Below, in pieces: positions 1-58,937 of a stretch of DNA of 58,937 nt. A program made the translations under genes and the position numbers. A model generated the notes under the pieces. That model had not been told where the DNA came from, did not search any database, and worked only from the letters and a program-made list of their open reading frames with translations. Location: NCBI GenBank assembly GCA_030699685.1, contig JAUYLJ010000016.1, positions 1-58,937 on the forward strand. The letters run 5' to 3'. This stretch comes from a bacterium (GTDB lineage: Bacteria; Patescibacteriota; Patescibacteriia; JAHIZJ01). How positions within the stretch are numbered: position 1 is the stretch's first letter; the number at the start of each line of letters is the position of its first letter.

Positions 1-10
1 CGACGTCACC

Positions 11-406
11 ATGTTCAAAAAGGTTAATGCGTTCAGTAGTTTTTCGGTTAACGATCTAGAGCAGGCGAAAAAATTCTATCAAGAAGTACTGGAACTGGAG
101 GTGCAGGAAGAGAAAGGAATGGGATTGAATCTGGATTTACCCGGGGGAGGAAAAGCGTTTCTCTATCCAAAAACGAATCATCAGCCAGCAACATATACGG
201 TGCTGAACTTTGTTGTGGAAGATATTGACGCTGCCGTTGACGGACTGACCGAGCGAGGGGTGCGTTTCGAACACTACGAAGGAGAGTTAGAGACGGATGC
301 GAAAGGAATTACCAGAAGCAAATCTCCGCAAGACGGCCCGAGCATTGCCTGGTTTACAGACCCGTCCGGAAATATCCTTTCCGTTCTGCAGAATGAAAAA
401 AAGTAA
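11..406 (+). CDS. VOC family (glyoxalase/bleomycin resistance-like) protein
   Basis: 131 aa ORF; F-S-V[16 protein letters not shown] start and C-terminal [11 protein letters not shown] typical of VOC fold. Confidence 0.85.
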
Positions 407-724
407 GAAAGTGAAAAAACCTGCAGCCGCGGGCATGTTTTTTATAAAAACAGCGACTGTCCTGTCTGTCCCCAATGCTGGAGCGGATATTATTGCCAGA
501 AGCGTCAGGGTGGTTTTCCAAACTCACTCTCGGCTCCAGCGCTCCGCGCCTTGTTAAACGCGAAGATTTTTAACCTTTCGCAATTGGCAAAACATTCAGA
601 GCGCGAAATCATTGATCTGCACGGCATGGGGCCAAGTTCTATTCCAATACTTCGTGCGGCATTGAAAAAGAAACAATTATTTTTAAAAAATCATCATGAA
701 AAAGCAATCAGTAGGATATGTTGA
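393..724 (+). pseudogene. Frameshifted small protein: zinc-ribbon-like N-terminus plus RNAP alpha-CTD/HhH-like C-terminus
   Basis: ATG at 393 (MKKSKKVKK) continues as TCSRGHVFYKNSDCPVCPQCWSGYYCQKRQGGFPNSLSAPALRALLNAKIFNLSQLAKHSEREIIDLHGMGPSSIPILRAALKK only after a -1 shift at A6 (414-419); no start codon in the downstream frame. Confidence 0.6.
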
Positions 725-1082
725 CGGGTTTGTCTTCGTGGTTCCAAAAAAGAATTTGGCCGCGTATAAGAAGATGGCCAGCGATGGAGGAAAGGTATGG
801 ATGAAAAATGGCGCGCTGTCCTATAAGGAGTGTATGATTGATGATGCGCATCCGCAGCATGCCATCCTGACATTCCCGAAACTGACAAAGAAAAAACCGA
901 GTGAAACCGTCTGGTTTTCCTACATTGAATACCGATCAAAAAGCCATCGAGATCAGGTAAACGCCAAAGTCATGAAAGACCCGATGATGGATCCGTATAA
1001 CCCGAAGAATAAGGGGATGGCAATGCCGTTTGACGAGAAGCGTATGGCGTATGGCGGGTTTAAGGTAATTGTCAATGCGTAA
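696..1082 (+). CDS. DUF1428 family protein
   Basis: 128 aa; YVDGFVFVVPKKNLAAYKKMA and MDPYNPKNKGMAMPFDEKRMAYGGFK motifs. Confidence 0.85.
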   Translation: MKKQSVGYVDGFVFVVPKKNLAAYKKMASDGGKVWMKNGALSYKECMIDDAHPQHAILTFPKLTKKKPSETVWFSYIEYRSKSHRDQVNAKVMKDPMMDPYNPKNKGMAMPFDEKRMAYGGFKVIVNA

Positions 1083-1219
1083 GTGTGCCACAATCAACAA
1101 AATGCAACACACCGAGAAAAATATCTAAAGTCTGCCTGGGGCAAAAGATATATTAAAACACGAATTAAGAATTATTTAGCCAGTGAGGTCAGTTAATTTA
1201 TCATTATCTAAAGAGGTAA

Positions 1220-1672
1220 ATGCAAAAACTTCACTATTCCATAACGATCAACGCTCCAAAAGAAAAAGTTTGGCATACAATGCTGGATGACGCGACGTAC
1301 CGGCAATGGACGGCGGCGTTCAATCCGGGTTCGTATTACAAGGGAAGCTGGGAAGAAGGATCGAAAATTGTGTTTCTCGGTCCGGATCCAAGAACAGGCA
1401 AAGAGGGCGGCATGGTCAGCCGCATTGCCGAGAACCGGCCCTATGATTTTATTTCCATCCAGCATGTCGGGATCATTCAGGATGGTGTTGAGGATACAAG
1501 CAGCGACGAAGCTAAGAAGTGGACGCCGGCATTTGAAAATTACACCTTTAACGAAAAGAACGGCATGACTGAGGTGGCGGTAGATATGGATTCCGCGGAA
1601 AGCATGGCCGATGAGTTCTCACGAATGTGGCCGGAAGCCTTGAAAAGGCTCAAGGAGCTCGCAGAGAAATAG
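1220..1672 (+). CDS. SRPBCC/AHSA1-type protein
   Basis: 150 aa; KLHYSITINAPKEKVWHTMLDDATYRQWTAAF. Confidence 0.8.
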   Translation: MQKLHYSITINAPKEKVWHTMLDDATYRQWTAAFNPGSYYKGSWEEGSKIVFLGPDPRTGKEGGMVSRIAENRPYDFISIQHVGIIQDGVEDTSSDEAKKWTPAFENYTFNEKNGMTEVAVDMDSAESMADEFSRMWPEALKRLKELAEK

Positions 1673-1679
1673 CAACCGC

Positions 1680-1798
1680 AAAGAACACGTCCAATTCCCG
1701 TACGACAAGCCGCTGCCAAAAGCGCTTACCCAAAGATTGCCGCATATCGTGCAACGGACGCGCGGGAGAATGGCGCTTCGTGGATAGGGCAGAAATAA
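1680..1798 (+). pseudogene. C-terminal remnant of a DUF1801-like protein, one frameshift
   Basis: KEHVQFPYDKPLPK then (other frame) KIAAYRATDARENGASWIGQK*; matches DUF1801 C-terminal style. Confidence 0.45.
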
Positions 1799-1815
1799 TC
1801 ACTAAGCCGATTCCT

Positions 1816-2406
1816 ATGCGAAAAATAATCGTACTCTCCTTCATCACCCTTGATGGCGTTATGCAGGCGCCGGGCGGACCGGAAGAAGACACCTTCGGCG
1901 GTTTCCGGTATGGCGGCTGGACAGTCCCGTACTTTGATGAATTTTCAGGCAAGGTGATGGGTGAGCAGATGAGCAAGACCGCGGCACTGCTTCTTGGGCG
2001 AAAAACGTATGACATTTTCGCTGGGTATTGGCCGGAACACGAAGACTCCTGGCCAGGAATCAATGACGTGCCGAAATACGTCGTTTCCACTACATTGGTA
2101 AATCCTGAATGGGAAAATTCGATAGCCCTCAAAGATATTGAAGATGTGAAAAGGCTCAAACAGAGCAATGGTCCTGATCTGCAAGTACACGGCAGCAGCG
2201 TATTGATCCAGTCCTTGCTCAAAGCTGATGTAGTTGACGAGCTTTGGCTGAAGTTTTTTCCAATCACCTTGGGGGTAGGCAAACGCTTGTTCGGGGAAGG
2301 TGTTATTCCGGTGGCGTTCAAACTGATCGAAAGCCAGGTTGCACCGAGTGGTGTTATTTTTGCCAACTATGCACGGTCAGGCGAGGTAAAGACCGGATCC
2401 TTTTAG
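1816..2406 (+). CDS. Dihydrofolate reductase family (RibD C-terminal-like) protein
   Basis: [35 protein letters not shown]...[16 protein letters not shown]; start moved from ORF track to ATG 1816. Confidence 0.85.
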
Positions 2407-2411
2407 TGCCT

Positions 2412-2786
2412 ATGCAAAAAGCCTTAAAAGCTACGACGAAAAAACATCCCATTTACTCCATGGCTTTTGCCAGCGTGTATCCGCATTATATTACAAAAGC
2501 GGAGAAAAAAGGCCGCACGAAAAAAGAAGTAGCCGAAATCATCCGCTGGCTGACCGGATACAGCCAGAAAAAACTGGAAGCCCAACTGAAAAAAGGAACG
2601 GACTTTGCAAGCTTTTTCAAAAACGCCCCGAAGTTGAACCCGTCCCGAAAGTTGATCACCGGCGTGATTTGCGGCGTTCGTGTGGAAAACATTAAAGAGC
2701 CGACGATGCGGGAGATCAGATATTTGGATAAGTTGATTGACGAGCTGGCCAAAGGAAAAGCAATGGAGAAAATTTTGCGGAATTAG
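2412..2786 (+). CDS. DUF2200 family protein
   Basis: 125-codon [43 protein letters not shown]. Confidence 0.8.
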
Positions 2787-2798
2787 TATACTTCTTCT

Positions 2799-3110
2799 AT
2801 GTCAAAAAAAATATCAAGAGGCGTTGTTCACGATATTCCCGCTGATTTGCGTGACGCTCTTACTTCCGACGCAAAAGCCCTCGCACTTTGGGAGGATCTT
2901 ACACCGCTTGCACGTAATGAGTGGATTTGCTGGGTTACCTTTGTCAAAAAAGAGGAAACAAGAAACGATCATGTTCGAAGGGTTGTGAGCGAGCTGAAGG
3001 AAGGGATGCGCCGGCCATGTTGCTGGATAGGTTGTATTCACCGGAAGGATAAAGCGGTGAGCCCTTCAGTAAAGGCTCTGGTACTTGATAAACAGCGTAG
3101 GTCAAAATAA
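2799..3110 (+). CDS. YdeI/OmpD-associated family protein
   Basis: WEDLTPLARNEWICWVTFVKKEETRNDHVRRVVSELKEGMRRPCCWIGCIHR. Confidence 0.75.
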   Translation: MSKKISRGVVHDIPADLRDALTSDAKALALWEDLTPLARNEWICWVTFVKKEETRNDHVRRVVSELKEGMRRPCCWIGCIHRKDKAVSPSVKALVLDKQRRSK

Positions 3111-3111
3111 C

Positions 3112-3483
3112 ATGAATGTAAAAACCGTTAGCCAATATATAGCGAGCTTCTCTAAAGAACACCAAACAATGATGAAACAGATTCGCTCGGCAATTCGCAG
3201 TGCCGCGCCGAGGGCTGTTGAGAAAATCAGCTACAAGATTCCATTTTACGAGTACAAGAGTCCCGGACGAAAAGGCCGTCTTACCTATTTTGGCGCGTTC
3301 AAAAACCACGTGAGCATCTTCGCCTGGGGTAAAGAAGTCAACAAGTTTCCAGAGCTGAAACAATACCAAACATCAAAAGGGACGCTGAAATTTCCGCTTG
3401 GGACTAAGATTCCAGTCGCGCTCGTAAAAAAGGTGGTGAAAGCGCGGATGAAGGAACTCGACAAAGCTACTAAGCAAGCATAA
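3112..3483 (+). CDS. DUF1801 (YdhG-like) protein
   Basis: VSQYIASFSKEHQTMMKQIRSAIRSAAPRAVEKISYKIPFYEYKSPGRKGRLTYFGAFKNHVSIF. Confidence 0.85.
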   Translation: MNVKTVSQYIASFSKEHQTMMKQIRSAIRSAAPRAVEKISYKIPFYEYKSPGRKGRLTYFGAFKNHVSIFAWGKEVNKFPELKQYQTSKGTLKFPLGTKIPVALVKKVVKARMKELDKATKQA

Positions 3484-3504
3484 TAAACAGTAACATATAC
3501 AAGC

Positions 3505-3918
3505 ATGACTCAACTGAACCCATATCTTACATTCAACGGTAACGCTCGCGAGGCTGTGGAGTTTTACAAAGAATGTTTCGGCGGGGATCTCACAATTCAA
3601 ACGGTGGGTGAGTCGCCAATGGCTGACCAAATGCCCGATATGAAAAACCAAGTGATGCACGCCGATCTCAAAAAAGACGGTCAGACGCTCCTATTTGCGT
3701 CGGACATGGTGGGGGAAAGCAAATTGGTTTCAGGGAACTCTGTCACGCTTTGTATCAATTGCTCCAGTGACGAAGAGATAAAAGGACTTTTTGACAAGCT
3801 TTCGAAGGGAGGAACTGTTTCGCATGAGCTCAAAGAGGAATTCTGGGGCGACACCTACGGTGATTTTACCGACAAATTCGGGGTGCGCTGGATGCTAAAT
3901 TATCACAAGGCCCAATAA
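3505..3918 (+). CDS. VOC family protein, PhnB-like
   Basis: MTQLNPYLTFNGNAREAVEFYKECFGGDLTIQTVGESPMADQMP...DKFGVRWMLNY. Confidence 0.9.
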   Translation: MTQLNPYLTFNGNAREAVEFYKECFGGDLTIQTVGESPMADQMPDMKNQVMHADLKKDGQTLLFASDMVGESKLVSGNSVTLCINCSSDEEIKGLFDKLSKGGTVSHELKEEFWGDTYGDFTDKFGVRWMLNYHKAQ

Positions 3919-4017
3919 CTGAGGCTTTATTTGGATATGAACACGTCTCTCATGGGCGAGGTGCTCGGTTTTATGGTATTGTGATTGTACGATAATATAC
4001 AACAGGGAGAAAGCGCT

Positions 4018-4410
4018 ATGCCAAACAGAGTGGTTCACTTCGAAATTCACGCCAATGATCCGGAGAGGGCGATAAAATTTTATTCCGAGGTATTCGGCTG
4101 GGAATTCCCTGAGTGGATGCCGGGATACTGGGGAGTGATGACCGCGCCGCAGGATAGTAAGGAGGCGGGTATTAATGGCGGATTACTGCCTCGGAAAACC
4201 GATAAACCAAAAGACAGCCAGCTGGTAAATGCCTTTGTCTGCACTGTTGAGGTTAAAAATATAGACGAAACGATCAAGAAGATTGAGGCGGCTGGAGGAG
4301 CGCTCGCCCTGGCCAAACACGCAATTGAAAAAATTGCCTGGCAGGCCTACTACAAGGATACCGAGGGAAATGTCTTCGGCATTCATCAGCCTGACGAAAA
4401 AGCGAAATAG
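4018..4410 (+). CDS. VOC family protein
   Basis: MPNRVVHFEIHANDPERAIKFYSEVFGWEFPEWMPGYWGVMT; DTEGNVFGIHQPD. Confidence 0.88.
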   Translation: MPNRVVHFEIHANDPERAIKFYSEVFGWEFPEWMPGYWGVMTAPQDSKEAGINGGLLPRKTDKPKDSQLVNAFVCTVEVKNIDETIKKIEAAGGALALAKHAIEKIAWQAYYKDTEGNVFGIHQPDEKAK

Positions 4411-4412
4411 AC

Positions 4413-4808
4413 ATGAATTTGCCAGCTGCCGGAAATTTTCAAGTATCGGTCAAAGGTCTTCACTTCAACGATGAAGGAAGGCTGTTAATGATGCGAGAGA
4501 AAGAAGGGGTTTGGGAGTTGCCGGGCGGCCGGGCGCAAAAGGGCGAAAACCTCATCGAGTGCTTGATTCGCGAATGCCGTGAGGAAACGAGCCTTCATTG
4601 CGAAGTGTTAGAACAACAACCCTCAATCGTGTTTTCAGCCGTTGATCAGAACGGCCGGCCCCGTCTTATGGTGTTTTACGCCATCAACTTCGAGCATCTG
4701 GATTTTACCCCTTCAGACGAATGCGTGGAAATGCGTTTTTTCGACAAGAAGGAAATACGGAAACTCCCTACAAATCCGCAAGTCGCCATGCTGGTTCAAT
4801 TCTTGTAA
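4413..4808 (+). CDS. NUDIX hydrolase
   Basis: Nudix box: LPGGRAQKGENLIECLIRECREETSL. Confidence 0.9.
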   Translation: MNLPAAGNFQVSVKGLHFNDEGRLLMMREKEGVWELPGGRAQKGENLIECLIRECREETSLHCEVLEQQPSIVFSAVDQNGRPRLMVFYAINFEHLDFTPSDECVEMRFFDKKEIRKLPTNPQVAMLVQFL

Positions 4809-4826
4809 ATCTTCCATGGTATTATT

Positions 4827-5330
4827 ATGACCCACTATACTAATAGGTTGATTATTTTGCGAGGAAATTCCGGTTCGGGAAAAAGCACTATCGCGAAAAA
4901 GTTACGAGAACGAAGTACGCGCAAAATTGCCATCGTCGAACAAGACTATCTGCGCCGGTTTATCCTCAAGGAAAAAGAAGTTGATGATGGCGACAATCTT
5001 GAGCTGATACGACAGACAGTGGAGTTTGCGCTTGGCAGGAATTATCATGTTATCCTGGAAGGGATACTCGGCGCCCGAAGATATCGAAAAATGTTGATGG
5101 GCTTGATCAACCAGTGTCCAAAACATTTCGTGTATTATTTTGACGTTTCCTTTAAAGAGTCTCTCAAAAGACACGCCACCAAACTGAACGCGAGCGATTT
5201 TGGCGCGGCGGAAATGAGATCTTGGTATACTAGGCACGACAAACTGGGTTTGAAGGAAGAGCGGATCATCCCTGAGAAAAATACCGTTGCAGATACCGTA
5301 AAAAAAATTCTTCAGGACACGGGTTTATAA
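4827..5330 (+). CDS. P-loop kinase (AAA/zeta-like small kinase)
   Basis: LIILRGNSGSGKSTIAKKLRER Walker A; 167 aa. Confidence 0.8.
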   Translation: MTHYTNRLIILRGNSGSGKSTIAKKLRERSTRKIAIVEQDYLRRFILKEKEVDDGDNLELIRQTVEFALGRNYHVILEGILGARRYRKMLMGLINQCPKHFVYYFDVSFKESLKRHATKLNASDFGAAEMRSWYTRHDKLGLKEERIIPEKNTVADTVKKILQDTGL

Positions 5331-5528
5331 AACAGTAGTTCGACTGGCGCATCTTTAGACTCGATCATACTATAGCGCCAGCACTTTACTCGACACCGGC
5401 TTTTAGTTGGTACACATTGGACCCTGACAGTACTCCATAGCGAGTTTGAAGAAAACGGGGCGGGTTTTAGTTTAGTAGTATTGTGATGTATACTATAGTA
5501 TTGACAAATTCGTAAACGAAAGGAAATC

Positions 5529-5975
5529 ATGAAAGGATACATCACCAATATTGAAAAGGCCACGGAAGAAAACACGGACTACCGCCGAGTGCTTTTTACC
5601 TCCCACTACAGCCAGCTGGTACTGATGTGCATCAAGCCTGGCGATGAAATTGGTTCAGAGATACACGGTTTGGATCAGTTTATCCGTTTTGAGCAGGGCG
5701 AGGGTAAAGTCGTGCTGGATGGAGAAGAGGCGCCCATCAAGGCTGATGACGCGGTGGTGATTCCAGCGGGTATCAAGCATAACGTAATGAATACTTCCAA
5801 GACGCAGGAGCTGAAGCTCTACTCGATTTATTCGCCGCCCGAGCATGCTCACGGCACAGTGCATGGTACCAAGGCTGAAGAAAAGGAGGAACACTTCGAC
5901 GGTATGACCAGTCCAGGCGCCTCAGGCGGGGGGGCCTTGACAAAACCAAGGGCTAATGATAGTATGGGGCTGTAA
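5529..5975 (+). CDS. Cupin domain protein
   Basis: MCIKPGDEIGSEIHGLDQFIRFEQGEGKVVLDGEEAPIKADDAVVIPAGIKHNVMNTS. Confidence 0.88.
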   Translation: MKGYITNIEKATEENTDYRRVLFTSHYSQLVLMCIKPGDEIGSEIHGLDQFIRFEQGEGKVVLDGEEAPIKADDAVVIPAGIKHNVMNTSKTQELKLYSIYSPPEHAHGTVHGTKAEEKEEHFDGMTSPGASGGGALTKPRANDSMGL

Positions 5976-6060
5976 GTTTCTTGTTTTCCTTACTACGGTA
6001 TGTAAGCCGAAGTGGAAACGAGTCAGACAGGCTTACGTATCTAAGCAGTAAGTAGCACGT

Positions 6061-6330
6061 ATGGCAAAACGATTGTACGTCGGCAACCTGTCGTATAGCA
6101 CGACAGATGACTCGCTCAAAGAAGCGTTTGGTCAAGCCGGCACTGTCGAATCGGCTACGATCATCATGGATAAGATGACCGGCCGGTCCAAGGGTTTTGG
6201 TTTCGTCGAAATGTCGACGGATGAAGAAGCCCAAAAGGCAATCGAAATGTACGACGGCAAGGACCTCGATGGTCGGACGGTGAAGGTGAATGAAGCCCGC
6301 CCGATGGAAGAGAGAGCCCCCCGCGAATAA
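6061..6330 (+). CDS. RRM-type RNA-binding protein
   Basis: MAKRLYVGNLSYSTTDDSLKEAFGQAGTVESATIIMDKMTGRSKGFGFVEMS. Confidence 0.95.
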   Translation: MAKRLYVGNLSYSTTDDSLKEAFGQAGTVESATIIMDKMTGRSKGFGFVEMSTDEEAQKAIEMYDGKDLDGRTVKVNEARPMEERAPRE

Positions 6331-6429
6331 CATTCGACGACAACAGAAGAGGTTCCGCTGAAAAGCGGAGCTTCTTTGTATTCGGAAGAAGTGATACACA
6401 ACAAATCCGCCCAAAGGTGTTAGTATAAT

Positions 6430-6530
6430 TCTCATCCTGAACCTGCCTGCCGGTAGGCAGGCTGGATTCAGGATCCCGTTTGGTTGCGTAACGGGATACC
6501 GGATCAAGTCCGGTATGACAAAAGCGGTGG
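6430..6530. repeat. Dispersed palindromic intergenic repeat
   Basis: cctgcctgccggtaggcagg and cccgttnnnnnnnaacgggataccggatcaagtccggtatgaca palindromes. Confidence 0.6.
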
Positions 6531-6562
6531 CGGATTTGTTGTGTATTGTTTCTATGGATGCC

Positions 6563-6587
6563 AAAAAACCGTCTCTAAAGACGGTTT
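6563..6587 (-). terminator. Intrinsic terminator downstream of 16S rRNA
   Basis: minus-strand AAACCGTC-TTTAGA-GACGGTTT followed by T-tract. Confidence 0.85.
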
Positions 6588-6596
6588 GTCTTTGAC

Positions 6597-6618
6597 GCTC
6601 GAAAGTGACGAGGAAGGC
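6597..6618 (-). other. 3' arm of pre-16S processing stem (trailer)
   Basis: gctcgaaagtgacgaggaaggc is the near reverse complement of the leader gcctttctcgtcactattcga at 8358-8378. Confidence 0.75.
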
Positions 6619-6699
6619 AGATTCCAGTATTGTCGCAGAAGCGCCAACACTGGACGACCATACGGAATACGTGTGAGCACGCTTCCGTAATACTCCCTA

Positions 6700-8192
<1,493 letters not shown>

Positions 8193-8355
8193 TGAGAATC
8201 GATAATCACTTGTGGCAATTACCGACATCCCATTCGACTCAAACAAACGATGTTTGTCTGAGGTTTGAGAATCCATTCGTTAGAATGTCTTCTCGATTTG
8301 TTCTGTAAGCCGATCTGTAGAAAACAGATGCAAGCTCACAGTCTGAATTCACGTT

Positions 8356-8379
8356 GAGCCTTTCTCGTCACTATTCGAA
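8356..8379 (-). other. 5' arm of pre-16S processing stem (leader)
   Basis: pairs with 6597-6618 over ~20 bp with one bulge and G-U pairs. Confidence 0.75.
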
Positions 8380-8438
8380 TGTCAAAAAGCTTTTTCTTCT
8401 ACTGGTGAAGCTCTCTCGATGTTGTTCGAGGCCTTCGG

Positions 8439-8488
8439 GAAGAAAAAACAGTGATCCCCGATAATTCAGAAACCGCTGTTTTTTCTTC
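8439..8488. other. Inverted repeat in 16S leader
   Basis: perfect 13-bp arms gaagaaaaaacag (8439-8451) / ctgttttttcttc (8476-8488). Confidence 0.8.
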
Positions 8489-8609
8489 TTCGTAAGGAAA
8501 GAACTTTGTTGAAAAGACTGATATGTTGCCGAATCCGTCTCCTCGAAAGGGTTACTTTTTAGCTTGTTTTTTGTATTTTTGGCGTGCACAGCTTGTCCAC
8601 ACCACATGT

Positions 8610-8638
8610 ACTATACGGTATTGCAGAAACAGTGTCAA
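8610..8638 (-). promoter_or_regulatory. Sigma70-like promoter for 16S unit
   Basis: minus strand TTGACA-17 nt-TATAGT. Confidence 0.8.
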
Positions 8639-8642
8639 GGGA

Positions 8643-9935
8643 TTATTCCGTTCCCAGGCTATAGCGCTGGTAGAAGACAATACCTCTGGCGGCTGTGATC
8701 AGGATAATGAGTCCTAGTCCGGCGATGATAGCCGAAAAATTGACGTAAGAAGTCAGGAATCCAATCACCAATATTGGTACTAATCCGAGGGAGTTAATGA
8801 TCGTATAGAGCCCGCCAAATACCCGCCCGCGCTCCTCGGCCGGCGTTCGTTCGTGCAAGGCCGTCTGAGCCGAGACAAGTATAAGGGGATCGGCGAATCC
8901 TGAAACGAAGGCCAGTGTGGCGATAAAACCGCGGAGGAAGGTGTCGGGAGAGATATGAAATCCGCCGTTGATCATGGCTGACTGGATATCAGGCCAGAAG
9001 GCGAGACCGAAAAGCGTCAAGCCGTCCAGCAATAGGCCCGCCGTAATCATGATGCTCTTGCTCGTCCTGTGTTTGATGCGGTTAGCGGTAATCACTCCGG
9101 CCATGGCACCGATTCCTAGGGGCAATATCAGAAGCAGGCTGATATCTTCAACATTGATTTTCAAAAAATCCTGGGCGAAGGCGGGAACAAGCGATAAAAA
9201 ACCGCGCTGAATACTGAACACTATAGCGAGTTGTAGAATAATAAAACGAATGATCCGATGAGCAAAAATAAATTTGATTCCGGAGATGAGGCGCTGCCAC
9301 ATGACACGCCAGCTGAATGCCTCCCTGAGTTTCTCCGAGTTTTTCTTCAAATGTTCCTGAAGTGGCGGGAGAAGCATGTTGAGCCCAACCGCCGATAGGT
9401 ACAAAATCATAATCATCACGAATGTCCAAATCGGGTTGGCATTCGCCAGTAGCGGGCCAGCCAAAGTGTAGCCCAGGAGAAACATGGCGTAATTCGTGAC
9501 GGAATACAGGCTGTTGGCCGTGAATAGGTGCTCTTTTGGCACGAGCGTGGGGATCGAGGCTACCTCAGCCGGGCTGAAAAACTGAGCTACCACGGCGATG
9601 GCAAAGGCGATTCCCAGCAGAACATAGGCATTGCTAATAAATAGTATCGCCACGAGGGAAATCAACAGGCGACCCAAATTGGACAAAAGTAATACCGTTT
9701 TACGATTATAGCTGTCGGCGACGACGCCGGCGAAAGCGGATAAAACGATGGGCGGGATACTGATCAGCACGATCAAAATACTGACAAAAGCGCTGGACTC
9801 AGTCAGTTCGTAAATAAGGATGACCAGGCTGAAGTTAAAAAAATTCTCTGCCAGCTTGGAGCTTACTTGCGCTCCCCAAAGCTTGAGGTAGTCGCGGTAT
9901 TGGAACAAAACAAAATATTTTTGCAATCCGGCCAT
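8643..9935 (-). CDS. MFS transporter
   Basis: 430 aa hydrophobic; FAGVVADSYNRKTVLLLSNLGRLLIS; ERTPAEERGRVFGGLYTIINSLG. Confidence 0.9.
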   Translation of the reverse strand: MAGLQKYFVLFQYRDYLKLWGAQVSSKLAENFFNFSLVILIYELTESSAFVSILIVLISIPPIVLSAFAGVVADSYNRKTVLLLSNLGRLLISLVAILFISNAYVLLGIAFAIAVVAQFFSPAEVASIPTLVPKEHLFTANSLYSVTNYAMFLLGYTLAGPLLANANPIWTFVMIMILYLSAVGLNMLLPPLQEHLKKNSEKLREAFSWRVMWQRLISGIKFIFAHRIIRFIILQLAIVFSIQRGFLSLVPAFAQDFLKINVEDISLLLILPLGIGAMAGVITANRIKHRTSKSIMITAGLLLDGLTLFGLAFWPDIQSAMINGGFHISPDTFLRGFIATLAFVSGFADPLILVSAQTALHERTPAEERGRVFGGLYTIINSLGLVPILVIGFLTSYVNFSAIIAGLGLIILITAARGIVFYQRYSLGTE

Positions 9936-9941
9936 AATAGG

Positions 9942-10601
9942 TTATTTTTTGCGGCGATGTTGTTCTCGCCAGCGTTTGATGGCGGCGTGGTCGCCTGAAA
10001 GAAGGACAGAAGGAACTTTTTTACCCCGAAAAATTTCAGGGCGGCTGTAGTGAGGGTACTCGATGTCATCTTCACCCCGGGAAAAAGTTTCGTCGCGATT
10101 CGATTCGGCGTGTCCGAGAACGCCCGGAATAAGGCGGGTGATCGCGTCAATCACGACCAGTGCCGGAAGCTCCCCGCCCGTGAGTACATAATCGCCTATG
10201 GACAACTGTTCGTCAACTATGGAACGCACCCGTTCGTCAAAGCCTTCGTAGCGGCCGGCAATCAAAGTAACGCGCTGGTATTTGACTAGACGTTCGGCAT
10301 GGCGCTGCGTGAATGTTTTGCCTTGCGGTGTCAGCAAGATGACCCGGTGCTTTTGGTTTTTGGCTGGGGGCAAAGCCCGAATTTTTTTTAAAGCCCGATA
10401 CATTGGCTCAATTTTCAACACCATTCCGGCCCCGCCTCCATATGGCCGATCATCTACAGAACGATGAGAATCGTCGGTGTAGTCGCGCAGATCGTGGGTG
10501 ACATAGCTCGCGAGTTTTTTTTGCTGGGCGCGCTTAAGAATGCTTTCGCCGCAATATGACTCTATCAGTTCAGGAAAGATTGTGAGAATATCGAAACGCA
10601 A
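9942..10601 (-). CDS. trmD: tRNA (guanine-N1)-methyltransferase
   Basis: MRFDILTIFPELIESY; DDRPYGGGAGMVLK; RYEGFDERV; SIGDYVLTGGELPALVVIDAITRLIPGVLG. Confidence 0.97.
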   Translation of the reverse strand: MRFDILTIFPELIESYCGESILKRAQQKKLASYVTHDLRDYTDDSHRSVDDRPYGGGAGMVLKIEPMYRALKKIRALPPAKNQKHRVILLTPQGKTFTQRHAERLVKYQRVTLIAGRYEGFDERVRSIVDEQLSIGDYVLTGGELPALVVIDAITRLIPGVLGHAESNRDETFSRGEDDIEYPHYSRPEIFRGKKVPSVLLSGDHAAIKRWREQHRRKK

Positions 10602-10778
10602 GAGTAATTCAGAATTAAGAAATAAGAATTAACAATTCTTTAACTATTCTGAATTATCAATCCCTAACTCTCAACACAACACAAAAACCGCTGGGGGAAT
10701 TATACCATGCCCGAGCGGCTTTTGTCCTCTCGCCTTCCTGACTTTTGAGAAAAGTCGGGCAGGTCACGTGAGGAAATG

Positions 10779-11120
10779 TTACAGCTTCAAGTCGTCCATT
10801 CCGGAATCAGCCGAAGCGGCTACCGGTTTGTCGTGCCCGACTTTGCTGCCATGCTCGCCTTTCCGATATCCTTCCGGTTCGTAGATCTTCAGGTTGACTC
10901 GAGCGTGGTGCTTCGCGCCGACTACTCGGAGGAGAGTGCGCAGCGCCTTAGCGGTCTGACCCTGGCGGCCGATTATCTGGCCCAGATCCTGGGGATTGAC
11001 CTTGAGCGTGATTAACACGCCCATTTCGTCGACCTTGCGCTCGGTTGACACGTCTTCCGGACGGTCAACGAGAGTCTTGACGACGTACTCGATAAACTCT
11101 TGATCTTGTTCTTGCGCCAT
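10779..11120 (-). CDS. KH-domain RNA-binding protein (KhpA-like)
   Basis: VNPQDLGQIIGRQGQTAKALRTLLRVVG; position in rpsP-trmD operon. Confidence 0.9.
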   Translation of the reverse strand: MAQEQDQEFIEYVVKTLVDRPEDVSTERKVDEMGVLITLKVNPQDLGQIIGRQGQTAKALRTLLRVVGAKHHARVNLKIYEPEGYRKGEHGSKVGHDKPVAASADSGMDDLKL

Positions 11121-11314
11121 TTCTGATGAACAGTTAATTGTAACGTTCTAGCATAGCCTCTGAAGCTGCGCGACGGTCTTCCTCGTGTAGCGAGGGACAA
11201 CAGCCGGGCTACGATTCAAATTATACAATGGTGGAAAAGGGTGTCAAGAGAGTCAATTAAGAAATCAGAATTGATAAGTAATAAAAGCGAAAGTGTTTGA
11301 AGCACAAAAATTTC

Positions 11315-11578
11315 TCATTTGCGTGCCCGGAGCCAGAATCGCTTCAATACTCCCAGCCCGGCAGTAGAAAGCACAAAGGCTAGAGCTGGGACGATAGAGT
11401 TCAACCAAGGCTTTGGTAAATTGGCAATGAAGAAAAATAGCACGATCAATGCGTAGGTAATGGACGTGACAGCCAATCGGCGAGCCCAACTAGTCTCCCA
11501 TGCCTTATCTTGTTCAACTCGCCGGTTGCGCTCTTCGATAGCTCGGATTCTTTGTTCTAACTCGTTAATTTCTTGCAT
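11315..11578 (-). CDS. Small coiled-coil membrane protein
   Basis: 87 aa: Glu/Arg-rich N-terminus then two hydrophobic segments; sits between rpsP and the KH gene. Confidence 0.6.
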   Translation of the reverse strand: MQEINELEQRIRAIEERNRRVEQDKAWETSWARRLAVTSITYALIVLFFFIANLPKPWLNSIVPALAFVLSTAGLGVLKRFWLRARK

Positions 11579-11636
11579 TGCGGCAATGCAATTTCCTCAC
11601 ACCTTTTTATTCAAAGGCAAAATATGTACAGTGAGG

Positions 11637-12155
11637 CTATCCTTGTTTCTCTTCCGGCTTCTCTTCGGTTTTTTTCTCTGGTTTCGCTTCGTCCTTTGGC
11701 ATTTCCGGTTTAGCCTCGGTTGCTGGTTTTACTTCTTCAGCCTTCACCTCTTTCTTTTCTTCGGACTGCGCCTCTACCTCTACCGCTTGAGTTTCTTGCT
11801 TTTCTTCCTTCTTGGGAGCGACTTGTTCTTCTGCTTTCGGAGCTGTTTCGGTCGATGTGGCACCGGCATCCTCACCCTTCTTGACTTTTGGTTTCCAGCT
11901 CATCACTTTTTCACCGGTGATGATTTTTTGGTCAATCAAAAGATTATGAACAGTAGGTGATGGCTGAGCCCCCTTTTCTATCCAGTATTTGATTCGGTCA
12001 GATTTGAGACTGGCTTCCGGCGGTGTCGGATGCGGATTGTAGCTGCCAAGAAGTTCCACGTAGCGTCCGTAGACGTCTTGGGACTTTTCGGAGACAATTA
12101 CCCGGAAGGTTTTTTGCCCTCTTTTTCCCACCGGTTGCAGGCGTATCATTAGCAT
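11637..12155 (-). CDS. rpsP: 30S ribosomal protein S16 with long charged C-terminal tail
   Basis: MIRLQPVGKRGQKTFRVIVSEKSQDVYGRYVELLGSYNP...WIEKGAQPSPTVHNLL then ~75 aa K/E/A-rich tail. Confidence 0.95.
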   Translation of the reverse strand: MLMIRLQPVGKRGQKTFRVIVSEKSQDVYGRYVELLGSYNPHPTPPEASLKSDRIKYWIEKGAQPSPTVHNLLIDQKIITGEKVMSWKPKVKKGEDAGATSTETAPKAEEQVAPKKEEKQETQAVEVEAQSEEKKEVKAEEVKPATEAKPEMPKDEAKPEKKTEEKPEEKQG

Positions 12156-12379
12156 AGTATTGCGAGCTGTTACGAGTTATGCATTCTTTGTAGAATGCCG
12201 AGCATTTTGATGATCATACTGATGGTAGCGAAAAGCTGCGTATTCGTCAAGCAGCGCCTCATATTGTTTCTCTGAAGTATTATCCTTCCCACTTCACGCC
12301 CTTGGTATAGAGCGAAGAAACGCTGGAACAAGCCTTCCAGCCCGGATAGACCACCCCATCTCCCAGTAGCAGCCAAATT

Positions 12380-12646
12380 CTAAGAGGCTGATTGTAATTG
12401 ATAATACGTTCGGACCGGCAAATCCCCTTGGTTTAATGAAACCGGTACCCATTGCGACAGCCATTGAAGCGCTGGCTGACACAGGCGGCTATACCGTACC
12501 CAGTGGGTTGTTCCACCGAACCCCATAGTCTCGGTCACTATGCCTTCTCTCCAAGTTACGTACGCGCCCGGCGTCGGGTTGCCACGGGAATCTGGCAATT
12601 GTATTTTCGTAACATTCTCAATCAGTGAATTACCGCATCCATGCAT
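12380..12646 (-). CDS. Hypothetical protein, 88 aa (possibly part of a decayed gene)
   Basis: ORF preceded by AAGGAGAA SD-like sequence; protein-like text continues in other frames to ~12180. Confidence 0.35.
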   Translation of the reverse strand: MHGCGNSLIENVTKIQLPDSRGNPTPGAYVTWREGIVTETMGFGGTTHWVRYSRLCQPALQWLSQWVPVSLNQGDLPVRTYYQLQSAS

Positions 12647-12690
12647 TGAGTTGTTCTCCTTATTTTTCTACGGGTAGATTGACTGTGCAC

Positions 12691-12729
12691 AAAAAAAGAA
12701 CCCCCTAACCTTATGGCACTGGGGTTCTT
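12691..12729 (-). terminator. Intrinsic terminator of DsbA-mosaic gene
   Basis: aaaaaaagaacccc...ggggttctt. Confidence 0.8.
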
Positions 12730-12776
12730 CGATAAGATATTTCTACACAACTATGTATTGAACGTCTGTTTTTTTG

Positions 12777-15461
12777 TTATTTACAGTTGCATTTCCAGCG
12801 GGCCGTTTCATCTCCGACAATCTCTGCTTTCTGAGCGCACTTATATTGATTACCACCGGTGCCGTTGAGGCTGTTGCATTCATCCGCTGAGCTGAATACT
12901 TCAACCGCCCAATTTTCATAATCCCGGCTGGTTATGCCAAGATTGTTGCAGGTCTTATTAATTGATTGACAGTATTCTATACAATTATTAAATTCGGCCA
13001 GATTAATGCATCCGGACCAGGTTCCGTCTCGGACTATTTCACCCGGACCAAGCGGATTGTAGCCGCTTGTTATTTCGGTATAATCATCATAGCCGTCACT
13101 GTCCGTGTCAGCTTTTGTCTTGTCAGTACCATAATACTGCTCATCTATGTCGTTTATTCGATCTCCATCAGTATCCTCGTTTGCTACAACAGCTTCATCG
13201 AGTAATGAATCAATTATCTTTTTCATTTGTGCAAACTCAATAGTGCCACCATGAAACACGCCGTTAATATAAAAACTCGGCGTTCCGCTAATCCCTAATT
13301 CACCACCTGCCAGAAAAGCATCCTCTACAACCGTTTTATATTTTTCTGAAGATAAGCATTCATCGAATGTATCGATGTCTAATTCAATATTCTGAGCAAT
13401 GGTTGTCAAATATGTTTCCGTAAGATCTGGCTGATTTTCATAAACCATATCAACATACTCCCAGAATTTATCCTGGTCGTTGGCACATTCTGATGCTTCA
13501 GCGGCCTTCAGGGCTAATGGGTGAATAGTATCAACTGGAAAATGTCTGAACACCCATCTGACATCATCCGAATATTCTTCTACAACTTGTTTCATAGTGT
13601 CATGAAAAGTCGCGCAATATGGACACTGCAGATCAGCATACTCAACTATAGTTACCGCACTGTCCGAAACCCCAATAACATGATCATCACCGTTTACAAC
13701 CATGATATTCTCTGTGCTTGGATTAGCTACTGTTGTATTCGTGTTTGAGTTGGTATTGGTATTAGTGTTTGTATTAAAGTTCAACGGCTTATAGCTATAA
13801 CCTTCTCCCTCCAGAGACACATCAGTTTTGGTTGCTGTGTTTGTCCCTTCAGCATATTCATCCGCATAATAGCTGCTGGCGTCTTCCGGAATTTCCATCT
13901 CGTATTTTAGTTCATAGTCGTCATCCTTTGCCATATAATCATACTTATCTTCCGTATATATATCGATAATAGAGACAGTACTGTTATAATCGTAGCAGGA
14001 CACGAAGTTGCTGTCATAGTCTATGTTGCCGCTCTCGTTCAAGGCTTTATCCCGTCGTTCCTCAGCCTCTTTCTTTTTTTGCTCACACTCTTCTTTGAGA
14101 ATAGGCACTTCATCCTCCAACGCGCTTAACGTCTCCGGGAACTTGTTACGATCGTCATTATAGTTATCAAGCGCTGTGCGAATATCATTAACCCTAGTTC
14201 TTTGCCGATCAAAATTCTGTTCTTCCAAAGATTTTCCTGTTATCAATCGTTCAGCTTCATTGTAGTCAATCGTGGTACTGGGCACGTCAACTTTAACCTT
14301 CTCGTTTATTTTATCCAAGGTCGTGACTAGACTGAGGTTAAGCTGTTTACCTTTCAGGCTTTCTATTTTTTCAGGTGGCACCAAGATAAACTCTATTTTT
14401 GCCTGGCGTATGAAACCGTTTGTTTTATCCAGCCAGACTTCAATATTGGTATTAGCAACTATTTTTTTCACTATTTCGGCATTGGTTTCGTCTTCGTAAT
14501 ATTTGTTGAATTGCTCCAGCGAGCTTTCAATATTTTTTACGTCATCACCGCGCTCTTTCATTTTGTCAATCAGCTTGCCAAATGCCCCAGCAATGGCATC
14601 GGGATTTATTTCCACTGTATAATGCTCGGACTTTACTCCCGTAATGACTTCAGATGCTTTTTTACCGCTGAGTTTAAACAACTCGGCGTCAAAAGCGGCC
14701 TGCAACGCATCAGTCATCTTTTGTACCGCTTCTTCATACTTGAAGCTGGAATAGCCGGACTTAATGCTTTCTCCAAATCCGTCTTCCGGCGTCATTATTA
14801 CCCACTTCTCTTTAATACTAGATACGTCAAAAAAGAACAAGCTGGGAAACTTCCTGATAATACCGTAAAAATTTTCGGCCACTTTTCTAATTTCTAAATC
14901 CGCTTCAACTGTCAAATCTCCACCGGAGTAACTACCGCCTATTTGCCATAGAAAATCTGCATCCTTAGGGTCAACATCAGTTTCGAAGTAGATAGTGGTA
15001 CCGACCGTAAGATCGAGTTCGCCCGGAAACACCCCAAACAAATCGTCAATATCATTGTAGCCAATACCCATTGGCGCCAGAGAGTCTAAAGTATCAAGCG
15101 CATCCTCAGCTTTTTCCTCCTCTTCCTTAGTTTTATAGATTGAAGTGTATTTTGAATCGTGTTCCTCGGTTTTGGCTCTGAATGTTAGTTCATACTTGGC
15201 GTTATCAATATTCGAAAATGAATTAATGAATTTTTCTACCAATTCATCACTGCTGGGAGTCAAATAAGGAATGCTGATATAGCCATGGCTGTAAGCCCAA
15301 TAACCGAATCCGCCTAGCAGTCCGACAATTAAAACAACCGCAATAACCTTAATTATTAGCGGGTTGGCAGGTGGTGACTTTTTTTCCGGTTCTGGGCTTT
15401 CGTTTTCGCTTTGACGTGCAGCTCCTTCAATAGGCGGAGGGATGATTATTTTTTCCTCCAT
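12777..15461 (-). CDS. Membrane-anchored mosaic with pseudopilin-like segment, Asn/Thr linker, DsbA-like thioredoxin domain, Ca-binding repeats and Cys-rich tail
   Basis: 894 aa; N-terminal TM; VNDIRTALDNYNDDRNKFPETLSAL; NTNTNTNTNSNTNTT; VEYADLQCPYCATFHDTM; DTDGDRINDIDEQYYGTDKTKADTDSDGYDDYTE. Confidence 0.85.
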   Translation of the reverse strand: MEEKIIIPPPIEGAARQSENESPEPEKKSPPANPLIIKVIAVVLIVGLLGGFGYWAYSHGYISIPYLTPSSDELVEKFINSFSNIDNAKYELTFRAKTEEHDSKYTSIYKTKEEEEKAEDALDTLDSLAPMGIGYNDIDDLFGVFPGELDLTVGTTIYFETDVDPKDADFLWQIGGSYSGGDLTVEADLEIRKVAENFYGIIRKFPSLFFFDVSSIKEKWVIMTPEDGFGESIKSGYSSFKYEEAVQKMTDALQAAFDAELFKLSGKKASEVITGVKSEHYTVEINPDAIAGAFGKLIDKMKERGDDVKNIESSLEQFNKYYEDETNAEIVKKIVANTNIEVWLDKTNGFIRQAKIEFILVPPEKIESLKGKQLNLSLVTTLDKINEKVKVDVPSTTIDYNEAERLITGKSLEEQNFDRQRTRVNDIRTALDNYNDDRNKFPETLSALEDEVPILKEECEQKKKEAEERRDKALNESGNIDYDSNFVSCYDYNSTVSIIDIYTEDKYDYMAKDDDYELKYEMEIPEDASSYYADEYAEGTNTATKTDVSLEGEGYSYKPLNFNTNTNTNTNSNTNTTVANPSTENIMVVNGDDHVIGVSDSAVTIVEYADLQCPYCATFHDTMKQVVEEYSDDVRWVFRHFPVDTIHPLALKAAEASECANDQDKFWEYVDMVYENQPDLTETYLTTIAQNIELDIDTFDECLSSEKYKTVVEDAFLAGGELGISGTPSFYINGVFHGGTIEFAQMKKIIDSLLDEAVVANEDTDGDRINDIDEQYYGTDKTKADTDSDGYDDYTEITSGYNPLGPGEIVRDGTWSGCINLAEFNNCIEYCQSINKTCNNLGITSRDYENWAVEVFSSADECNSLNGTGGNQYKCAQKAEIVGDETARWKCNCK

Positions 15462-15712
15462 ATTGGTGTTTTTATTTTTAGCTATTCTTTATTATAGCAT
15501 ATTTTCAAAAAAAATCAAGCCTATTCTGGACTTTAGAGAAGCAAAGATTGACAGCAAAATAAAGAAATGTGTAACTTCCCTGAAGGTGTTTGTATTCGGG
15601 GTAGCTTGAATAAGGGGGTGGTTCCGTGCCGAGCAGTCGCGCTTTTTATTTTCACGACAAGCGATCCCCAAAACAAGCTTGGTGCTGTGCGCGTCAAGAA
15701 TGTTGCTTGCAG

Positions 15713-17071
15713 CTACTCTATTGCTGAATAAATATGAGAGTAGATTGTGTTTCGGTAATTATCCAGTTCAGTGACCTCATTGGTTTCAAGATTCCACACC
15801 GCCATGGGCGCAGGATAATTGAAATCAGTTTCCGGTACTTCATCAGGCACATGGTCTGGTGATATAGACAGTATTAGCAGCACCAGATGATTGCCAATCC
15901 AGTAAGCTTCGTTCGCTTCTACGTTTTCTGGCGTGGAATAATCCACCATGGTGGTTCCGTCAGCCGGCATTTTTCTCAGGACATCGTCAAAGGGATCAAA
16001 ATGATAGAGATCGCCAGTGGCGTTGTCCCAGGAAGCTGCAAGGGCATTCAATGGACGCGTCAGGTTTGTGATCTGACGAAATTTAGCTTCGGCCGGCGCA
16101 TACTCCCAGAACCAGGTCCAAGAATCCAAAATATCAGACTGAAAAACCTGCTCCAACACGACGAGCCGTGAACCGTCGGGTGAAAGCGCGCTTTGGTAAC
16201 TCGAATGCTCGCCGCTTAAAAGTAGCGTCCGGGTGTCGGAGGCGGTGTCCAGTAACTCCACTTTGCCGGGCCAGATCAGGACCAACTGGCTATCGCCGAC
16301 TCGATGCGCCTCACTTGGAAGCCACAGCTCGCTGGTCTGGGCAAAGTCTCCGCTAGACGCTTCCGGTTCAATGCTGCTCAATAATTGACCTTCTCCACTA
16401 CCGAGGTCGAACTCCCAAATTTCAGCCCGGGAATTGTCGTTGGCGTAAATTGCTCCCGGATCCGCGTAGACGCATACCTGTTTCACGACAAGAATCTTTT
16501 GATTCTCGGAATCGGCGGAAAAGCTTGGGATAATGTCGTAACAGTTTTCTTCATAATACGTCACGCCTTCCGACTCAGTCACCGTGCTCTCACTGGTGCT
16601 CCGATGCAGCTCAATCGGTTCTTGCCAGGTCCGAGTCACGGAATCAAATATTTCTAGCCAGTGTATGGTTTCATCTTCGCTGTCTTCGGTATTGAACATT
16701 GCCAGAAGAGTACCGCCGATCGGTGTAATATTTCCGGAGCGATAGAAGTTCATCGGTAGCCAGGATTGATTCACATCCAGCACCTCTGCCTGGGCAGGCG
16801 ATTCGGAACGCAGCAGAGGGTCAATTGAAGATAAGACAATAAAGGACTGCCCATTGATTGTGAGGCTAGTCAGCGCTCCTTCGTTTCCATCGTCGAGTGA
16901 ATTTGGCAAAGTGCCGGAATCGAGATCGTTATCCACCCTCTCATTATTAAGCGTCTGCGTGTTAGTATTGTTGCTATTATCCGGAAGATAGGCCAAAACC
17001 GCAATCAATCCGATAGCGATTACTAGAAGAACGACAACTAGGATAAGCCTCGAACTACCTTTTTGGGTCAT
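15713..17071 (-). CDS. Hypothetical membrane-anchored protein (TolB/beta-propeller-like)
   Basis: 452 aa, N-terminal TM, LSPDGSRLVVLEQ repeat-like features. Confidence 0.55.
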   Translation of the reverse strand: MTQKGSSRLILVVVLLVIAIGLIAVLAYLPDNSNNTNTQTLNNERVDNDLDSGTLPNSLDDGNEGALTSLTINGQSFIVLSSIDPLLRSESPAQAEVLDVNQSWLPMNFYRSGNITPIGGTLLAMFNTEDSEDETIHWLEIFDSVTRTWQEPIELHRSTSESTVTESEGVTYYEENCYDIIPSFSADSENQKILVVKQVCVYADPGAIYANDNSRAEIWEFDLGSGEGQLLSSIEPEASSGDFAQTSELWLPSEAHRVGDSQLVLIWPGKVELLDTASDTRTLLLSGEHSSYQSALSPDGSRLVVLEQVFQSDILDSWTWFWEYAPAEAKFRQITNLTRPLNALAASWDNATGDLYHFDPFDDVLRKMPADGTTMVDYSTPENVEANEAYWIGNHLVLLILSISPDHVPDEVPETDFNYPAPMAVWNLETNEVTELDNYRNTIYSHIYSAIE

Positions 17072-17201
17072 TGTATTTATTATAAAGTTCTTATGAACAG
17101 TATATCATGTTCATGCGAAGGAGGAAGTCAGGGAAGAAAAAACGCCACAATACCAAACAACTTTGTCCACGCGTGAAACTGGTTTGGTGTTTGGGCGAGT
17201 C

Positions 17202-19865
17202 CTATCTGTTCCCGTGCCGCGCGATCACGTCCTCGGCTTCTTCCATCTTGACCGAGAGAATCTTCGACACGCCGTCGCTTTGCATGGTCACGCCGTAGAG
17301 CAGATTGGCTTTCTGCATGGTGGCGCGATTGTGGGTGATGGAGATGAACTGAGTGGAGTGGGCCAGCTCGTCGAGAATATTGGCCAGCTTGAGAGAGTTG
17401 GCTTCATCGAGGGCGGCGTCTACCTCGTCCAGGACGACGAAGGGCGATGGATTGTTGGCAATGATGGCGCAGATCAGCGCGATGGACGTCAGTGCTTTTT
17501 CTCCGCCGGATAGCATGTTGATGCTGGAAATGCGTTTTCCAGGCGGGACGGCGTGGATATCAATACCACTAATGGCTTTGCCGATCACCTTTGGTTGGCG
17601 TGGTGACTTTTCCTCTTCGCTATTTTCCTCCTCGTCATCCTCTTCTTCGTCGTAGTCGTCTTGTTCAGCCAGGATATCAGACTTTTGTAATACGAGCTTG
17701 GCTGAACCCCCTTTGAACAACATCTTGAAATAGCGGCCGAACTCGGCGCTGATTTTCTGGAAAGCGCGATCGAACTGCTGCTTAATGGTTTCATCAAGCT
17801 CCCCGATAGCTTTTTCGAGCGAGGCCAAGGCAGCCAGAAGATCCTCAGATTGCCCTTTTAGGAATTCGTGACGTTCGTTTGTTTGTTCAAATTCATCCGT
17901 TACCCCTTCGTCAATTCCGCCGATTAGCTCAAGCTGGCGTTTCAATTGATGGATTGAGTCAAGAAGAGAAGCGGCAGTTTGTTCGCCGAGGAATTGTTTC
18001 GGATCTTTGGCAATGTCGTCCACTGTCGGCTCAGGCAGCTCCTCTCGCATTTCCCGATTGAGGTCATCACGACGCGTCTCCAGCCGTGCTTGTTGCACTC
18101 GATGCTCGTTCAATGTCTGGGTGACGGCGTTGAGCTCGTTTTGATGATCGCGGAATTGCTTTTGCAGACGGAACAAATAATCTTTTTTCTCCTGCTCTTG
18201 CTGATTGAAACTGGTAATTTTTTCTCGGGCTGTTTTGAGTTCCTGATCAAGTTTCTCAATTTTTGCCGTCAGATGCTTGTGTTCGGTATCTTCAGCGTTG
18301 GCGTCCTTATCTTTGCCTTCAAGTTGTCTCAGTTCTTTATCCGCTCGTTCGAGCTCGCTTTCCACTTCACTTTGTTTATCGTGGAGAACGAGATCTTTTT
18401 CTTCCAGAGTGCGGACTGTTACGACCAGATCGTTTATTTCGTTGACCAAGTTGTCTTTTGACTTCAAGAAGTTTGACAGCTCGCTTTGGAGCCGCAGCAC
18501 TTCTTCGGTGGTGGTGGTTGGAGCCGAGCGGGCAATCTCCTTGGTATATTTATCCAGGCTGTGGTGGATATCCTGGGCTTGGCGCTTAAGTCGAGTGATG
18601 TCGTCAGCCGATTCGGCAGTATTCAGTTTTTTTAAGAATTCGGCATATCGAGTTTCGATAGTCCGTAGATGGTCGGCAATTTCCGGAATGGGCAAGGGTT
18701 TGTTGGCAGTCAGCCGTTCGCGAGCTACCAGCAGCGTTTGTTCCAGATCTTCAAACTGACTGACGACCTTGGCCTGATCCTTGCGTTTCCGCTCTAACTC
18801 GCTGCGGGCGCTTTGAAGCTTCTTCTTCAGCGGTTCCATATCGTCGCTCAATTCTTGCTGGGTGCGGACTAGCAACTCACGGCGTTTCGTCAGCCATACT
18901 TTATTGACCTCACCCGCCTGCATGGATTCCATTTCCCAGCGGCCTTTCAGCGAAGCCTGCTCTTGCAGCAAAGTGTTTTTCTCATCAAGTACGCGGTTGT
19001 ACTCTTTTTGCAGCTGGCGGAAACTCTCTTCCCGAGACGTCTCCCGTTCTATTTTCTCAAGTTCATTTTGTACCTTGCGCAATTTGGCTGCCGCCTCATT
19101 TTTCACTTTTTCAGTATCGTTTTGCTGGGTGCTGACGACGTCGAGTTCGTTTTTCAGCTCCTGCCAGAGACCGCTGTAATATTGCTTTTGCACTTCCCGC
19201 AGCTCGGCTTCCACGGTTTCGCGTTTTTCCAAGCGCCGTACCTGGCGGGTGAGCGTACGCAGGCGGGGTTCGATTTCTTGCAATAGGAGCTCGGCTTGAC
19301 GCAAATTATCCTTGGTTCGATCAAGCTTCTGTTCGGCCTGCTCTTTCTTGATCTGGTATTGGCGGACGCCGGCCGCTTCGTCAAAAAACTCCTTCCGTTC
19401 CTGCGACGAAGAATTCAAAATTGAATCAATCATGCCCTGGCCGATGACGGAGTAGCTGCGCTGGCCGAAGTTGGATTTAGCCAGGAGAAGGACGATGTCT
19501 TGAAGCCGCACCTTGTTCTTATTGAGCAGGTATTCACCTTCGCCTGAGCGGTGCATGCGGCGGGTGATGACTACTTCCGGGTAATCAATCGCCATCGCCC
19601 CATCCTCATTATTAATATGCAAAGAAACTTCAGCCATGCCCAGCCTGGCTTTTTTGTCGGAACCGGAAAAAATCACATCTTCGGACTTCTTTCCTCGCAA
19701 AAGCTTGAGGCTCTGTTCGCCCATCACCCAGCGGATAGCATCGGCCACGTTGGATTTGCCAGAACCATTCGGCCCGACGATGGCGGCGATACCCCGGTTG
19801 AATTCCATCACGGTTTTGTTCGCGAAGGACTTGAAGCCCTGTATTTCGATTTTTTGGAGATGCAT
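17202..19865 (-). CDS. smc: SMC-type ATPase, short, without recognisable hinge
   Basis: MHLQKIEIQGFKSFANKTVMEFNRGIAAIVGPNGSGKSNVADAIRWVMGE; NMLSGGEKALTSIALICAI; VVLDEVDAALDEAN; only 887 aa. Confidence 0.92.
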   Translation of the reverse strand: MHLQKIEIQGFKSFANKTVMEFNRGIAAIVGPNGSGKSNVADAIRWVMGEQSLKLLRGKKSEDVIFSGSDKKARLGMAEVSLHINNEDGAMAIDYPEVVITRRMHRSGEGEYLLNKNKVRLQDIVLLLAKSNFGQRSYSVIGQGMIDSILNSSSQERKEFFDEAAGVRQYQIKKEQAEQKLDRTKDNLRQAELLLQEIEPRLRTLTRQVRRLEKRETVEAELREVQKQYYSGLWQELKNELDVVSTQQNDTEKVKNEAAAKLRKVQNELEKIERETSREESFRQLQKEYNRVLDEKNTLLQEQASLKGRWEMESMQAGEVNKVWLTKRRELLVRTQQELSDDMEPLKKKLQSARSELERKRKDQAKVVSQFEDLEQTLLVARERLTANKPLPIPEIADHLRTIETRYAEFLKKLNTAESADDITRLKRQAQDIHHSLDKYTKEIARSAPTTTTEEVLRLQSELSNFLKSKDNLVNEINDLVVTVRTLEEKDLVLHDKQSEVESELERADKELRQLEGKDKDANAEDTEHKHLTAKIEKLDQELKTAREKITSFNQQEQEKKDYLFRLQKQFRDHQNELNAVTQTLNEHRVQQARLETRRDDLNREMREELPEPTVDDIAKDPKQFLGEQTAASLLDSIHQLKRQLELIGGIDEGVTDEFEQTNERHEFLKGQSEDLLAALASLEKAIGELDETIKQQFDRAFQKISAEFGRYFKMLFKGGSAKLVLQKSDILAEQDDYDEEEDDEEENSEEEKSPRQPKVIGKAISGIDIHAVPPGKRISSINMLSGGEKALTSIALICAIIANNPSPFVVLDEVDAALDEANSLKLANILDELAHSTQFISITHNRATMQKANLLYGVTMQSDGVSKILSVKMEEAEDVIARHGNR

Positions 19866-20155
19866 GAAGGGAGAAAGAAAATGACTGTCATTTTCGAACA
19901 GACTCTGAATGAAAGTATATGGGTTTTAGGGAAGGAAAGCAAGGGGTTTAGAAGAATTTTAAGCTACAAATTATTAATTATGAAACAGGTGCTTATGTCC
20001 ATTCCATGTAGCGTTAGTAGTAATTTGTCACTAGTAACGGGGCAATACTTGCAAATGACAAATTACAAAGCGCTAATGGCTTTTTTGTAGTTTATCCTTG
20101 TTTTTTGCTATAGTGCATGATAGTAGGACGAAAGAAACATTGTCGGGGCAAGCAT

Positions 20156-21307
20156 ATGAAAAAATTAGCAATCATAATAGGACTCGTTATTCTTGGAACA
20201 GCGGTTTTCTTGATTCTGCGGAATAACCCAACCCTGGAAGTTGAGAATGAAAATACGAATGGGCTTGAGATCAATGGGGGTGATGGCAACAGTTCCCTCA
20301 ACAGCAATGATGCGTTACGGCAGGAGCTTGAAGAATCAGCCGCTCAACCCGAAATTAAAACGATATTAGCTTCTGAAGTCTCCAATGTTGACAGCGGTTT
20401 CACATTTTCCGCCGTGGTACCAGTTGCTTGGGAGCTTGAGGCAGTACCAGCACTCGAATCAATAAATATTTTTGACCCGGCGGCTGCTAATGAATCGTCG
20501 TTGGAACAATCCCAGATTTTTATCCGGCAATTTATGGCCAATGACTTTCTGACACTATCAACGGTAACAATTCACTCTCGCGAAGAACTGACGATCAATG
20601 GCCGGCCAGCCGTTCGCTATGACATAGAGAAAAAGGCGGGAGTAGCTGATTTCCCTGATCAACCCTCTTGGCGTAACGAGCGGCACGTCGTGACCGATAT
20701 CAAGGTAATGGATCAGAACCCCTCGGTGTTTTACGTCATTGCCCGGCGGCCGGGGCTTGATGACGCAATTTATCAAGATTTTCTGGATAGTCTGAACCTA
20801 GATTATAAACCTGAGGCCGGGCTGGTGGAACCGGTGGAAGAATTCCGGGAGCGAATTACGCTGAAGCGCTTTGGTACCTATATCACGCCGGAGACTTCTC
20901 CAGTCCAGCCAGAGCGCTTTACCGGCTATCACACCGGAGTGGACGTGGAGTTTGCGGATGTCGATACGGAAATTCAGGTCCGCGCTATCGCCGAAGGAGA
21001 AGTGATAGAGGCTCAGACGGTGTCGGGGTATGGCGGTGTGGTGGTGATACGCCATACTATCAATGACGGACCATTATTGGCTCTCTATGGCCACCTTGAC
21101 GCGCAAACTATTCCAGCCAAGGGCTCGGCGGTGAGCGCGGGTGAAGCAATCGGCGTGTTAGGCGAAGGAGAAACGCTAGAAACAGACTTTGAAAGAAAAC
21201 ATCTGCATTTTGCTATGTTGAAAGGCTCGTCAGTGAATTTTCGCGGATATGTCCTTTCTGAAAATGAGTTAGGCGGATGGCATGACCCGCTGGAATTTTG
21301 GAGCTGA
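20156..21307 (+). CDS. M23-family (LytM-like) peptidase, membrane anchored
   Basis: HTGVDVEFADVDTEIQVRAIAEGEVIEAQTVSGYGGVVVIRH...LYGHL...KHLHFAML. Confidence 0.85.
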   Translation: MKKLAIIIGLVILGTAVFLILRNNPTLEVENENTNGLEINGGDGNSSLNSNDALRQELEESAAQPEIKTILASEVSNVDSGFTFSAVVPVAWELEAVPALESINIFDPAAANESSLEQSQIFIRQFMANDFLTLSTVTIHSREELTINGRPAVRYDIEKKAGVADFPDQPSWRNERHVVTDIKVMDQNPSVFYVIARRPGLDDAIYQDFLDSLNLDYKPEAGLVEPVEEFRERITLKRFGTYITPETSPVQPERFTGYHTGVDVEFADVDTEIQVRAIAEGEVIEAQTVSGYGGVVVIRHTINDGPLLALYGHLDAQTIPAKGSAVSAGEAIGVLGEGETLETDFERKHLHFAMLKGSSVNFRGYVLSENELGGWHDPLEFWS

Positions 21308-21363
21308 GGGGAATGTGTGGCCAAGCTGAGGCTTGGACTACCGAATACCATCGTATCGCAACC

Positions 21364-21396
21364 AAAAAACCGCCCAGACAATCTAGACGGTTTTTT
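21364..21396. terminator. Bidirectional-type intrinsic terminator
   Basis: aaaaaaccgcccagacaatctagacggttttttg between convergent genes. Confidence 0.8.
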
Positions 21397-21401
21397 GAAA
21401 C

Positions 21402-21617
21402 CTAACCTTGACCTTTGCCGTTGCAGCGCTGGATGCAGGCCTGGACGTCGCCGCCGCCCTCACGATAGCAGGCTTTGATACAGCCCCAGCTTGAGTCCTC
21501 ATACTCCATCGGCGCGGCTTCGGCGGATTGGGTCGAGCTTAGCAGGACCGCGTATCCGCCGATGGCGATGCCGACGACGAGGCAGGCGACGATGACGCCT
21601 TTGAGGATATTGCTCAT
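21402..21617 (-). CDS. Small exported Cys-containing peptide (71 aa)
   Basis: hydrophobic signal/TM then GCIKACYREGGGDVQACIQRC. Confidence 0.55.
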   Translation of the reverse strand: MSNILKGVIVACLVVGIAIGGYAVLLSSTQSAEAAPMEYEDSSWGCIKACYREGGGDVQACIQRCNGKGQG

Positions 21618-21744
21618 CGGGTTGTTCGTTAATTATTATATACAACCCTCAATAAAGGGTCCTTGGGACGACCACCAGTACAGACCATGTAGGTACAGTA
21701 CTCGTGGCGTCCAAGGACACTCGGGTTGAAGGTACGAGGCCGGC

Positions 21745-24531
21745 CTATTTGAGGTAGACCAGCTTCTGACTGACGGAGCTCGTGCTTGTCGTGAGACGCA
21801 CGAAGTACACGCCAGCGGCCAGAGAACGGTCGCGCCAGGAGACGCGGTAGTCACCGGGATCCTGGATCTCGTTGTCAACCAGTGTGGCGATTCTCCGGCC
21901 CTGGGGGTCGAAGACACCGAGATCGACACGGGACAGGCCCGGCAGCGTGTAGCTGATGGTTGTCCCACTGGTCGTAGCCGGATTTGGACCGAGCGACATC
22001 CGCAAGACCGCACGTGCCGCGGTTTCCGGGGCCGAGGAAGGATGAAGCATGTCGGGCAGCCAGACAGGCAGCCCGTAGGTCATCGCCCTCGAGAGGAAAT
22101 CGCGCATCGACGGTTGGGTGTGCCACAGGCGCCGAATGACGCGAAGGTAGATGTCGCCAACCAGCGACAAGTCTTCTGCCATCAGGCGCTCCTGAAAGTA
22201 CTCACGGGCGAATTCGAGGTAGAGCGCCTCTGGTCCGCCGCGGGAGTTTCCAAGAAGCAAGACGACTGAGGCTCCCTCGTCCGGATCAGCCACCGTCACC
22301 ATCTTGGCGAGGCCTGGGTAATAGCTGGGGTTGTTTCTATCCCCATCGCCCAGGCCGCATCCCACAAACTCGGCTACGATCCGCTTCTTCACGGGCAGGT
22401 AGCTCATGTCAAAGATAGGATCATACACCCGCTGGACGATGTAGCCGGGCCAAATGTTGCGGTTGGTGGTTCGGCCGGTACCGATCCACTCCTGGCGGTA
22501 GGCGTTGGCCACGAAGGCATCGAGCCGCTCACCGTATGAGTTGCAGTCGTCGAAGTCGCTGTCACGAATCGGCAGGTAGGAGATACCCGCGTCCTCGAAC
22601 CAGCCGCCGATCTCGTTGAAGGTCAGCCGCGGTTCGTCGGTAATGTTGCACAAGCTGCCGCGATCGCCGACCAGCGCCAGCACGCCCGGGTTGGGGATGT
22701 TGACGCCGTTGTAGTACTCCATCGCAGACTGGACCGCGTTCTCGACCTCGAAGAGCTGATAGGCAGCGACTCGATACGGCAGAACTTCCGGGCCGTCACC
22801 ATAGAAGTCGGTGATGGCCAGATCGCTGGCGCAGGATGACCAGTAGCAGTCGTCATACTCATTGTCGGGATGATAGGTCGTCCCGACCTTGTTCTTCTCT
22901 GGTTCGAGGCCCTCGTTGGCTTCACCAACGATGACGAGCAAGGGCCGCCGCCGCCAATCCGCGTTGACGCAAGATTCGAAGACCCCGCGCATGACATTGC
23001 GACATTCGTAGGGGTCTTCTGAGCCGAGGATCTTTTTGCACACCCAACCCTGATCTTCCCACCATTGGATGACGGGATCGCATGCGTCGAGGAAGTCGCC
23101 TCGCGAGGAGTAGAACACGATGTCGGCCGGCGAATAAGGTCCGCCGCCGCCTTGCGCGTTCGGATCCTGCATGACAGGCAAGGGTCTTGGGAGGGTATTG
23201 GTTGTTCGTAGAAGTTCTAGGTTGGCGGGTGGCACAGAACTCCGGTTGAAGGGTCGCGTTGAGTACTCTGTGTCGGGATCATCATCGGTCTCGACCACCT
23301 CGTACGCATCCGCTCCGACCGGGTCGACTACCTCGTAGTAGTGCGGCCAGTCGGGACCTCCTTCAGCGGGGACGACACCGACGACACGATCCCGGCTCTT
23401 GCCGGCGTAGACCGTGAAGTACTGCGACCCCAGCTCCGGGTCGGTGCTCCAGCAGACGTGGGTGCCGTTGACCTCCTCCCAGGCCCAGGCTCCTTCGAAG
23501 CCGCAAGCCGTATTTGGGTCGTCCGGCACGTCCGCGTAGACGGAAAACTCGTACTCTCCGCCGTTCGGCCCGATACCGTCGGCGTCGAAAGGCTTCCCGC
23601 CTCGTGAGAGCGCTTCGTCGGTCACCATGATCGTGACATCTCCTGGGTCGTAGGGGTGGATGATGAACTCTATCTCATCCCCACGAACGTCGATGTCACG
23701 AAGCACTGCCCGGCCGTTCGCCACGACCGGCGCCCGGTCAGTCAGGTCATCTAACATGTCACTATCGAAACGCACCCAGCCCGGCGTGTCTTCGTAGATG
23801 ACGCCGCCGTTTTGCGGCTCCACCTCGAGAAGTACCGGCGACAGAACCGTCTCGCCGTTCTTGAACTGCGCTAGGTTTGGAGCGAGAATGATGGCGTTAC
23901 CAACCTGCCGATTGTCAATACCGTTACGTCCATCAAGCGCTCCGAAGAGCGTCTCGAAGTCCGAGACGGTGCAGCAAGTGTCGACGCAGGCCACCAGACA
24001 TCTGGCGTCCTGGTACCCGCTCTCCAGCCAAAACTGGCTCCAGCAAGCACGGTAGACGACGAGTTCCTCATTCCCGCCGTCGAAAAGGTAGTTGACGGTT
24101 TCAGGGTTGACGGCGATACCGTAGCCACCCGCCGACTGGGACTTCCAGATCTGGTATTCGTTCCATCCGTTGTCGAGATGGAACTCATACGCGTTGTCCC
24201 GATCGGTTTCGTTTGTGTATGCCTCATAGGTTGAGGCATATTCGGAACCGTGGGTCTCGACGAAGAAGATGGCCCGATGGTACTGCCACTCCAAGTAGAA
24301 CTTGAACTTGGCCAGACCACAGTCCGGAATCGATCCGCTGCCGGAGTCATTGCTAAAGGGAACATAGGCGTAGCCATGGTTGCGAATCACCTCTGGCATG
24401 ACCGAGTATCCTGTGTTCAGGTGGAAGTTGTACGGCTTCAACACCGTAGCGCTGTCGTAGAAGGGATCCCTCGCCGCCCCCATGTTCATGAGGAGCAGGA
24501 GAGTGACAGCAAGAAGCGTGAGCTTGTTCAT
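21745..24531 (-). CDS. Gingipain-like (C25-type) secreted protein with T9SS/FlgD-like C-terminal sorting domain
   Basis: signal peptide; LLVIVGEANEGLEPEKNKVGTTYHPDNEYDDCYW...DLAITDFYGDGPEVLPYRVAAY; C-term LSLGPNPATTSGTTISYTLPGLSRVDLGVFDPQGRRIATLVDNEIQDPGDYRVSWRDRSLAAGVYFVRLTT. Confidence 0.75.
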   Translation of the reverse strand: MNKLTLLAVTLLLLMNMGAARDPFYDSATVLKPYNFHLNTGYSVMPEVIRNHGYAYVPFSNDSGSGSIPDCGLAKFKFYLEWQYHRAIFFVETHGSEYASTYEAYTNETDRDNAYEFHLDNGWNEYQIWKSQSAGGYGIAVNPETVNYLFDGGNEELVVYRACWSQFWLESGYQDARCLVACVDTCCTVSDFETLFGALDGRNGIDNRQVGNAIILAPNLAQFKNGETVLSPVLLEVEPQNGGVIYEDTPGWVRFDSDMLDDLTDRAPVVANGRAVLRDIDVRGDEIEFIIHPYDPGDVTIMVTDEALSRGGKPFDADGIGPNGGEYEFSVYADVPDDPNTACGFEGAWAWEEVNGTHVCWSTDPELGSQYFTVYAGKSRDRVVGVVPAEGGPDWPHYYEVVDPVGADAYEVVETDDDPDTEYSTRPFNRSSVPPANLELLRTTNTLPRPLPVMQDPNAQGGGGPYSPADIVFYSSRGDFLDACDPVIQWWEDQGWVCKKILGSEDPYECRNVMRGVFESCVNADWRRRPLLVIVGEANEGLEPEKNKVGTTYHPDNEYDDCYWSSCASDLAITDFYGDGPEVLPYRVAAYQLFEVENAVQSAMEYYNGVNIPNPGVLALVGDRGSLCNITDEPRLTFNEIGGWFEDAGISYLPIRDSDFDDCNSYGERLDAFVANAYRQEWIGTGRTTNRNIWPGYIVQRVYDPIFDMSYLPVKKRIVAEFVGCGLGDGDRNNPSYYPGLAKMVTVADPDEGASVVLLLGNSRGGPEALYLEFAREYFQERLMAEDLSLVGDIYLRVIRRLWHTQPSMRDFLSRAMTYGLPVWLPDMLHPSSAPETAARAVLRMSLGPNPATTSGTTISYTLPGLSRVDLGVFDPQGRRIATLVDNEIQDPGDYRVSWRDRSLAAGVYFVRLTTSTSSVSQKLVYLK

Positions 24532-24534
24532 GCG

Positions 24535-25227
24535 TCATTCCCCCACATAGCTCAGAGGCTTGGGTTGAAGGAAGACTGGCTGTGCTTCAGCCGGAATCCT
24601 CAGGTCCTGCGGGGTCCCACCTTCCTGCGCCTGCTCGATGATTCCGAGTAAGCGTGGACGGTCTTTCTGGTCGTAGATACCAACCAGTCTACCGTCCTGG
24701 AAGATGAAGATGTCGCCGTTATCCAGCATGCGCTGATAGGATGCCGCAACCTCGTGAAAAGTTGCGGACTGGAACAGCACATTGGATGTGTAGAGCTCTT
24801 CGATGTTTCCGTCATGGTATCGAACCCAGATGGCGCTTCCGCGCTTGGACGGAACAGCTTCAGCTACCACATCCGCGTGTTCACGGAGCACTTGGGCTCC
24901 TGCCGCTGCGATCTCGGGATAGCTTCCGCCTCGTTGGGCGGCTCTCATCATCACCTCGAAGGCTTCCCTGTCCGCGCGGCCTTTCGCCGTGTCGGAGTAG
25001 GCCTTGGGCACGGACTTGACCATGACCTCAGCCACAAAACCATTGATGGCGATGACGCTGTCTCCGTCGACGAAGCGCACTGAGACCAGGTTCGAGTCGG
25101 GGGTCGGAGTGACGGGGTTGCCGTCAATGATCACTTGCGTCTGGTTCCAGACTTCGGGCAGCTTGGCCTGCGCGGCCATACTGCAAAGAAGTCCGGTCAC
25201 AACCAGAACCAGAGTCATGAGTTTCAT
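24535..25227 (-). CDS. Hypothetical exported protein
   Basis: 230 aa, N-terminal signal peptide MKLMTLVLVVTGLLCSMAAQA; almost abuts the next gene. Confidence 0.65.
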   Translation of the reverse strand: MKLMTLVLVVTGLLCSMAAQAKLPEVWNQTQVIIDGNPVTPTPDSNLVSVRFVDGDSVIAINGFVAEVMVKSVPKAYSDTAKGRADREAFEVMMRAAQRGGSYPEIAAAGAQVLREHADVVAEAVPSKRGSAIWVRYHDGNIEELYTSNVLFQSATFHEVAASYQRMLDNGDIFIFQDGRLVGIYDQKDRPRLLGIIEQAQEGGTPQDLRIPAEAQPVFLQPKPLSYVGE

Positions 25228-25833
25228 AGAGAACCTCCTCGCGTTTCCGCGATTTTTGGTATTCAGTTGTCAAGGATCGTTCCTTGACGTGCTTCTGCCG
25301 GCCACGCTGGCCTGGTTGCATCAGATCCTCTGGTGCACGCTGGGCGTCTATCCATCATATAGATGGGCGACCAGCAGCCTCGGGGAAGAGATAGCACAAT
25401 GAACACCTGGGATGTGAGGCGGTGGTATGTTTGGATGAATTGTTGTGGCGGTTTCGCTACTGGCTCCCCGCTGCTCAGCTCCCGTTTTTTGGCGGAAATA
25501 AGCGACCAATTTGAGTCAGCGGATCATTACCTCACATCTCTTGCCAGCTTATACCCTTAAGGAAATTTTTGTCAAGAAGGAAGATGAGGGGTAACGGGAA
25601 ATTAAATAATCGTTTTTGTGAGCTTACCTGTGGAAAATTTAGGTAGTTTTTTGGACAATTCAAGCACGATCTTCCTCCCTGCTTACTTCATCCAAAGAAA
25701 TGGATATCGGTTTGAACCACGTTACTATTCATTCGGGATGTTCATCGAAGCTTTGGCGGATTATTCGCATTGGCTAAAGGAGTTAACATAACACCTAAAT
25801 TTATTACCGCTCCGTAAGCCTAGCTCTATGCGA

Positions 25834-25868
25834 ATAAAAAAACCCGGAGGGCTTGATAACCCACCGGG
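25834..25868 (-). terminator. Intrinsic terminator of PRTase-pyrF unit
   Basis: aaaaaaacccggagggcttgataacccaccgggt. Confidence 0.75.
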
Positions 25869-25897
25869 TATGTTTGAGTTTTGGTCCTGACCTGGTA

Positions 25898-26656
25898 TTA
25901 GGAACCAGTAGTCAGTCCCGGAGAGAGCGGCTTCCCGTATCTGGCCAGCTCTACCCAATGCTCTTTCGGGCGAATACGCTTCGACCCTGCTTGGCAGAGT
26001 GGGCAAACATCTGGACCGCTCCAGGTTTGGATGTCGTAGTGTGCGTAAGCTGTCACCGGTCTGTCTTCGAACACCGTCACATCCGACCGGTGAATGAGCA
26101 CTCCAACAACCGGTGCGAACCGGACTGGATGAGGATTGCCATCCCGGATTCCCTGACGGACTGCCTTCAGGGTGCTTGCAGTCGTCATGAGCTCTTCGAC
26201 CTGAAGGACAACCTCGTCGGGAGCAATGGTCAGCCGCTTCCACTGCTGGGTTTTTTCAGGACCCTTTACCGTGAAATCATGCTGAGCATTAGCTCCGATA
26301 GCCACGCTGTGAGAAAGATCGGCTCCAGCGTGGTCAGAGCCGATTACCCAATCAATCGCCCCGTTGTAGCGCTCCCGGATCTTTTCCAGGAGCTTGACGC
26401 CGAAGAGCTGGCAAAGGTTGGTGTATCTCAGAACGCGCAAAGTATCGATAAAGCCGTCACTGCAACCTCCGGCAGTGAGCTCGGCATGCGGATGTTCCGG
26501 ATTGCCGGAATGAAACCACATCGCTTCGCACAGGCCGAAGATATGGCCGATCTCAGCTTCTGAAAGATGGCGTCCGGCAAAGTGTTCGGATTCGAGCTGT
26601 CGGAGCTCGCCCACACTTGTCATTGCGAAGACGTCTTCGGAATTGAGAACTCCCAT
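25898..26656 (-). CDS. Orotate phosphoribosyltransferase-like PRTase
   Basis: HAELTAGGCSDGFIDTLRVL (cf. OPRT LxSGxHSDxYID) and VVLQVEELMTTASTLKAV (PRPP-loop position). Confidence 0.7.
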   Translation of the reverse strand: MGVLNSEDVFAMTSVGELRQLESEHFAGRHLSEAEIGHIFGLCEAMWFHSGNPEHPHAELTAGGCSDGFIDTLRVLRYTNLCQLFGVKLLEKIRERYNGAIDWVIGSDHAGADLSHSVAIGANAQHDFTVKGPEKTQQWKRLTIAPDEVVLQVEELMTTASTLKAVRQGIRDGNPHPVRFAPVVGVLIHRSDVTVFEDRPVTAYAHYDIQTWSGPDVCPLCQAGSKRIRPKEHWVELARYGKPLSPGLTTGS

Positions 26657-26667
26657 TGCGTGTCATC

Positions 26668-27573
26668 CTATCCCTGCGACCCGACGCCCGGAGTAAGTAT
26701 CCGGTAACGGTTGATCTGGTTGTTGAGTTCTTCGGCCTTCAAGCCGGCGGCCTCGGCGAAGTCCTCTCCGTCAGAGGCGAAGATGATTCCGCGAGACGAG
26801 TTGATGATCATCCCGGTTCCATCCTCAGTTTGTCCGGCTTCTACCGCTAGCTGGACTGGGTCACCCTGAACTTCACCGTGATCCGCCTGTTGCTTCCCGA
26901 GGCCGGGATTGAGCAGGTAGACACGGTTTCCGATCGCCTCGCGCATCTGACGCAGCTCGCCGGGATAGGTGGCGCCCATGACGAGGCCGATGTTGCTGTT
27001 GGCGTTCCACTTGGCGGCGATCCGTCTGCCTGACCAGAGCCAATAAGGCTCAGTCAGAGGTTCACCATCCCTCACCCCGGTTAACACCGGCGCGTCTTGC
27101 ATCTCCTGGGCGCCGGGATTGCTGGTCCGGCAGACGAAGATGGCGCCGCGATCCGGACGCTCGAAGAAGGGCGCCATAGACTGGCTGCCCGGGTAGGATC
27201 CCAGCGTGACCGCGTCGGCGCCATAGACGTCGAAGCAGGTGCGGGCGTAGGCCTGGGCCGTGTTCAGGACGTCGAATCTCTTCGCGTCCAGGATAACGAC
27301 GTGATGATGATGCGTTCGGCGGAGTTCCTGGATGGCTTCGATCATCGCGCCCAGCATCCGCGCTTCTTCGTAGAAGGCAATCTGGAACTTGAAGAAGGCG
27401 CAGTGCGGCGCGCACTTCTCGGCGACAGCCAGAACGAACTCAACGATCGCGTCGTGCTGCGGCCGCTTTCGCAGATGGGCGGGTAGCTGACTGACGTCCA
27501 CGTCCATCCCGACGCAGACGAGGCTGTTGGTAAACTTCCAGGCCCGTTCAAGCCGTTCTCTGAAGGTGTCCAT
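26668..27573 (-). CDS. pyrF: Orotidine 5'-phosphate decarboxylase (type 2-like)
   Basis: VCVGMDVDVSQLP; VVILDAKRFDVLNTAQAYA; VMGATYPGELRQMRE; LLNPGLGKQQAD; INSSRGIIFAS; start set at ATG 27573. Confidence 0.85.
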   Translation of the reverse strand: MDTFRERLERAWKFTNSLVCVGMDVDVSQLPAHLRKRPQHDAIVEFVLAVAEKCAPHCAFFKFQIAFYEEARMLGAMIEAIQELRRTHHHHVVILDAKRFDVLNTAQAYARTCFDVYGADAVTLGSYPGSQSMAPFFERPDRGAIFVCRTSNPGAQEMQDAPVLTGVRDGEPLTEPYWLWSGRRIAAKWNANSNIGLVMGATYPGELRQMREAIGNRVYLLNPGLGKQQADHGEVQGDPVQLAVEAGQTEDGTGMIINSSRGIIFASDGEDFAEAAGLKAEELNNQINRYRILTPGVGSQG

Positions 27574-27599
27574 GAGAAATCTTCCTCCCCGGTGGGTTG

Positions 27600-27827
27600 T
27601 TACCAGACTATGAAGGTGGTTCCGTACAGGTGGAGGACGAATCCTCCCCCCGGAGTCGGACAGCTGTCCGCGGGATAGCGGGATTCTGCACCCATTTCTC
27701 GGACGCTGAGCAAGCGTCCTTCGTCGCTCAGGCCGCAAGTAGCGGCTCCAGGTTCAGTCTTGTGACTGCTTGGAACCACCGCAGCCAAAAACGCGAAGCC
27801 GCGCAGTAGCATCGGTAGTATTCTCAT
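27600..27827 (-). CDS. Small exported protein
   Basis: 75 aa with signal-like N-terminus upstream of pyrF in the same direction. Confidence 0.4.
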   Translation of the reverse strand: MRILPMLLRGFAFLAAVVPSSHKTEPGAATCGLSDEGRLLSVREMGAESRYPADSCPTPGGGFVLHLYGTTFIVW

Positions 27828-28263
27828 CGTGCCCTCATGTGACGTGGTATTTTGTTGTCAGGGAGCAGTGCTCCCCTCCGTGAGCGCCACTATCGTATCA
27901 CGCGTCAATACGCCGGTCAAACAAAATAAAAAGTGAATGGATAATTAACAACGGGTAACTTGTAACTGGGACTGGGAAATGAGGATTAGTAATAGTGATG
28001 AATAACCAGTAATCAGATATGGGTACAGTTGAGAGTTACGGGTGACGAGTGACTGGTTAATTAGTTGATTGGATAATTAGTTAATTAGAAATACTACACC
28101 GCTTTGCATAATTTCACACTACGGTGATCTGCCGTAGGCACGACATAATGTATCATTCACTCTAAAAAACAAGTCGGTTGAAGGAAAGAATCCGACTGCG
28201 GGGCTTATTGAGGATTAGTGGTAAAGCTGAAGCTTTATAATCCTCCCGGGCGCGCGGGGTTGC

Positions 28264-28755
28264 CTAGAGCGTTTTCCAGAGGAAAAGGCCGATGATCATG
28301 ATGCCGACCGCTACTTTCACGATTGTGCCGCCGACAAAACCGACCAGGTGGTAGTTTTCCGTCTCAATCTTGTAGATAGCATCGCGGCCGGAAACGAGCT
28401 CACCAATGACCGCGCCGACAATCGGGAGAATCACCAGTACGGCGGGAGTATTAAAACCCGCTCCGATAATTCCTCCGGCCAGCGCTCCTGCCACGCCCCA
28501 GAAGCTGATTTCAAGCTTCCGAGTACCGCGGAGACTGGCGATGAGATCAAGTAAAAACACCAGGATGATCAAGAGTGTGGTCAGGATAAGGAAATTCGCG
28601 TCAATCTTCTCGAACTCGGTGGTAATCCCGTAAATGACCACCACACTCCAGAGTAGGGGTAAGCCAGGGAGGGACGGAAAAATAGTTCCTAAAAACCCGA
28701 TCACCATCAGCAAAGCGGTGACAACGACGAGAAGGGAATTGACTGTTTCAAACAT
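28264..28755 (-). CDS. DUF456 membrane protein
   Basis: VVTALLMVIGFLGTIFPSLPGLPLLWSVVVIYG; Gly-rich TM repeats. Confidence 0.85.
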   Translation of the reverse strand: MFETVNSLLVVVTALLMVIGFLGTIFPSLPGLPLLWSVVVIYGITTEFEKIDANFLILTTLLIILVFLLDLIASLRGTRKLEISFWGVAGALAGGIIGAGFNTPAVLVILPIVGAVIGELVSGRDAIYKIETENYHLVGFVGGTIVKVAVGIMIIGLFLWKTL

Positions 28756-28765
28756 GATTTTATGA

Positions 28766-29458
28766 TTACCAATCCTTGGCTTGGATCGCGGCTCGGGCGG
28801 CGTTTTCTTCCGCCTCGTGTTTGGAGGCACCGCGACCGCGGGCGATTTCGGTGTTATCGAGGTAGACGCCGATGACGAATTCTTTGGCGTGATCCGGGCC
28901 CGATTCTTCCATCACCTGGTAGCGCGGAGTGATGGATTCGATTTCCTGAGCTTTTTCCTGGAAGCGGCTTTTCGGGTCGAGATACAGCTTGTGTTCGAGG
29001 ATTTCTTCCAGCTTGGGCAGGAGTGTTCGGTGGATGAAATCCTTGGCTTGGTCGTAATCCTGATCCATATAGATCGCGCCGATCACCGCTTCATAAGCGT
29101 TGGCAATGATGTACCGCCGGGCTTTTTCGTTCGTGTCCCGGGCTTCACCGCGGCTCAGGTGAAGTGAATCATAGAGGTTGAGGGCTTCGGCAGCGTCGGC
29201 CAAGGTCTGGCTTTTGACGAGCGAGGCTCTCCAGTTGGTCAGCTCGCCCTCAGGTTTGTCAGGAAAAGCGTCAAAGAGGTGACGGGTCACGACCAGTTCG
29301 AGCACGGCGTCACCCAGGAACTCCAGACGTTCATTGTGGCCCAGGGCGAAACCCGGATGCTCGTTTAAGTATGACCGGTGAACCAACGCTTGGGTTAAGA
29401 GGTCTTGGTCGCGAAACTTCACGCCAATATTTTTTTCTACTTCGGAATGATCTTTCAT
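28766..29458 (-). CDS. rnc: Ribonuclease III
   Basis: HNERLEFLGDAVLELVVTRHLF signature; C-terminal dsRBD GRGASKHEAEENAARAAI. Confidence 0.97.
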   Translation of the reverse strand: MKDHSEVEKNIGVKFRDQDLLTQALVHRSYLNEHPGFALGHNERLEFLGDAVLELVVTRHLFDAFPDKPEGELTNWRASLVKSQTLADAAEALNLYDSLHLSRGEARDTNEKARRYIIANAYEAVIGAIYMDQDYDQAKDFIHRTLLPKLEEILEHKLYLDPKSRFQEKAQEIESITPRYQVMEESGPDHAKEFVIGVYLDNTEIARGRGASKHEAEENAARAAIQAKDW

Positions 29459-29532
29459 GGTGGCTCCTGGCCGCCCCAGCAAAGGGAACCGGGAATCAAG
29501 TGATGCCGCGCTTCCTGCGCCGATGCGTTTAT

Positions 29533-29982
29533 TTATTGTTTAGGTTGAGATGGTTCACTGATTGTCTGCTCCATGTCTTTATAGATGGCCCCGAGCACGC
29601 CGTTGACAAACTTTCCGGATGACTCGCCGCCAAAGGACTTGGCGAGCTCAATCGCTTCGTTGATCGCCACTTTCGGGGGAATGTCATCGTCAAAGCGCAG
29701 TTCAAAAACTCCGATCCGGAGTATATTCCGATCGACGACGGTAATCTGCGCCAGCGGCCATTCGGGAGCGTATTTCGTGATAAGCTCATCGATCTTCGGC
29801 TGATGCTGCAGCACCCCTTCGACGATATGAAGAGTGAATTTCGGATCGTCAAACCCGGGGGCGAATTTGTCTATATTCTTCTTGGCGGTGTCAGTGATGC
29901 GTCCAGTCGTTTTTTGACCATTGAAATCCCACTCATAGAGGGTTTGCATGGCGACGGTGCGTCCGAGATGACGATTGGACAT
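29533..29982 (-). CDS. nusB: Transcription antitermination protein NusB
   Basis: [19 protein letters not shown]-like [45 protein letters not shown]. Confidence 0.95.
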
Positions 29983-29993
29983 GGAAACTTCGC

Positions 29994-30269
29994 TTAGGTG
30001 ACGATGTTTTTTTCGGAAGCCTCTTCCGCGGCTTTTTGTTCCTGTTTGGCCCGTTCTTTTCTCTCTTGTTTGGCTTTCTCCTTGTTGCGAGAGAAAGTGA
30101 TATCAATCACTTCGCGGCCGCGATAGGTGCCGCAAAACCCGCAGGCTCTGTGAGGCAAAACCGGCTTCTTGCATTTTGGACACGTCAACAGGGCTCTGGG
30201 CTGGCTGTGAATATGGGAGCGCCGGTTGCCGCGTCGTGATTTCGTTCCTTTTTTTGTTGGGAGAGCCAT
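29994..30269 (-). CDS. rpmF: 50S ribosomal protein L32 with charged C-terminal extension
   Basis: [45 protein letters not shown]. Confidence 0.95.
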
Positions 30270-30460
30270 ACGATGGTATAAGTATACTTAATATTTCATT
30301 ATTCCGCAAGCTTTCGCGGTGGATTTCGGTGGAAATTCAAAACATTCTTACCATAGGATTGAGGCTTTGGCAAGAGAAAAAAGCGGAAAAACGATGCGGT
30401 TCCCCGGATATCGATTGTCTGGAGTTTTGGGTTTTCCAAGAGACGCCATTTTACTCAGGC

Positions 30461-31204
30461 TTAGCATCTGTTATGAAGCTTCCATTGTTCCTCATGTCCG
30501 ATATTTTTTGCCCAATCAGGCACGATACAATTTTCATCAACAACTGACGATTGGTTATCATTAATCATTTGCGCGTTCGCGGCTGTCCGTGTTTGTTTGG
30601 CAAAAATGCCGGAGACGCCGAGGCTTACCACCAACACTATAAACATCGCGGCTATGCTCGCGTGAAGGAGAGATACATTTTGTATTTTTTCCGGTTTAAA
30701 CTCTTCACACGTGCCGCCGGGGCATATTTGCGCTTTGTCTTTTTTGAAGAAATTATAGAGAGAGCAACCGATGCAGATCCCAAGCGCTGATTCAAAGAAC
30801 AGGAGCGTTAGGCAAATCAGGCATAGTAAAAGATTGACCGGTCCAACGATGTTATTTACCACCAACACGATGAACATCGTTGCCGCCAGCCCCAATCCCA
30901 GACCCCACGCAAAACGTTTTTGCGCTACGCCCGTGTACTCCACGTTTTGCCTGCGCACAAGCAAGCGGCCGATGATCAATGTCGGCGCGTACCGGGGATT
31001 GACGACCACCCTGATCACGAAGTCTATCAGAAACGAGGTGATAAAAATTTTCATTAATATAAAATCACCCGTATACCCGGCGCTCATAAACGAGGCGAAC
31101 GCGGCGAGAAGCAATATCCCCGCGGCGGTGCGAACTTCACGTTCATTCAGGACGGGTACCACATAACCTTCAATTTGTTCGCCAAAGTGTATTATCTTGC
31201 TCAT
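30461..31204 (-). CDS. DUF4395-family membrane protein
   Basis: 247 aa; VNPRYAPTLIIGRLLVRRQNVEYTGVAQKRFAWGLGL; CIGCSLYNFF. Confidence 0.8.
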   Translation of the reverse strand: MSKIIHFGEQIEGYVVPVLNEREVRTAAGILLLAAFASFMSAGYTGDFILMKIFITSFLIDFVIRVVVNPRYAPTLIIGRLLVRRQNVEYTGVAQKRFAWGLGLGLAATMFIVLVVNNIVGPVNLLLCLICLTLLFFESALGICIGCSLYNFFKKDKAQICPGGTCEEFKPEKIQNVSLLHASIAAMFIVLVVSLGVSGIFAKQTRTAANAQMINDNQSSVVDENCIVPDWAKNIGHEEQWKLHNRC

Positions 31205-31205
31205 T

Positions 31206-31478
31206 TTATTTTTTATGAAGGGTAAGTATTCGTGTCAGCTTTTTCGTTTTCGCCGACGATACTTTCCTATCCCCCAGCAATTCATTCAGGATAAACCCTT
31301 CCAGCGTTCTCGCGCGCAGAGAGTCAAAAGATTTGGCAATGGAGGTAGTCAGCTGGGCGACATCGGCGCAATCTTTATCTTCTGCCATGTATTTTCTCAG
31401 CGTCTTGATTTGCCCTTGAATCCGATTGAGATGGTCGATGCTTTGTTTTCTGCGCGCATGTGCGTGACGCGTGGTCAT
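31206..31478 (-). CDS. CsoR/RcnR/FrmR-family transcriptional repressor
   Basis: LNRIQGQIKTLRKYMAEDKDCADVAQLTTSIAKSFDSLRARTLEGFI. Confidence 0.88.
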   Translation of the reverse strand: MTTRHAHARRKQSIDHLNRIQGQIKTLRKYMAEDKDCADVAQLTTSIAKSFDSLRARTLEGFILNELLGDRKVSSAKTKKLTRILTLHKK

Positions 31479-31496
31479 AATGCCAATGTGTTGAAT

Positions 31497-31525
31497 ATTA
31501 TATACCCCTCCCCCTATAGTATCAA
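31497..31525 (-). promoter_or_regulatory. Promoter with CsoR-type G-tract operator in spacer
   Basis: minus strand TTGATA - CTATAGGGGGAGGGGTA (17) - TATAAT. Confidence 0.75.
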
Positions 31526-31745
31526 GTTTTTCAACACCTGTACAGCGGTGCCCTGCTCAGGAATCCCTTGGCAGGATTTGATCGGGTATCGAAAGAGCGA
31601 CGAAACAGTCAGCATGAAGTTCCTCCTCAGTCAACGGTGTGCGGAGAAAATATCATGAGTGAATGTTTAGCGCAAGTGTAATTATGAGAGTAGGATCTTT
31701 TTGGAAAAAGATAGGTAGGGATCATTCCAAATTACAACACTGGTT

Positions 31746-31777
31746 AAAAAAACAGAGAACATGGGTAGTTCTCTGTT
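31746..31777 (-). terminator. Intrinsic terminator
   Basis: aaaaaaacagagaacatgggtagttctctgttg. Confidence 0.8.
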
Positions 31778-31793
31778 GACTGATCCCGTCAGC

Positions 31794-32204
31794 CTAGGAC
31801 TTGATGACGGCATACCCGCCGTTTGAGATGACAACCGCACGATTCCCTTGATTCATGTAGAGAATGGTAGCGCGATCATCCTTCTCGTGAGGCGTTGAGT
31901 TGAGTTGCTCTGGAACGACGAGAGAGTAGGCCTTATCAGGGTAGCACCTGGCGAGCAAAACTCTCAGACTTGCGATATCTTCCGGGCTGCTGGGCAGCCG
32001 GTCATATTGTCTCTTGAAGATCAGGACAGCTACTCTGCCGTCCATAGCGGCCCGAGAATTGTTTAGCCGCTGGGTGGCCAGCGTCTCAGGGCCTAGTCCG
32101 ATGCCTTCACGGATTGCGGTAGGCACGATGGTGCCGAAAGCGAAGAGGCAAAGGGTGCAGAAAAGCAGAAAAAGCAGAAACGGTGTAGTGGGGACGGAAC
32201 GCAT
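31794..32204 (-). CDS. Hypothetical membrane-anchored protein
   Basis: 136 aa, N-terminal TM; own terminator. Confidence 0.55.
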   Translation of the reverse strand: MRSVPTTPFLLFLLFCTLCLFAFGTIVPTAIREGIGLGPETLATQRLNNSRAAMDGRVAVLIFKRQYDRLPSSPEDIASLRVLLARCYPDKAYSLVVPEQLNSTPHEKDDRATILYMNQGNRAVVISNGGYAVIKS

Positions 32205-32443
32205 AAGGGTAGACCTCCGACCGTTGGTTGATGCGAAAGGAGCGAGACTATATCAAAGGGACCTTCATTGGTAGCACGTTGAAGCAGCTGTGTCAATACT
32301 GACGATTTTTGTCGCCGTTCTCAGTGTTATATAATCTCGTTTTGGATACGGCTGGGTCTTTTTGCAGTTCTGCCGAGAAAATTTTACTTAACGAAACGGA
32401 AGGAGTAGAATTAATAAAACCGAAACTGTTGAAGGGGGTGAAT

Positions 32444-33016
32444 ATGCGAGCAACTGTCAGAACCGTGGCGTTCTTTACATTGTGCTGTCTGTCGATCACC
32501 TTTGTGCTATCCGCATGCAAAGAGACAACCGAACCGGCAGGTCCTGACTGTTCGGTGATCACGCCACAGTCAGACGTGTACCTAGAGGGCGGAAGGTTTG
32601 GTATTGGTGGCGTGGATATCAAAGGGATGTACCAGCAGGATGGAATCAAGTTGGGGGAAGAGTGTGAGAATTTCACAGTGCTCTCGTATGGTGGAGTGGG
32701 TAGAACATGCGACGTGGTCGGTACCGACCGATGGGTGCACCTGACCTGGATGGGTCTCAGTCTTCTAGGCATCACTATCTCTGAAGGCTGGGTAGGGGAA
32801 ACAGATAGAGGAGTGGCTCTCGGCGATACTTATGAAGATGTAGAACGAGTTTACCCCGAAGCCTTCCCTTGCCGGTACTCAAATTACCACCCGATCTATC
32901 TTGTGTTCGAAATTCGTTTTGAAGACGCAACGTATCGACGGGCTATCTTTAAATTCGATCAAGATGACCGCCTCGTCGAAGTCGGACTTGGTTACGGGCC
33001 ATCCAATTGCAGATAG
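32444..33016 (+). CDS. Hypothetical lipoprotein
   Basis: 191-codon ORF; lipobox LSAC after signal peptide. Confidence 0.65.
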   Translation: MRATVRTVAFFTLCCLSITFVLSACKETTEPAGPDCSVITPQSDVYLEGGRFGIGGVDIKGMYQQDGIKLGEECENFTVLSYGGVGRTCDVVGTDRWVHLTWMGLSLLGITISEGWVGETDRGVALGDTYEDVERVYPEAFPCRYSNYHPIYLVFEIRFEDATYRRAIFKFDQDDRLVEVGLGYGPSNCR

Positions 33017-33054
33017 TTCTCGTGGAAGCAGCGCTCATTCAATCACCAGCACTC

Positions 33055-33087
33055 CCCGAACATGAGTCCGGGGATCTTTTTTTAACA
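33055..33087 (+). terminator. Intrinsic terminator
   Basis: ccccgaacatgagtccggggatcttttttt. Confidence 0.85.
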
Positions 33088-33114
33088 AAAACAGAGAACT
33101 TGGGGGTTCTCTGT
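33086..33114 (-). terminator. Intrinsic terminator
   Basis: aaaaacagagaacttgggggttctctg. Confidence 0.75.
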
Positions 33115-33178
33115 GGGGGGTGGCTGTGAAACCTGAATCGTTTCGGGGATTTTGGTAGGTGAAATCGTGGACGCAGAC

Positions 33179-33751
33179 TCATACACGCTTCTCGCAGTCT
33201 TGCACTATCTCATCCGCATCGTAAAATTCCTTTTTGTAGTACTCCAAGGCTTGAGACAGGATAGAGAGGTCTTTGATCGGGACTGGGTTGGCAACGTAGT
33301 GCTTGATCCAGGTTGCCGCTTCTTGAATGTTTCCTACTAGTGAATCACAAACCGTTGCCACGAAGGGATCGGTGTAGTTCTCAAACACGCGACCGCGGAT
33401 TTCTTTCTTGGCTTTACGGAATTTTCCCTCTTGACGCGCAATGCCGATCAGGGGTTTGTGATAGTGTTTGGTGACCAGCATTTCTATTGAGCCGCCTACG
33501 CTGATATCATCAGTCAGATTGACAATGACAAGATCAGCCGAACGGATCATATAGCAGTCGCGCCCGAATACGAGTTTTGAATCGTTTTCATTCAGACCGA
33601 AATCACCCCTTCCTTTAATCGGATCGAGGTTGATAATTTCAAACCCTGTCATTCTGGTAAGTTCGGCGCAGAATTCATCCCGCCAGTCGTGACGTCCAAA
33701 AACAGAGTCTGGCGATACTTTACCAGCTACGTATGTCAGCAGTTTCTTCAT
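33179..33751 (-). CDS. Nucleoside 2-deoxyribosyltransferase-like protein
   Basis: DCYMIRSADLVIVNLTDDISVGGSIEMLVTKHYHKPLIGI. Confidence 0.65.
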   Translation of the reverse strand: MKKLLTYVAGKVSPDSVFGRHDWRDEFCAELTRMTGFEIINLDPIKGRGDFGLNENDSKLVFGRDCYMIRSADLVIVNLTDDISVGGSIEMLVTKHYHKPLIGIARQEGKFRKAKKEIRGRVFENYTDPFVATVCDSLVGNIQEAATWIKHYVANPVPIKDLSILSQALEYYKKEFYDADEIVQDCEKRV

Positions 33752-33756
33752 GCGTG

Positions 33757-36204
<2,448 letters not shown>

Positions 36205-36219
36205 GCGAGTGAATGAAGT

Positions 36220-36678
36220 TTAACGATAGAATTCAGGAAACACTTCCCGATCAAGAGCCTCAGCTTCGGTGCCCGGAGCCGGAAAGTTGCCGGGCGCGTT
36301 TTGCCGGCGGATCTCGGGAATTTCCGAGAGGCTATTGGTAATCTGATGCAAGACGGCGTCAGCTGAAGGATTCGAGAGTTGCGGGGGATTGACGCGCAGC
36401 AGGGTTACCCAGACTCCCATCACGATGACAAAGCTGACTATCGCGCCGCCGATGGCCAGTTGGCGCTTACGCGTCTCGGTATTTGTCGAAAACTGAATTG
36501 GCGTTTTGGGCGTGGAAACAGGAGTATTTTTTTGCTTGGAGGCAATTTCGGGTTGAACCGCTGTGGTGGAAACAACAGACTTGGCCGGAGCCGAACGCTT
36601 CGTTTTTCTGGCTACGACTTTCACTGCCACAGATTGGGCTTTTTTGTTCGTCTTGGTGCTGCGTTTGGTCGTTGGCAT
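36220..36678 (-). CDS. Hypothetical protein: basic Lys/Ala/Thr-rich N-terminus, single TM
   Basis: MPTTKRSTKTNKKAQSVAVKVVARKTKRSAPAKSV...IGGAIVSFVIVMGVWVTLL. Confidence 0.65.
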   Translation of the reverse strand: MPTTKRSTKTNKKAQSVAVKVVARKTKRSAPAKSVVSTTAVQPEIASKQKNTPVSTPKTPIQFSTNTETRKRQLAIGGAIVSFVIVMGVWVTLLRVNPPQLSNPSADAVLHQITNSLSEIPEIRRQNAPGNFPAPGTEAEALDREVFPEFYR

Positions 36679-36682
36679 GCTG

Positions 36683-37318
36683 TTATGCTTTGAGGACGAT
36701 AATCTTCGTGTCTTCCTGAGGGAGGTCTTTTTTCAAGAGGCGGAGCTTGTCCGTGGTCTCAGGATCTTTTGCGCCCATGGTTTTGAGAAAAGCGTCAATA
36801 TTGCCGAGCTTGAGCTTCAGGCCGCTGGACGCGTAAAACATCGGGATGATCACTCGAGGCTCGATTTGGCTAATGACGGCCGAGGCTTTTTCCGGGTCGA
36901 GTGATGAAATGCCGCCGACGGGAATAAGCAACACATCGACTCCTTCGAACACCTCCAGAGCCTTAGTGGAGATTTGGTGGTTCAGCAGTCCCAGGTGGGC
37001 AATCGAGATCTTATCTACTTCGAAATAGTATTGGGTTGAGAAACCCGGCTGAACAGGCTGGCCGTTGACTTGGTCGACCACGCCGCGGATAAACACCTGC
37101 GATGCTTCGTATTCACCGGGGCCGCTGACGATATAGGGTTCGCCCCCGATCTTTTCGATATTGTTGACCATTGCCTCGTCAGGGTTGGAAACGGTGACAA
37201 TGTTCGCCTGAAGACGCGGCAAATTCAGTCCCGTACTGGAGTCATAAGGATCAGTGATCAGCGTCGTGTCGTTGGTGGTGATTTTGAAGCAGTTAAGCCC
37301 CAGCCACTGAAGATACAT
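36683..37318 (-). CDS. Metallo-beta-lactamase-fold (UPF0173-like) protein
   Basis: MYLQWLGLNCFKITTNDTTLITDPYDSSTGL; ISIAHLGLLNHQIS. Confidence 0.8.
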   Translation of the reverse strand: MYLQWLGLNCFKITTNDTTLITDPYDSSTGLNLPRLQANIVTVSNPDEAMVNNIEKIGGEPYIVSGPGEYEASQVFIRGVVDQVNGQPVQPGFSTQYYFEVDKISIAHLGLLNHQISTKALEVFEGVDVLLIPVGGISSLDPEKASAVISQIEPRVIIPMFYASSGLKLKLGNIDAFLKTMGAKDPETTDKLRLLKKDLPQEDTKIIVLKA

Positions 37319-37440
37319 ACAAAAATGAGGTTTTTAGCGATAGAATTGGTACTGTTTTTGCTTTGGGATAATACCATGTTTTTTGCCCAGGGTAAAGGGT
37401 AAAAACAGGCAAAACACCCAGCATTTTTCCTTGCCTGGTA

Positions 37441-37469
37441 TTGACAAAATACGACGTTACCCTTAGGCT
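37441..37469 (+). promoter_or_regulatory. Promoter for csrA
   Basis: TTGACA-17 nt-TAGGCT. Confidence 0.6.
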
Positions 37470-37551
37470 CCGTATGCTGCCTTTCTTACAAGCATTATCT
37501 GTTGTGGCGGCACGCGTTGCATTCATGCTCTTTAGGGAAAGGATTCACGAA

Positions 37552-37803
37552 GTGCTAATCCTGACACGGAAGCTCGGGGAGAACATCCGGATCGGAGACC
37601 GGATAAAAGTCATTATCCTGGACATCAAAGGTGGCCAGGTCAAACTGGGGATCGACGCGCCACCGAATGTGGCGGTCCACAGAGAAGAGATCTACGAACG
37701 GATACGTGACGAGAATCGGCGGGCTGCCGGTATCAGTAGCAAGACGCTAAAGGAAGTAGCGCAGATCTTCAACAAGGGCAAACGTCGCGCTGGCGAAGCC
37801 TGA
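37552..37803 (+). CDS. csrA: Carbon storage regulator CsrA
   Basis: (GTG start) [50 protein letters not shown]. Confidence 0.95.
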
Positions 37804-37825
37804 TCGGCACGCATCTTACCCCCGC

Positions 37826-37850
37826 GGGTTCACAAGTGTGAACCCTTTTT
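37826..37850 (+). terminator. Intrinsic terminator of csrA
   Basis: gggttcacaagtgtgaaccc + T5. Confidence 0.9.
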
Positions 37851-37907
37851 ATTTGCATCGAACCAACAAAAGTAATTTGAATAAGCTATGAATATTATAG
37901 CCACATT

Positions 37908-38051
37908 GTACCGAAGCCACCGCAAATAATCCGCCATAGCGCCAATGTGCATCCCGGCTTCATTTTGCATTGAGAGAACCATTACTAAACATCTTTGGTG
38001 ATAAGTAAGAAGCGGAGGCGTATCTGGTTACGTACCGAAGCCACTGCAAAT
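37908..38051. repeat. Pair of direct repeats gtaccgaagccac(c/t)gcaaat
   Basis: copies at 37908-37927 and 38032-38051, each followed by tccgcca. Confidence 0.75.
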
Positions 38052-38515
38052 TCCGCCAAAGGCGGATCCGCCTCTTGAGCTAAAGGCTCATCTGCCTATG
38101 GCACGAGGGCGGAAACCCCGCTGAAGCCAGTACTCATCCAATACCAGTACTCTTGTGTGCGAATAGCAGGATTTTACTACTCCAGAACCCTGGTTCGCTT
38201 TGGAGATGCCGGATCACCCGGAGATTGTTTGCTTAAGATTCTGTTTCAGGGATCTTCATCGTGCAGAAACAAAAACATCTGCCTGGTGTCCGGCATGACA
38301 ATTGAGGCGTTTAAATGGAATCATCCCATAATAATCTCAACTCATCGTTGTAAGGGATTTCAGGCCCGCACGGGCGGCAGTGCCACATCACGTGCCTGAG
38401 AAAAACTTACTAAGGAAAGAAGTGATGTGCTTAAGCAAGTCACAGTCGGAACCAAAAAACCGTGAGCAGATGGCTGCTTGTCTGCTTTAAGTTCCCCCTT
38501 TTTTTGTCTACCAAG

Positions 38516-40816
38516 CTATTTTGCCGGATCTACTCTGATAATACGAATTGCTTCGCTGCCTTGGACCGCGTAGGGATAATTTCGGGCAGTCAGCGCGAAT
38601 TTATTGTAGTAGAGGCCGGGCTTGGGCGTGTCGAGGCGAACCGTAAAAGTGCCGATTTCTCCCGGACGAACGCTGTTTTCATTGAGCCTGATTTTGCCGT
38701 TGTTGGCTGACCAACTGGAGTCGCGGAAACGACTGACGCCGTTACCTAAGTCAAAGAGATCAAGCTGGACGTTTTGGTTCCAAGTCGTGACGCCGGTGTT
38801 TTTAAATTTAAACGTGACGGTGGGTCGCCAGTTGTCCAGCATGGCTAATGGCATGTTTGTTTCGACTAAACGGGCCTTAAACATCGAGTCTACCCTCGTC
38901 ACCCGTGAGACTTCGGAATTGATCACGTCGGTCTCGTTTTTTTTCAATTTGAAGATCTGCCGATAGTATCCGGGGCTAGTTGGGCTGGTTTCGGTAAATT
39001 CAAATGTCCCGGTTTCACCTGGTTTGACGCTGGACTCTTTCAGCTGGGCGGCCCCTACTCCATACCGGCTGGCGGCGTACCCTAAGTCATAGGCGTGCAG
39101 GCGGACGCTGTCCCGCGTCCAGGTTTCAGTGCCGGCATTTTCGAAACTGACCGACGTTGGCAGCCGCGCGCCCAGAAAACTGGCTTCATGGACCGATGTA
39201 TCGCTGGGGCGGGCAGCCCACGAGAGTCCGGTCACGTTTACTCGGATGCTGAAACGCGTGTCAGCCAGTGGGATGCCGTTTGAAGCCAGATAAAATTCTT
39301 CAGTGATATCAAGCGCGTCGCTGGGGGCAGTAATAGTGAATTCAAAGCGGCCGTCGCTTCCCGGTCTCACCCTGGGGGTGATGAGTGTGGCGGCCGTGTT
39401 GCCAGACAGCCAAGAATCGTTACCCAGCGTCGAAGGTGAGCTGGCGCTTTGGAGACTCAAGCGGGTGGGCGAGTCACTGGAGATCCAGTCGGTTGAGCCT
39501 GTGTTTTCAAAATCAGCTTTCACCGCGATGCTTTCACCGGCGTCCAGCACTAGCTCAGTGCTGGTAACGCCCTCGAGACGTCCTTGGGCGATCGGTTCGA
39601 TACTGTCGAGACCTTCGTAAATACCCTGGCTGGTTAATCGAACCCTCTCTAAATCATTCGAAAGATGCTCGCCGGGACAGGCGGTGCAGTCGACGTCGCC
39701 ATGCCCGATAATGTTCGGCAGATTGACCATGTCGCGGAAATTTGAGGAATTGTTCGGCGGGATTTCAAACAAAGCCGCTTTCTCGGCTATGAGATAGGAT
39801 AATGGCGCGAACGCGTCTTCAGGAACGGAATTCTCTTCGTAGTTTCCCAAAATTGCTATGCCGATAGTGCCGCGGTTGAAATCAACCCCACCTTCTTTGC
39901 CAAAGCGTTGTTCGTTGCAGGTTGAGTTGCGGAATGTGTGAGCGCCAATGGCACCGTCTCCGCCTTTACGCCCTTCATAGACCCGGCCCCGGCCGTCGAT
40001 CAAATAGTTGTAACCGATATCGCCCCAGCCGTTGACTACCGCATGCCAATAGTGAATTGCCCGGACAGTGGCTTCAGGGTCGTTGCCTCCGTCCGAACCG
40101 GCCGTGTGATGGATGATAATCTTTTCAGGTTCAGTATATTCCGGCTCCCAATAGGTGACATCTTCGTCAGCTCCCCATTGCTCCCGAGTAATCACAACCA
40201 CGTCAGCTTTCGCCCTTGGTATAAGTTTACTCAATGTCCGGCCAATGAAAGAAAGCGGCCGTGACGGGGTTTTCGTGGATATGGTAATAGTCTCCACGTT
40301 CTCGAGCGTCTCGACGGATCGATACGAGTATTGAAATGTCTTGATTGGCTCAATAAAAAACAAGTCGGTTGACTGAAGCTCGCCATCTGTATTTTTTATA
40401 TCAACTTTGGGCGGGACTACCATCCAGCCGGACCAATCCTGCCCTTGTTTGAATCGCACTTGGAAGTCGGCGTCGCGGCTGCCGTTCCACGTGAAACCAA
40501 TGGCGTTGAATTCACGTTCGGCGGTGATTTCGTTCGAGACGATTTTCGTGCCGGTATGCGTTTCGAGCGGCAGAGTTGTTTGAGCGAATGTTTGGGTGCT
40601 GGTGAGAGGCTTGAGTTCGGCGTTGACTTCTACTCCGGCAATGACCAGCAGCGCCACGGCAGCCAGTCCGGCCGCCACCGCCTTGAGTCGAAGGGGCTTA
40701 TGGAGTTTCCGTCTAGCCGTGAACACGAAGACTCCCAGCATGGGAGAGAGGCTGGTTAGGAAAGGGAGAATATGAGATGAATTTTTTCCGGGCGCTTGCC
40801 CGCAGACGAAACACAT
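38516..40816 (-). CDS. Peptidoglycan-recognition/amidase_2 protein with NBR1-like Ig repeats
   Basis: KIIIHHTAGSDGGNDPEATVRAIHYWHAVVNGWGDIGYNYLIDGRGRVYEGR; three FxNxGxxxW repeats. Confidence 0.88.
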   Translation of the reverse strand: MCFVCGQAPGKNSSHILPFLTSLSPMLGVFVFTARRKLHKPLRLKAVAAGLAAVALLVIAGVEVNAELKPLTSTQTFAQTTLPLETHTGTKIVSNEITAEREFNAIGFTWNGSRDADFQVRFKQGQDWSGWMVVPPKVDIKNTDGELQSTDLFFIEPIKTFQYSYRSVETLENVETITISTKTPSRPLSFIGRTLSKLIPRAKADVVVITREQWGADEDVTYWEPEYTEPEKIIIHHTAGSDGGNDPEATVRAIHYWHAVVNGWGDIGYNYLIDGRGRVYEGRKGGDGAIGAHTFRNSTCNEQRFGKEGGVDFNRGTIGIAILGNYEENSVPEDAFAPLSYLIAEKAALFEIPPNNSSNFRDMVNLPNIIGHGDVDCTACPGEHLSNDLERVRLTSQGIYEGLDSIEPIAQGRLEGVTSTELVLDAGESIAVKADFENTGSTDWISSDSPTRLSLQSASSPSTLGNDSWLSGNTAATLITPRVRPGSDGRFEFTITAPSDALDITEEFYLASNGIPLADTRFSIRVNVTGLSWAARPSDTSVHEASFLGARLPTSVSFENAGTETWTRDSVRLHAYDLGYAASRYGVGAAQLKESSVKPGETGTFEFTETSPTSPGYYRQIFKLKKNETDVINSEVSRVTRVDSMFKARLVETNMPLAMLDNWRPTVTFKFKNTGVTTWNQNVQLDLFDLGNGVSRFRDSSWSANNGKIRLNENSVRPGEIGTFTVRLDTPKPGLYYNKFALTARNYPYAVQGSEAIRIIRVDPAK

Positions 40817-41108
40817 ATTTTTCTAGTGACGAAAATAACGAGAAAAGTGCGCTAATCTCGTCTGGCTTTACCCTCCAAGCTTGTTGTTGTGTTTTTGTTT
40901 TTGCGCTTTCACTCTGCCCTAATTATAGCGGATTTTGAAGGATTTGTCCAGGATGAATTAAGAAATAAGAAATAATAATTAAAAACAAAACTCCTCATCA
41001 AAAATTCTTCAGAAGAAGCTTCAAGCAAATTCGCCTCCCTTCATTCGACGGGCAGGCAAGTTTCCCCAGCTGACGGCGTTACGGCATTCTATTACAAGCT
41101 TCTAGCGC

Positions 41109-42395
41109 TTACCTCACCGAATGTTTCCGCAACCTCTGAATATCCTCGTGCGTTAAACTTCTGCCTGAGCCCTCGTCCATCTGGGCGATGGCGGCCATCA
41201 GGCCAAAGAGGATCCAGAACTGGGCGGAGAGGTCGTTTTTGAAATACGGCGCCTCAACCAGGCCGTAAAAAACAAGCGCGGTCATGGCGGTGAGCAGGCC
41301 AAAGGCCAACACAGAATCGGGTTTGCGTCTCGCGGCCGCGCCATGGTAGAAGAACCAGGCAAGAAGAATAACGATAGCCAGCAGGCCAAGTAAGCCCGTC
41401 TCGGTCCAGAAATTGAGGAAAATATTGTGCGGGTAGAGTAAAAGCTCAGTGTGCTTGGCCTGGCGGTATTCATCATAGACGGTAGGGAATCCGGCCAAGC
41501 CTGAACCGAGGAAAGGACGGGCTTTGAGTAAATCCCAGGTCCCTTGCCAGAGCACCAGGCGCACGTCGGTTGACGTGTCTTCCCCGACGGCGATGTCGCG
41601 CGCTTGGTTGCGAATACCAGGTGTCAGCAAGATTGTCGCGGTAAGCAACACCACCATCAACCAAACCCAACGCCGGCGCTGGCTAAAAACGGCCAAAAAT
41701 ATCAACGCGGCGATGAGGCCAATAGCGGCGCCGCGGGTGACTGACGCGAAGAGGGACCAGAGGCCGGTAATCAGTACAAGTATTGAAAACCAGTGCGGCC
41801 AGGCGCGTTGTTTCAGCGCCAGGAGGCCAAGAAAAAGGCCGATGATCGGGGTAACAAAGAGCCCGACCGCGTTCGGATACCCGAAGATGGACGTGACGCG
41901 TTTGGGTGACTCACTGATCCAGGGTTCTGGGCTCGTCCACCAACCAAGGTATTGCCCCGCCGCGTAGCAGCCGATGACGATGACGGATAGCCCGAGCGCG
42001 TAGACAAGGCCGCGGCGCACTGAGGTACTGCGGGCTTCGTTGGCGATGACCAGGTACAGGAGAATGGGTTCGACGAAGTATGCTTTCCAGATGCCCCAAG
42101 CCGCCCGGGTTTCCGGAGAAACGAAAACAGCAAGGGTGGCGGCGATGGCGAATACGCCAATCAGCCAGATGCCGGGAAAGCGCACACTTCGCCACTTGTT
42201 CGTCAGCGTCAGGCGTATTGCCCAAGCCAGGACGACGGCCAGGATAAAGCCTTCCAGCAAGGTGAATGGCCAGCCGAAGACTTCAAAACGAATCAGATAG
42301 GCAGGGAGAGCAAAGGCCGTCAGCCAAAGCGCCCAATAAAGGCGGTAGATGGCGAGGGCGAAGAAGAGAAATAAAGTTGTGGTTATGAGAATCAT
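41109..42395 (-). CDS. O-antigen ligase/polymerase family membrane protein
   Basis: 428 aa multi-TM; LVLWQGTWDLLKARPFLGSGLAGFPTVYDEYRQAKHTELLLYPHNIFLNFWTETGLLG. Confidence 0.88.
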   Translation of the reverse strand: MILITTTLFLFFALAIYRLYWALWLTAFALPAYLIRFEVFGWPFTLLEGFILAVVLAWAIRLTLTNKWRSVRFPGIWLIGVFAIAATLAVFVSPETRAAWGIWKAYFVEPILLYLVIANEARSTSVRRGLVYALGLSVIVIGCYAAGQYLGWWTSPEPWISESPKRVTSIFGYPNAVGLFVTPIIGLFLGLLALKQRAWPHWFSILVLITGLWSLFASVTRGAAIGLIAALIFLAVFSQRRRWVWLMVVLLTATILLTPGIRNQARDIAVGEDTSTDVRLVLWQGTWDLLKARPFLGSGLAGFPTVYDEYRQAKHTELLLYPHNIFLNFWTETGLLGLLAIVILLAWFFYHGAAARRKPDSVLAFGLLTAMTALVFYGLVEAPYFKNDLSAQFWILFGLMAAIAQMDEGSGRSLTHEDIQRLRKHSVR

Positions 42396-42527
42396 GAAAG
42401 GTGTTTGGATTGCGCGGCGAAAGTAAGAGCGACGTATTGCTGGGGACTAGGAAAGTGAAAAATTACGAATTATGAGTAGCAAATTACAAATAATGGTTTG
42501 CCAATACTGAGTTTCGATAGATGATTG

Positions 42528-44033
42528 TCATTCGACTTTTCGCGTAAGAATAATATTCTGCGCGGCCACTGTCAGGCCAACCAGAAACCAGACGTGCATG
42601 ATATAGAGTATGGAAAAAGTCTGATATTGGGCGATTACACCAAGAAGAGCTGCCAGAAGAGCGATCATCACGGCGCGGAGAAAAGGATCACTAGCGCCCA
42701 GAACGGCTTTGATGGAACGGGCAATCAGCATGCTTAATATAGTAACGAAGGCGATAAGACCGAGAATGCCCGTCTCCGCTAGCAACTCGATAAATTCGTT
42801 GTTGACGATTTTCCAGCCTTCTTCAGGCACGACATAGGGATGAACCGAAACGTAGGGACCGTATTGTCCGGGACCGATGCCAATCCAGGGCGAATCCATC
42901 CAGGCGCGTCGCGCTCCTTCAAAAGTTTCAATCCGCTCTATGTAAGCGGGACCGGAAAAAACATTGCTGACGTGACCGGTGAAAGTGTCGAGGTTATTCT
43001 GAAACACGTCGCCGAAGCCCAGCGCGTAGACGGCCAGAAACCAAATTGCTATCAGAGCCACCCCCACCGGCAAGATGAACTTCCAGTGGAAAAAACGCCG
43101 AAAGTAGAACAGAGAGATGACGGCGATTAGAAGAGCCGTGCCGAGATAACCGCCGCGCGAAACCGTCAGTACCATGTTCAGGCCAACCAGGATAAGAAGC
43201 GGGAAGAGCCAGCGTCGCGGGATTCCATGATTCCTCGCCTGTGGCTGGTCGCTGGGAATGTCGCCCAGGGTTTTGGAAATCTGTTCTTTCGGCTCCATCT
43301 TGCTCATCCGGCTGATAAAGAATGCGTAAATCAGGGAGATGGGCAGAAGCAGAAAGTTAGCGAAGTATAGAGGCTCGAGTGCCGTGGACTGGACACGGGG
43401 GAATCCGAAGACCGCCTTGGTATAGTGCTCGCGCAGGCCGGTGATTTCAGTGGGCAGCCCGATCAGGTCGCCGAAGAACTGCCACAGACCAAAAAGCGAT
43501 ACCAGGCCGGCGGTGAGAAGGAGGACGTTGATGATTTTTCTGAGCCTTGTCTCGTCCGTCACGAGCTGAGGGATCATCCAGCCGAAGAAAATGGTGAACA
43601 CAGTGAATCCGAAGACCAGCAGCGATCGTTCAAGGTTGGCCGCCTGGGTGATGGAGATAAGATTGATAATGAGAAATATAAGAAATGGAATAGTCAGGGG
43701 GTTTTTATGGAAGTGAAGATCGCGGTTGATAATACCTCTGGCGAACCAGGCGGCGATCAGCAGGATAGCCAGTACTTGGCTAACGCGCACCGTGATTCCG
43801 GCCACGTCATAAGAACCGATGCGTTCAAAGGGCAGGAAGAACGTGATGGCGAGCAGTGCCAGCCAGGGCGATTTGTACACGCCGAGCACGATAAGCACAA
43901 GCATAAAGGCCGCTAGGACGATCAATGGACCAGTCCACTGCATAGCCCAGCTTGTGGCGAACCCGAGTCCCAGCAAGGCAATGAAAATCAGGCTGCCAAG
44001 AAGACGGTTTGGTTGTGAGAAGATGGCGATCAC
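42528..44033 (-). CDS. O-antigen ligase/polymerase family membrane protein
   Basis: 501 aa multi-TM; RRAWMDSPWIGIGPGQYGPYVSVHPYVVPEEGWKIVNNEFIELLAETGILG. Confidence 0.88.
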   Translation of the reverse strand: MIAIFSQPNRLLGSLIFIALLGLGFATSWAMQWTGPLIVLAAFMLVLIVLGVYKSPWLALLAITFFLPFERIGSYDVAGITVRVSQVLAILLIAAWFARGIINRDLHFHKNPLTIPFLIFLIINLISITQAANLERSLLVFGFTVFTIFFGWMIPQLVTDETRLRKIINVLLLTAGLVSLFGLWQFFGDLIGLPTEITGLREHYTKAVFGFPRVQSTALEPLYFANFLLLPISLIYAFFISRMSKMEPKEQISKTLGDIPSDQPQARNHGIPRRWLFPLLILVGLNMVLTVSRGGYLGTALLIAVISLFYFRRFFHWKFILPVGVALIAIWFLAVYALGFGDVFQNNLDTFTGHVSNVFSGPAYIERIETFEGARRAWMDSPWIGIGPGQYGPYVSVHPYVVPEEGWKIVNNEFIELLAETGILGLIAFVTILSMLIARSIKAVLGASDPFLRAVMIALLAALLGVIAQYQTFSILYIMHVWFLVGLTVAAQNIILTRKVE

Positions 44034-45151
44034 AAAATGTGGCTGAATTGATCAATCATTTTTTCTACCGGAAAACTCTCTTCCGCGAAGAGGCGGCCAT
44101 TTCGCGCCAGTTGCCGGGCCAGCTGAGGATCCTGATACAGCGTAATCAAGGCTTGCGCTATTTCATCCGATCGGCCGGGCGTGGTCAAGAGGCCAGTCTG
44201 GCCATCATGCACGATTTCGGGGATGCCTTCAAGCCGGGAGGCGATGACGGGACGCTCAATGGCCAGGGCTTCGATCAGCACGGCGCCGAAAGACTCGCGG
44301 CGGATGGACGGCAGAACCAGCACGTCAAAGTCTTTCATCCATTCGCGCGGGTTCGACTGATAGCCGACAAACTGGGTGATATCGTGCACCCCTTGGTTTT
44401 TGGCCAGCCACTCCAGCCGTTTGCGATCGCTTCCCTCACCGACCAGACGCAAGGTGAGGTTTGGGATCATGGGCCGGACTTTGGCCAGCGCGATAATCAA
44501 ATACTCCAGCCCTTTCTCTTGCTCCAGCCGGCAGACGCTGCCCACGACGTATTGCACTCGGTGCAGAGGCGGAGCCGGTTTATCACCCAGACCGATTTCC
44601 CCAAAATCAAACCCATAATATATGACCGAGATTCTGTTTTCCGGGAGGCCAAGTTCACGCAGCTGCTTTTTTAACGCCTCGGAAATAACCACGATCTTTG
44701 CCAGTCCGGACCACCAGCGATAAAGGAAACGCAGCGGACTCCGCGTGAGCCAGGGGTGGAAGCCGACATGCTCCATCCAAACCACGCGCATATTCAAGAG
44801 GCGGGCGATCGGAGTTATCAGGATCTTTTCAGTCAGTGAAAGGCAATACACGGTTTTCACGCCCCGGCCAAAGCGATAGCGGAATAGTACAAGCGTCAGC
44901 CAGAACCAGCCCGGGATGAACAGCCAGGGAAAAAGAAACAGCGACCACTTGGACGTGGGTTCAGGAGGTGACCAGGTTTTTTGAGATGGCCACCGGCGCT
45001 CATGGAATTTTTCCAGAAGCACGCGGCATGATGATGCCAGGTAAAAAACGTAGCCTCTTTTTGACAAATGTTCGACCAACCTCAGCGTGTGGCGTTCGCC
45101 GCCGCCAAAGGTCGATTCAAGCGGAAAGAATAATATCAACACGTTTTTCAT
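44030..45151 (-). CDS. Glycosyltransferase family 4-like
   Basis: LRLVGEGSDRKRLEWLAKNQGVHDITQFVGYQ; DVLVLPSIRRESFGAVLIEALAIERPVIASRLEGIPEIVHDGQTGLL. Confidence 0.93.
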   Translation of the reverse strand: MKNVLILFFPLESTFGGGERHTLRLVEHLSKRGYVFYLASSCRVLLEKFHERRWPSQKTWSPPEPTSKWSLFLFPWLFIPGWFWLTLVLFRYRFGRGVKTVYCLSLTEKILITPIARLLNMRVVWMEHVGFHPWLTRSPLRFLYRWWSGLAKIVVISEALKKQLRELGLPENRISVIYYGFDFGEIGLGDKPAPPLHRVQYVVGSVCRLEQEKGLEYLIIALAKVRPMIPNLTLRLVGEGSDRKRLEWLAKNQGVHDITQFVGYQSNPREWMKDFDVLVLPSIRRESFGAVLIEALAIERPVIASRLEGIPEIVHDGQTGLLTTPGRSDEIAQALITLYQDPQLARQLARNGRLFAEESFPVEKMIDQFSHIL

Positions 45152-46578
45152 GAAGATCGCAGTGAAATCACTTCTTTAACGTCGCGGGTGGAGATGCCCT
45201 TGATGGCGTAGAGGACGATGAAGTATATCACCGTGCCCGATATGGCCAGGAAATACCATGACCAGTCGCGAAGCAGCCACAAACCAGCGGCCATGACTGC
45301 CGTCGCCAGCGCCGCCCGCCAAACGATAGTGTACTTTAATCGCAGACTGATTGTCCGATGAATCATGAAGTAGGCTCCAATCATAATCAGAAACTCTGAA
45401 ACAACGGTCATCCAGGCCGCGCCATAATAGGAGTAAGTTGGTATGAATAGATAATACCCAAGCAGAGAGACGGCGGCGGCGGCGGCGTACATCCAGATCA
45501 TCGGCTTTTGTTTGTTGACGGAAACGACGGAATTGCCAAATAGCGCTCCAACGAAAATAATGCCGGTAGCAATGATTAATATACGCAGGACGCCGCCAGA
45601 GGCGGTAAACTCTTCTCCGGCCACCAGGATCATCAGCGGTTCGGCGATAAACTGTGTCCCGACGATCAGCGGCAATGCCAGGATAGCGAGAAAATTGATT
45701 GACCGTTGGATGATCTGACGAAAACGCTCCCTGTCTCCCGTGACATACGCGGCCGTTAATAATGGCATGACCAGTCCCGCGAACATCGCCGGTAGCGTGA
45801 TCAATATTTCCAGCACTTTATAGGTGGCGCCATAGATGCCCACGTCAGCTGCCGGATGATACAGTGACAATATGATGGCATCAGCTTTGAAATAAATAAG
45901 ATTTAGTGCCACCGAAATCCCAATCGGCCAGGCATCGCGAAGCACGGCCAGCCAGACGGGCCAGTTGAACCGCAGACGTATGTCGACGAGCCGTCGCGCG
46001 GAAATAAACACGTAGAGAAAGTTGGCAAAACTTCCGAGTACCACGGCAAACAGCACCGCCATGAGTTGCCACTCAAGCCAAAGTACTACGGCGGTAGCCC
46101 CCAAGAGAACGATTCGTCCGAACACTTCGGCGAGGGCTACTTTTCCCATCCTTAGTTCTTTCTGGAAAAGACCGGTCAAGACCTGATTCAGTGAAATAAA
46201 AAGATAGGAAAGCGTGGTGAGGGCGATGCCGGCTTTGACTATTCCGGGATAGGGAAAGGCCAAAACGACGATCGGCGCGATTCCTAAAAACACTATGGCT
46301 GACAAAATCCGGAGAGTGAAGACGTTGGAAACAAGCGCTTCCATATCGGCGCCGGGTTCCGAAAGCTTTTTGATCAAAATAATATATAAGCCAAGATCCA
46401 GCAGAACAGCGAAGAGCTGGAGAAAAACGATGACAATCGTGTATTGGCCGTAGCCCTCAGCCCCAAGATAGCGGGCCAGCATGGCGACGACAACGATACC
46501 GATAGCGGTGCTGAATAATTTACCGATAATCTGGTAAAGCGTATTGTGGGCGATCTTTCGAGTCAGGGACATGATCAT
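45148..46578 (-). CDS. Polysaccharide flippase (Wzx/MATE-like)
   Basis: NTLYQIIGKLFSTAIGIVVVAMLARYLGAEGYGQYTIVIVFLQLFAVLLDLGLY. Confidence 0.93.
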   Translation of the reverse strand: MIMSLTRKIAHNTLYQIIGKLFSTAIGIVVVAMLARYLGAEGYGQYTIVIVFLQLFAVLLDLGLYIILIKKLSEPGADMEALVSNVFTLRILSAIVFLGIAPIVVLAFPYPGIVKAGIALTTLSYLFISLNQVLTGLFQKELRMGKVALAEVFGRIVLLGATAVVLWLEWQLMAVLFAVVLGSFANFLYVFISARRLVDIRLRFNWPVWLAVLRDAWPIGISVALNLIYFKADAIILSLYHPAADVGIYGATYKVLEILITLPAMFAGLVMPLLTAAYVTGDRERFRQIIQRSINFLAILALPLIVGTQFIAEPLMILVAGEEFTASGGVLRILIIATGIIFVGALFGNSVVSVNKQKPMIWMYAAAAAVSLLGYYLFIPTYSYYGAAWMTVVSEFLIMIGAYFMIHRTISLRLKYTIVWRAALATAVMAAGLWLLRDWSWYFLAISGTVIYFIVLYAIKGISTRDVKEVISLRSS

Positions 46579-46701
46579 GGGTTAATGACGATATCAGAAT
46601 ATCACTAACGGCATAGGTTGAGCAATAATCCAGTAGCCCATGCAAGCGCGAGGACATGAACAATTTTAGTGTTCAAGGTCGTTTTGGGAGTAGGGTATAG
46701 A

Positions 46702-46730
46702 TTGACCGGGAGTGAAAAATATGATACAAT
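46702..46730 (+). promoter_or_regulatory. Promoter for SpoIID-like gene
   Basis: TTGACC-17 nt-TACAAT. Confidence 0.65.
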
Positions 46731-46809
46731 GAAGGTGTCGGTTGGAATCGGTGTCGCGGCAAACTACCGCCACCGATCCACAAAACAAAAACAAAATTCA
46801 AGCACGAAG

Positions 46810-48861
46810 GTGAAAAAACAAAAACAAAACCGCATTTGGGATATTTGCTATTCCCGAGGCGTGGTCGGACATTCAGACGGGCCGTATTATTCCCGTCACC
46901 AATCAGGCGTCACCGTGACGGAAAAAGCGTTGCGGGTTTTCGGGTTCATGATTGCGGCGTTTCTGTCGGCACAGATTCTCAACGGTGCGCAGAATTATCT
47001 GCTGCAGGATCGAGGCGTGCTGGCCTATTTTGAATCCAACATTGTTCGAGAACGCATCAGTCTGGGCTATGTGGGCAGCTATTTTCCGCCAAACCCCGAT
47101 GGCCAGATTGGTGAATATCCCGAAACGGCGGAAGGAGACGATGCTTCGACCGTATTGTCCGCCAATACTCATCGTGCCCGAATAGCCGCGGCGGCTGAAG
47201 GCCTGGCGGCCAGCGTAACCGTGCCTGATTATCGTGCAGAGCTGGTCAGTCAGAATTACAAAACGATAAATATCGCGCCAGGCCGAGCTTTCACATTTGA
47301 AGCTCGTTTTCGTAATACCGGCCGGGCGGATTGGACGAAGCAGGGCCCTCATTATATCGGCGTCAATGTGACTGATCCCGCGGGACGTCACTCGCCTTTT
47401 TGGCATCCGTTTTGGAGCGAATATTACTATCGGTCCGGCAGACTGGTCGAAACCAAAGTAGCTCCGGGCGAGGTGGGCACTTTCCGTTTTGCCCTCCAAG
47501 CGCCGGCAAAAGAAGGCAGCTATCGTGAAAGTTTTCACCTAGTCGCGGAGCATCTGACTTGGATCAGCGGCGGGAAAATGTCTCTAGAAATCCAGGTTTT
47601 GCCTCGTTACCAGGCTGAGATCATCAGCCAAACGGACTCCCTGACAGTAAGCCCGGGGGCAGTGGCGAAAGTGACCGTTGAGGCTCGCAATACGGGTGCT
47701 GAAGCGTGGAGTAATAGCGGTGAGAATTTTATCGCCTTAAACGTAACGGCGCCGACTGGCCGCCACTCAAAATTTCAGCATGCCAGCTGGGATGAATATT
47801 ACTATCGCCCTACCCGGCTCGAGACCAGCCGCGTTTCCTCCGGCCAGACGGGAGCGTTTGAGTTCACTATCCAGGCCCCGCTGCAATCTGGCAGCTATAC
47901 TGAGAGTTTTGGCATCGTGGCTGAAAACGCCGCCTGGCTTCCTGGCGGAAACGTAACCATTCCAATCACCGTTACGCAGACAGACGCCAGTGTCCGTGCC
48001 GGCGAACCGAGCGTTCGGGTGGGTTTGTATCAGGCTGAAAGCCAGGTTCAACTGACCGGTTTGGACAATTTTCGACTTATTGACGGCGGAGGTGAAATCG
48101 TGGCTGAGTATGCTTCGGGGGTTCCAGTCACGATTTCGTTTTCCGCAACCTCGTTTGAGGTTAACGCTGATGGCGTGCGGCAGAGCTTGACCGGGCCGAT
48201 CCGGTTCGAAGCGATCGACGACGCGACGGTGTTTGAACTTTTGAATTATGAAAACCGTCCAGAGTGGAATCTGGCGCTGAACGATAATATGTTTCGCGGC
48301 GTTATCGAGATTCGCCAGGTTGACGATTCGGATCAGGTCTGGGTGATCAATGAGCTGCCGCTGGAACAATATTTGTTGGGGGTGGCAGAATCGTCCAATG
48401 AAAATCCAACCGAATTTCTGAAAGCGCTCGCCGTGGCGGAACGAAGCTATGTTTTGTACCACCTGGCCAATGGCGGGAAACATCAGGACGAGGGCTTCAC
48501 CGTGGACGCGAAGTACGATCAAGTGTATCGCGGATACAACTTCGAGCTTCGAGCTCCCGCGGTGGGGAAAAATGTATTAACCACGGCGGGGCAAGCGGTA
48601 GCGTATGAGGATGAGGTGGTGGTTACACCATATTTTTCCCATTCCGATGGCCGAACCCGATCCTGGGAAGAGGTATGGTCAGGCGGTCCTTATCCGTGGC
48701 TCGAAACCGTGGCCGATCCGGCCAGTGCCGGCAAGCAGATGAGCGGCCATGGCGTCGGGATGAGCGCGCTCGGCGCAAGAAGCATGGCTGAAGACGGAGC
48801 TTTATACGAAGACATTCTCGCGTATTATTATTCGGGAACCGTTTTGTTGGCCGTCTATTAA
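46810..48861 (+). CDS. SpoIID/LytB-domain protein with NBR1-like Ig repeats
   Basis: two RNTGxxxW-type repeats; ELPLEQYLLGVAESSNENPTEFLKALAVAERSYVLYH; HGVGMSALGARSMAEDG; start inferred downstream of promoter. Confidence 0.85.
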   Translation: MKKQKQNRIWDICYSRGVVGHSDGPYYSRHQSGVTVTEKALRVFGFMIAAFLSAQILNGAQNYLLQDRGVLAYFESNIVRERISLGYVGSYFPPNPDGQIGEYPETAEGDDASTVLSANTHRARIAAAAEGLAASVTVPDYRAELVSQNYKTINIAPGRAFTFEARFRNTGRADWTKQGPHYIGVNVTDPAGRHSPFWHPFWSEYYYRSGRLVETKVAPGEVGTFRFALQAPAKEGSYRESFHLVAEHLTWISGGKMSLEIQVLPRYQAEIISQTDSLTVSPGAVAKVTVEARNTGAEAWSNSGENFIALNVTAPTGRHSKFQHASWDEYYYRPTRLETSRVSSGQTGAFEFTIQAPLQSGSYTESFGIVAENAAWLPGGNVTIPITVTQTDASVRAGEPSVRVGLYQAESQVQLTGLDNFRLIDGGGEIVAEYASGVPVTISFSATSFEVNADGVRQSLTGPIRFEAIDDATVFELLNYENRPEWNLALNDNMFRGVIEIRQVDDSDQVWVINELPLEQYLLGVAESSNENPTEFLKALAVAERSYVLYHLANGGKHQDEGFTVDAKYDQVYRGYNFELRAPAVGKNVLTTAGQAVAYEDEVVVTPYFSHSDGRTRSWEEVWSGGPYPWLETVADPASAGKQMSGHGVGMSALGARSMAEDGALYEDILAYYYSGTVLLAVY

Positions 48862-48884
48862 ATCGGTTCCAGGGGGGAAAACGA

Positions 48885-49181
48885 ATGCTTTCGTTACTAA
48901 TAAAAAAAGATTACGAAAAAAATGAGTGGCGGCATTTTCTTATGCAGCAAGGATTTTTTCAGGATGAACTCAGTATTCCTCGGCCGGGGTCGAGAGAATT
49001 GCAAAATCTGTTGTCCTGTGCCAGAAACTATGTCAGTCAGAAAGAAATGTCCCGCAACCCTCTAGTCTATCTGGAGGCAATCAGTTATTGCGTTCTGCGA
49101 AAATCGTACGATGCTTTAGAAGCGTCACAACAACGGGCGGTTGCAAGTTTCGCGGAGCACATTGGGCATAGATCCGCATAA
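48885..49181 (+). CDS. Hypothetical protein
   Basis: 98 aa ORF following SpoIID gene. Confidence 0.45.
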   Translation: MLSLLIKKDYEKNEWRHFLMQQGFFQDELSIPRPGSRELQNLLSCARNYVSQKEMSRNPLVYLEAISYCVLRKSYDALEASQQRAVASFAEHIGHRSA

Positions 49182-49197
49182 ATCAATACTAATCAAA

Positions 49198-50082
49198 ATG
49201 AATAAATCAATAAATAGCATACTTGCGATTATCGTGCTCGCCATCCCGGCGGCGTTGATTGTCATATACGGATTTTACAAAGACAACTCTTATGACCTGC
49301 AGCCGAATTATATCAGCAGGAATTCTTCCTCAGAAGTACGGGCATCGTTTTCAGACCTTCAATCAGTTTGTGACATTTTGACATCAAAACGATGGACGTA
49401 CACCAGGCAGAATTCATCTTTACTGGCTAATGAAATAGCCTCGTGGAGCTTTGACGCTGAAGGCGGGGTGGAGTATAGATTCTTTTCCGACTACGAAGAT
49501 ACTGACGTGGGCAGATGGTATCCTCTGCGAATTGTAACCAACCTGGAAGCCGAGGTGCTCCTGCTGATGGATCCGATCGACGCGGTACAGGCTACCGGGG
49601 TCTATTCCGTGAAGCTGGATGAGAACGGGCTGAACATTGATGGCGCTCCTTTTCTTGGCGATGAGCGTTCGATTGTCGATATGGAGGGCTGTGATTTTTT
49701 CCGGAGTCAAACGTCGGAAGACGATTATGCCGCTTACGAAGCGCTGACCTCGCAGGAATGGGGCAATGATGAATTTACCTTTGCGTTTTCTGACCAAGCT
49801 ACCTATGTTCAAGATCAGTCCAACGCGAATTTCGAAGGGAAATGGAATATCACCGAAGTGAAGGAAGGTGAGGGCACGCTCACGCTTGACGGTTGGTTTG
49901 AATTCGATAGAAATGGCAATGCGATTGACCAAGTGGACAGGAGAAACGGTTGGGCGCGATATCGTTTCAACCTCTCGGAAACCAGTCTTAGCCTGGAACT
50001 TATTGAGTATAAAGATAATTTAGTTGACACGCTCCCGCTGGTGGATCAGCTTGGTGAGGCTATCGTTTTAACTCCTCAATAA
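49198..50082 (+). CDS. Hypothetical membrane-anchored protein
   Basis: 295-codon ORF, N-terminal TM. Confidence 0.6.
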   Translation: MNKSINSILAIIVLAIPAALIVIYGFYKDNSYDLQPNYISRNSSSEVRASFSDLQSVCDILTSKRWTYTRQNSSLLANEIASWSFDAEGGVEYRFFSDYEDTDVGRWYPLRIVTNLEAEVLLLMDPIDAVQATGVYSVKLDENGLNIDGAPFLGDERSIVDMEGCDFFRSQTSEDDYAAYEALTSQEWGNDEFTFAFSDQATYVQDQSNANFEGKWNITEVKEGEGTLTLDGWFEFDRNGNAIDQVDRRNGWARYRFNLSETSLSLELIEYKDNLVDTLPLVDQLGEAIVLTPQ

Positions 50083-50250
50083 AGAGCTAGTTGTTGCATG
50101 GATATTGCTCAATGGGGAACCCTTTTGTTTTTCTCATTTCGAGTTGTGTTACTATAGCTTGGCAAGATCCTCTGTACCCAAGGGTCGTAGGAGAGGGAAG
50201 AACGCTTCTTTATCAAAGGGGTATGCCAACGATCTCTCTTTTACTTTTTT

Positions 50251-50280
50251 AAAAACAAAAACCGGACTCAGGGTCCGGGG
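50251..50280 (-). terminator. Intrinsic terminator of antiporter gene
   Basis: aaaaacaaaaaccggactcagggtccgg. Confidence 0.8.
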
Positions 50281-50289
50281 AAAGAATGT

Positions 50290-51720
50290 TCAAACGAAGG
50301 TGGTTGCTTCTTCAGTCTCGGTTGCCTTCGGCGGGCTGAAGTGAGAATCAGCCTTTTGAGGTTTCTGGCGAAGAAGAAAGGTCAGCACCAAGGGCGGAAT
50401 CAGCGTAGTCAGTACCACCATGATGATGACTACTGAGAAGACCGTATCCGGCACCACTCCCAATGCCTGCCCGATAGTGATAAAGATCAGACCCACTTCT
50501 CCGCGCGGTACCATGCCCCAGCCTACCACCAGCCTGTTGCCCTTTCCCGCAGCCAGGCCAGCCACTAGCTTACCGATGAAAGCGGCTAGGGTGATGCCAA
50601 GCGCCATGAGCATGACCGCAGGATCGGCAAAGGTAGTCAGCTCCACCCCCATCGAAGTCCGTACGAAGAAAACCGGAACAAAGACATAGGCCAGGGGTTG
50701 AATCAGATCCTCAACATGCGAGTGATTGGCTTGATGGACCAGGGTGGCAAGCGACGTCCGTTGCTCTCTGCTCATTCCTTGAGTGGCGCTTTCGATGTCG
50801 CGACAGATCTTTGGAGAATCGAAGCTCCTGAAGTCGACGGGATCCAGGACAAGCCCAGCCGCGAAGGCTCCGACGATCGGTGCCAGACCGGCCACGCCCG
50901 CCACGTAAGAGGTGATCAGCCCGAAGCTTAGGGCGAAACAGAGCTTCATGCCGGGTCCAGTGTCAAGACGCGAGAAGAAGCGACTGATGTGGCCCGCGAA
51001 GAGCATTCCGAAAAGGATTGCTCCGGCCAGGAAGAGAAAGGCTTTGAAGAAGATGACACCTACGACCAACAAGCTGACTGATCCGGCCGTAACGATTGAT
51101 CTGACCACGGTGAGAAACAACAAACCGAATACGTCGTCAATCACCGCCGCCCCAGATACCAACTTGGCCGCGATCGATGATATTTGACCCAGATCTTCAA
51201 AGACGCGAGCGGTAATGCCGACGGAAGTGGCCGTCAATGTCGCGCCCAGGAACAGGTAGGTGTGAGCTTCGTATCCCGGCATGACCAGCGGGCCAACGAC
51301 TTTCCAACCCAGAACAAAGGGGACAATGACACCGATGATGGCGATCATAAGCGCCCGAAGGCCCACTGCCCGCATCTCCCGCAAGTTGGACTCCAGGCCT
51401 ATCTTGAAAAGCAGGAGCATTACCCCGAATTCCGACAGGAACCCGATAACCGCGTCGGTTTTCATGGGCTCCAGATAGTGGAACCCGATCAGGCCAAGGT
51501 TGCCCAGAAGTATTCCGACGAAGAGTTCGCCCAGAACTTCCGGTTGACGAAAGCGCTTGACGGCCGCTCCCGCAATCTTGGCTGACAGGATAATCAGCGC
51601 CAGCCAAAGCAGGGTAATTGCGGAGTGAGAGCCTATTTCCCCGTCCGAGGCTTGGGCGGGGGTATGGACGCCACATAGAAGAATAGCGGTGATAGAGAGC
51701 CAGAATTTCAGCCTGATCAT
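50290..51720 (-). CDS. CPA2-type cation:proton antiporter
   Basis: LGELFVGILLGNLGLIGFHYLEPMKTDAVIGFLSEFGVMLLLFKIGLESNLREM; GATLTATSVGITARVFEDLG; start at ATG 51720. Confidence 0.9.
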   Translation of the reverse strand: MIRLKFWLSITAILLCGVHTPAQASDGEIGSHSAITLLWLALIILSAKIAGAAVKRFRQPEVLGELFVGILLGNLGLIGFHYLEPMKTDAVIGFLSEFGVMLLLFKIGLESNLREMRAVGLRALMIAIIGVIVPFVLGWKVVGPLVMPGYEAHTYLFLGATLTATSVGITARVFEDLGQISSIAAKLVSGAAVIDDVFGLLFLTVVRSIVTAGSVSLLVVGVIFFKAFLFLAGAILFGMLFAGHISRFFSRLDTGPGMKLCFALSFGLITSYVAGVAGLAPIVGAFAAGLVLDPVDFRSFDSPKICRDIESATQGMSREQRTSLATLVHQANHSHVEDLIQPLAYVFVPVFFVRTSMGVELTTFADPAVMLMALGITLAAFIGKLVAGLAAGKGNRLVVGWGMVPRGEVGLIFITIGQALGVVPDTVFSVVIIMVVLTTLIPPLVLTFLLRQKPQKADSHFSPPKATETEEATTFV

Positions 51721-51971
51721 AGATTCCTTTCCAGGGGCTGTACCGAAAGTGAAAGAACATGCAGCTAACTTCCAGCGATAGTATACAGAATTTAGCCTAC
51801 TAGGCAAGCCTGGCAAAATCCGGATCAGTGGATAACCGGATAAAAAAGAACCCCGGGCGGTATTTTAATGGAGATAAATGGCTTTGTGGTCAAAGTAGAT
51901 GTCAGACGAAATGCTACTCCCGTATACAAACACGACTAGATGCATGATAACGGTTGTTTTTATGCAACGAA

Positions 51972-51989
51972 CATCGCGTCGCCAAAAGA
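51972..51989 (-). repeat. Displaced copy of queA 3' end (18-bp core)
   Basis: catcgcgtcgccaaaaga identical to 52477-52494; encodes SFGDAMFVA* on minus. Confidence 0.75.
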
Positions 51990-52017
51990 AGCGGTCAGTA
52001 TCATTGAAAAACAAAAA

Positions 52018-52040
52018 GGCCCTCGAATTAGCGAGCGGCC
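52018..52040 (-). terminator. Intrinsic terminator overlapping stop codon
   Basis: ggccctcgaattagcgagcggcc flanked by aaaaacaaaaa. Confidence 0.8.
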
Positions 52041-52378
52041 AGTCTTTCTACTTCTGTGCGTGAGCTGGACTCAGTGACTCCGAGACGACGCATAAGCTTC
52101 GCCTGCTCTTGTCTTTTCGTCTCGGTACACTCCGTGCAGCACTGTTTTCTAACAACGAGTGCCTGGGCGAGGCGCAGTACCACTCGAGAAGCGGTAACCG
52201 AACCAAGCGAAAAAGATCTTCCTTCTCCAGAAATTCTTCGGACGATCAGTTCGTGTTCGGCGACTGGGTTTTCTCCCTTCTGCTTACAGTAGTAGCACCT
52301 GGATCGAGACGGTCGTTCGTACACCTCAGCGCTGACTGAGAAGTTCCAACCTAAGTAAATGAGCTGGTATCTGTGCAC
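52028..52378 (-). CDS. Hypothetical Cys-rich (zinc-ribbon-like) small protein
   Basis: 116 aa; CYYC ... CCTEC pairs; own promoter TTGACA-17-TATTGT and terminator. Confidence 0.6.
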   Translation of the reverse strand: MHRYQLIYLGWNFSVSAEVYERPSRSRCYYCKQKGENPVAEHELIVRRISGEGRSFSLGSVTASRVVLRLAQALVVRKQCCTECTETKRQEQAKLMRRLGVTESSSRTEVERLAAR

Positions 52379-52464
52379 GTTTCCTCCTCATTCAGTCTAT
52401 TCTGAAACGCTTATCCAGAACCCGACACAATAACCAACATTCTATCACATGTCAAGTGTCGTGT

Positions 52465-53490
52465 TTATGTAATCAGCATCGCGTCGCCAAAAGAGTAGAA
52501 ACGATAGTGTTTTTTAATTGCTGTTTCGTAGGCTTTGAGGACTTTCGTCCGTCCAGCAAAGGCGGACACGAGTATGAACAAAGTTGATTTTGGCAAATGA
52601 AAGTTGGTGATCATGGCGTCAGTCATTTTGAATTTGTAGCCGGGTATGATGAAGATATTAGTTGACTGGCTGATTTGTTGATTCGTTAATTGGCGAGGCA
52701 GGCTTTCGAGCGTGCGAACGGTGGTGGTGCCGACAGCGATGATGCGCCGCCCCTCTCTTTTAGCTTTGACCAGCCGTTGATAAACCGCCTTTGACATCTC
52801 TAGATGTTCAGGATGCATTCGGTGACGTTCGATGGTCGTTTCTTTGACCGGCTGGAAGGTTCCGTAGCCGACGTGCAGCGTGACATATTCGATCTGGACG
52901 CCCAGCGTTCGTATGCGGTTCATGAGTCGATTCGTGAAATGAAAACCGGCAGTTGGCGCGGCCACTGATCCGGATTTTTTTGCGAACACTGTTTGATATT
53001 CTTTGAGATTGGAAAGGCGTTTAACGTACGGGGGCGTAGGAGCGGTACCGAGCCGATGGATAGCGGCTCGGAGTTTCGCGCCGGACCGGTTGAAACGAAT
53101 ATGCCAAGTGCCGTTGGTGAGGTGTTTGATAACAACTCCTTTCAGACCGCCAAACCTTTGTTTTTCCATGCTGATTTCAAGACCGACCCGCCGCCCTTTC
53201 CCGCCCAAGAGGCACTCCCAGGTATTCGCGCTGACAGGCTTGAGCAAAAACACTTCTATTTTTCCTCCACTTTCTTTTCGGGCATTGAGACGGGCCGGAA
53301 AGACTTTTGTATTATTCAAAACGAGTACGTCGCCTGATTTGAGATATTCAGTAATTTCAAAAAAATGCCGGTGACTGATCGCTCCGGTTTTTCGGTTGAG
53401 CACCAAAAGACGTGATTGATCGCGCGGCCGGACCGGTTTCTGGGCGATTCGATCAGGAGGAAGGTGAAAATCAAAAAGTGACAGTTTCAT
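52465..53490 (-). CDS. queA: S-adenosylmethionine:tRNA ribosyltransferase-isomerase
   Basis: MKLSLFDFHLPPDRIAQKPVRPRDQSRLLVL; PTAGFHFT; TLHVGYGTFQPV; NFHLPKSTLFILVSAFAG; RFYSFGDAMLI. Confidence 0.97.
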   Translation of the reverse strand: MKLSLFDFHLPPDRIAQKPVRPRDQSRLLVLNRKTGAISHRHFFEITEYLKSGDVLVLNNTKVFPARLNARKESGGKIEVFLLKPVSANTWECLLGGKGRRVGLEISMEKQRFGGLKGVVIKHLTNGTWHIRFNRSGAKLRAAIHRLGTAPTPPYVKRLSNLKEYQTVFAKKSGSVAAPTAGFHFTNRLMNRIRTLGVQIEYVTLHVGYGTFQPVKETTIERHRMHPEHLEMSKAVYQRLVKAKREGRRIIAVGTTTVRTLESLPRQLTNQQISQSTNIFIIPGYKFKMTDAMITNFHLPKSTLFILVSAFAGRTKVLKAYETAIKKHYRFYSFGDAMLIT

Positions 53491-53526
53491 GAAAGTCAGG
53501 ATACAATGCCTTTACTGAAAACAAAA

Positions 53527-53549
53527 GGCCCACTCAGCGTTGAGTAGGC
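53527..53549 (-). terminator. Intrinsic terminator
   Basis: ggcccactcagcgttgagtaggc. Confidence 0.7.
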
Positions 53550-53569
53550 AATTTTCCGGCTTGTTTCTA

Positions 53570-54403
53570 CTAAATGGGGTAGGGAGTGTCCCGCCGAACG
53601 AGCCAGATTCGATCGGCCTCTCCGGAAAGGTGTTCCCAGCCGTAGAGCGGCTCTGGTCGGGCTGGATCGGTCAAGGTGCGCACACGAGATGAATGGTCGC
53701 CGACAGTCATGACGGAATCAATTTGGACGACCTCAATGCCAGGCTGAATCGGCTTGTTGTGCCAGTAGAGCTTATCGCCTGGTCTCAAAGTGAGAAAACG
53801 ACCTTCAGTCAGCGCATACTCGTCATAGTTTCCGTCGCGCGTGACGCGATGGGAGACCGAAGTGATTGGTATGCGCATGATACGGAGCGGAAGCTCTACC
53901 TGCACCCGCTGTGAAGTCAGCAGTCTGGCTGTTGAGTTTAACCTGTGGGGATCAGGTGCGTCTGTCTTCATCACCTCCTGAAGCCCGAAGAGGACCTCGT
54001 CGGTGATCTCAAATCGATACGTCATGAAAAGACATTGACCCATGTGGCGGTTGTAGGCCAACAGAAGCTTGCCACGACATTGGGGGCCGTAGGGGCCCCA
54101 GGCGTAGTATAGCTGGAACATCGTCGAAGAGTCATCGAGTATCACCCAGCAAGAGTCGCAGTCTTGCCAAACCGCGAAGTTTGTCATGAATTCGTCAGGA
54201 GGATCCTGTACCATGTTACGAACAAGGACCACGGGGTAACGCCCCGTATCGAGGTGCTCCCTTGGGTATCGCACGAAGTCTCGGCTAGCCACGAGGTTGG
54301 CTTCGTTGATCTCATCATCGAGATGGTTCTGGCCGCAGCCTGACGTAGCAATGGCTATTTCAAGCAACGACATAAACACAATAAGGAACGACCAGCTTCT
54401 CAT
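53570..54403 (-). CDS. Hypothetical lipoprotein
   Basis: 277 aa; signal peptide ending in SGCG; own promoter and terminator. Confidence 0.6.
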   Translation of the reverse strand: MRSWSFLIVFMSLLEIAIATSGCGQNHLDDEINEANLVASRDFVRYPREHLDTGRYPVVLVRNMVQDPPDEFMTNFAVWQDCDSCWVILDDSSTMFQLYYAWGPYGPQCRGKLLLAYNRHMGQCLFMTYRFEITDEVLFGLQEVMKTDAPDPHRLNSTARLLTSQRVQVELPLRIMRIPITSVSHRVTRDGNYDEYALTEGRFLTLRPGDKLYWHNKPIQPGIEVVQIDSVMTVGDHSSRVRTLTDPARPEPLYGWEHLSGEADRIWLVRRDTPYPI

Positions 54404-54522
54404 GATTTCGATACCTCCCTTGATTCAGCGGAATTCTATCGTTTCATCTGGTGCAATCGACTTGTTACAATAACACGAAATATTTAGCTGTCAATGACAA
54501 TGGACTCTTTGTCAAAAAATGG

Positions 54523-54528
54523 TATAAT
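54523..54528 (+). promoter_or_regulatory. -10 element, probable leaderless transcript
   Basis: TATAAT six bases upstream of ATG 54535. Confidence 0.65.
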
Positions 54529-54534
54529 ATCGCA

Positions 54535-56421
54535 ATGAAAGTTCGACGTGGCATAAAAATTTCCGGGCTCATCTTTCTGTTATTGATCGTTGGCGCGGGT
54601 ATTGGAGTGTTTATATTGCTTTGGTCACCGGAAGTGTCGGCTTTTGTCGTAACACAGTACGAAGATAAAGCCGACTTGGAGACTACCGCACTGATTCAAT
54701 TCAATAAGCCGGTCAATCGTCGCGCTTTGGTACCGAACATAGAGCCGTATGTCGACGGCTACTGGGAGTACGAGGAATCGTGGCTGGGAAAGCATTTTTT
54801 CTCGGCCCTTCGTTTCGTGCCGGCGCACACACTGGATCCCGCAACCACTTATCAGATCACGCTACAAGGGATAACTGATGCCTTGACTTGGTCTGACCCA
54901 AAGAACTACACCGCGGATTTCTCCACCCGATCTTTGCCGAACGTGGAGAGCGTTATTCCAGCTGATTCCATGGAAGATATCGCCCCCGACGAAGCGATTC
55001 TTGTCCGTTTGTCTGAACCGGCCGGGAATTATGTCCAGCTTTATGCCCGAGTCACTCCCGCCGCTGATTTTACTCTTTCACAAAACGGTGAGCTTGACGA
55101 GTTCGTTATTACGCCAAACGAAGGATGGCAGCAGGGGGTGGAATATCATCTCGTCCTGGATCGGGTGTTTACGTCGTACGACAGGGAGTCGGGTTCACTG
55201 ATGAAGCAAAGCGACGCGGTTGCGGTCTATGTTGGCACGTTTTCGGTGCTGCCGCCGCCCGAAGTCGAGGCATTCGCTCCAACCGGCGACCATGTCTCAG
55301 TGGGCGCTTCGTCGATTGTCACTTTTTCGGAAGCCATGGATGAGGCGAGCGTACAAGAAAATTTCAGCGTTAGCCCGGATCTGCCAGGCAATCTGACGCT
55401 AGAGGCTGAGGGCAAAGAACTGCGCTTTACCCCTGACGAAGCGTGGCCGTTTGAAACGGAGATCGCCATTATGGTCGCGGCTGGTACAAAAACGGCGGCC
55501 GGCGGGTTTTTGCCCGAAGACATTCAGCATAGTTTCAAAACAATCGGACCGGTTCACGTGCTGTATACGACACCTGGAGACGGAGCCAGCCGGATCGTGA
55601 CGAGTGCGAGTATCCGGATTGTCTTTGATCAGGCGGCGGACCATCAGTCTGCTCAGGCGGCCTTTACCATCCAGCCGGCTATGGAAGGGGACTTCAGCTG
55701 GGAAGACAACACGATGATTTTTACGCCTCGCTCTGATCTAGCCTACGACTCTGCGTATCTAGTGAATATTGCTGCAGGGATCATCAGTGTCGATGGGCAG
55801 GATTCCCAGGCAGAATATAATTTTGCTTTTTCAACCGCCCCCACCACTTTCATTTTAAACGTCGCTTCGGATCTTCAGGATCGCCCCTTGTCCTGCGAAG
55901 CGGCCGCCCTGAAGATGGCTTTAGCGAACAAAGGCGTGGCGGTGACGGAGAGTCAGATCATGGAACACGTCGGATATACGGAACCTTCGCAGAGGTCGAA
56001 CGGCGTCTGGGGAAATCCGCACATTGGATTTGTTGGTAACATTGACGGGACGCAAAACACGACCGGCTACGGCGTCTACTGGGAGCCGATCGCCCGTGCC
56101 GGTAACAATTGGCGGCCAAGTGAGGCATTCACCGGGTGGAATGTGACGCAATTAGCTCAGGAAGTTGAGGCGGGGAACGCCGTGGTGGTGTGGGGCGTGT
56201 ATGGTTCGGGATACCAAGATTCCTGGACGACGCCTGATGGAGGTAGTGTCTATGCCTGGAAGGGTGAACACACCCGCACGGTGATTGGTTTCGTCGGCTC
56301 CGTCGAAAACCCCGAACGCATTATTCTGAACGATCCATATGCCGGTCAGGTTTCTTGGACTCGCGCGCAGTTTGAACAGAACTGGGGCATCTTTGGTAAC
56401 GCGGGAGTAGTGGTGCGCTAA
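54535..56421 (+). CDS. Exported protein with SbsA-type Ig repeats and C39-like peptidase domain
   Basis: N-terminal TM; Ig-like repeats (VIPADSMEDIAPDEAILVRLSEP, FAPTGDHVSVGASSIVTFSEAMDEASVQENF); SCEAAALKMAL...AWKGEHTRTVIGFVG...ILNDPYAG. Confidence 0.85.
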   Translation: MKVRRGIKISGLIFLLLIVGAGIGVFILLWSPEVSAFVVTQYEDKADLETTALIQFNKPVNRRALVPNIEPYVDGYWEYEESWLGKHFFSALRFVPAHTLDPATTYQITLQGITDALTWSDPKNYTADFSTRSLPNVESVIPADSMEDIAPDEAILVRLSEPAGNYVQLYARVTPAADFTLSQNGELDEFVITPNEGWQQGVEYHLVLDRVFTSYDRESGSLMKQSDAVAVYVGTFSVLPPPEVEAFAPTGDHVSVGASSIVTFSEAMDEASVQENFSVSPDLPGNLTLEAEGKELRFTPDEAWPFETEIAIMVAAGTKTAAGGFLPEDIQHSFKTIGPVHVLYTTPGDGASRIVTSASIRIVFDQAADHQSAQAAFTIQPAMEGDFSWEDNTMIFTPRSDLAYDSAYLVNIAAGIISVDGQDSQAEYNFAFSTAPTTFILNVASDLQDRPLSCEAAALKMALANKGVAVTESQIMEHVGYTEPSQRSNGVWGNPHIGFVGNIDGTQNTTGYGVYWEPIARAGNNWRPSEAFTGWNVTQLAQEVEAGNAVVVWGVYGSGYQDSWTTPDGGSVYAWKGEHTRTVIGFVGSVENPERIILNDPYAGQVSWTRAQFEQNWGIFGNAGVVVR

Positions 56422-57230
56422 AGGACTTGTTTCGCAGCGGAGCGTCTTTTTGCTATGACAAAAATAATTAGTACAACAGGCACGACAAACACAGTATACG
56501 GATAGATAACGTGGCTTTCAACAGCAGAGAGCCACTGGATGAATAATAACGGCAATGGGATCCAGACCGCGCAAAGCCAGGCAATTGACCGTGAAAAAAA
56601 GTGCCGCCCGGCGCCTACCAAAAGGTACCCCAGCAGAAAATCACCGACTCCCAATATTTGCCCGTCAAAACCAACTAAGCCGTTCAGCAAAGGGCTGGGA
56701 TCCGATTCGAAGGTCAATTCAGGCAGTACCCAGATGTTGACCGCGTCGTACGCCGTGAAGGCGATAGCTAGAAGAATGAAGATTCGCAATGAAAGCTTGA
56801 TACGGCGAAACAGTATTGGTCCCACCCAAAGAATTGACCCGGCTGTAACAATATTGAAATAGTGCTGACTGGGAAACCACAGGGCGACAAGGACAATGCC
56901 CGTCGCGCCCAGGAGGCTGAAGCTGAGCCGCGCCGGTAGACGCGATAGGGGGAGGAGATAAAAAATATTTGCCGCCCAGGAAACGAGCAGTAGGAGGATA
57001 ATAAAAGTTGAATAAGTATTCTCCTCCGCGTGTCGAAGCGCAAAAGTGGCGGCTGCCACCGCCAATATCCCTATGATGACGACGGTTAGCCAAGTGAGCG
57101 GCTGTCGTAACGCAGCGGATTTTTTGATGCTAAGAAAGACAAAGCTATATTTGTCATACAACAGAATGCTGAGTGACAGCATGATGAAGAGAAACACGGC
57201 GAGCATGATTGTTGCTTCCATGAAAGACAA
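56418..57230 (-). CDS. Multi-pass membrane protein, unknown
   Basis: 270 aa, strongly hydrophobic. Confidence 0.65.
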   Translation of the reverse strand: MSFMEATIMLAVFLFIMLSLSILLYDKYSFVFLSIKKSAALRQPLTWLTVVIIGILAVAAATFALRHAEENTYSTFIILLLLVSWAANIFYLLPLSRLPARLSFSLLGATGIVLVALWFPSQHYFNIVTAGSILWVGPILFRRIKLSLRIFILLAIAFTAYDAVNIWVLPELTFESDPSPLLNGLVGFDGQILGVGDFLLGYLLVGAGRHFFSRSIAWLCAVWIPLPLLFIQWLSAVESHVIYPYTVFVVPVVLIIFVIAKRRSAAKQVL

Positions 57231-57274
57231 TTCAAGTGATAACGTCAGGTATTGTACCCTAACTTGGCCAAAAG

Positions 57275-57304
57275 AAAAACCGCCATAGTGTCACCATGAC
57301 GGCG
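57275..57304 (-). terminator. Intrinsic terminator
   Basis: aaaaaccgccatagtgtcaccatgacggcg. Confidence 0.8.
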
Positions 57305-57312
57305 CTCGATGC

Positions 57313-58062
57313 CTAAGGGGCATCTTCGCTAATGGGCGGGTTTTCCCAAAGGGTATTTGCCCCCCTCGGAAGGACGACGGCGTCCTCTGCTGCCTCGGCC
57401 ACTTCTGGCCAGGTGATCCAGCGTGGATCACCGTAGTATTCATCGATCGATTGGACAAGGATGCGGTTACCCTCTCGGTCCAGAACCCGATCGACGCTTG
57501 CGGGGTGGCTTGCTTCCTCGTACCACTCTATGATGTCGCCGGGTACGAGCATGTCGAAGTGTGGCGGCGTGGCAAGAACCGGACGTTGATTTCCCGAGGC
57601 CGAGATGGATGCGTGACTATGAGAGTCTATGCGGATTATCTCGAGCCGGGTGAGGAATTGCCTGGCGTCTCGGAACTTGAGATCAGTGCGTATCGGCAGT
57701 GAAAACATGTAACCGAGATGCCGGTTCTGTAGTGGTGAGAGTCGGCAGTTTTCACCGATGATCTCCAGGGCTTGGTTGCCCGGAGAGTAGACCAGTATCA
57801 GATTGATCTCCGGTAAGCCACCCTCAGGTTGGGGCAGTCCGCCGAAGCGCTGATAGACGAGATCATTGCCACGCAGGGTGGACCCGATCTTGTCTGGCGG
57901 ATGCCCAGACTCGGCGACGCCATGGGCCAACAGCTTCTGGTCATAATTCAGCCCGGGGATAGTCACTGCCTCCTGGCGTGTTTCCTCGGACTGCTGAGAG
58001 CAGCCGGCGAAGAAAACCAGATGGGCCAGTATGGTCAGGGAAAAGATCATGCAGCGGTTCAT
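57313..58062 (-). CDS. Hypothetical lipoprotein
   Basis: 250 codons; lipobox FFAGC; start set at ATG 58062. Confidence 0.65.
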   Translation of the reverse strand: MNRCMIFSLTILAHLVFFAGCSQQSEETRQEAVTIPGLNYDQKLLAHGVAESGHPPDKIGSTLRGNDLVYQRFGGLPQPEGGLPEINLILVYSPGNQALEIIGENCRLSPLQNRHLGYMFSLPIRTDLKFRDARQFLTRLEIIRIDSHSHASISASGNQRPVLATPPHFDMLVPGDIIEWYEEASHPASVDRVLDREGNRILVQSIDEYYGDPRWITWPEVAEAAEDAVVLPRGANTLWENPPISEDAP

Positions 58063-58178
58063 AACTCTTTCCTTCCAGGTTCGAGGATTGGCACTTCCAG
58101 GCGGGAAATTGTGAGAGGACATTTGATCTAGACCTACGACTCTACCCGAAAAGTGCTGACGCGTCAATACGCCGGAAA

Positions 58179-58206
58179 TTGACAAGAGGCAGGAATACAT
58201 TATTAT
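58179..58206 (+). promoter_or_regulatory. Promoter of structured RNA
   Basis: TTGACA-16 nt-TATTAT. Confidence 0.65.
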
Positions 58207-58212
58207 TCCTCC

Positions 58213-58356
58213 TAGTAACTTCAGGCTGCCGTCTCAATGGCGTTCCGGTAGAGACGGCAGCGTAGTGCTAGCCGGAACGTCAACCAGAGTTCTGCGCTTG
58301 GCTGGCGCAGCGCCCCGTTTCATAAGTCTCTGAGGCTGAAAAGGCGGGGTTTTTTA
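58213..58356 (+). ncRNA. Candidate structured small RNA (H-type pseudoknot + hairpin + terminator)
   Basis: P1 58225-58235/58251-58261 (11 bp perfect); loop 58238-58248 pairs with 58272-58282 (10 WC + 1 G-U); P3 58292-58297/58305-58310; terminator 58313-58349 + T7. Confidence 0.7.
58313..58356 (+). terminator. Intrinsic terminator of structured RNA
   Basis: ccccgttt...aggcgggg + ttttttt. Confidence 0.8.
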
Positions 58357-58395
58357 TTCATCCACTTTGAGTTGGCCGGCAGTCCAGAAGGAGGA

Positions 58396-58424
58396 TTGAC
58401 AGAAACAGTTTTCTCGTGTACAAA
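58396..58424 (+). promoter_or_regulatory. Promoter for downstream ORF
   Basis: TTGACA-17 nt-TACAAA. Confidence 0.55.
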
Positions 58425-58501
58425 CACTTGCAGCCAACATCATGTGAGCAATCGATCCTTGAAAATTAAATCAAGCGTTTACTCAGGAAAGGGGCTTTAC
58501 C

Positions 58502-58937
58502 GTGTTTAATCGGCAAATGCTTGAAAAGCAGCTGACTTGGACGGGCTGGCCGTCCTTTGCCGTCATGTTTATCGCGGGCAGCGCCGCGATTTTGTCTGCG
58601 CTCATCCCCGATCTGCACACGCTGACCTTTGAGCTGAATTTTCCGAAGCGGATCGTCTGCCATCGTCACGCGGCGGACACTGAATTCGTGCTTGGCTGTG
58701 CCGTCGAAGAGTTGCGGAAAATTGTTCCGACGCCGGTGGAGTATTTCATCATTGAAGAAGGTTGGACGCTGAATGACTACGTGGCCAGGACCCGGCATCT
58801 TTGGGAAACATACCGGAGAGGAGAGATTCCCGCGCTTCCGGAGGTGAATCCTGACAAACTGGAGAGGATCGAACTCACCTGGTTCCAGGGACAGGGGTTA
58901 GTCATCGGCTATGCGTACAGCGACATGCTCAATTCAG
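58502..58937 (+). CDS. Hypothetical membrane-anchored protein, truncated by window end
   Basis: open frame (GTG start) MLEKQLTWTGWPSFAVMFIAGSAAILSALIPDLHTLTFELNF... to the last base; absent from the ORF track because it lacks a stop. Confidence 0.65.
   Translation, partial: MFNRQMLEKQLTWTGWPSFAVMFIAGSAAILSALIPDLHTLTFELNFPKRIVCHRHAADTEFVLGCAVEELRKIVPTPVEYFIIEEGWTLNDYVARTRHLWETYRRGEIPALPEVNPDKLERIELTWFQGQGLVIGYAYSDMLNS

What the first reader, a model, noticed from the sequence alone, without database searches (positions are those of the whole stretch)
51972..52494. 505-bp single-gene unit bounded by two copies of the queA 3' end
The last codons of queA (SFGDAMLIT*) lie over the 18-mer catcgcgtcgccaaaaga at 52477-52494. 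Exactly 505 bp further downstream of queA the same 18-mer recurs (51972-51989), followed by a diverged but homologous tail encoding SFGDAMFVA*. Between them is one Cys-rich ORF with its own promoter and terminator. A restored gene end plus a displaced, slightly diverged old end is what site-specific insertion into a gene's 3' terminus produces, but there is no integrase. This may be a minimal cassette mobilised in trans, or a recombination scar.
Basis: partly seen in the sequence, partly recalled or inferred. Interest (0 to 1): 0.77.

Follow-up and report, generated by a model that had tools for sequence, protein, structure and literature searches.

The report
Gene cassettes docked in queA's end
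In this small-genome bacterium and at least nine relatives, foreign DNA (usually one gene, sometimes none) has been inserted into the very end of the queA gene, bringing a fresh gene end and pushing the old end downstream, which points to an unnoticed hot spot for swapping genes without the cassette carrying its own integrase.

Summary
The 18-mer occurs exactly twice in the window and in the whole genome, 505 bp apart. There is one queA, and nothing between the copies resembles queA except the displaced end, so the second copy is not a decayed paralogue. The same arrangement recurs at queA in nine other genomes of the class: a displaced queA end 87-2105 bp downstream, with unrelated cargo (Cys-rich protein, PemK toxin plus lipoprotein, TonB-like, DUF2079, HTH-like, or non-coding hairpins) and never an integrase. 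All displaced copies begin 14-33 nt before the end of the GDxM codons. Empty sites exist: a same-genus pair (G238 empty, G265 filled) and two queA haplotypes inside one MAG (G108). In G108 the filled haplotype also carries a foreign queA 3' half (~82% identity over ~510 bp), so the cassette there arrived by homologous import rather than simple integrase insertion. Differences in the shared core are mostly synonymous, so the new end came from another lineage. Best reading: a donor-end-carrying insertion at a recombination hot spot, spread by recombination at queA; the founding recombinase is unknown. An argF-like gene and topA show similar displaced ends. For the window itself no empty-site relative exists.

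The parts
52465..53490 (-). queA (341 aa), the host gene whose 3' end is the insertion site
   Evidence: Pfam Queuosine_synth PF02547 E=2e-126; the only queA in the genome
52465..52494 (-). Current queA 3' end (SFGDAMLIT*), inferred to be the donor-supplied end
   Evidence: 18-mer core plus tail; comparison with displaced ends
52427..52455 (-). Promoter-like TTGACA-17-TATTGT directly after the queA stop
   Evidence: 10 of 12 consensus matches; same position as the promoter-like boxes seen in G094 and G014; consensus match only
52028..52378 (-). Cargo ORF, 116 aa, CYYC / CCTEC motifs, orphan
   Evidence: single-sequence AlphaFold model pLDDT 59, not usable
52006..52040 (-). Terminator-like hairpin plus T-run overlapping the ORF end
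   Evidence: fold -12.7 kcal/mol, z -1.8; not found by the consensus scan
51960..51989 (-). Displaced, older queA 3' end (SFGDAMFVA*), no queA sequence upstream of it
   Evidence: no tblastn hit to the rest of queA; similarity runs 18 nt left of the end of ATG and to just past the stop
50290..51816 (-). Na+/H+ exchanger gene that follows the displaced end (presumed original neighbour of queA)
   Evidence: PF00999 E=2e-53

Best explanation
The 505-bp unit is foreign DNA inserted into the last ~10 codons of queA. The incoming DNA supplied a new, functional queA end, one gene with its own promoter and terminator, and stops where the recipient's old queA end (now displaced) begins. Shown: the anatomy; its recurrence at the same queA position in ten genomes with unrelated cargo; empty sites in two lineages; no integrase in any unit; synonymous-biased divergence of the two ends. 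Inferred: because the cassette is flanked on both sides by queA sequence, any queA-bearing relative offers homology, so a cassette can spread by DNA uptake (all ten genomes tested encode ComEC) and recombination, replacing the resident queA end. The founding event that first placed the tight left boundary is most likely site-specific (an att-like core over codons F-Y-S-F-G-D-x-M), with the recombinase lost or acting in trans; that step is not shown.
For: Recurrence: class-wide pattern search and loci give displaced ends at G002 (262 bp), G014 (915), G094 (780), G108 (1244), G120 (972), G140 (2105), G265 (87), G349 (90), G356 (296). Left boundary always 14-33 nt before the end of the ATG in a ~1,020-nt gene. 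Differences between current and displaced ends up to GDxM fall 5/1/16 on codon positions, 15 of 20 changed codons synonymous (G094 not included), so both ends evolved as real queA ends. Empty sites: G238, same genus as G265, has G265's post-insert gene directly after queA; in the G108 MAG contig C11 carries full queA whose last 99 bp equal C22's displaced end plus downstream, while C22 shares 118 identical bp with C11's queA, then diverges (~82% over the matched stretch) to the stop, then carries the cassette. Genera G094, G120, G140 of one family share the same downstream gene but carry different cargo. G000, G014 and G094 share the layout stop - promoter - ORF - terminator - queA end. ComEC in 10 of 10 genomes.
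Against: No empty site or donor was found for the window's own unit. In G108 the displaced end is recipient sequence from its first bases, so the donor may not have carried a displaced end; then right-end illegitimate joining is possible. Two G108 haplotypes could be partly an assembly or binning effect. No common motif precedes the displaced core. No excision or circle evidence.
Confidence: 0.62

Rival explanations
1. Remnant of an integrase-borne element (prophage/IME): a tyrosine or serine recombinase integrated an element at an att site in queA's 3' end; deletion later removed the integrase and left a small scar with attL in queA and attR as the displaced end (a CIME).
For: Tight left boundary over a ~25-nt core. 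Prophage-type elements do use this site elsewhere: a viral contig (L147) and an Oscillospiraceae MAG (L116) each have a large serine recombinase immediately 3' of queA. Serial insertions at an argF-like gene.
Against: No intact integrase-bearing element was found at queA in any class genome examined; the tyrosine recombinases in the positive genomes lie on other contigs or far from queA. Units are single intact genes or hairpins, not phage debris. G108's foreign queA 3' half is not expected from circle integration.
Confidence: 0.25
2. Homology-facilitated illegitimate recombination: incoming DNA recombines homologously within queA and its other end is joined illegitimately, at microhomology, inside the recipient's queA end.
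For: G108: left side foreign queA with a homologous crossover, right junction with little shared sequence. Known in naturally competent bacteria (PMC3240628 abstract).
Against: Ten of ten right junctions fall within about 20 nt of each other, although joining anywhere in queA or beyond would be tolerated.
Confidence: 0.2
3. Ordinary tandem duplication of the queA end plus downstream gene, followed by divergence.
For: The two tails and a few bases past the stop are similar. A tandem duplication with a duplicated gene end does exist at a hydrogenase locus of G120.
Against: The sequence after the displaced end is not a copy of the insert; homology ends at or near the stop codon; empty sites and unrelated cargo in relatives.
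Confidence: 0.04
4. Chance resemblance or a decayed full-length queA paralogue.
For: None found.
Against: 0.07 matches expected; no queA similarity upstream of the displaced end; one queA in the genome; recurrence in nine other genomes.
Confidence: 0.01

Closest known systems
CIMEs and genomic islands integrated at the 3' end of protein-coding genes (general knowledge)
   Same: Direct repeats of the gene end flank the insert; the target gene is restored by element-borne sequence; CIMEs lack the integrase
   Different: 87-2105 bp and often a single gene; no autonomous partner element found at this site in the class; foreign queA half co-imported in G108
Insertion with long target duplication (Nobusato et al. 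2000, Gene 259:99-108, cited in PMC4978471)
   Same: Small gene units flanked by direct repeats of the target gene in a naturally competent bacterium (H. pylori)
   Different: Here homology stops at or near the stop codon and the two ends differ mostly at synonymous sites, so the new end is donor-derived, not a copy of the recipient's target; cargo is not a restriction-modification system
Homology-facilitated illegitimate recombination in transformation (PMC3240628)
   Same: One homologous and one non-homologous junction would give the G108 structure
   Different: The right junction here is confined to one short core
Integron gene cassettes (general knowledge)
   Same: Single-gene units at one docking site with variable cargo; serial array at an argF-like gene
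   Different: The repeated site is the end of a host protein gene, cassettes carry their own promoter-like boxes, no integrase beside the array
Prophage or element with a large serine recombinase at queA (L147, L116)
   Same: Uses the queA 3' end as its site
   Different: Carries its recombinase; no second queA end found within 8.2 kb in L116

Membership tests
Integrase-type island / CIME at a gene 3' end | Insert bounded by direct repeats with the gene end restored | tested here: met
Integrase-type island / CIME at a gene 3' end | Fixed integration position | tested here: met
   left boundary 14-33 nt before the end of ATG in 10 of 10
Integrase-type island / CIME at a gene 3' end | Integrase in the element, or a partner autonomous element at the same site | tested here: not met
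   none in any insert; PF00589 genes lie elsewhere; searched in 10 genomes only
Integrase-type island / CIME at a gene 3' end | Target gene upstream of the core unchanged by insertion | tested here: not met
   G108: about 510 bp of queA upstream of the core is foreign; untestable in G000
Integrase-type island / CIME at a gene 3' end | Excised circle or precise excision | not testable with these tools
   needs PCR or long reads
Insertion with long target duplication | Flanking direct repeats of target sequence | tested here: met
Insertion with long target duplication | Repeat is a copy of the recipient's own target, not tied to the stop codon | tested here: not met
   homology ends at or near the stop; synonymous bias 5/1/16
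Tandem duplication | Region after the displaced end is homologous to the insert | tested here: not met
Integron cassette | attC site and IntI integrase | not tested
   no dedicated attC or IntI search was made
Homologous-recombination import | Donor-derived host-gene tract adjoining the cassette | tested here: met
   in G108; inconclusive for G000, sliding queA identity shows no clear step

The most novel reading that the evidence does not exclude
A class of small-genome, naturally transformable bacteria uses conserved gene 3' ends (queA foremost, also an argF-like gene and topA) as docking sites for integrase-less cassettes. Each cassette carries a replacement gene end, so it repairs the host gene on entry and at the same time provides the homology that lets it move on by transformation.
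Probability: 0.33. Interest if true: 0.82.

Novelty: new variant of a known kind. Interest (0 to 1): 0.64.

Why it matters
It would give a concrete route by which very small genomes gain and swap genes without phages or plasmids, name a docking site (the queA 3' end) that can be monitored in any metagenome, and explain why assemblies break there. It also makes a testable prediction: DNA carrying queA-cassette-queA-end should transform an empty relative at a rate set by the short right-hand repeat.

Tried and rejected
Chance and decayed paralogue. Tandem duplication. Known structured RNA in the region: none. Cargo identity: no Pfam hit, marginal relatives only, unusable fold model, so no fold search was made. 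A third copy of the core in the own genome as attP: none. Recombination step inside the window's queA: none clear. Generality over ~1,100 ORF ends in 1.2 Mb: strong end duplications are about as frequent upstream as downstream and several are paralogues, so a genome-wide effect is NOT shown; only the argF-like gene and topA look like queA, with one weak case at G002 C1:175533. A 0-of-69 result in loci from other taxa (mostly Firmicutes) against ten in the class is suggestive, not significant, given how class loci were chosen. Viral-contig scans for attP-like queA ends gave one hit, L147. G060's two motif matches 8.5 kb apart are not a queA pair: only one of them lies in queA.

Full report
What was checked. 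The two 18-mers are exact, 505 bp apart, and unique in the genome. The current queA ends SFGDAMLIT*; the displaced copy ends SFGDAMFVA* and has no queA sequence upstream of its last ~6 codons. Within the window no other ORF end has a comparable second copy. The genome (1.15 Mb, 70 contigs) has one queA. Small genome size and the nearest named queA relatives (Candidatus Paceibacterota, Parcubacteria) suggest Patescibacteria; this is an inference.

Recurrence. A pattern for the GDxM end was searched in 381 genomes of the class and loci were read. Besides G000, same-strand displaced queA ends were found in G002 (262 bp core to core, non-coding), G014 (915, a 218-aa protein without Pfam match), G094 (780, a 143-aa HTH-like protein), G108 (1244, PemK/MazF-like plus a lipoprotein-like protein), G120 (972, TonB_C protein), G140 (2105, DUF2079), G265 (87, hairpins), G349 (90, hairpins homologous to G265's) and G356 (296, non-coding). 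G331 has an inverted copy 55 bp away. No insert holds a recombinase.

Position. Similarity between current and displaced ends starts 14-33 nt before the end of the ATG codon and ends around the stop codon. If the right junction could lie anywhere in the ~1,020-nt gene, ten such placements would be extremely unlikely (about 1e-14 for a 40-nt window). One caveat: the search needed the GGNGAY..ATG core to be present, so junctions further right would be missed; longer displaced pieces would have been found and were not.

Origin of the two ends. Over the nine pairs compared, differences up to the M codon fall 5/1/16 on codon positions and 15 of 20 changed codons are synonymous. A dead copy would not drift that way, so both sequences were functional queA ends in separate lineages. 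In the topA case of G002 the 121-bp repeat differs at three sites, all synonymous by inspection of the printed sequences.

Empty sites. G238, of the same genus as G265, has G265's post-insert gene directly behind queA. In the G108 MAG, contig C11 ends 99 bp into a sequence 100% identical to the displaced end plus downstream of C22, directly behind a complete queA. C22 itself starts with 118 bp identical to C11's queA, then diverges (82% over the 632-bp match as a whole) up to the stop and runs into the cassette. Read together: two haplotypes with the same flanks, one of which received a foreign queA 3' half plus cassette. G364 and G099 also show two queA-end alleles with different downstream sequence in one bin, and G001's contig breaks at the same place. 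Genera G094, G120 and G140 share the next conserved gene but hold different cargo at queA.

Architecture. In G000, G014 and G094 a TTGACA/TATAAT-like pair follows the queA stop within tens of bases, then one ORF on the queA strand, a hairpin with T-run, and the displaced end. Promoters and terminators are predictions.

Beyond queA. In three long contigs an argF-like carbamoyltransferase gene of G120 has two serial displaced ends, both starting at TTTYGACCAGGC, with a non-coding insert and a lipoprotein gene between them, and topA of G002 has one. Upstream controls are about as frequent as downstream hits overall, so this is a lead, not a statistic.

Mechanism. The insertion itself is well supported. 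How cassettes enter is not settled. The co-imported queA half in G108 and ComEC in all ten genomes tested favour uptake and homologous replacement; natural transformation through com genes has been shown in Saccharibacteria (PMC10633639). The tight boundary favours a site-specific origin, and queA is a real docking site for large serine recombinases elsewhere: L147 (viral contig; its recombinase is partly similar to Faecalibacterium phage FP_Brigit) and L116. The combined model is site-specific founding, then spread by recombination.

What is not shown. No empty site, donor or population polymorphism was available for the window's own unit; the function of the 116-aa protein is unknown; no excision was observed.

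Noticed in passing
L234-L266, G120:C1 about 524315-525560 (+): argF-like carbamoyltransferase gene followed by two serial displaced copies of its own 3' end, separating a non-coding insert and a lipoprotein gene with promoter- and terminator-like signals.
   Followed up: partly
L216-L217, G002:C1 18140-20760 (+): topA 3' end duplicated (121 bp, 97.5%) around a ~2.4-kb insert encoding a 459-aa lipoprotein-like protein; differences synonymous.
   Followed up: partly
L147 (whole contig) and L116 about 7577-9253: Large serine recombinase genes immediately 3' of queA in a viral contig and in an Oscillospiraceae MAG: queA looks like an attB for phage-type elements.
   Followed up: partly
L027 1244-1316 and L028 1193-1262: Homologous 87/90-bp inserts with hairpins whose stems changed on both sides (GAGG/CCTC to GGGG/CCCC), suggesting a conserved structured element.
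   Followed up: partly
L030 1175-1275: In G331 the queA end is followed by an inverted copy of itself, forming a long hairpin right after the gene.
   Followed up: no
L050/L051 (G364) and L052/L053 (G099): Two queA-end alleles with different downstream sequence in one MAG, contigs breaking at the site.
   Followed up: partly
G120:C1 hydrogenase locus (reverse-strand 515620): Hydrogenase large-subunit end and a hypA-like fragment duplicated in tandem with a 195-aa gene between.
   Followed up: no
window 25437-25543 (-): c-di-GMP-II-GAG riboswitch match, just over the gathering score.
   Followed up: no

What the first reader, a model, noticed from the sequence alone, without database searches (positions are those of the whole stretch)
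58179..58356. Self-contained structured RNA unit with a pseudoknot
No good ORF here, but a full transcription unit: TTGACA-16-TATTAT promoter, then an 11-bp perfect stem (GCTGCCGTCTC/GAGACGGCAGC). Its 15-nt loop contains TGGCGTTCCGG, which pairs with CCGGAACGTCA 24 nt downstream. A 6-bp hairpin and a strong intrinsic terminator follow. The next ORF (58502) has its own promoter, so this looks like a stand-alone sRNA or a terminating leader. The overlapping stem and loop pairings could be a pseudoknot or mutually exclusive switch states. It does not match any riboswitch or ncRNA consensus I know.
Basis: seen in the sequence. Interest (0 to 1): 0.78.

Follow-up and report, generated by a model that had tools for sequence, protein, structure and literature searches.

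The report
Lineage-specific candidate small RNA gene
A short stretch between two genes in a small bacterial genome looks like a free-standing gene for a folded regulatory RNA of about 140 letters, but no relative of it could be found in any other genome searched, so its fold and function rest on one sequence.

Summary
The sequence features are real. A near-consensus promoter (TTGACA-16-TATTAT) is followed by an 11-bp perfect stem, the only such stem in the window. Its loop can pair with a downstream segment (11 bp, one G-U). A strong intrinsic terminator follows. Stem plus loop pairing arises about 0.003 times per shuffled window. A second promoter-like site precedes the next ORF, so a stand-alone ~140-nt sRNA is more likely than a terminating leader.

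The structural reading needs correction. The downstream "6-bp hairpin" is nearly absent from the nested ensemble (p 0.003). The loop's partner is instead taken by a longer hairpin, 58265-58273/58300-58308 (p about 0.98). By a rough estimate the pseudoknotted and nested folds are close in energy. Both keep the terminator, so this is not a termination switch. A full 11-bp loop helix is doubtful sterically.

There is no Rfam match. DNA, covariance-model and flanking-protein searches of related genomes, phages and plasmids found no relative (viral contigs gave only short partial matches). Covariation therefore cannot be tested. Verdict: a plausible lineage-specific (orphan) sRNA, pseudoknot unproven, low to moderate interest. 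A family-wide c-di-GMP-II-GAG-type riboswitch elsewhere in the window has better comparative support.

The parts
58179..58206 (+). sigma-70-type promoter, TTGACA-16-TATTAT; start of RNA expected near 58213
   Evidence: 11 of 12 consensus positions; no transcript data
58213..58355 (+). predicted structured sRNA transcript of about 140 nt
   Evidence: promoter to terminator; fold z -3.9; no ORF, no Rfam match
58225..58261 (+). P1: 11-bp perfect stem (58225-58235/58251-58261) with 15-nt loop
   Evidence: only such hairpin in the window; pairing probability 0.999
58238..58282 (+). P2: loop 58238-58248 complementary to 58272-58282 (possible pseudoknot, 10 WC + 1 GU)
   Evidence: 0.003 per shuffled window jointly with P1; not tested by covariation
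58265..58308 (+). H2': competing hairpin, 9-bp outer stem 58265-58273/58300-58308, excludes P2 and H3
   Evidence: pair probability about 0.94-0.99 in the nested ensemble
58292..58310 (+).
   Evidence: mean probability 0.003 in the nested ensemble; reappears when P2 is imposed
58312..58355 (+). intrinsic terminator: 9-bp outer stem, inner 5-bp hairpin, T6
   Evidence: folds at -18.1 kcal/mol; present in every alternative fold examined
58396..58424 (+). second promoter-like site TTGACA-17-TACAAA before the next ORF
   Evidence: read; 10 of 12 consensus positions; not listed because its sixth -10 base is not T
58502..58936 (+). downstream ORF (cut by the contig end), no family, no homologue
57313..58062 (-). 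divergent upstream gene, predicted lipoprotein (MNRCMIFSLTILAHLVFFAGCSQQ), no homologue found
   Evidence: a weaker promoter-like site for it at 58167-58139

Best explanation
It is an independently transcribed, intrinsically terminated small RNA gene of about 140 nt, specific to this lineage. RNA starts near 58213 and ends in the T run at 58350-58355. The RNA folds into a very stable P1 hairpin, a middle domain and the terminator hairpin. The middle segment 58265-58282 has two mutually exclusive partners: the P1 loop (a partial pseudoknot of perhaps 6-8 bp) or 58300-58308 (hairpin H2'). It most likely acts in trans, by base-pairing or by binding a protein, with the P1 loop exposed in the nested state and hidden in the pseudoknotted state. 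Shown: the sequence elements and their excess over shuffled sequence. Inferred: transcription, the fold in the cell, and any regulatory role; the targets are unknown.
For: Consensus promoter and spacing; stem plus loop complementarity far above shuffles; stable fold also without the terminator (z -3.2); intrinsic terminator with T6; no ORF and no known RNA family; a separate promoter-like site before the next ORF; terminator unaffected by the alternative folds.
Against: No homologue by DNA, by covariance model or by flanking genes in any genome searched, so selection on the structure is not shown. No transcript data. Other intergenic stretches of this window fold as well or better. It lies about 600 bases from a contig end in a draft assembly.
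Confidence: 0.6

Rival explanations
1. Terminating 5' leader (attenuator or riboswitch-like element) of the ORF at 58502: the RNA reads through the terminator only when a ligand or protein changes the fold.
For: Same strand, next gene downstream, terminator at the end of a structured domain, alternative pairings present.
Against: About 145 nt lie between terminator and start codon with a separate 10/12 promoter-like site. The terminator's arms take no part in the alternative pairings, so no antiterminator was found. The downstream gene has no homologue through which a conserved leader could be seen.
Confidence: 0.2
2. Chance or remnant: an intergenic stretch with a promoter-like site and inverted repeats but no functional RNA, for example decayed mobile DNA.
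For: No conservation anywhere; neighbouring genes are also orphans, and synteny with the best relative ends at QueA (52465), so this is a variable end of the contig; reader selection among many features.
Against: The joint stem and loop pairing is expected 0.003 times per window, and it lies exactly between a consensus promoter and an intrinsic terminator on the same strand. One copy only, so it is not a repeat family in this genome.
Confidence: 0.17
3. Cis-acting control of the downstream gene by base pairing of the RNA with its ribosome-binding site.
For: GCCCCGTTTC (58312-58321) is nearly complementary to GAAAGGGGC before the 58502 start (read).
Against: The predicted interaction is no better than 10% of shuffles (30 of 300), and the segment lies in the terminator stem.
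Confidence: 0.03

Closest known systems
Intergenic, Rho-independently terminated bacterial small regulatory RNAs (general kind)
   Same: Own promoter, about 140 nt, no ORF, several stem-loops, terminator as the 3' end.
   Different: No sequence relation to any curated family; no known target, chaperone or expression.
Pseudoknotted regulatory RNAs with hairpin loop paired to a 3' segment (H-type, as in preQ1, SAM-II or pistol-type RNAs; from general knowledge)
   Same: Topology: a hairpin loop that can pair with a segment 3' of the stem.
   Different: No Rfam match to any of them. Both helices are 11 bp with a 2-nt first linker, which probably cannot form completely together. No regulated gene follows closely.
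poplar-1 RNA (RF03041) and mir-885 (RF01015), the only weak Rfam hits
   Same: Hairpin-shaped partial alignments.
   Different: 13.4 and 16.9 bits against gathering scores of 110.5 and 66; the mir-885 match is on the other strand and is an animal family. Chance.

Membership tests
Intrinsically terminated intergenic sRNA | Own promoter upstream of the RNA | tested here: met
   TTGACA-16-TATTAT, 11 of 12; sequence only
Intrinsically terminated intergenic sRNA | Intrinsic terminator at the 3' end | tested here: met
   9-bp stem with inner hairpin and T6, -18.1 kcal/mol
Intrinsically terminated intergenic sRNA | A discrete transcript exists | not testable with these tools
   No RNA-seq
Intrinsically terminated intergenic sRNA | No protein-coding ORF in the transcript | tested here: met
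   No + strand ORF of 30 aa or more within it
Structured RNA class with pseudoknot | Covarying helices in homologues | tested here: inconclusive
   No homologue in 288 class and 384 phylum genomes or in 37 relatives with the corrected model
Structured RNA class with pseudoknot | Pseudoknot favoured over nested folds | tested here: inconclusive
   Rough estimate -60 to -62 kcal/mol for 7-8 bp loop helices and -68 for all 11, against -63.1 nested
Any Rfam 15 family | Score at or above gathering threshold | tested here: not met
Terminating riboswitch or attenuator | Aptamer or antiterminator pairing that excludes the terminator | tested here: not met
   Terminator present in all alternative folds examined

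The most novel reading that the evidence does not exclude
A new class of bistable pseudoknotted RNA, in which one segment chooses between the loop of a very stable hairpin and a downstream hairpin, exposing or hiding the loop for target binding, restricted to an undersampled lineage of small-genome bacteria.
Probability: 0.07. Interest if true: 0.5.

Novelty: new member of a known kind. Interest (0 to 1): 0.25.

Why it matters
If transcribed, it would be a lineage-specific regulatory RNA in a bacterium with a reduced genome of about 1.15 Mb, a group in which I know of little work on RNA regulation. By itself an orphan candidate without relatives or targets changes little; it becomes testable once transcriptomes or closer genomes exist.

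Tried and rejected
DNA search of the unit in the own genome and 58 relatives: only itself, other matches short chance hits. Phage and plasmid records: none. Rfam permissive search: only chance-level mir-885 and poplar-1. Flanking protein searches in genome contigs (58502 protein only), viral contigs, plasmids and phages (58502 protein only): none. An orotidine decarboxylase of the window, tried as a bait for a possible donor lineage: none.

Single-sequence covariance model R1 had the H3 and terminator brackets shifted by one or two columns; I noticed this and built R2 with the corrected fold. R2 was run on 37 relatives only, R1 on 288 and 384 genomes. R1's sequence part and P1 were right, so close homologues would have been found, but distant ones could be missed by either.

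Two viral contigs carry the exact P1 stem (L015, L016). Outside those 34-37 bases the full-length model finds nothing beyond one weak hit in L016 (E 2.6), the L015 locus shows no wider DNA similarity, and the L016 loop differs in length, so I treat them as convergent hairpins. A third contig with an exact 17-mer (L032) gave no model hit.

Idea that the contig is a chimaera with foreign islands: rejected for 8643-53490, because many genes there, including the foreign-looking ones at 21745-27738, have orthologues in a same-family genome, largely in the same order. Base pairing of the RNA with the ribosome-binding regions of both neighbours: not clearly better than shuffles.

Full report
What is there. 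On the + strand a TTGACA-16-TATTAT promoter (58179-58206) is followed, about a dozen bases after the expected start, by an 11-bp perfect stem (P1, 58225-58235/58251-58261) with a 15-base loop. Eleven loop bases (58238-58248) are complementary to 58272-58282 with a single G-U pair. A GC hairpin and an intrinsic terminator with six T end the unit at 58355. The simple terminator scan does not list the terminator because it allows loops of only 3-8 bases.

Is it more than chance. P1 is the only perfect 11-bp hairpin of loop 20 or less in the window; shuffled windows give 0.23. Together with a loop pairing of 11 or more, shuffles give 0.003 per window. The 144-nt transcript folds with z -3.9, and -3.2 without the terminator. 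Several other intergenic stretches of the same window fold equally well or better, so the z-score alone is not special; the ordered set promoter, stem, loop complement and terminator is.

The fold. RNAfold puts 58265-58273 against 58300-58308 with pair probabilities of about 0.94-0.99, which excludes both the loop pairing and the 6-bp hairpin (probability 0.003). Imposing the loop pairing restores the 6-bp hairpin. With a standard pseudoknot penalty of 9.6 kcal/mol, taken from general knowledge, the pseudoknotted state comes out at -60 to -62 for 7 to 8 loop pairs and -68 for all 11, against -63.1 for the nested fold. All eleven pairs are doubtful, because only two bases link the stems across a full helical turn (inference). 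The two states are therefore close, and a bistable RNA is possible. The terminator stands in both, so this pair of states cannot work as a terminator/antiterminator switch.

Stand-alone or leader. The next ORF starts at 58502, about 145 bases after the T run, and has a 10/12 promoter-like site at 58396-58424 (read). The divergent gene 57313-58062 (predicted lipoprotein) has a weaker site of its own. This favours a stand-alone RNA. Neither neighbour has a family or homologue, so the conserved-leader idea cannot be tested. No pairing of the RNA with the start regions of its neighbours clearly beats shuffles.

Relatives. No Rfam 15 family matches. Searches of the own genome, 58 relatives, 288 genomes of the class and 384 of the phylum found only the window copy; a corrected model gave the same in 37 relatives. 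Phage and plasmid records gave nothing, and the viral-contig matches are limited to P1 or a 17-mer. The window's gene order follows that of a same-family genome for much of 8643-53490 and breaks after QueA; the RNA sits in a lineage-specific end of the contig among orphan genes. The closest genomes are of other genera (gyrA about 80% identical), so absence there does not exclude conservation within the genus.

Verdict. A credible, unproven orphan sRNA gene. The pseudoknot is a real complementarity with a real competitor. Ordinary in kind, new as a sequence.

Noticed in passing
window 25437-25543 (- strand): Rfam c-di-GMP-II-GAG riboswitch match at 40.4 bits (gathering 40), upstream of a secreted-protein gene (24535-25227). 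Matches also occur in both same-family genomes: two in G002 (45.5 and 45.2 bits, one at the syntenic place G002:C1:194225-194339 about 300 bases before the orthologue) and one in G001 (36.6 bits, below cut-off). One of 36 other class genomes has weak hits, and 14 control genomes have none. A conserved riboswitch in reduced genomes with better comparative support than the finding itself.
   Followed up: partly
window 21745-24531 (- strand): 928-aa secreted protein with a weak C-terminal match to the type IX secretion sorting domain (Por_Secre_tail, E 0.0006, below its cut-off); an orthologue with 41% identity lies in a same-family genome. Odd for a genome this small.
   Followed up: partly
window 37979-38118 (+ strand): Intergenic stretch with a very stable predicted fold (z -5.3, 0 of 200 shuffles as good), with no promoter- or terminator-like site listed within it by the consensus scan.
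   Followed up: no
window 53490-58937: After QueA the synteny with the same-family genome G002 stops; the C39-peptidase/Ig-like gene (54451-56421) has its relative far away in G002, and the genes at 53570, 56418, 57313 and 58502 had no match where searched. A lineage-specific segment of orphan lipoprotein-like genes.
   Followed up: partly
window 38516-40816 and 46669-48861: Two encoded proteins share a region of 22-25% identity (E 1.7e-12), apparently a common domain.
   Followed up: no
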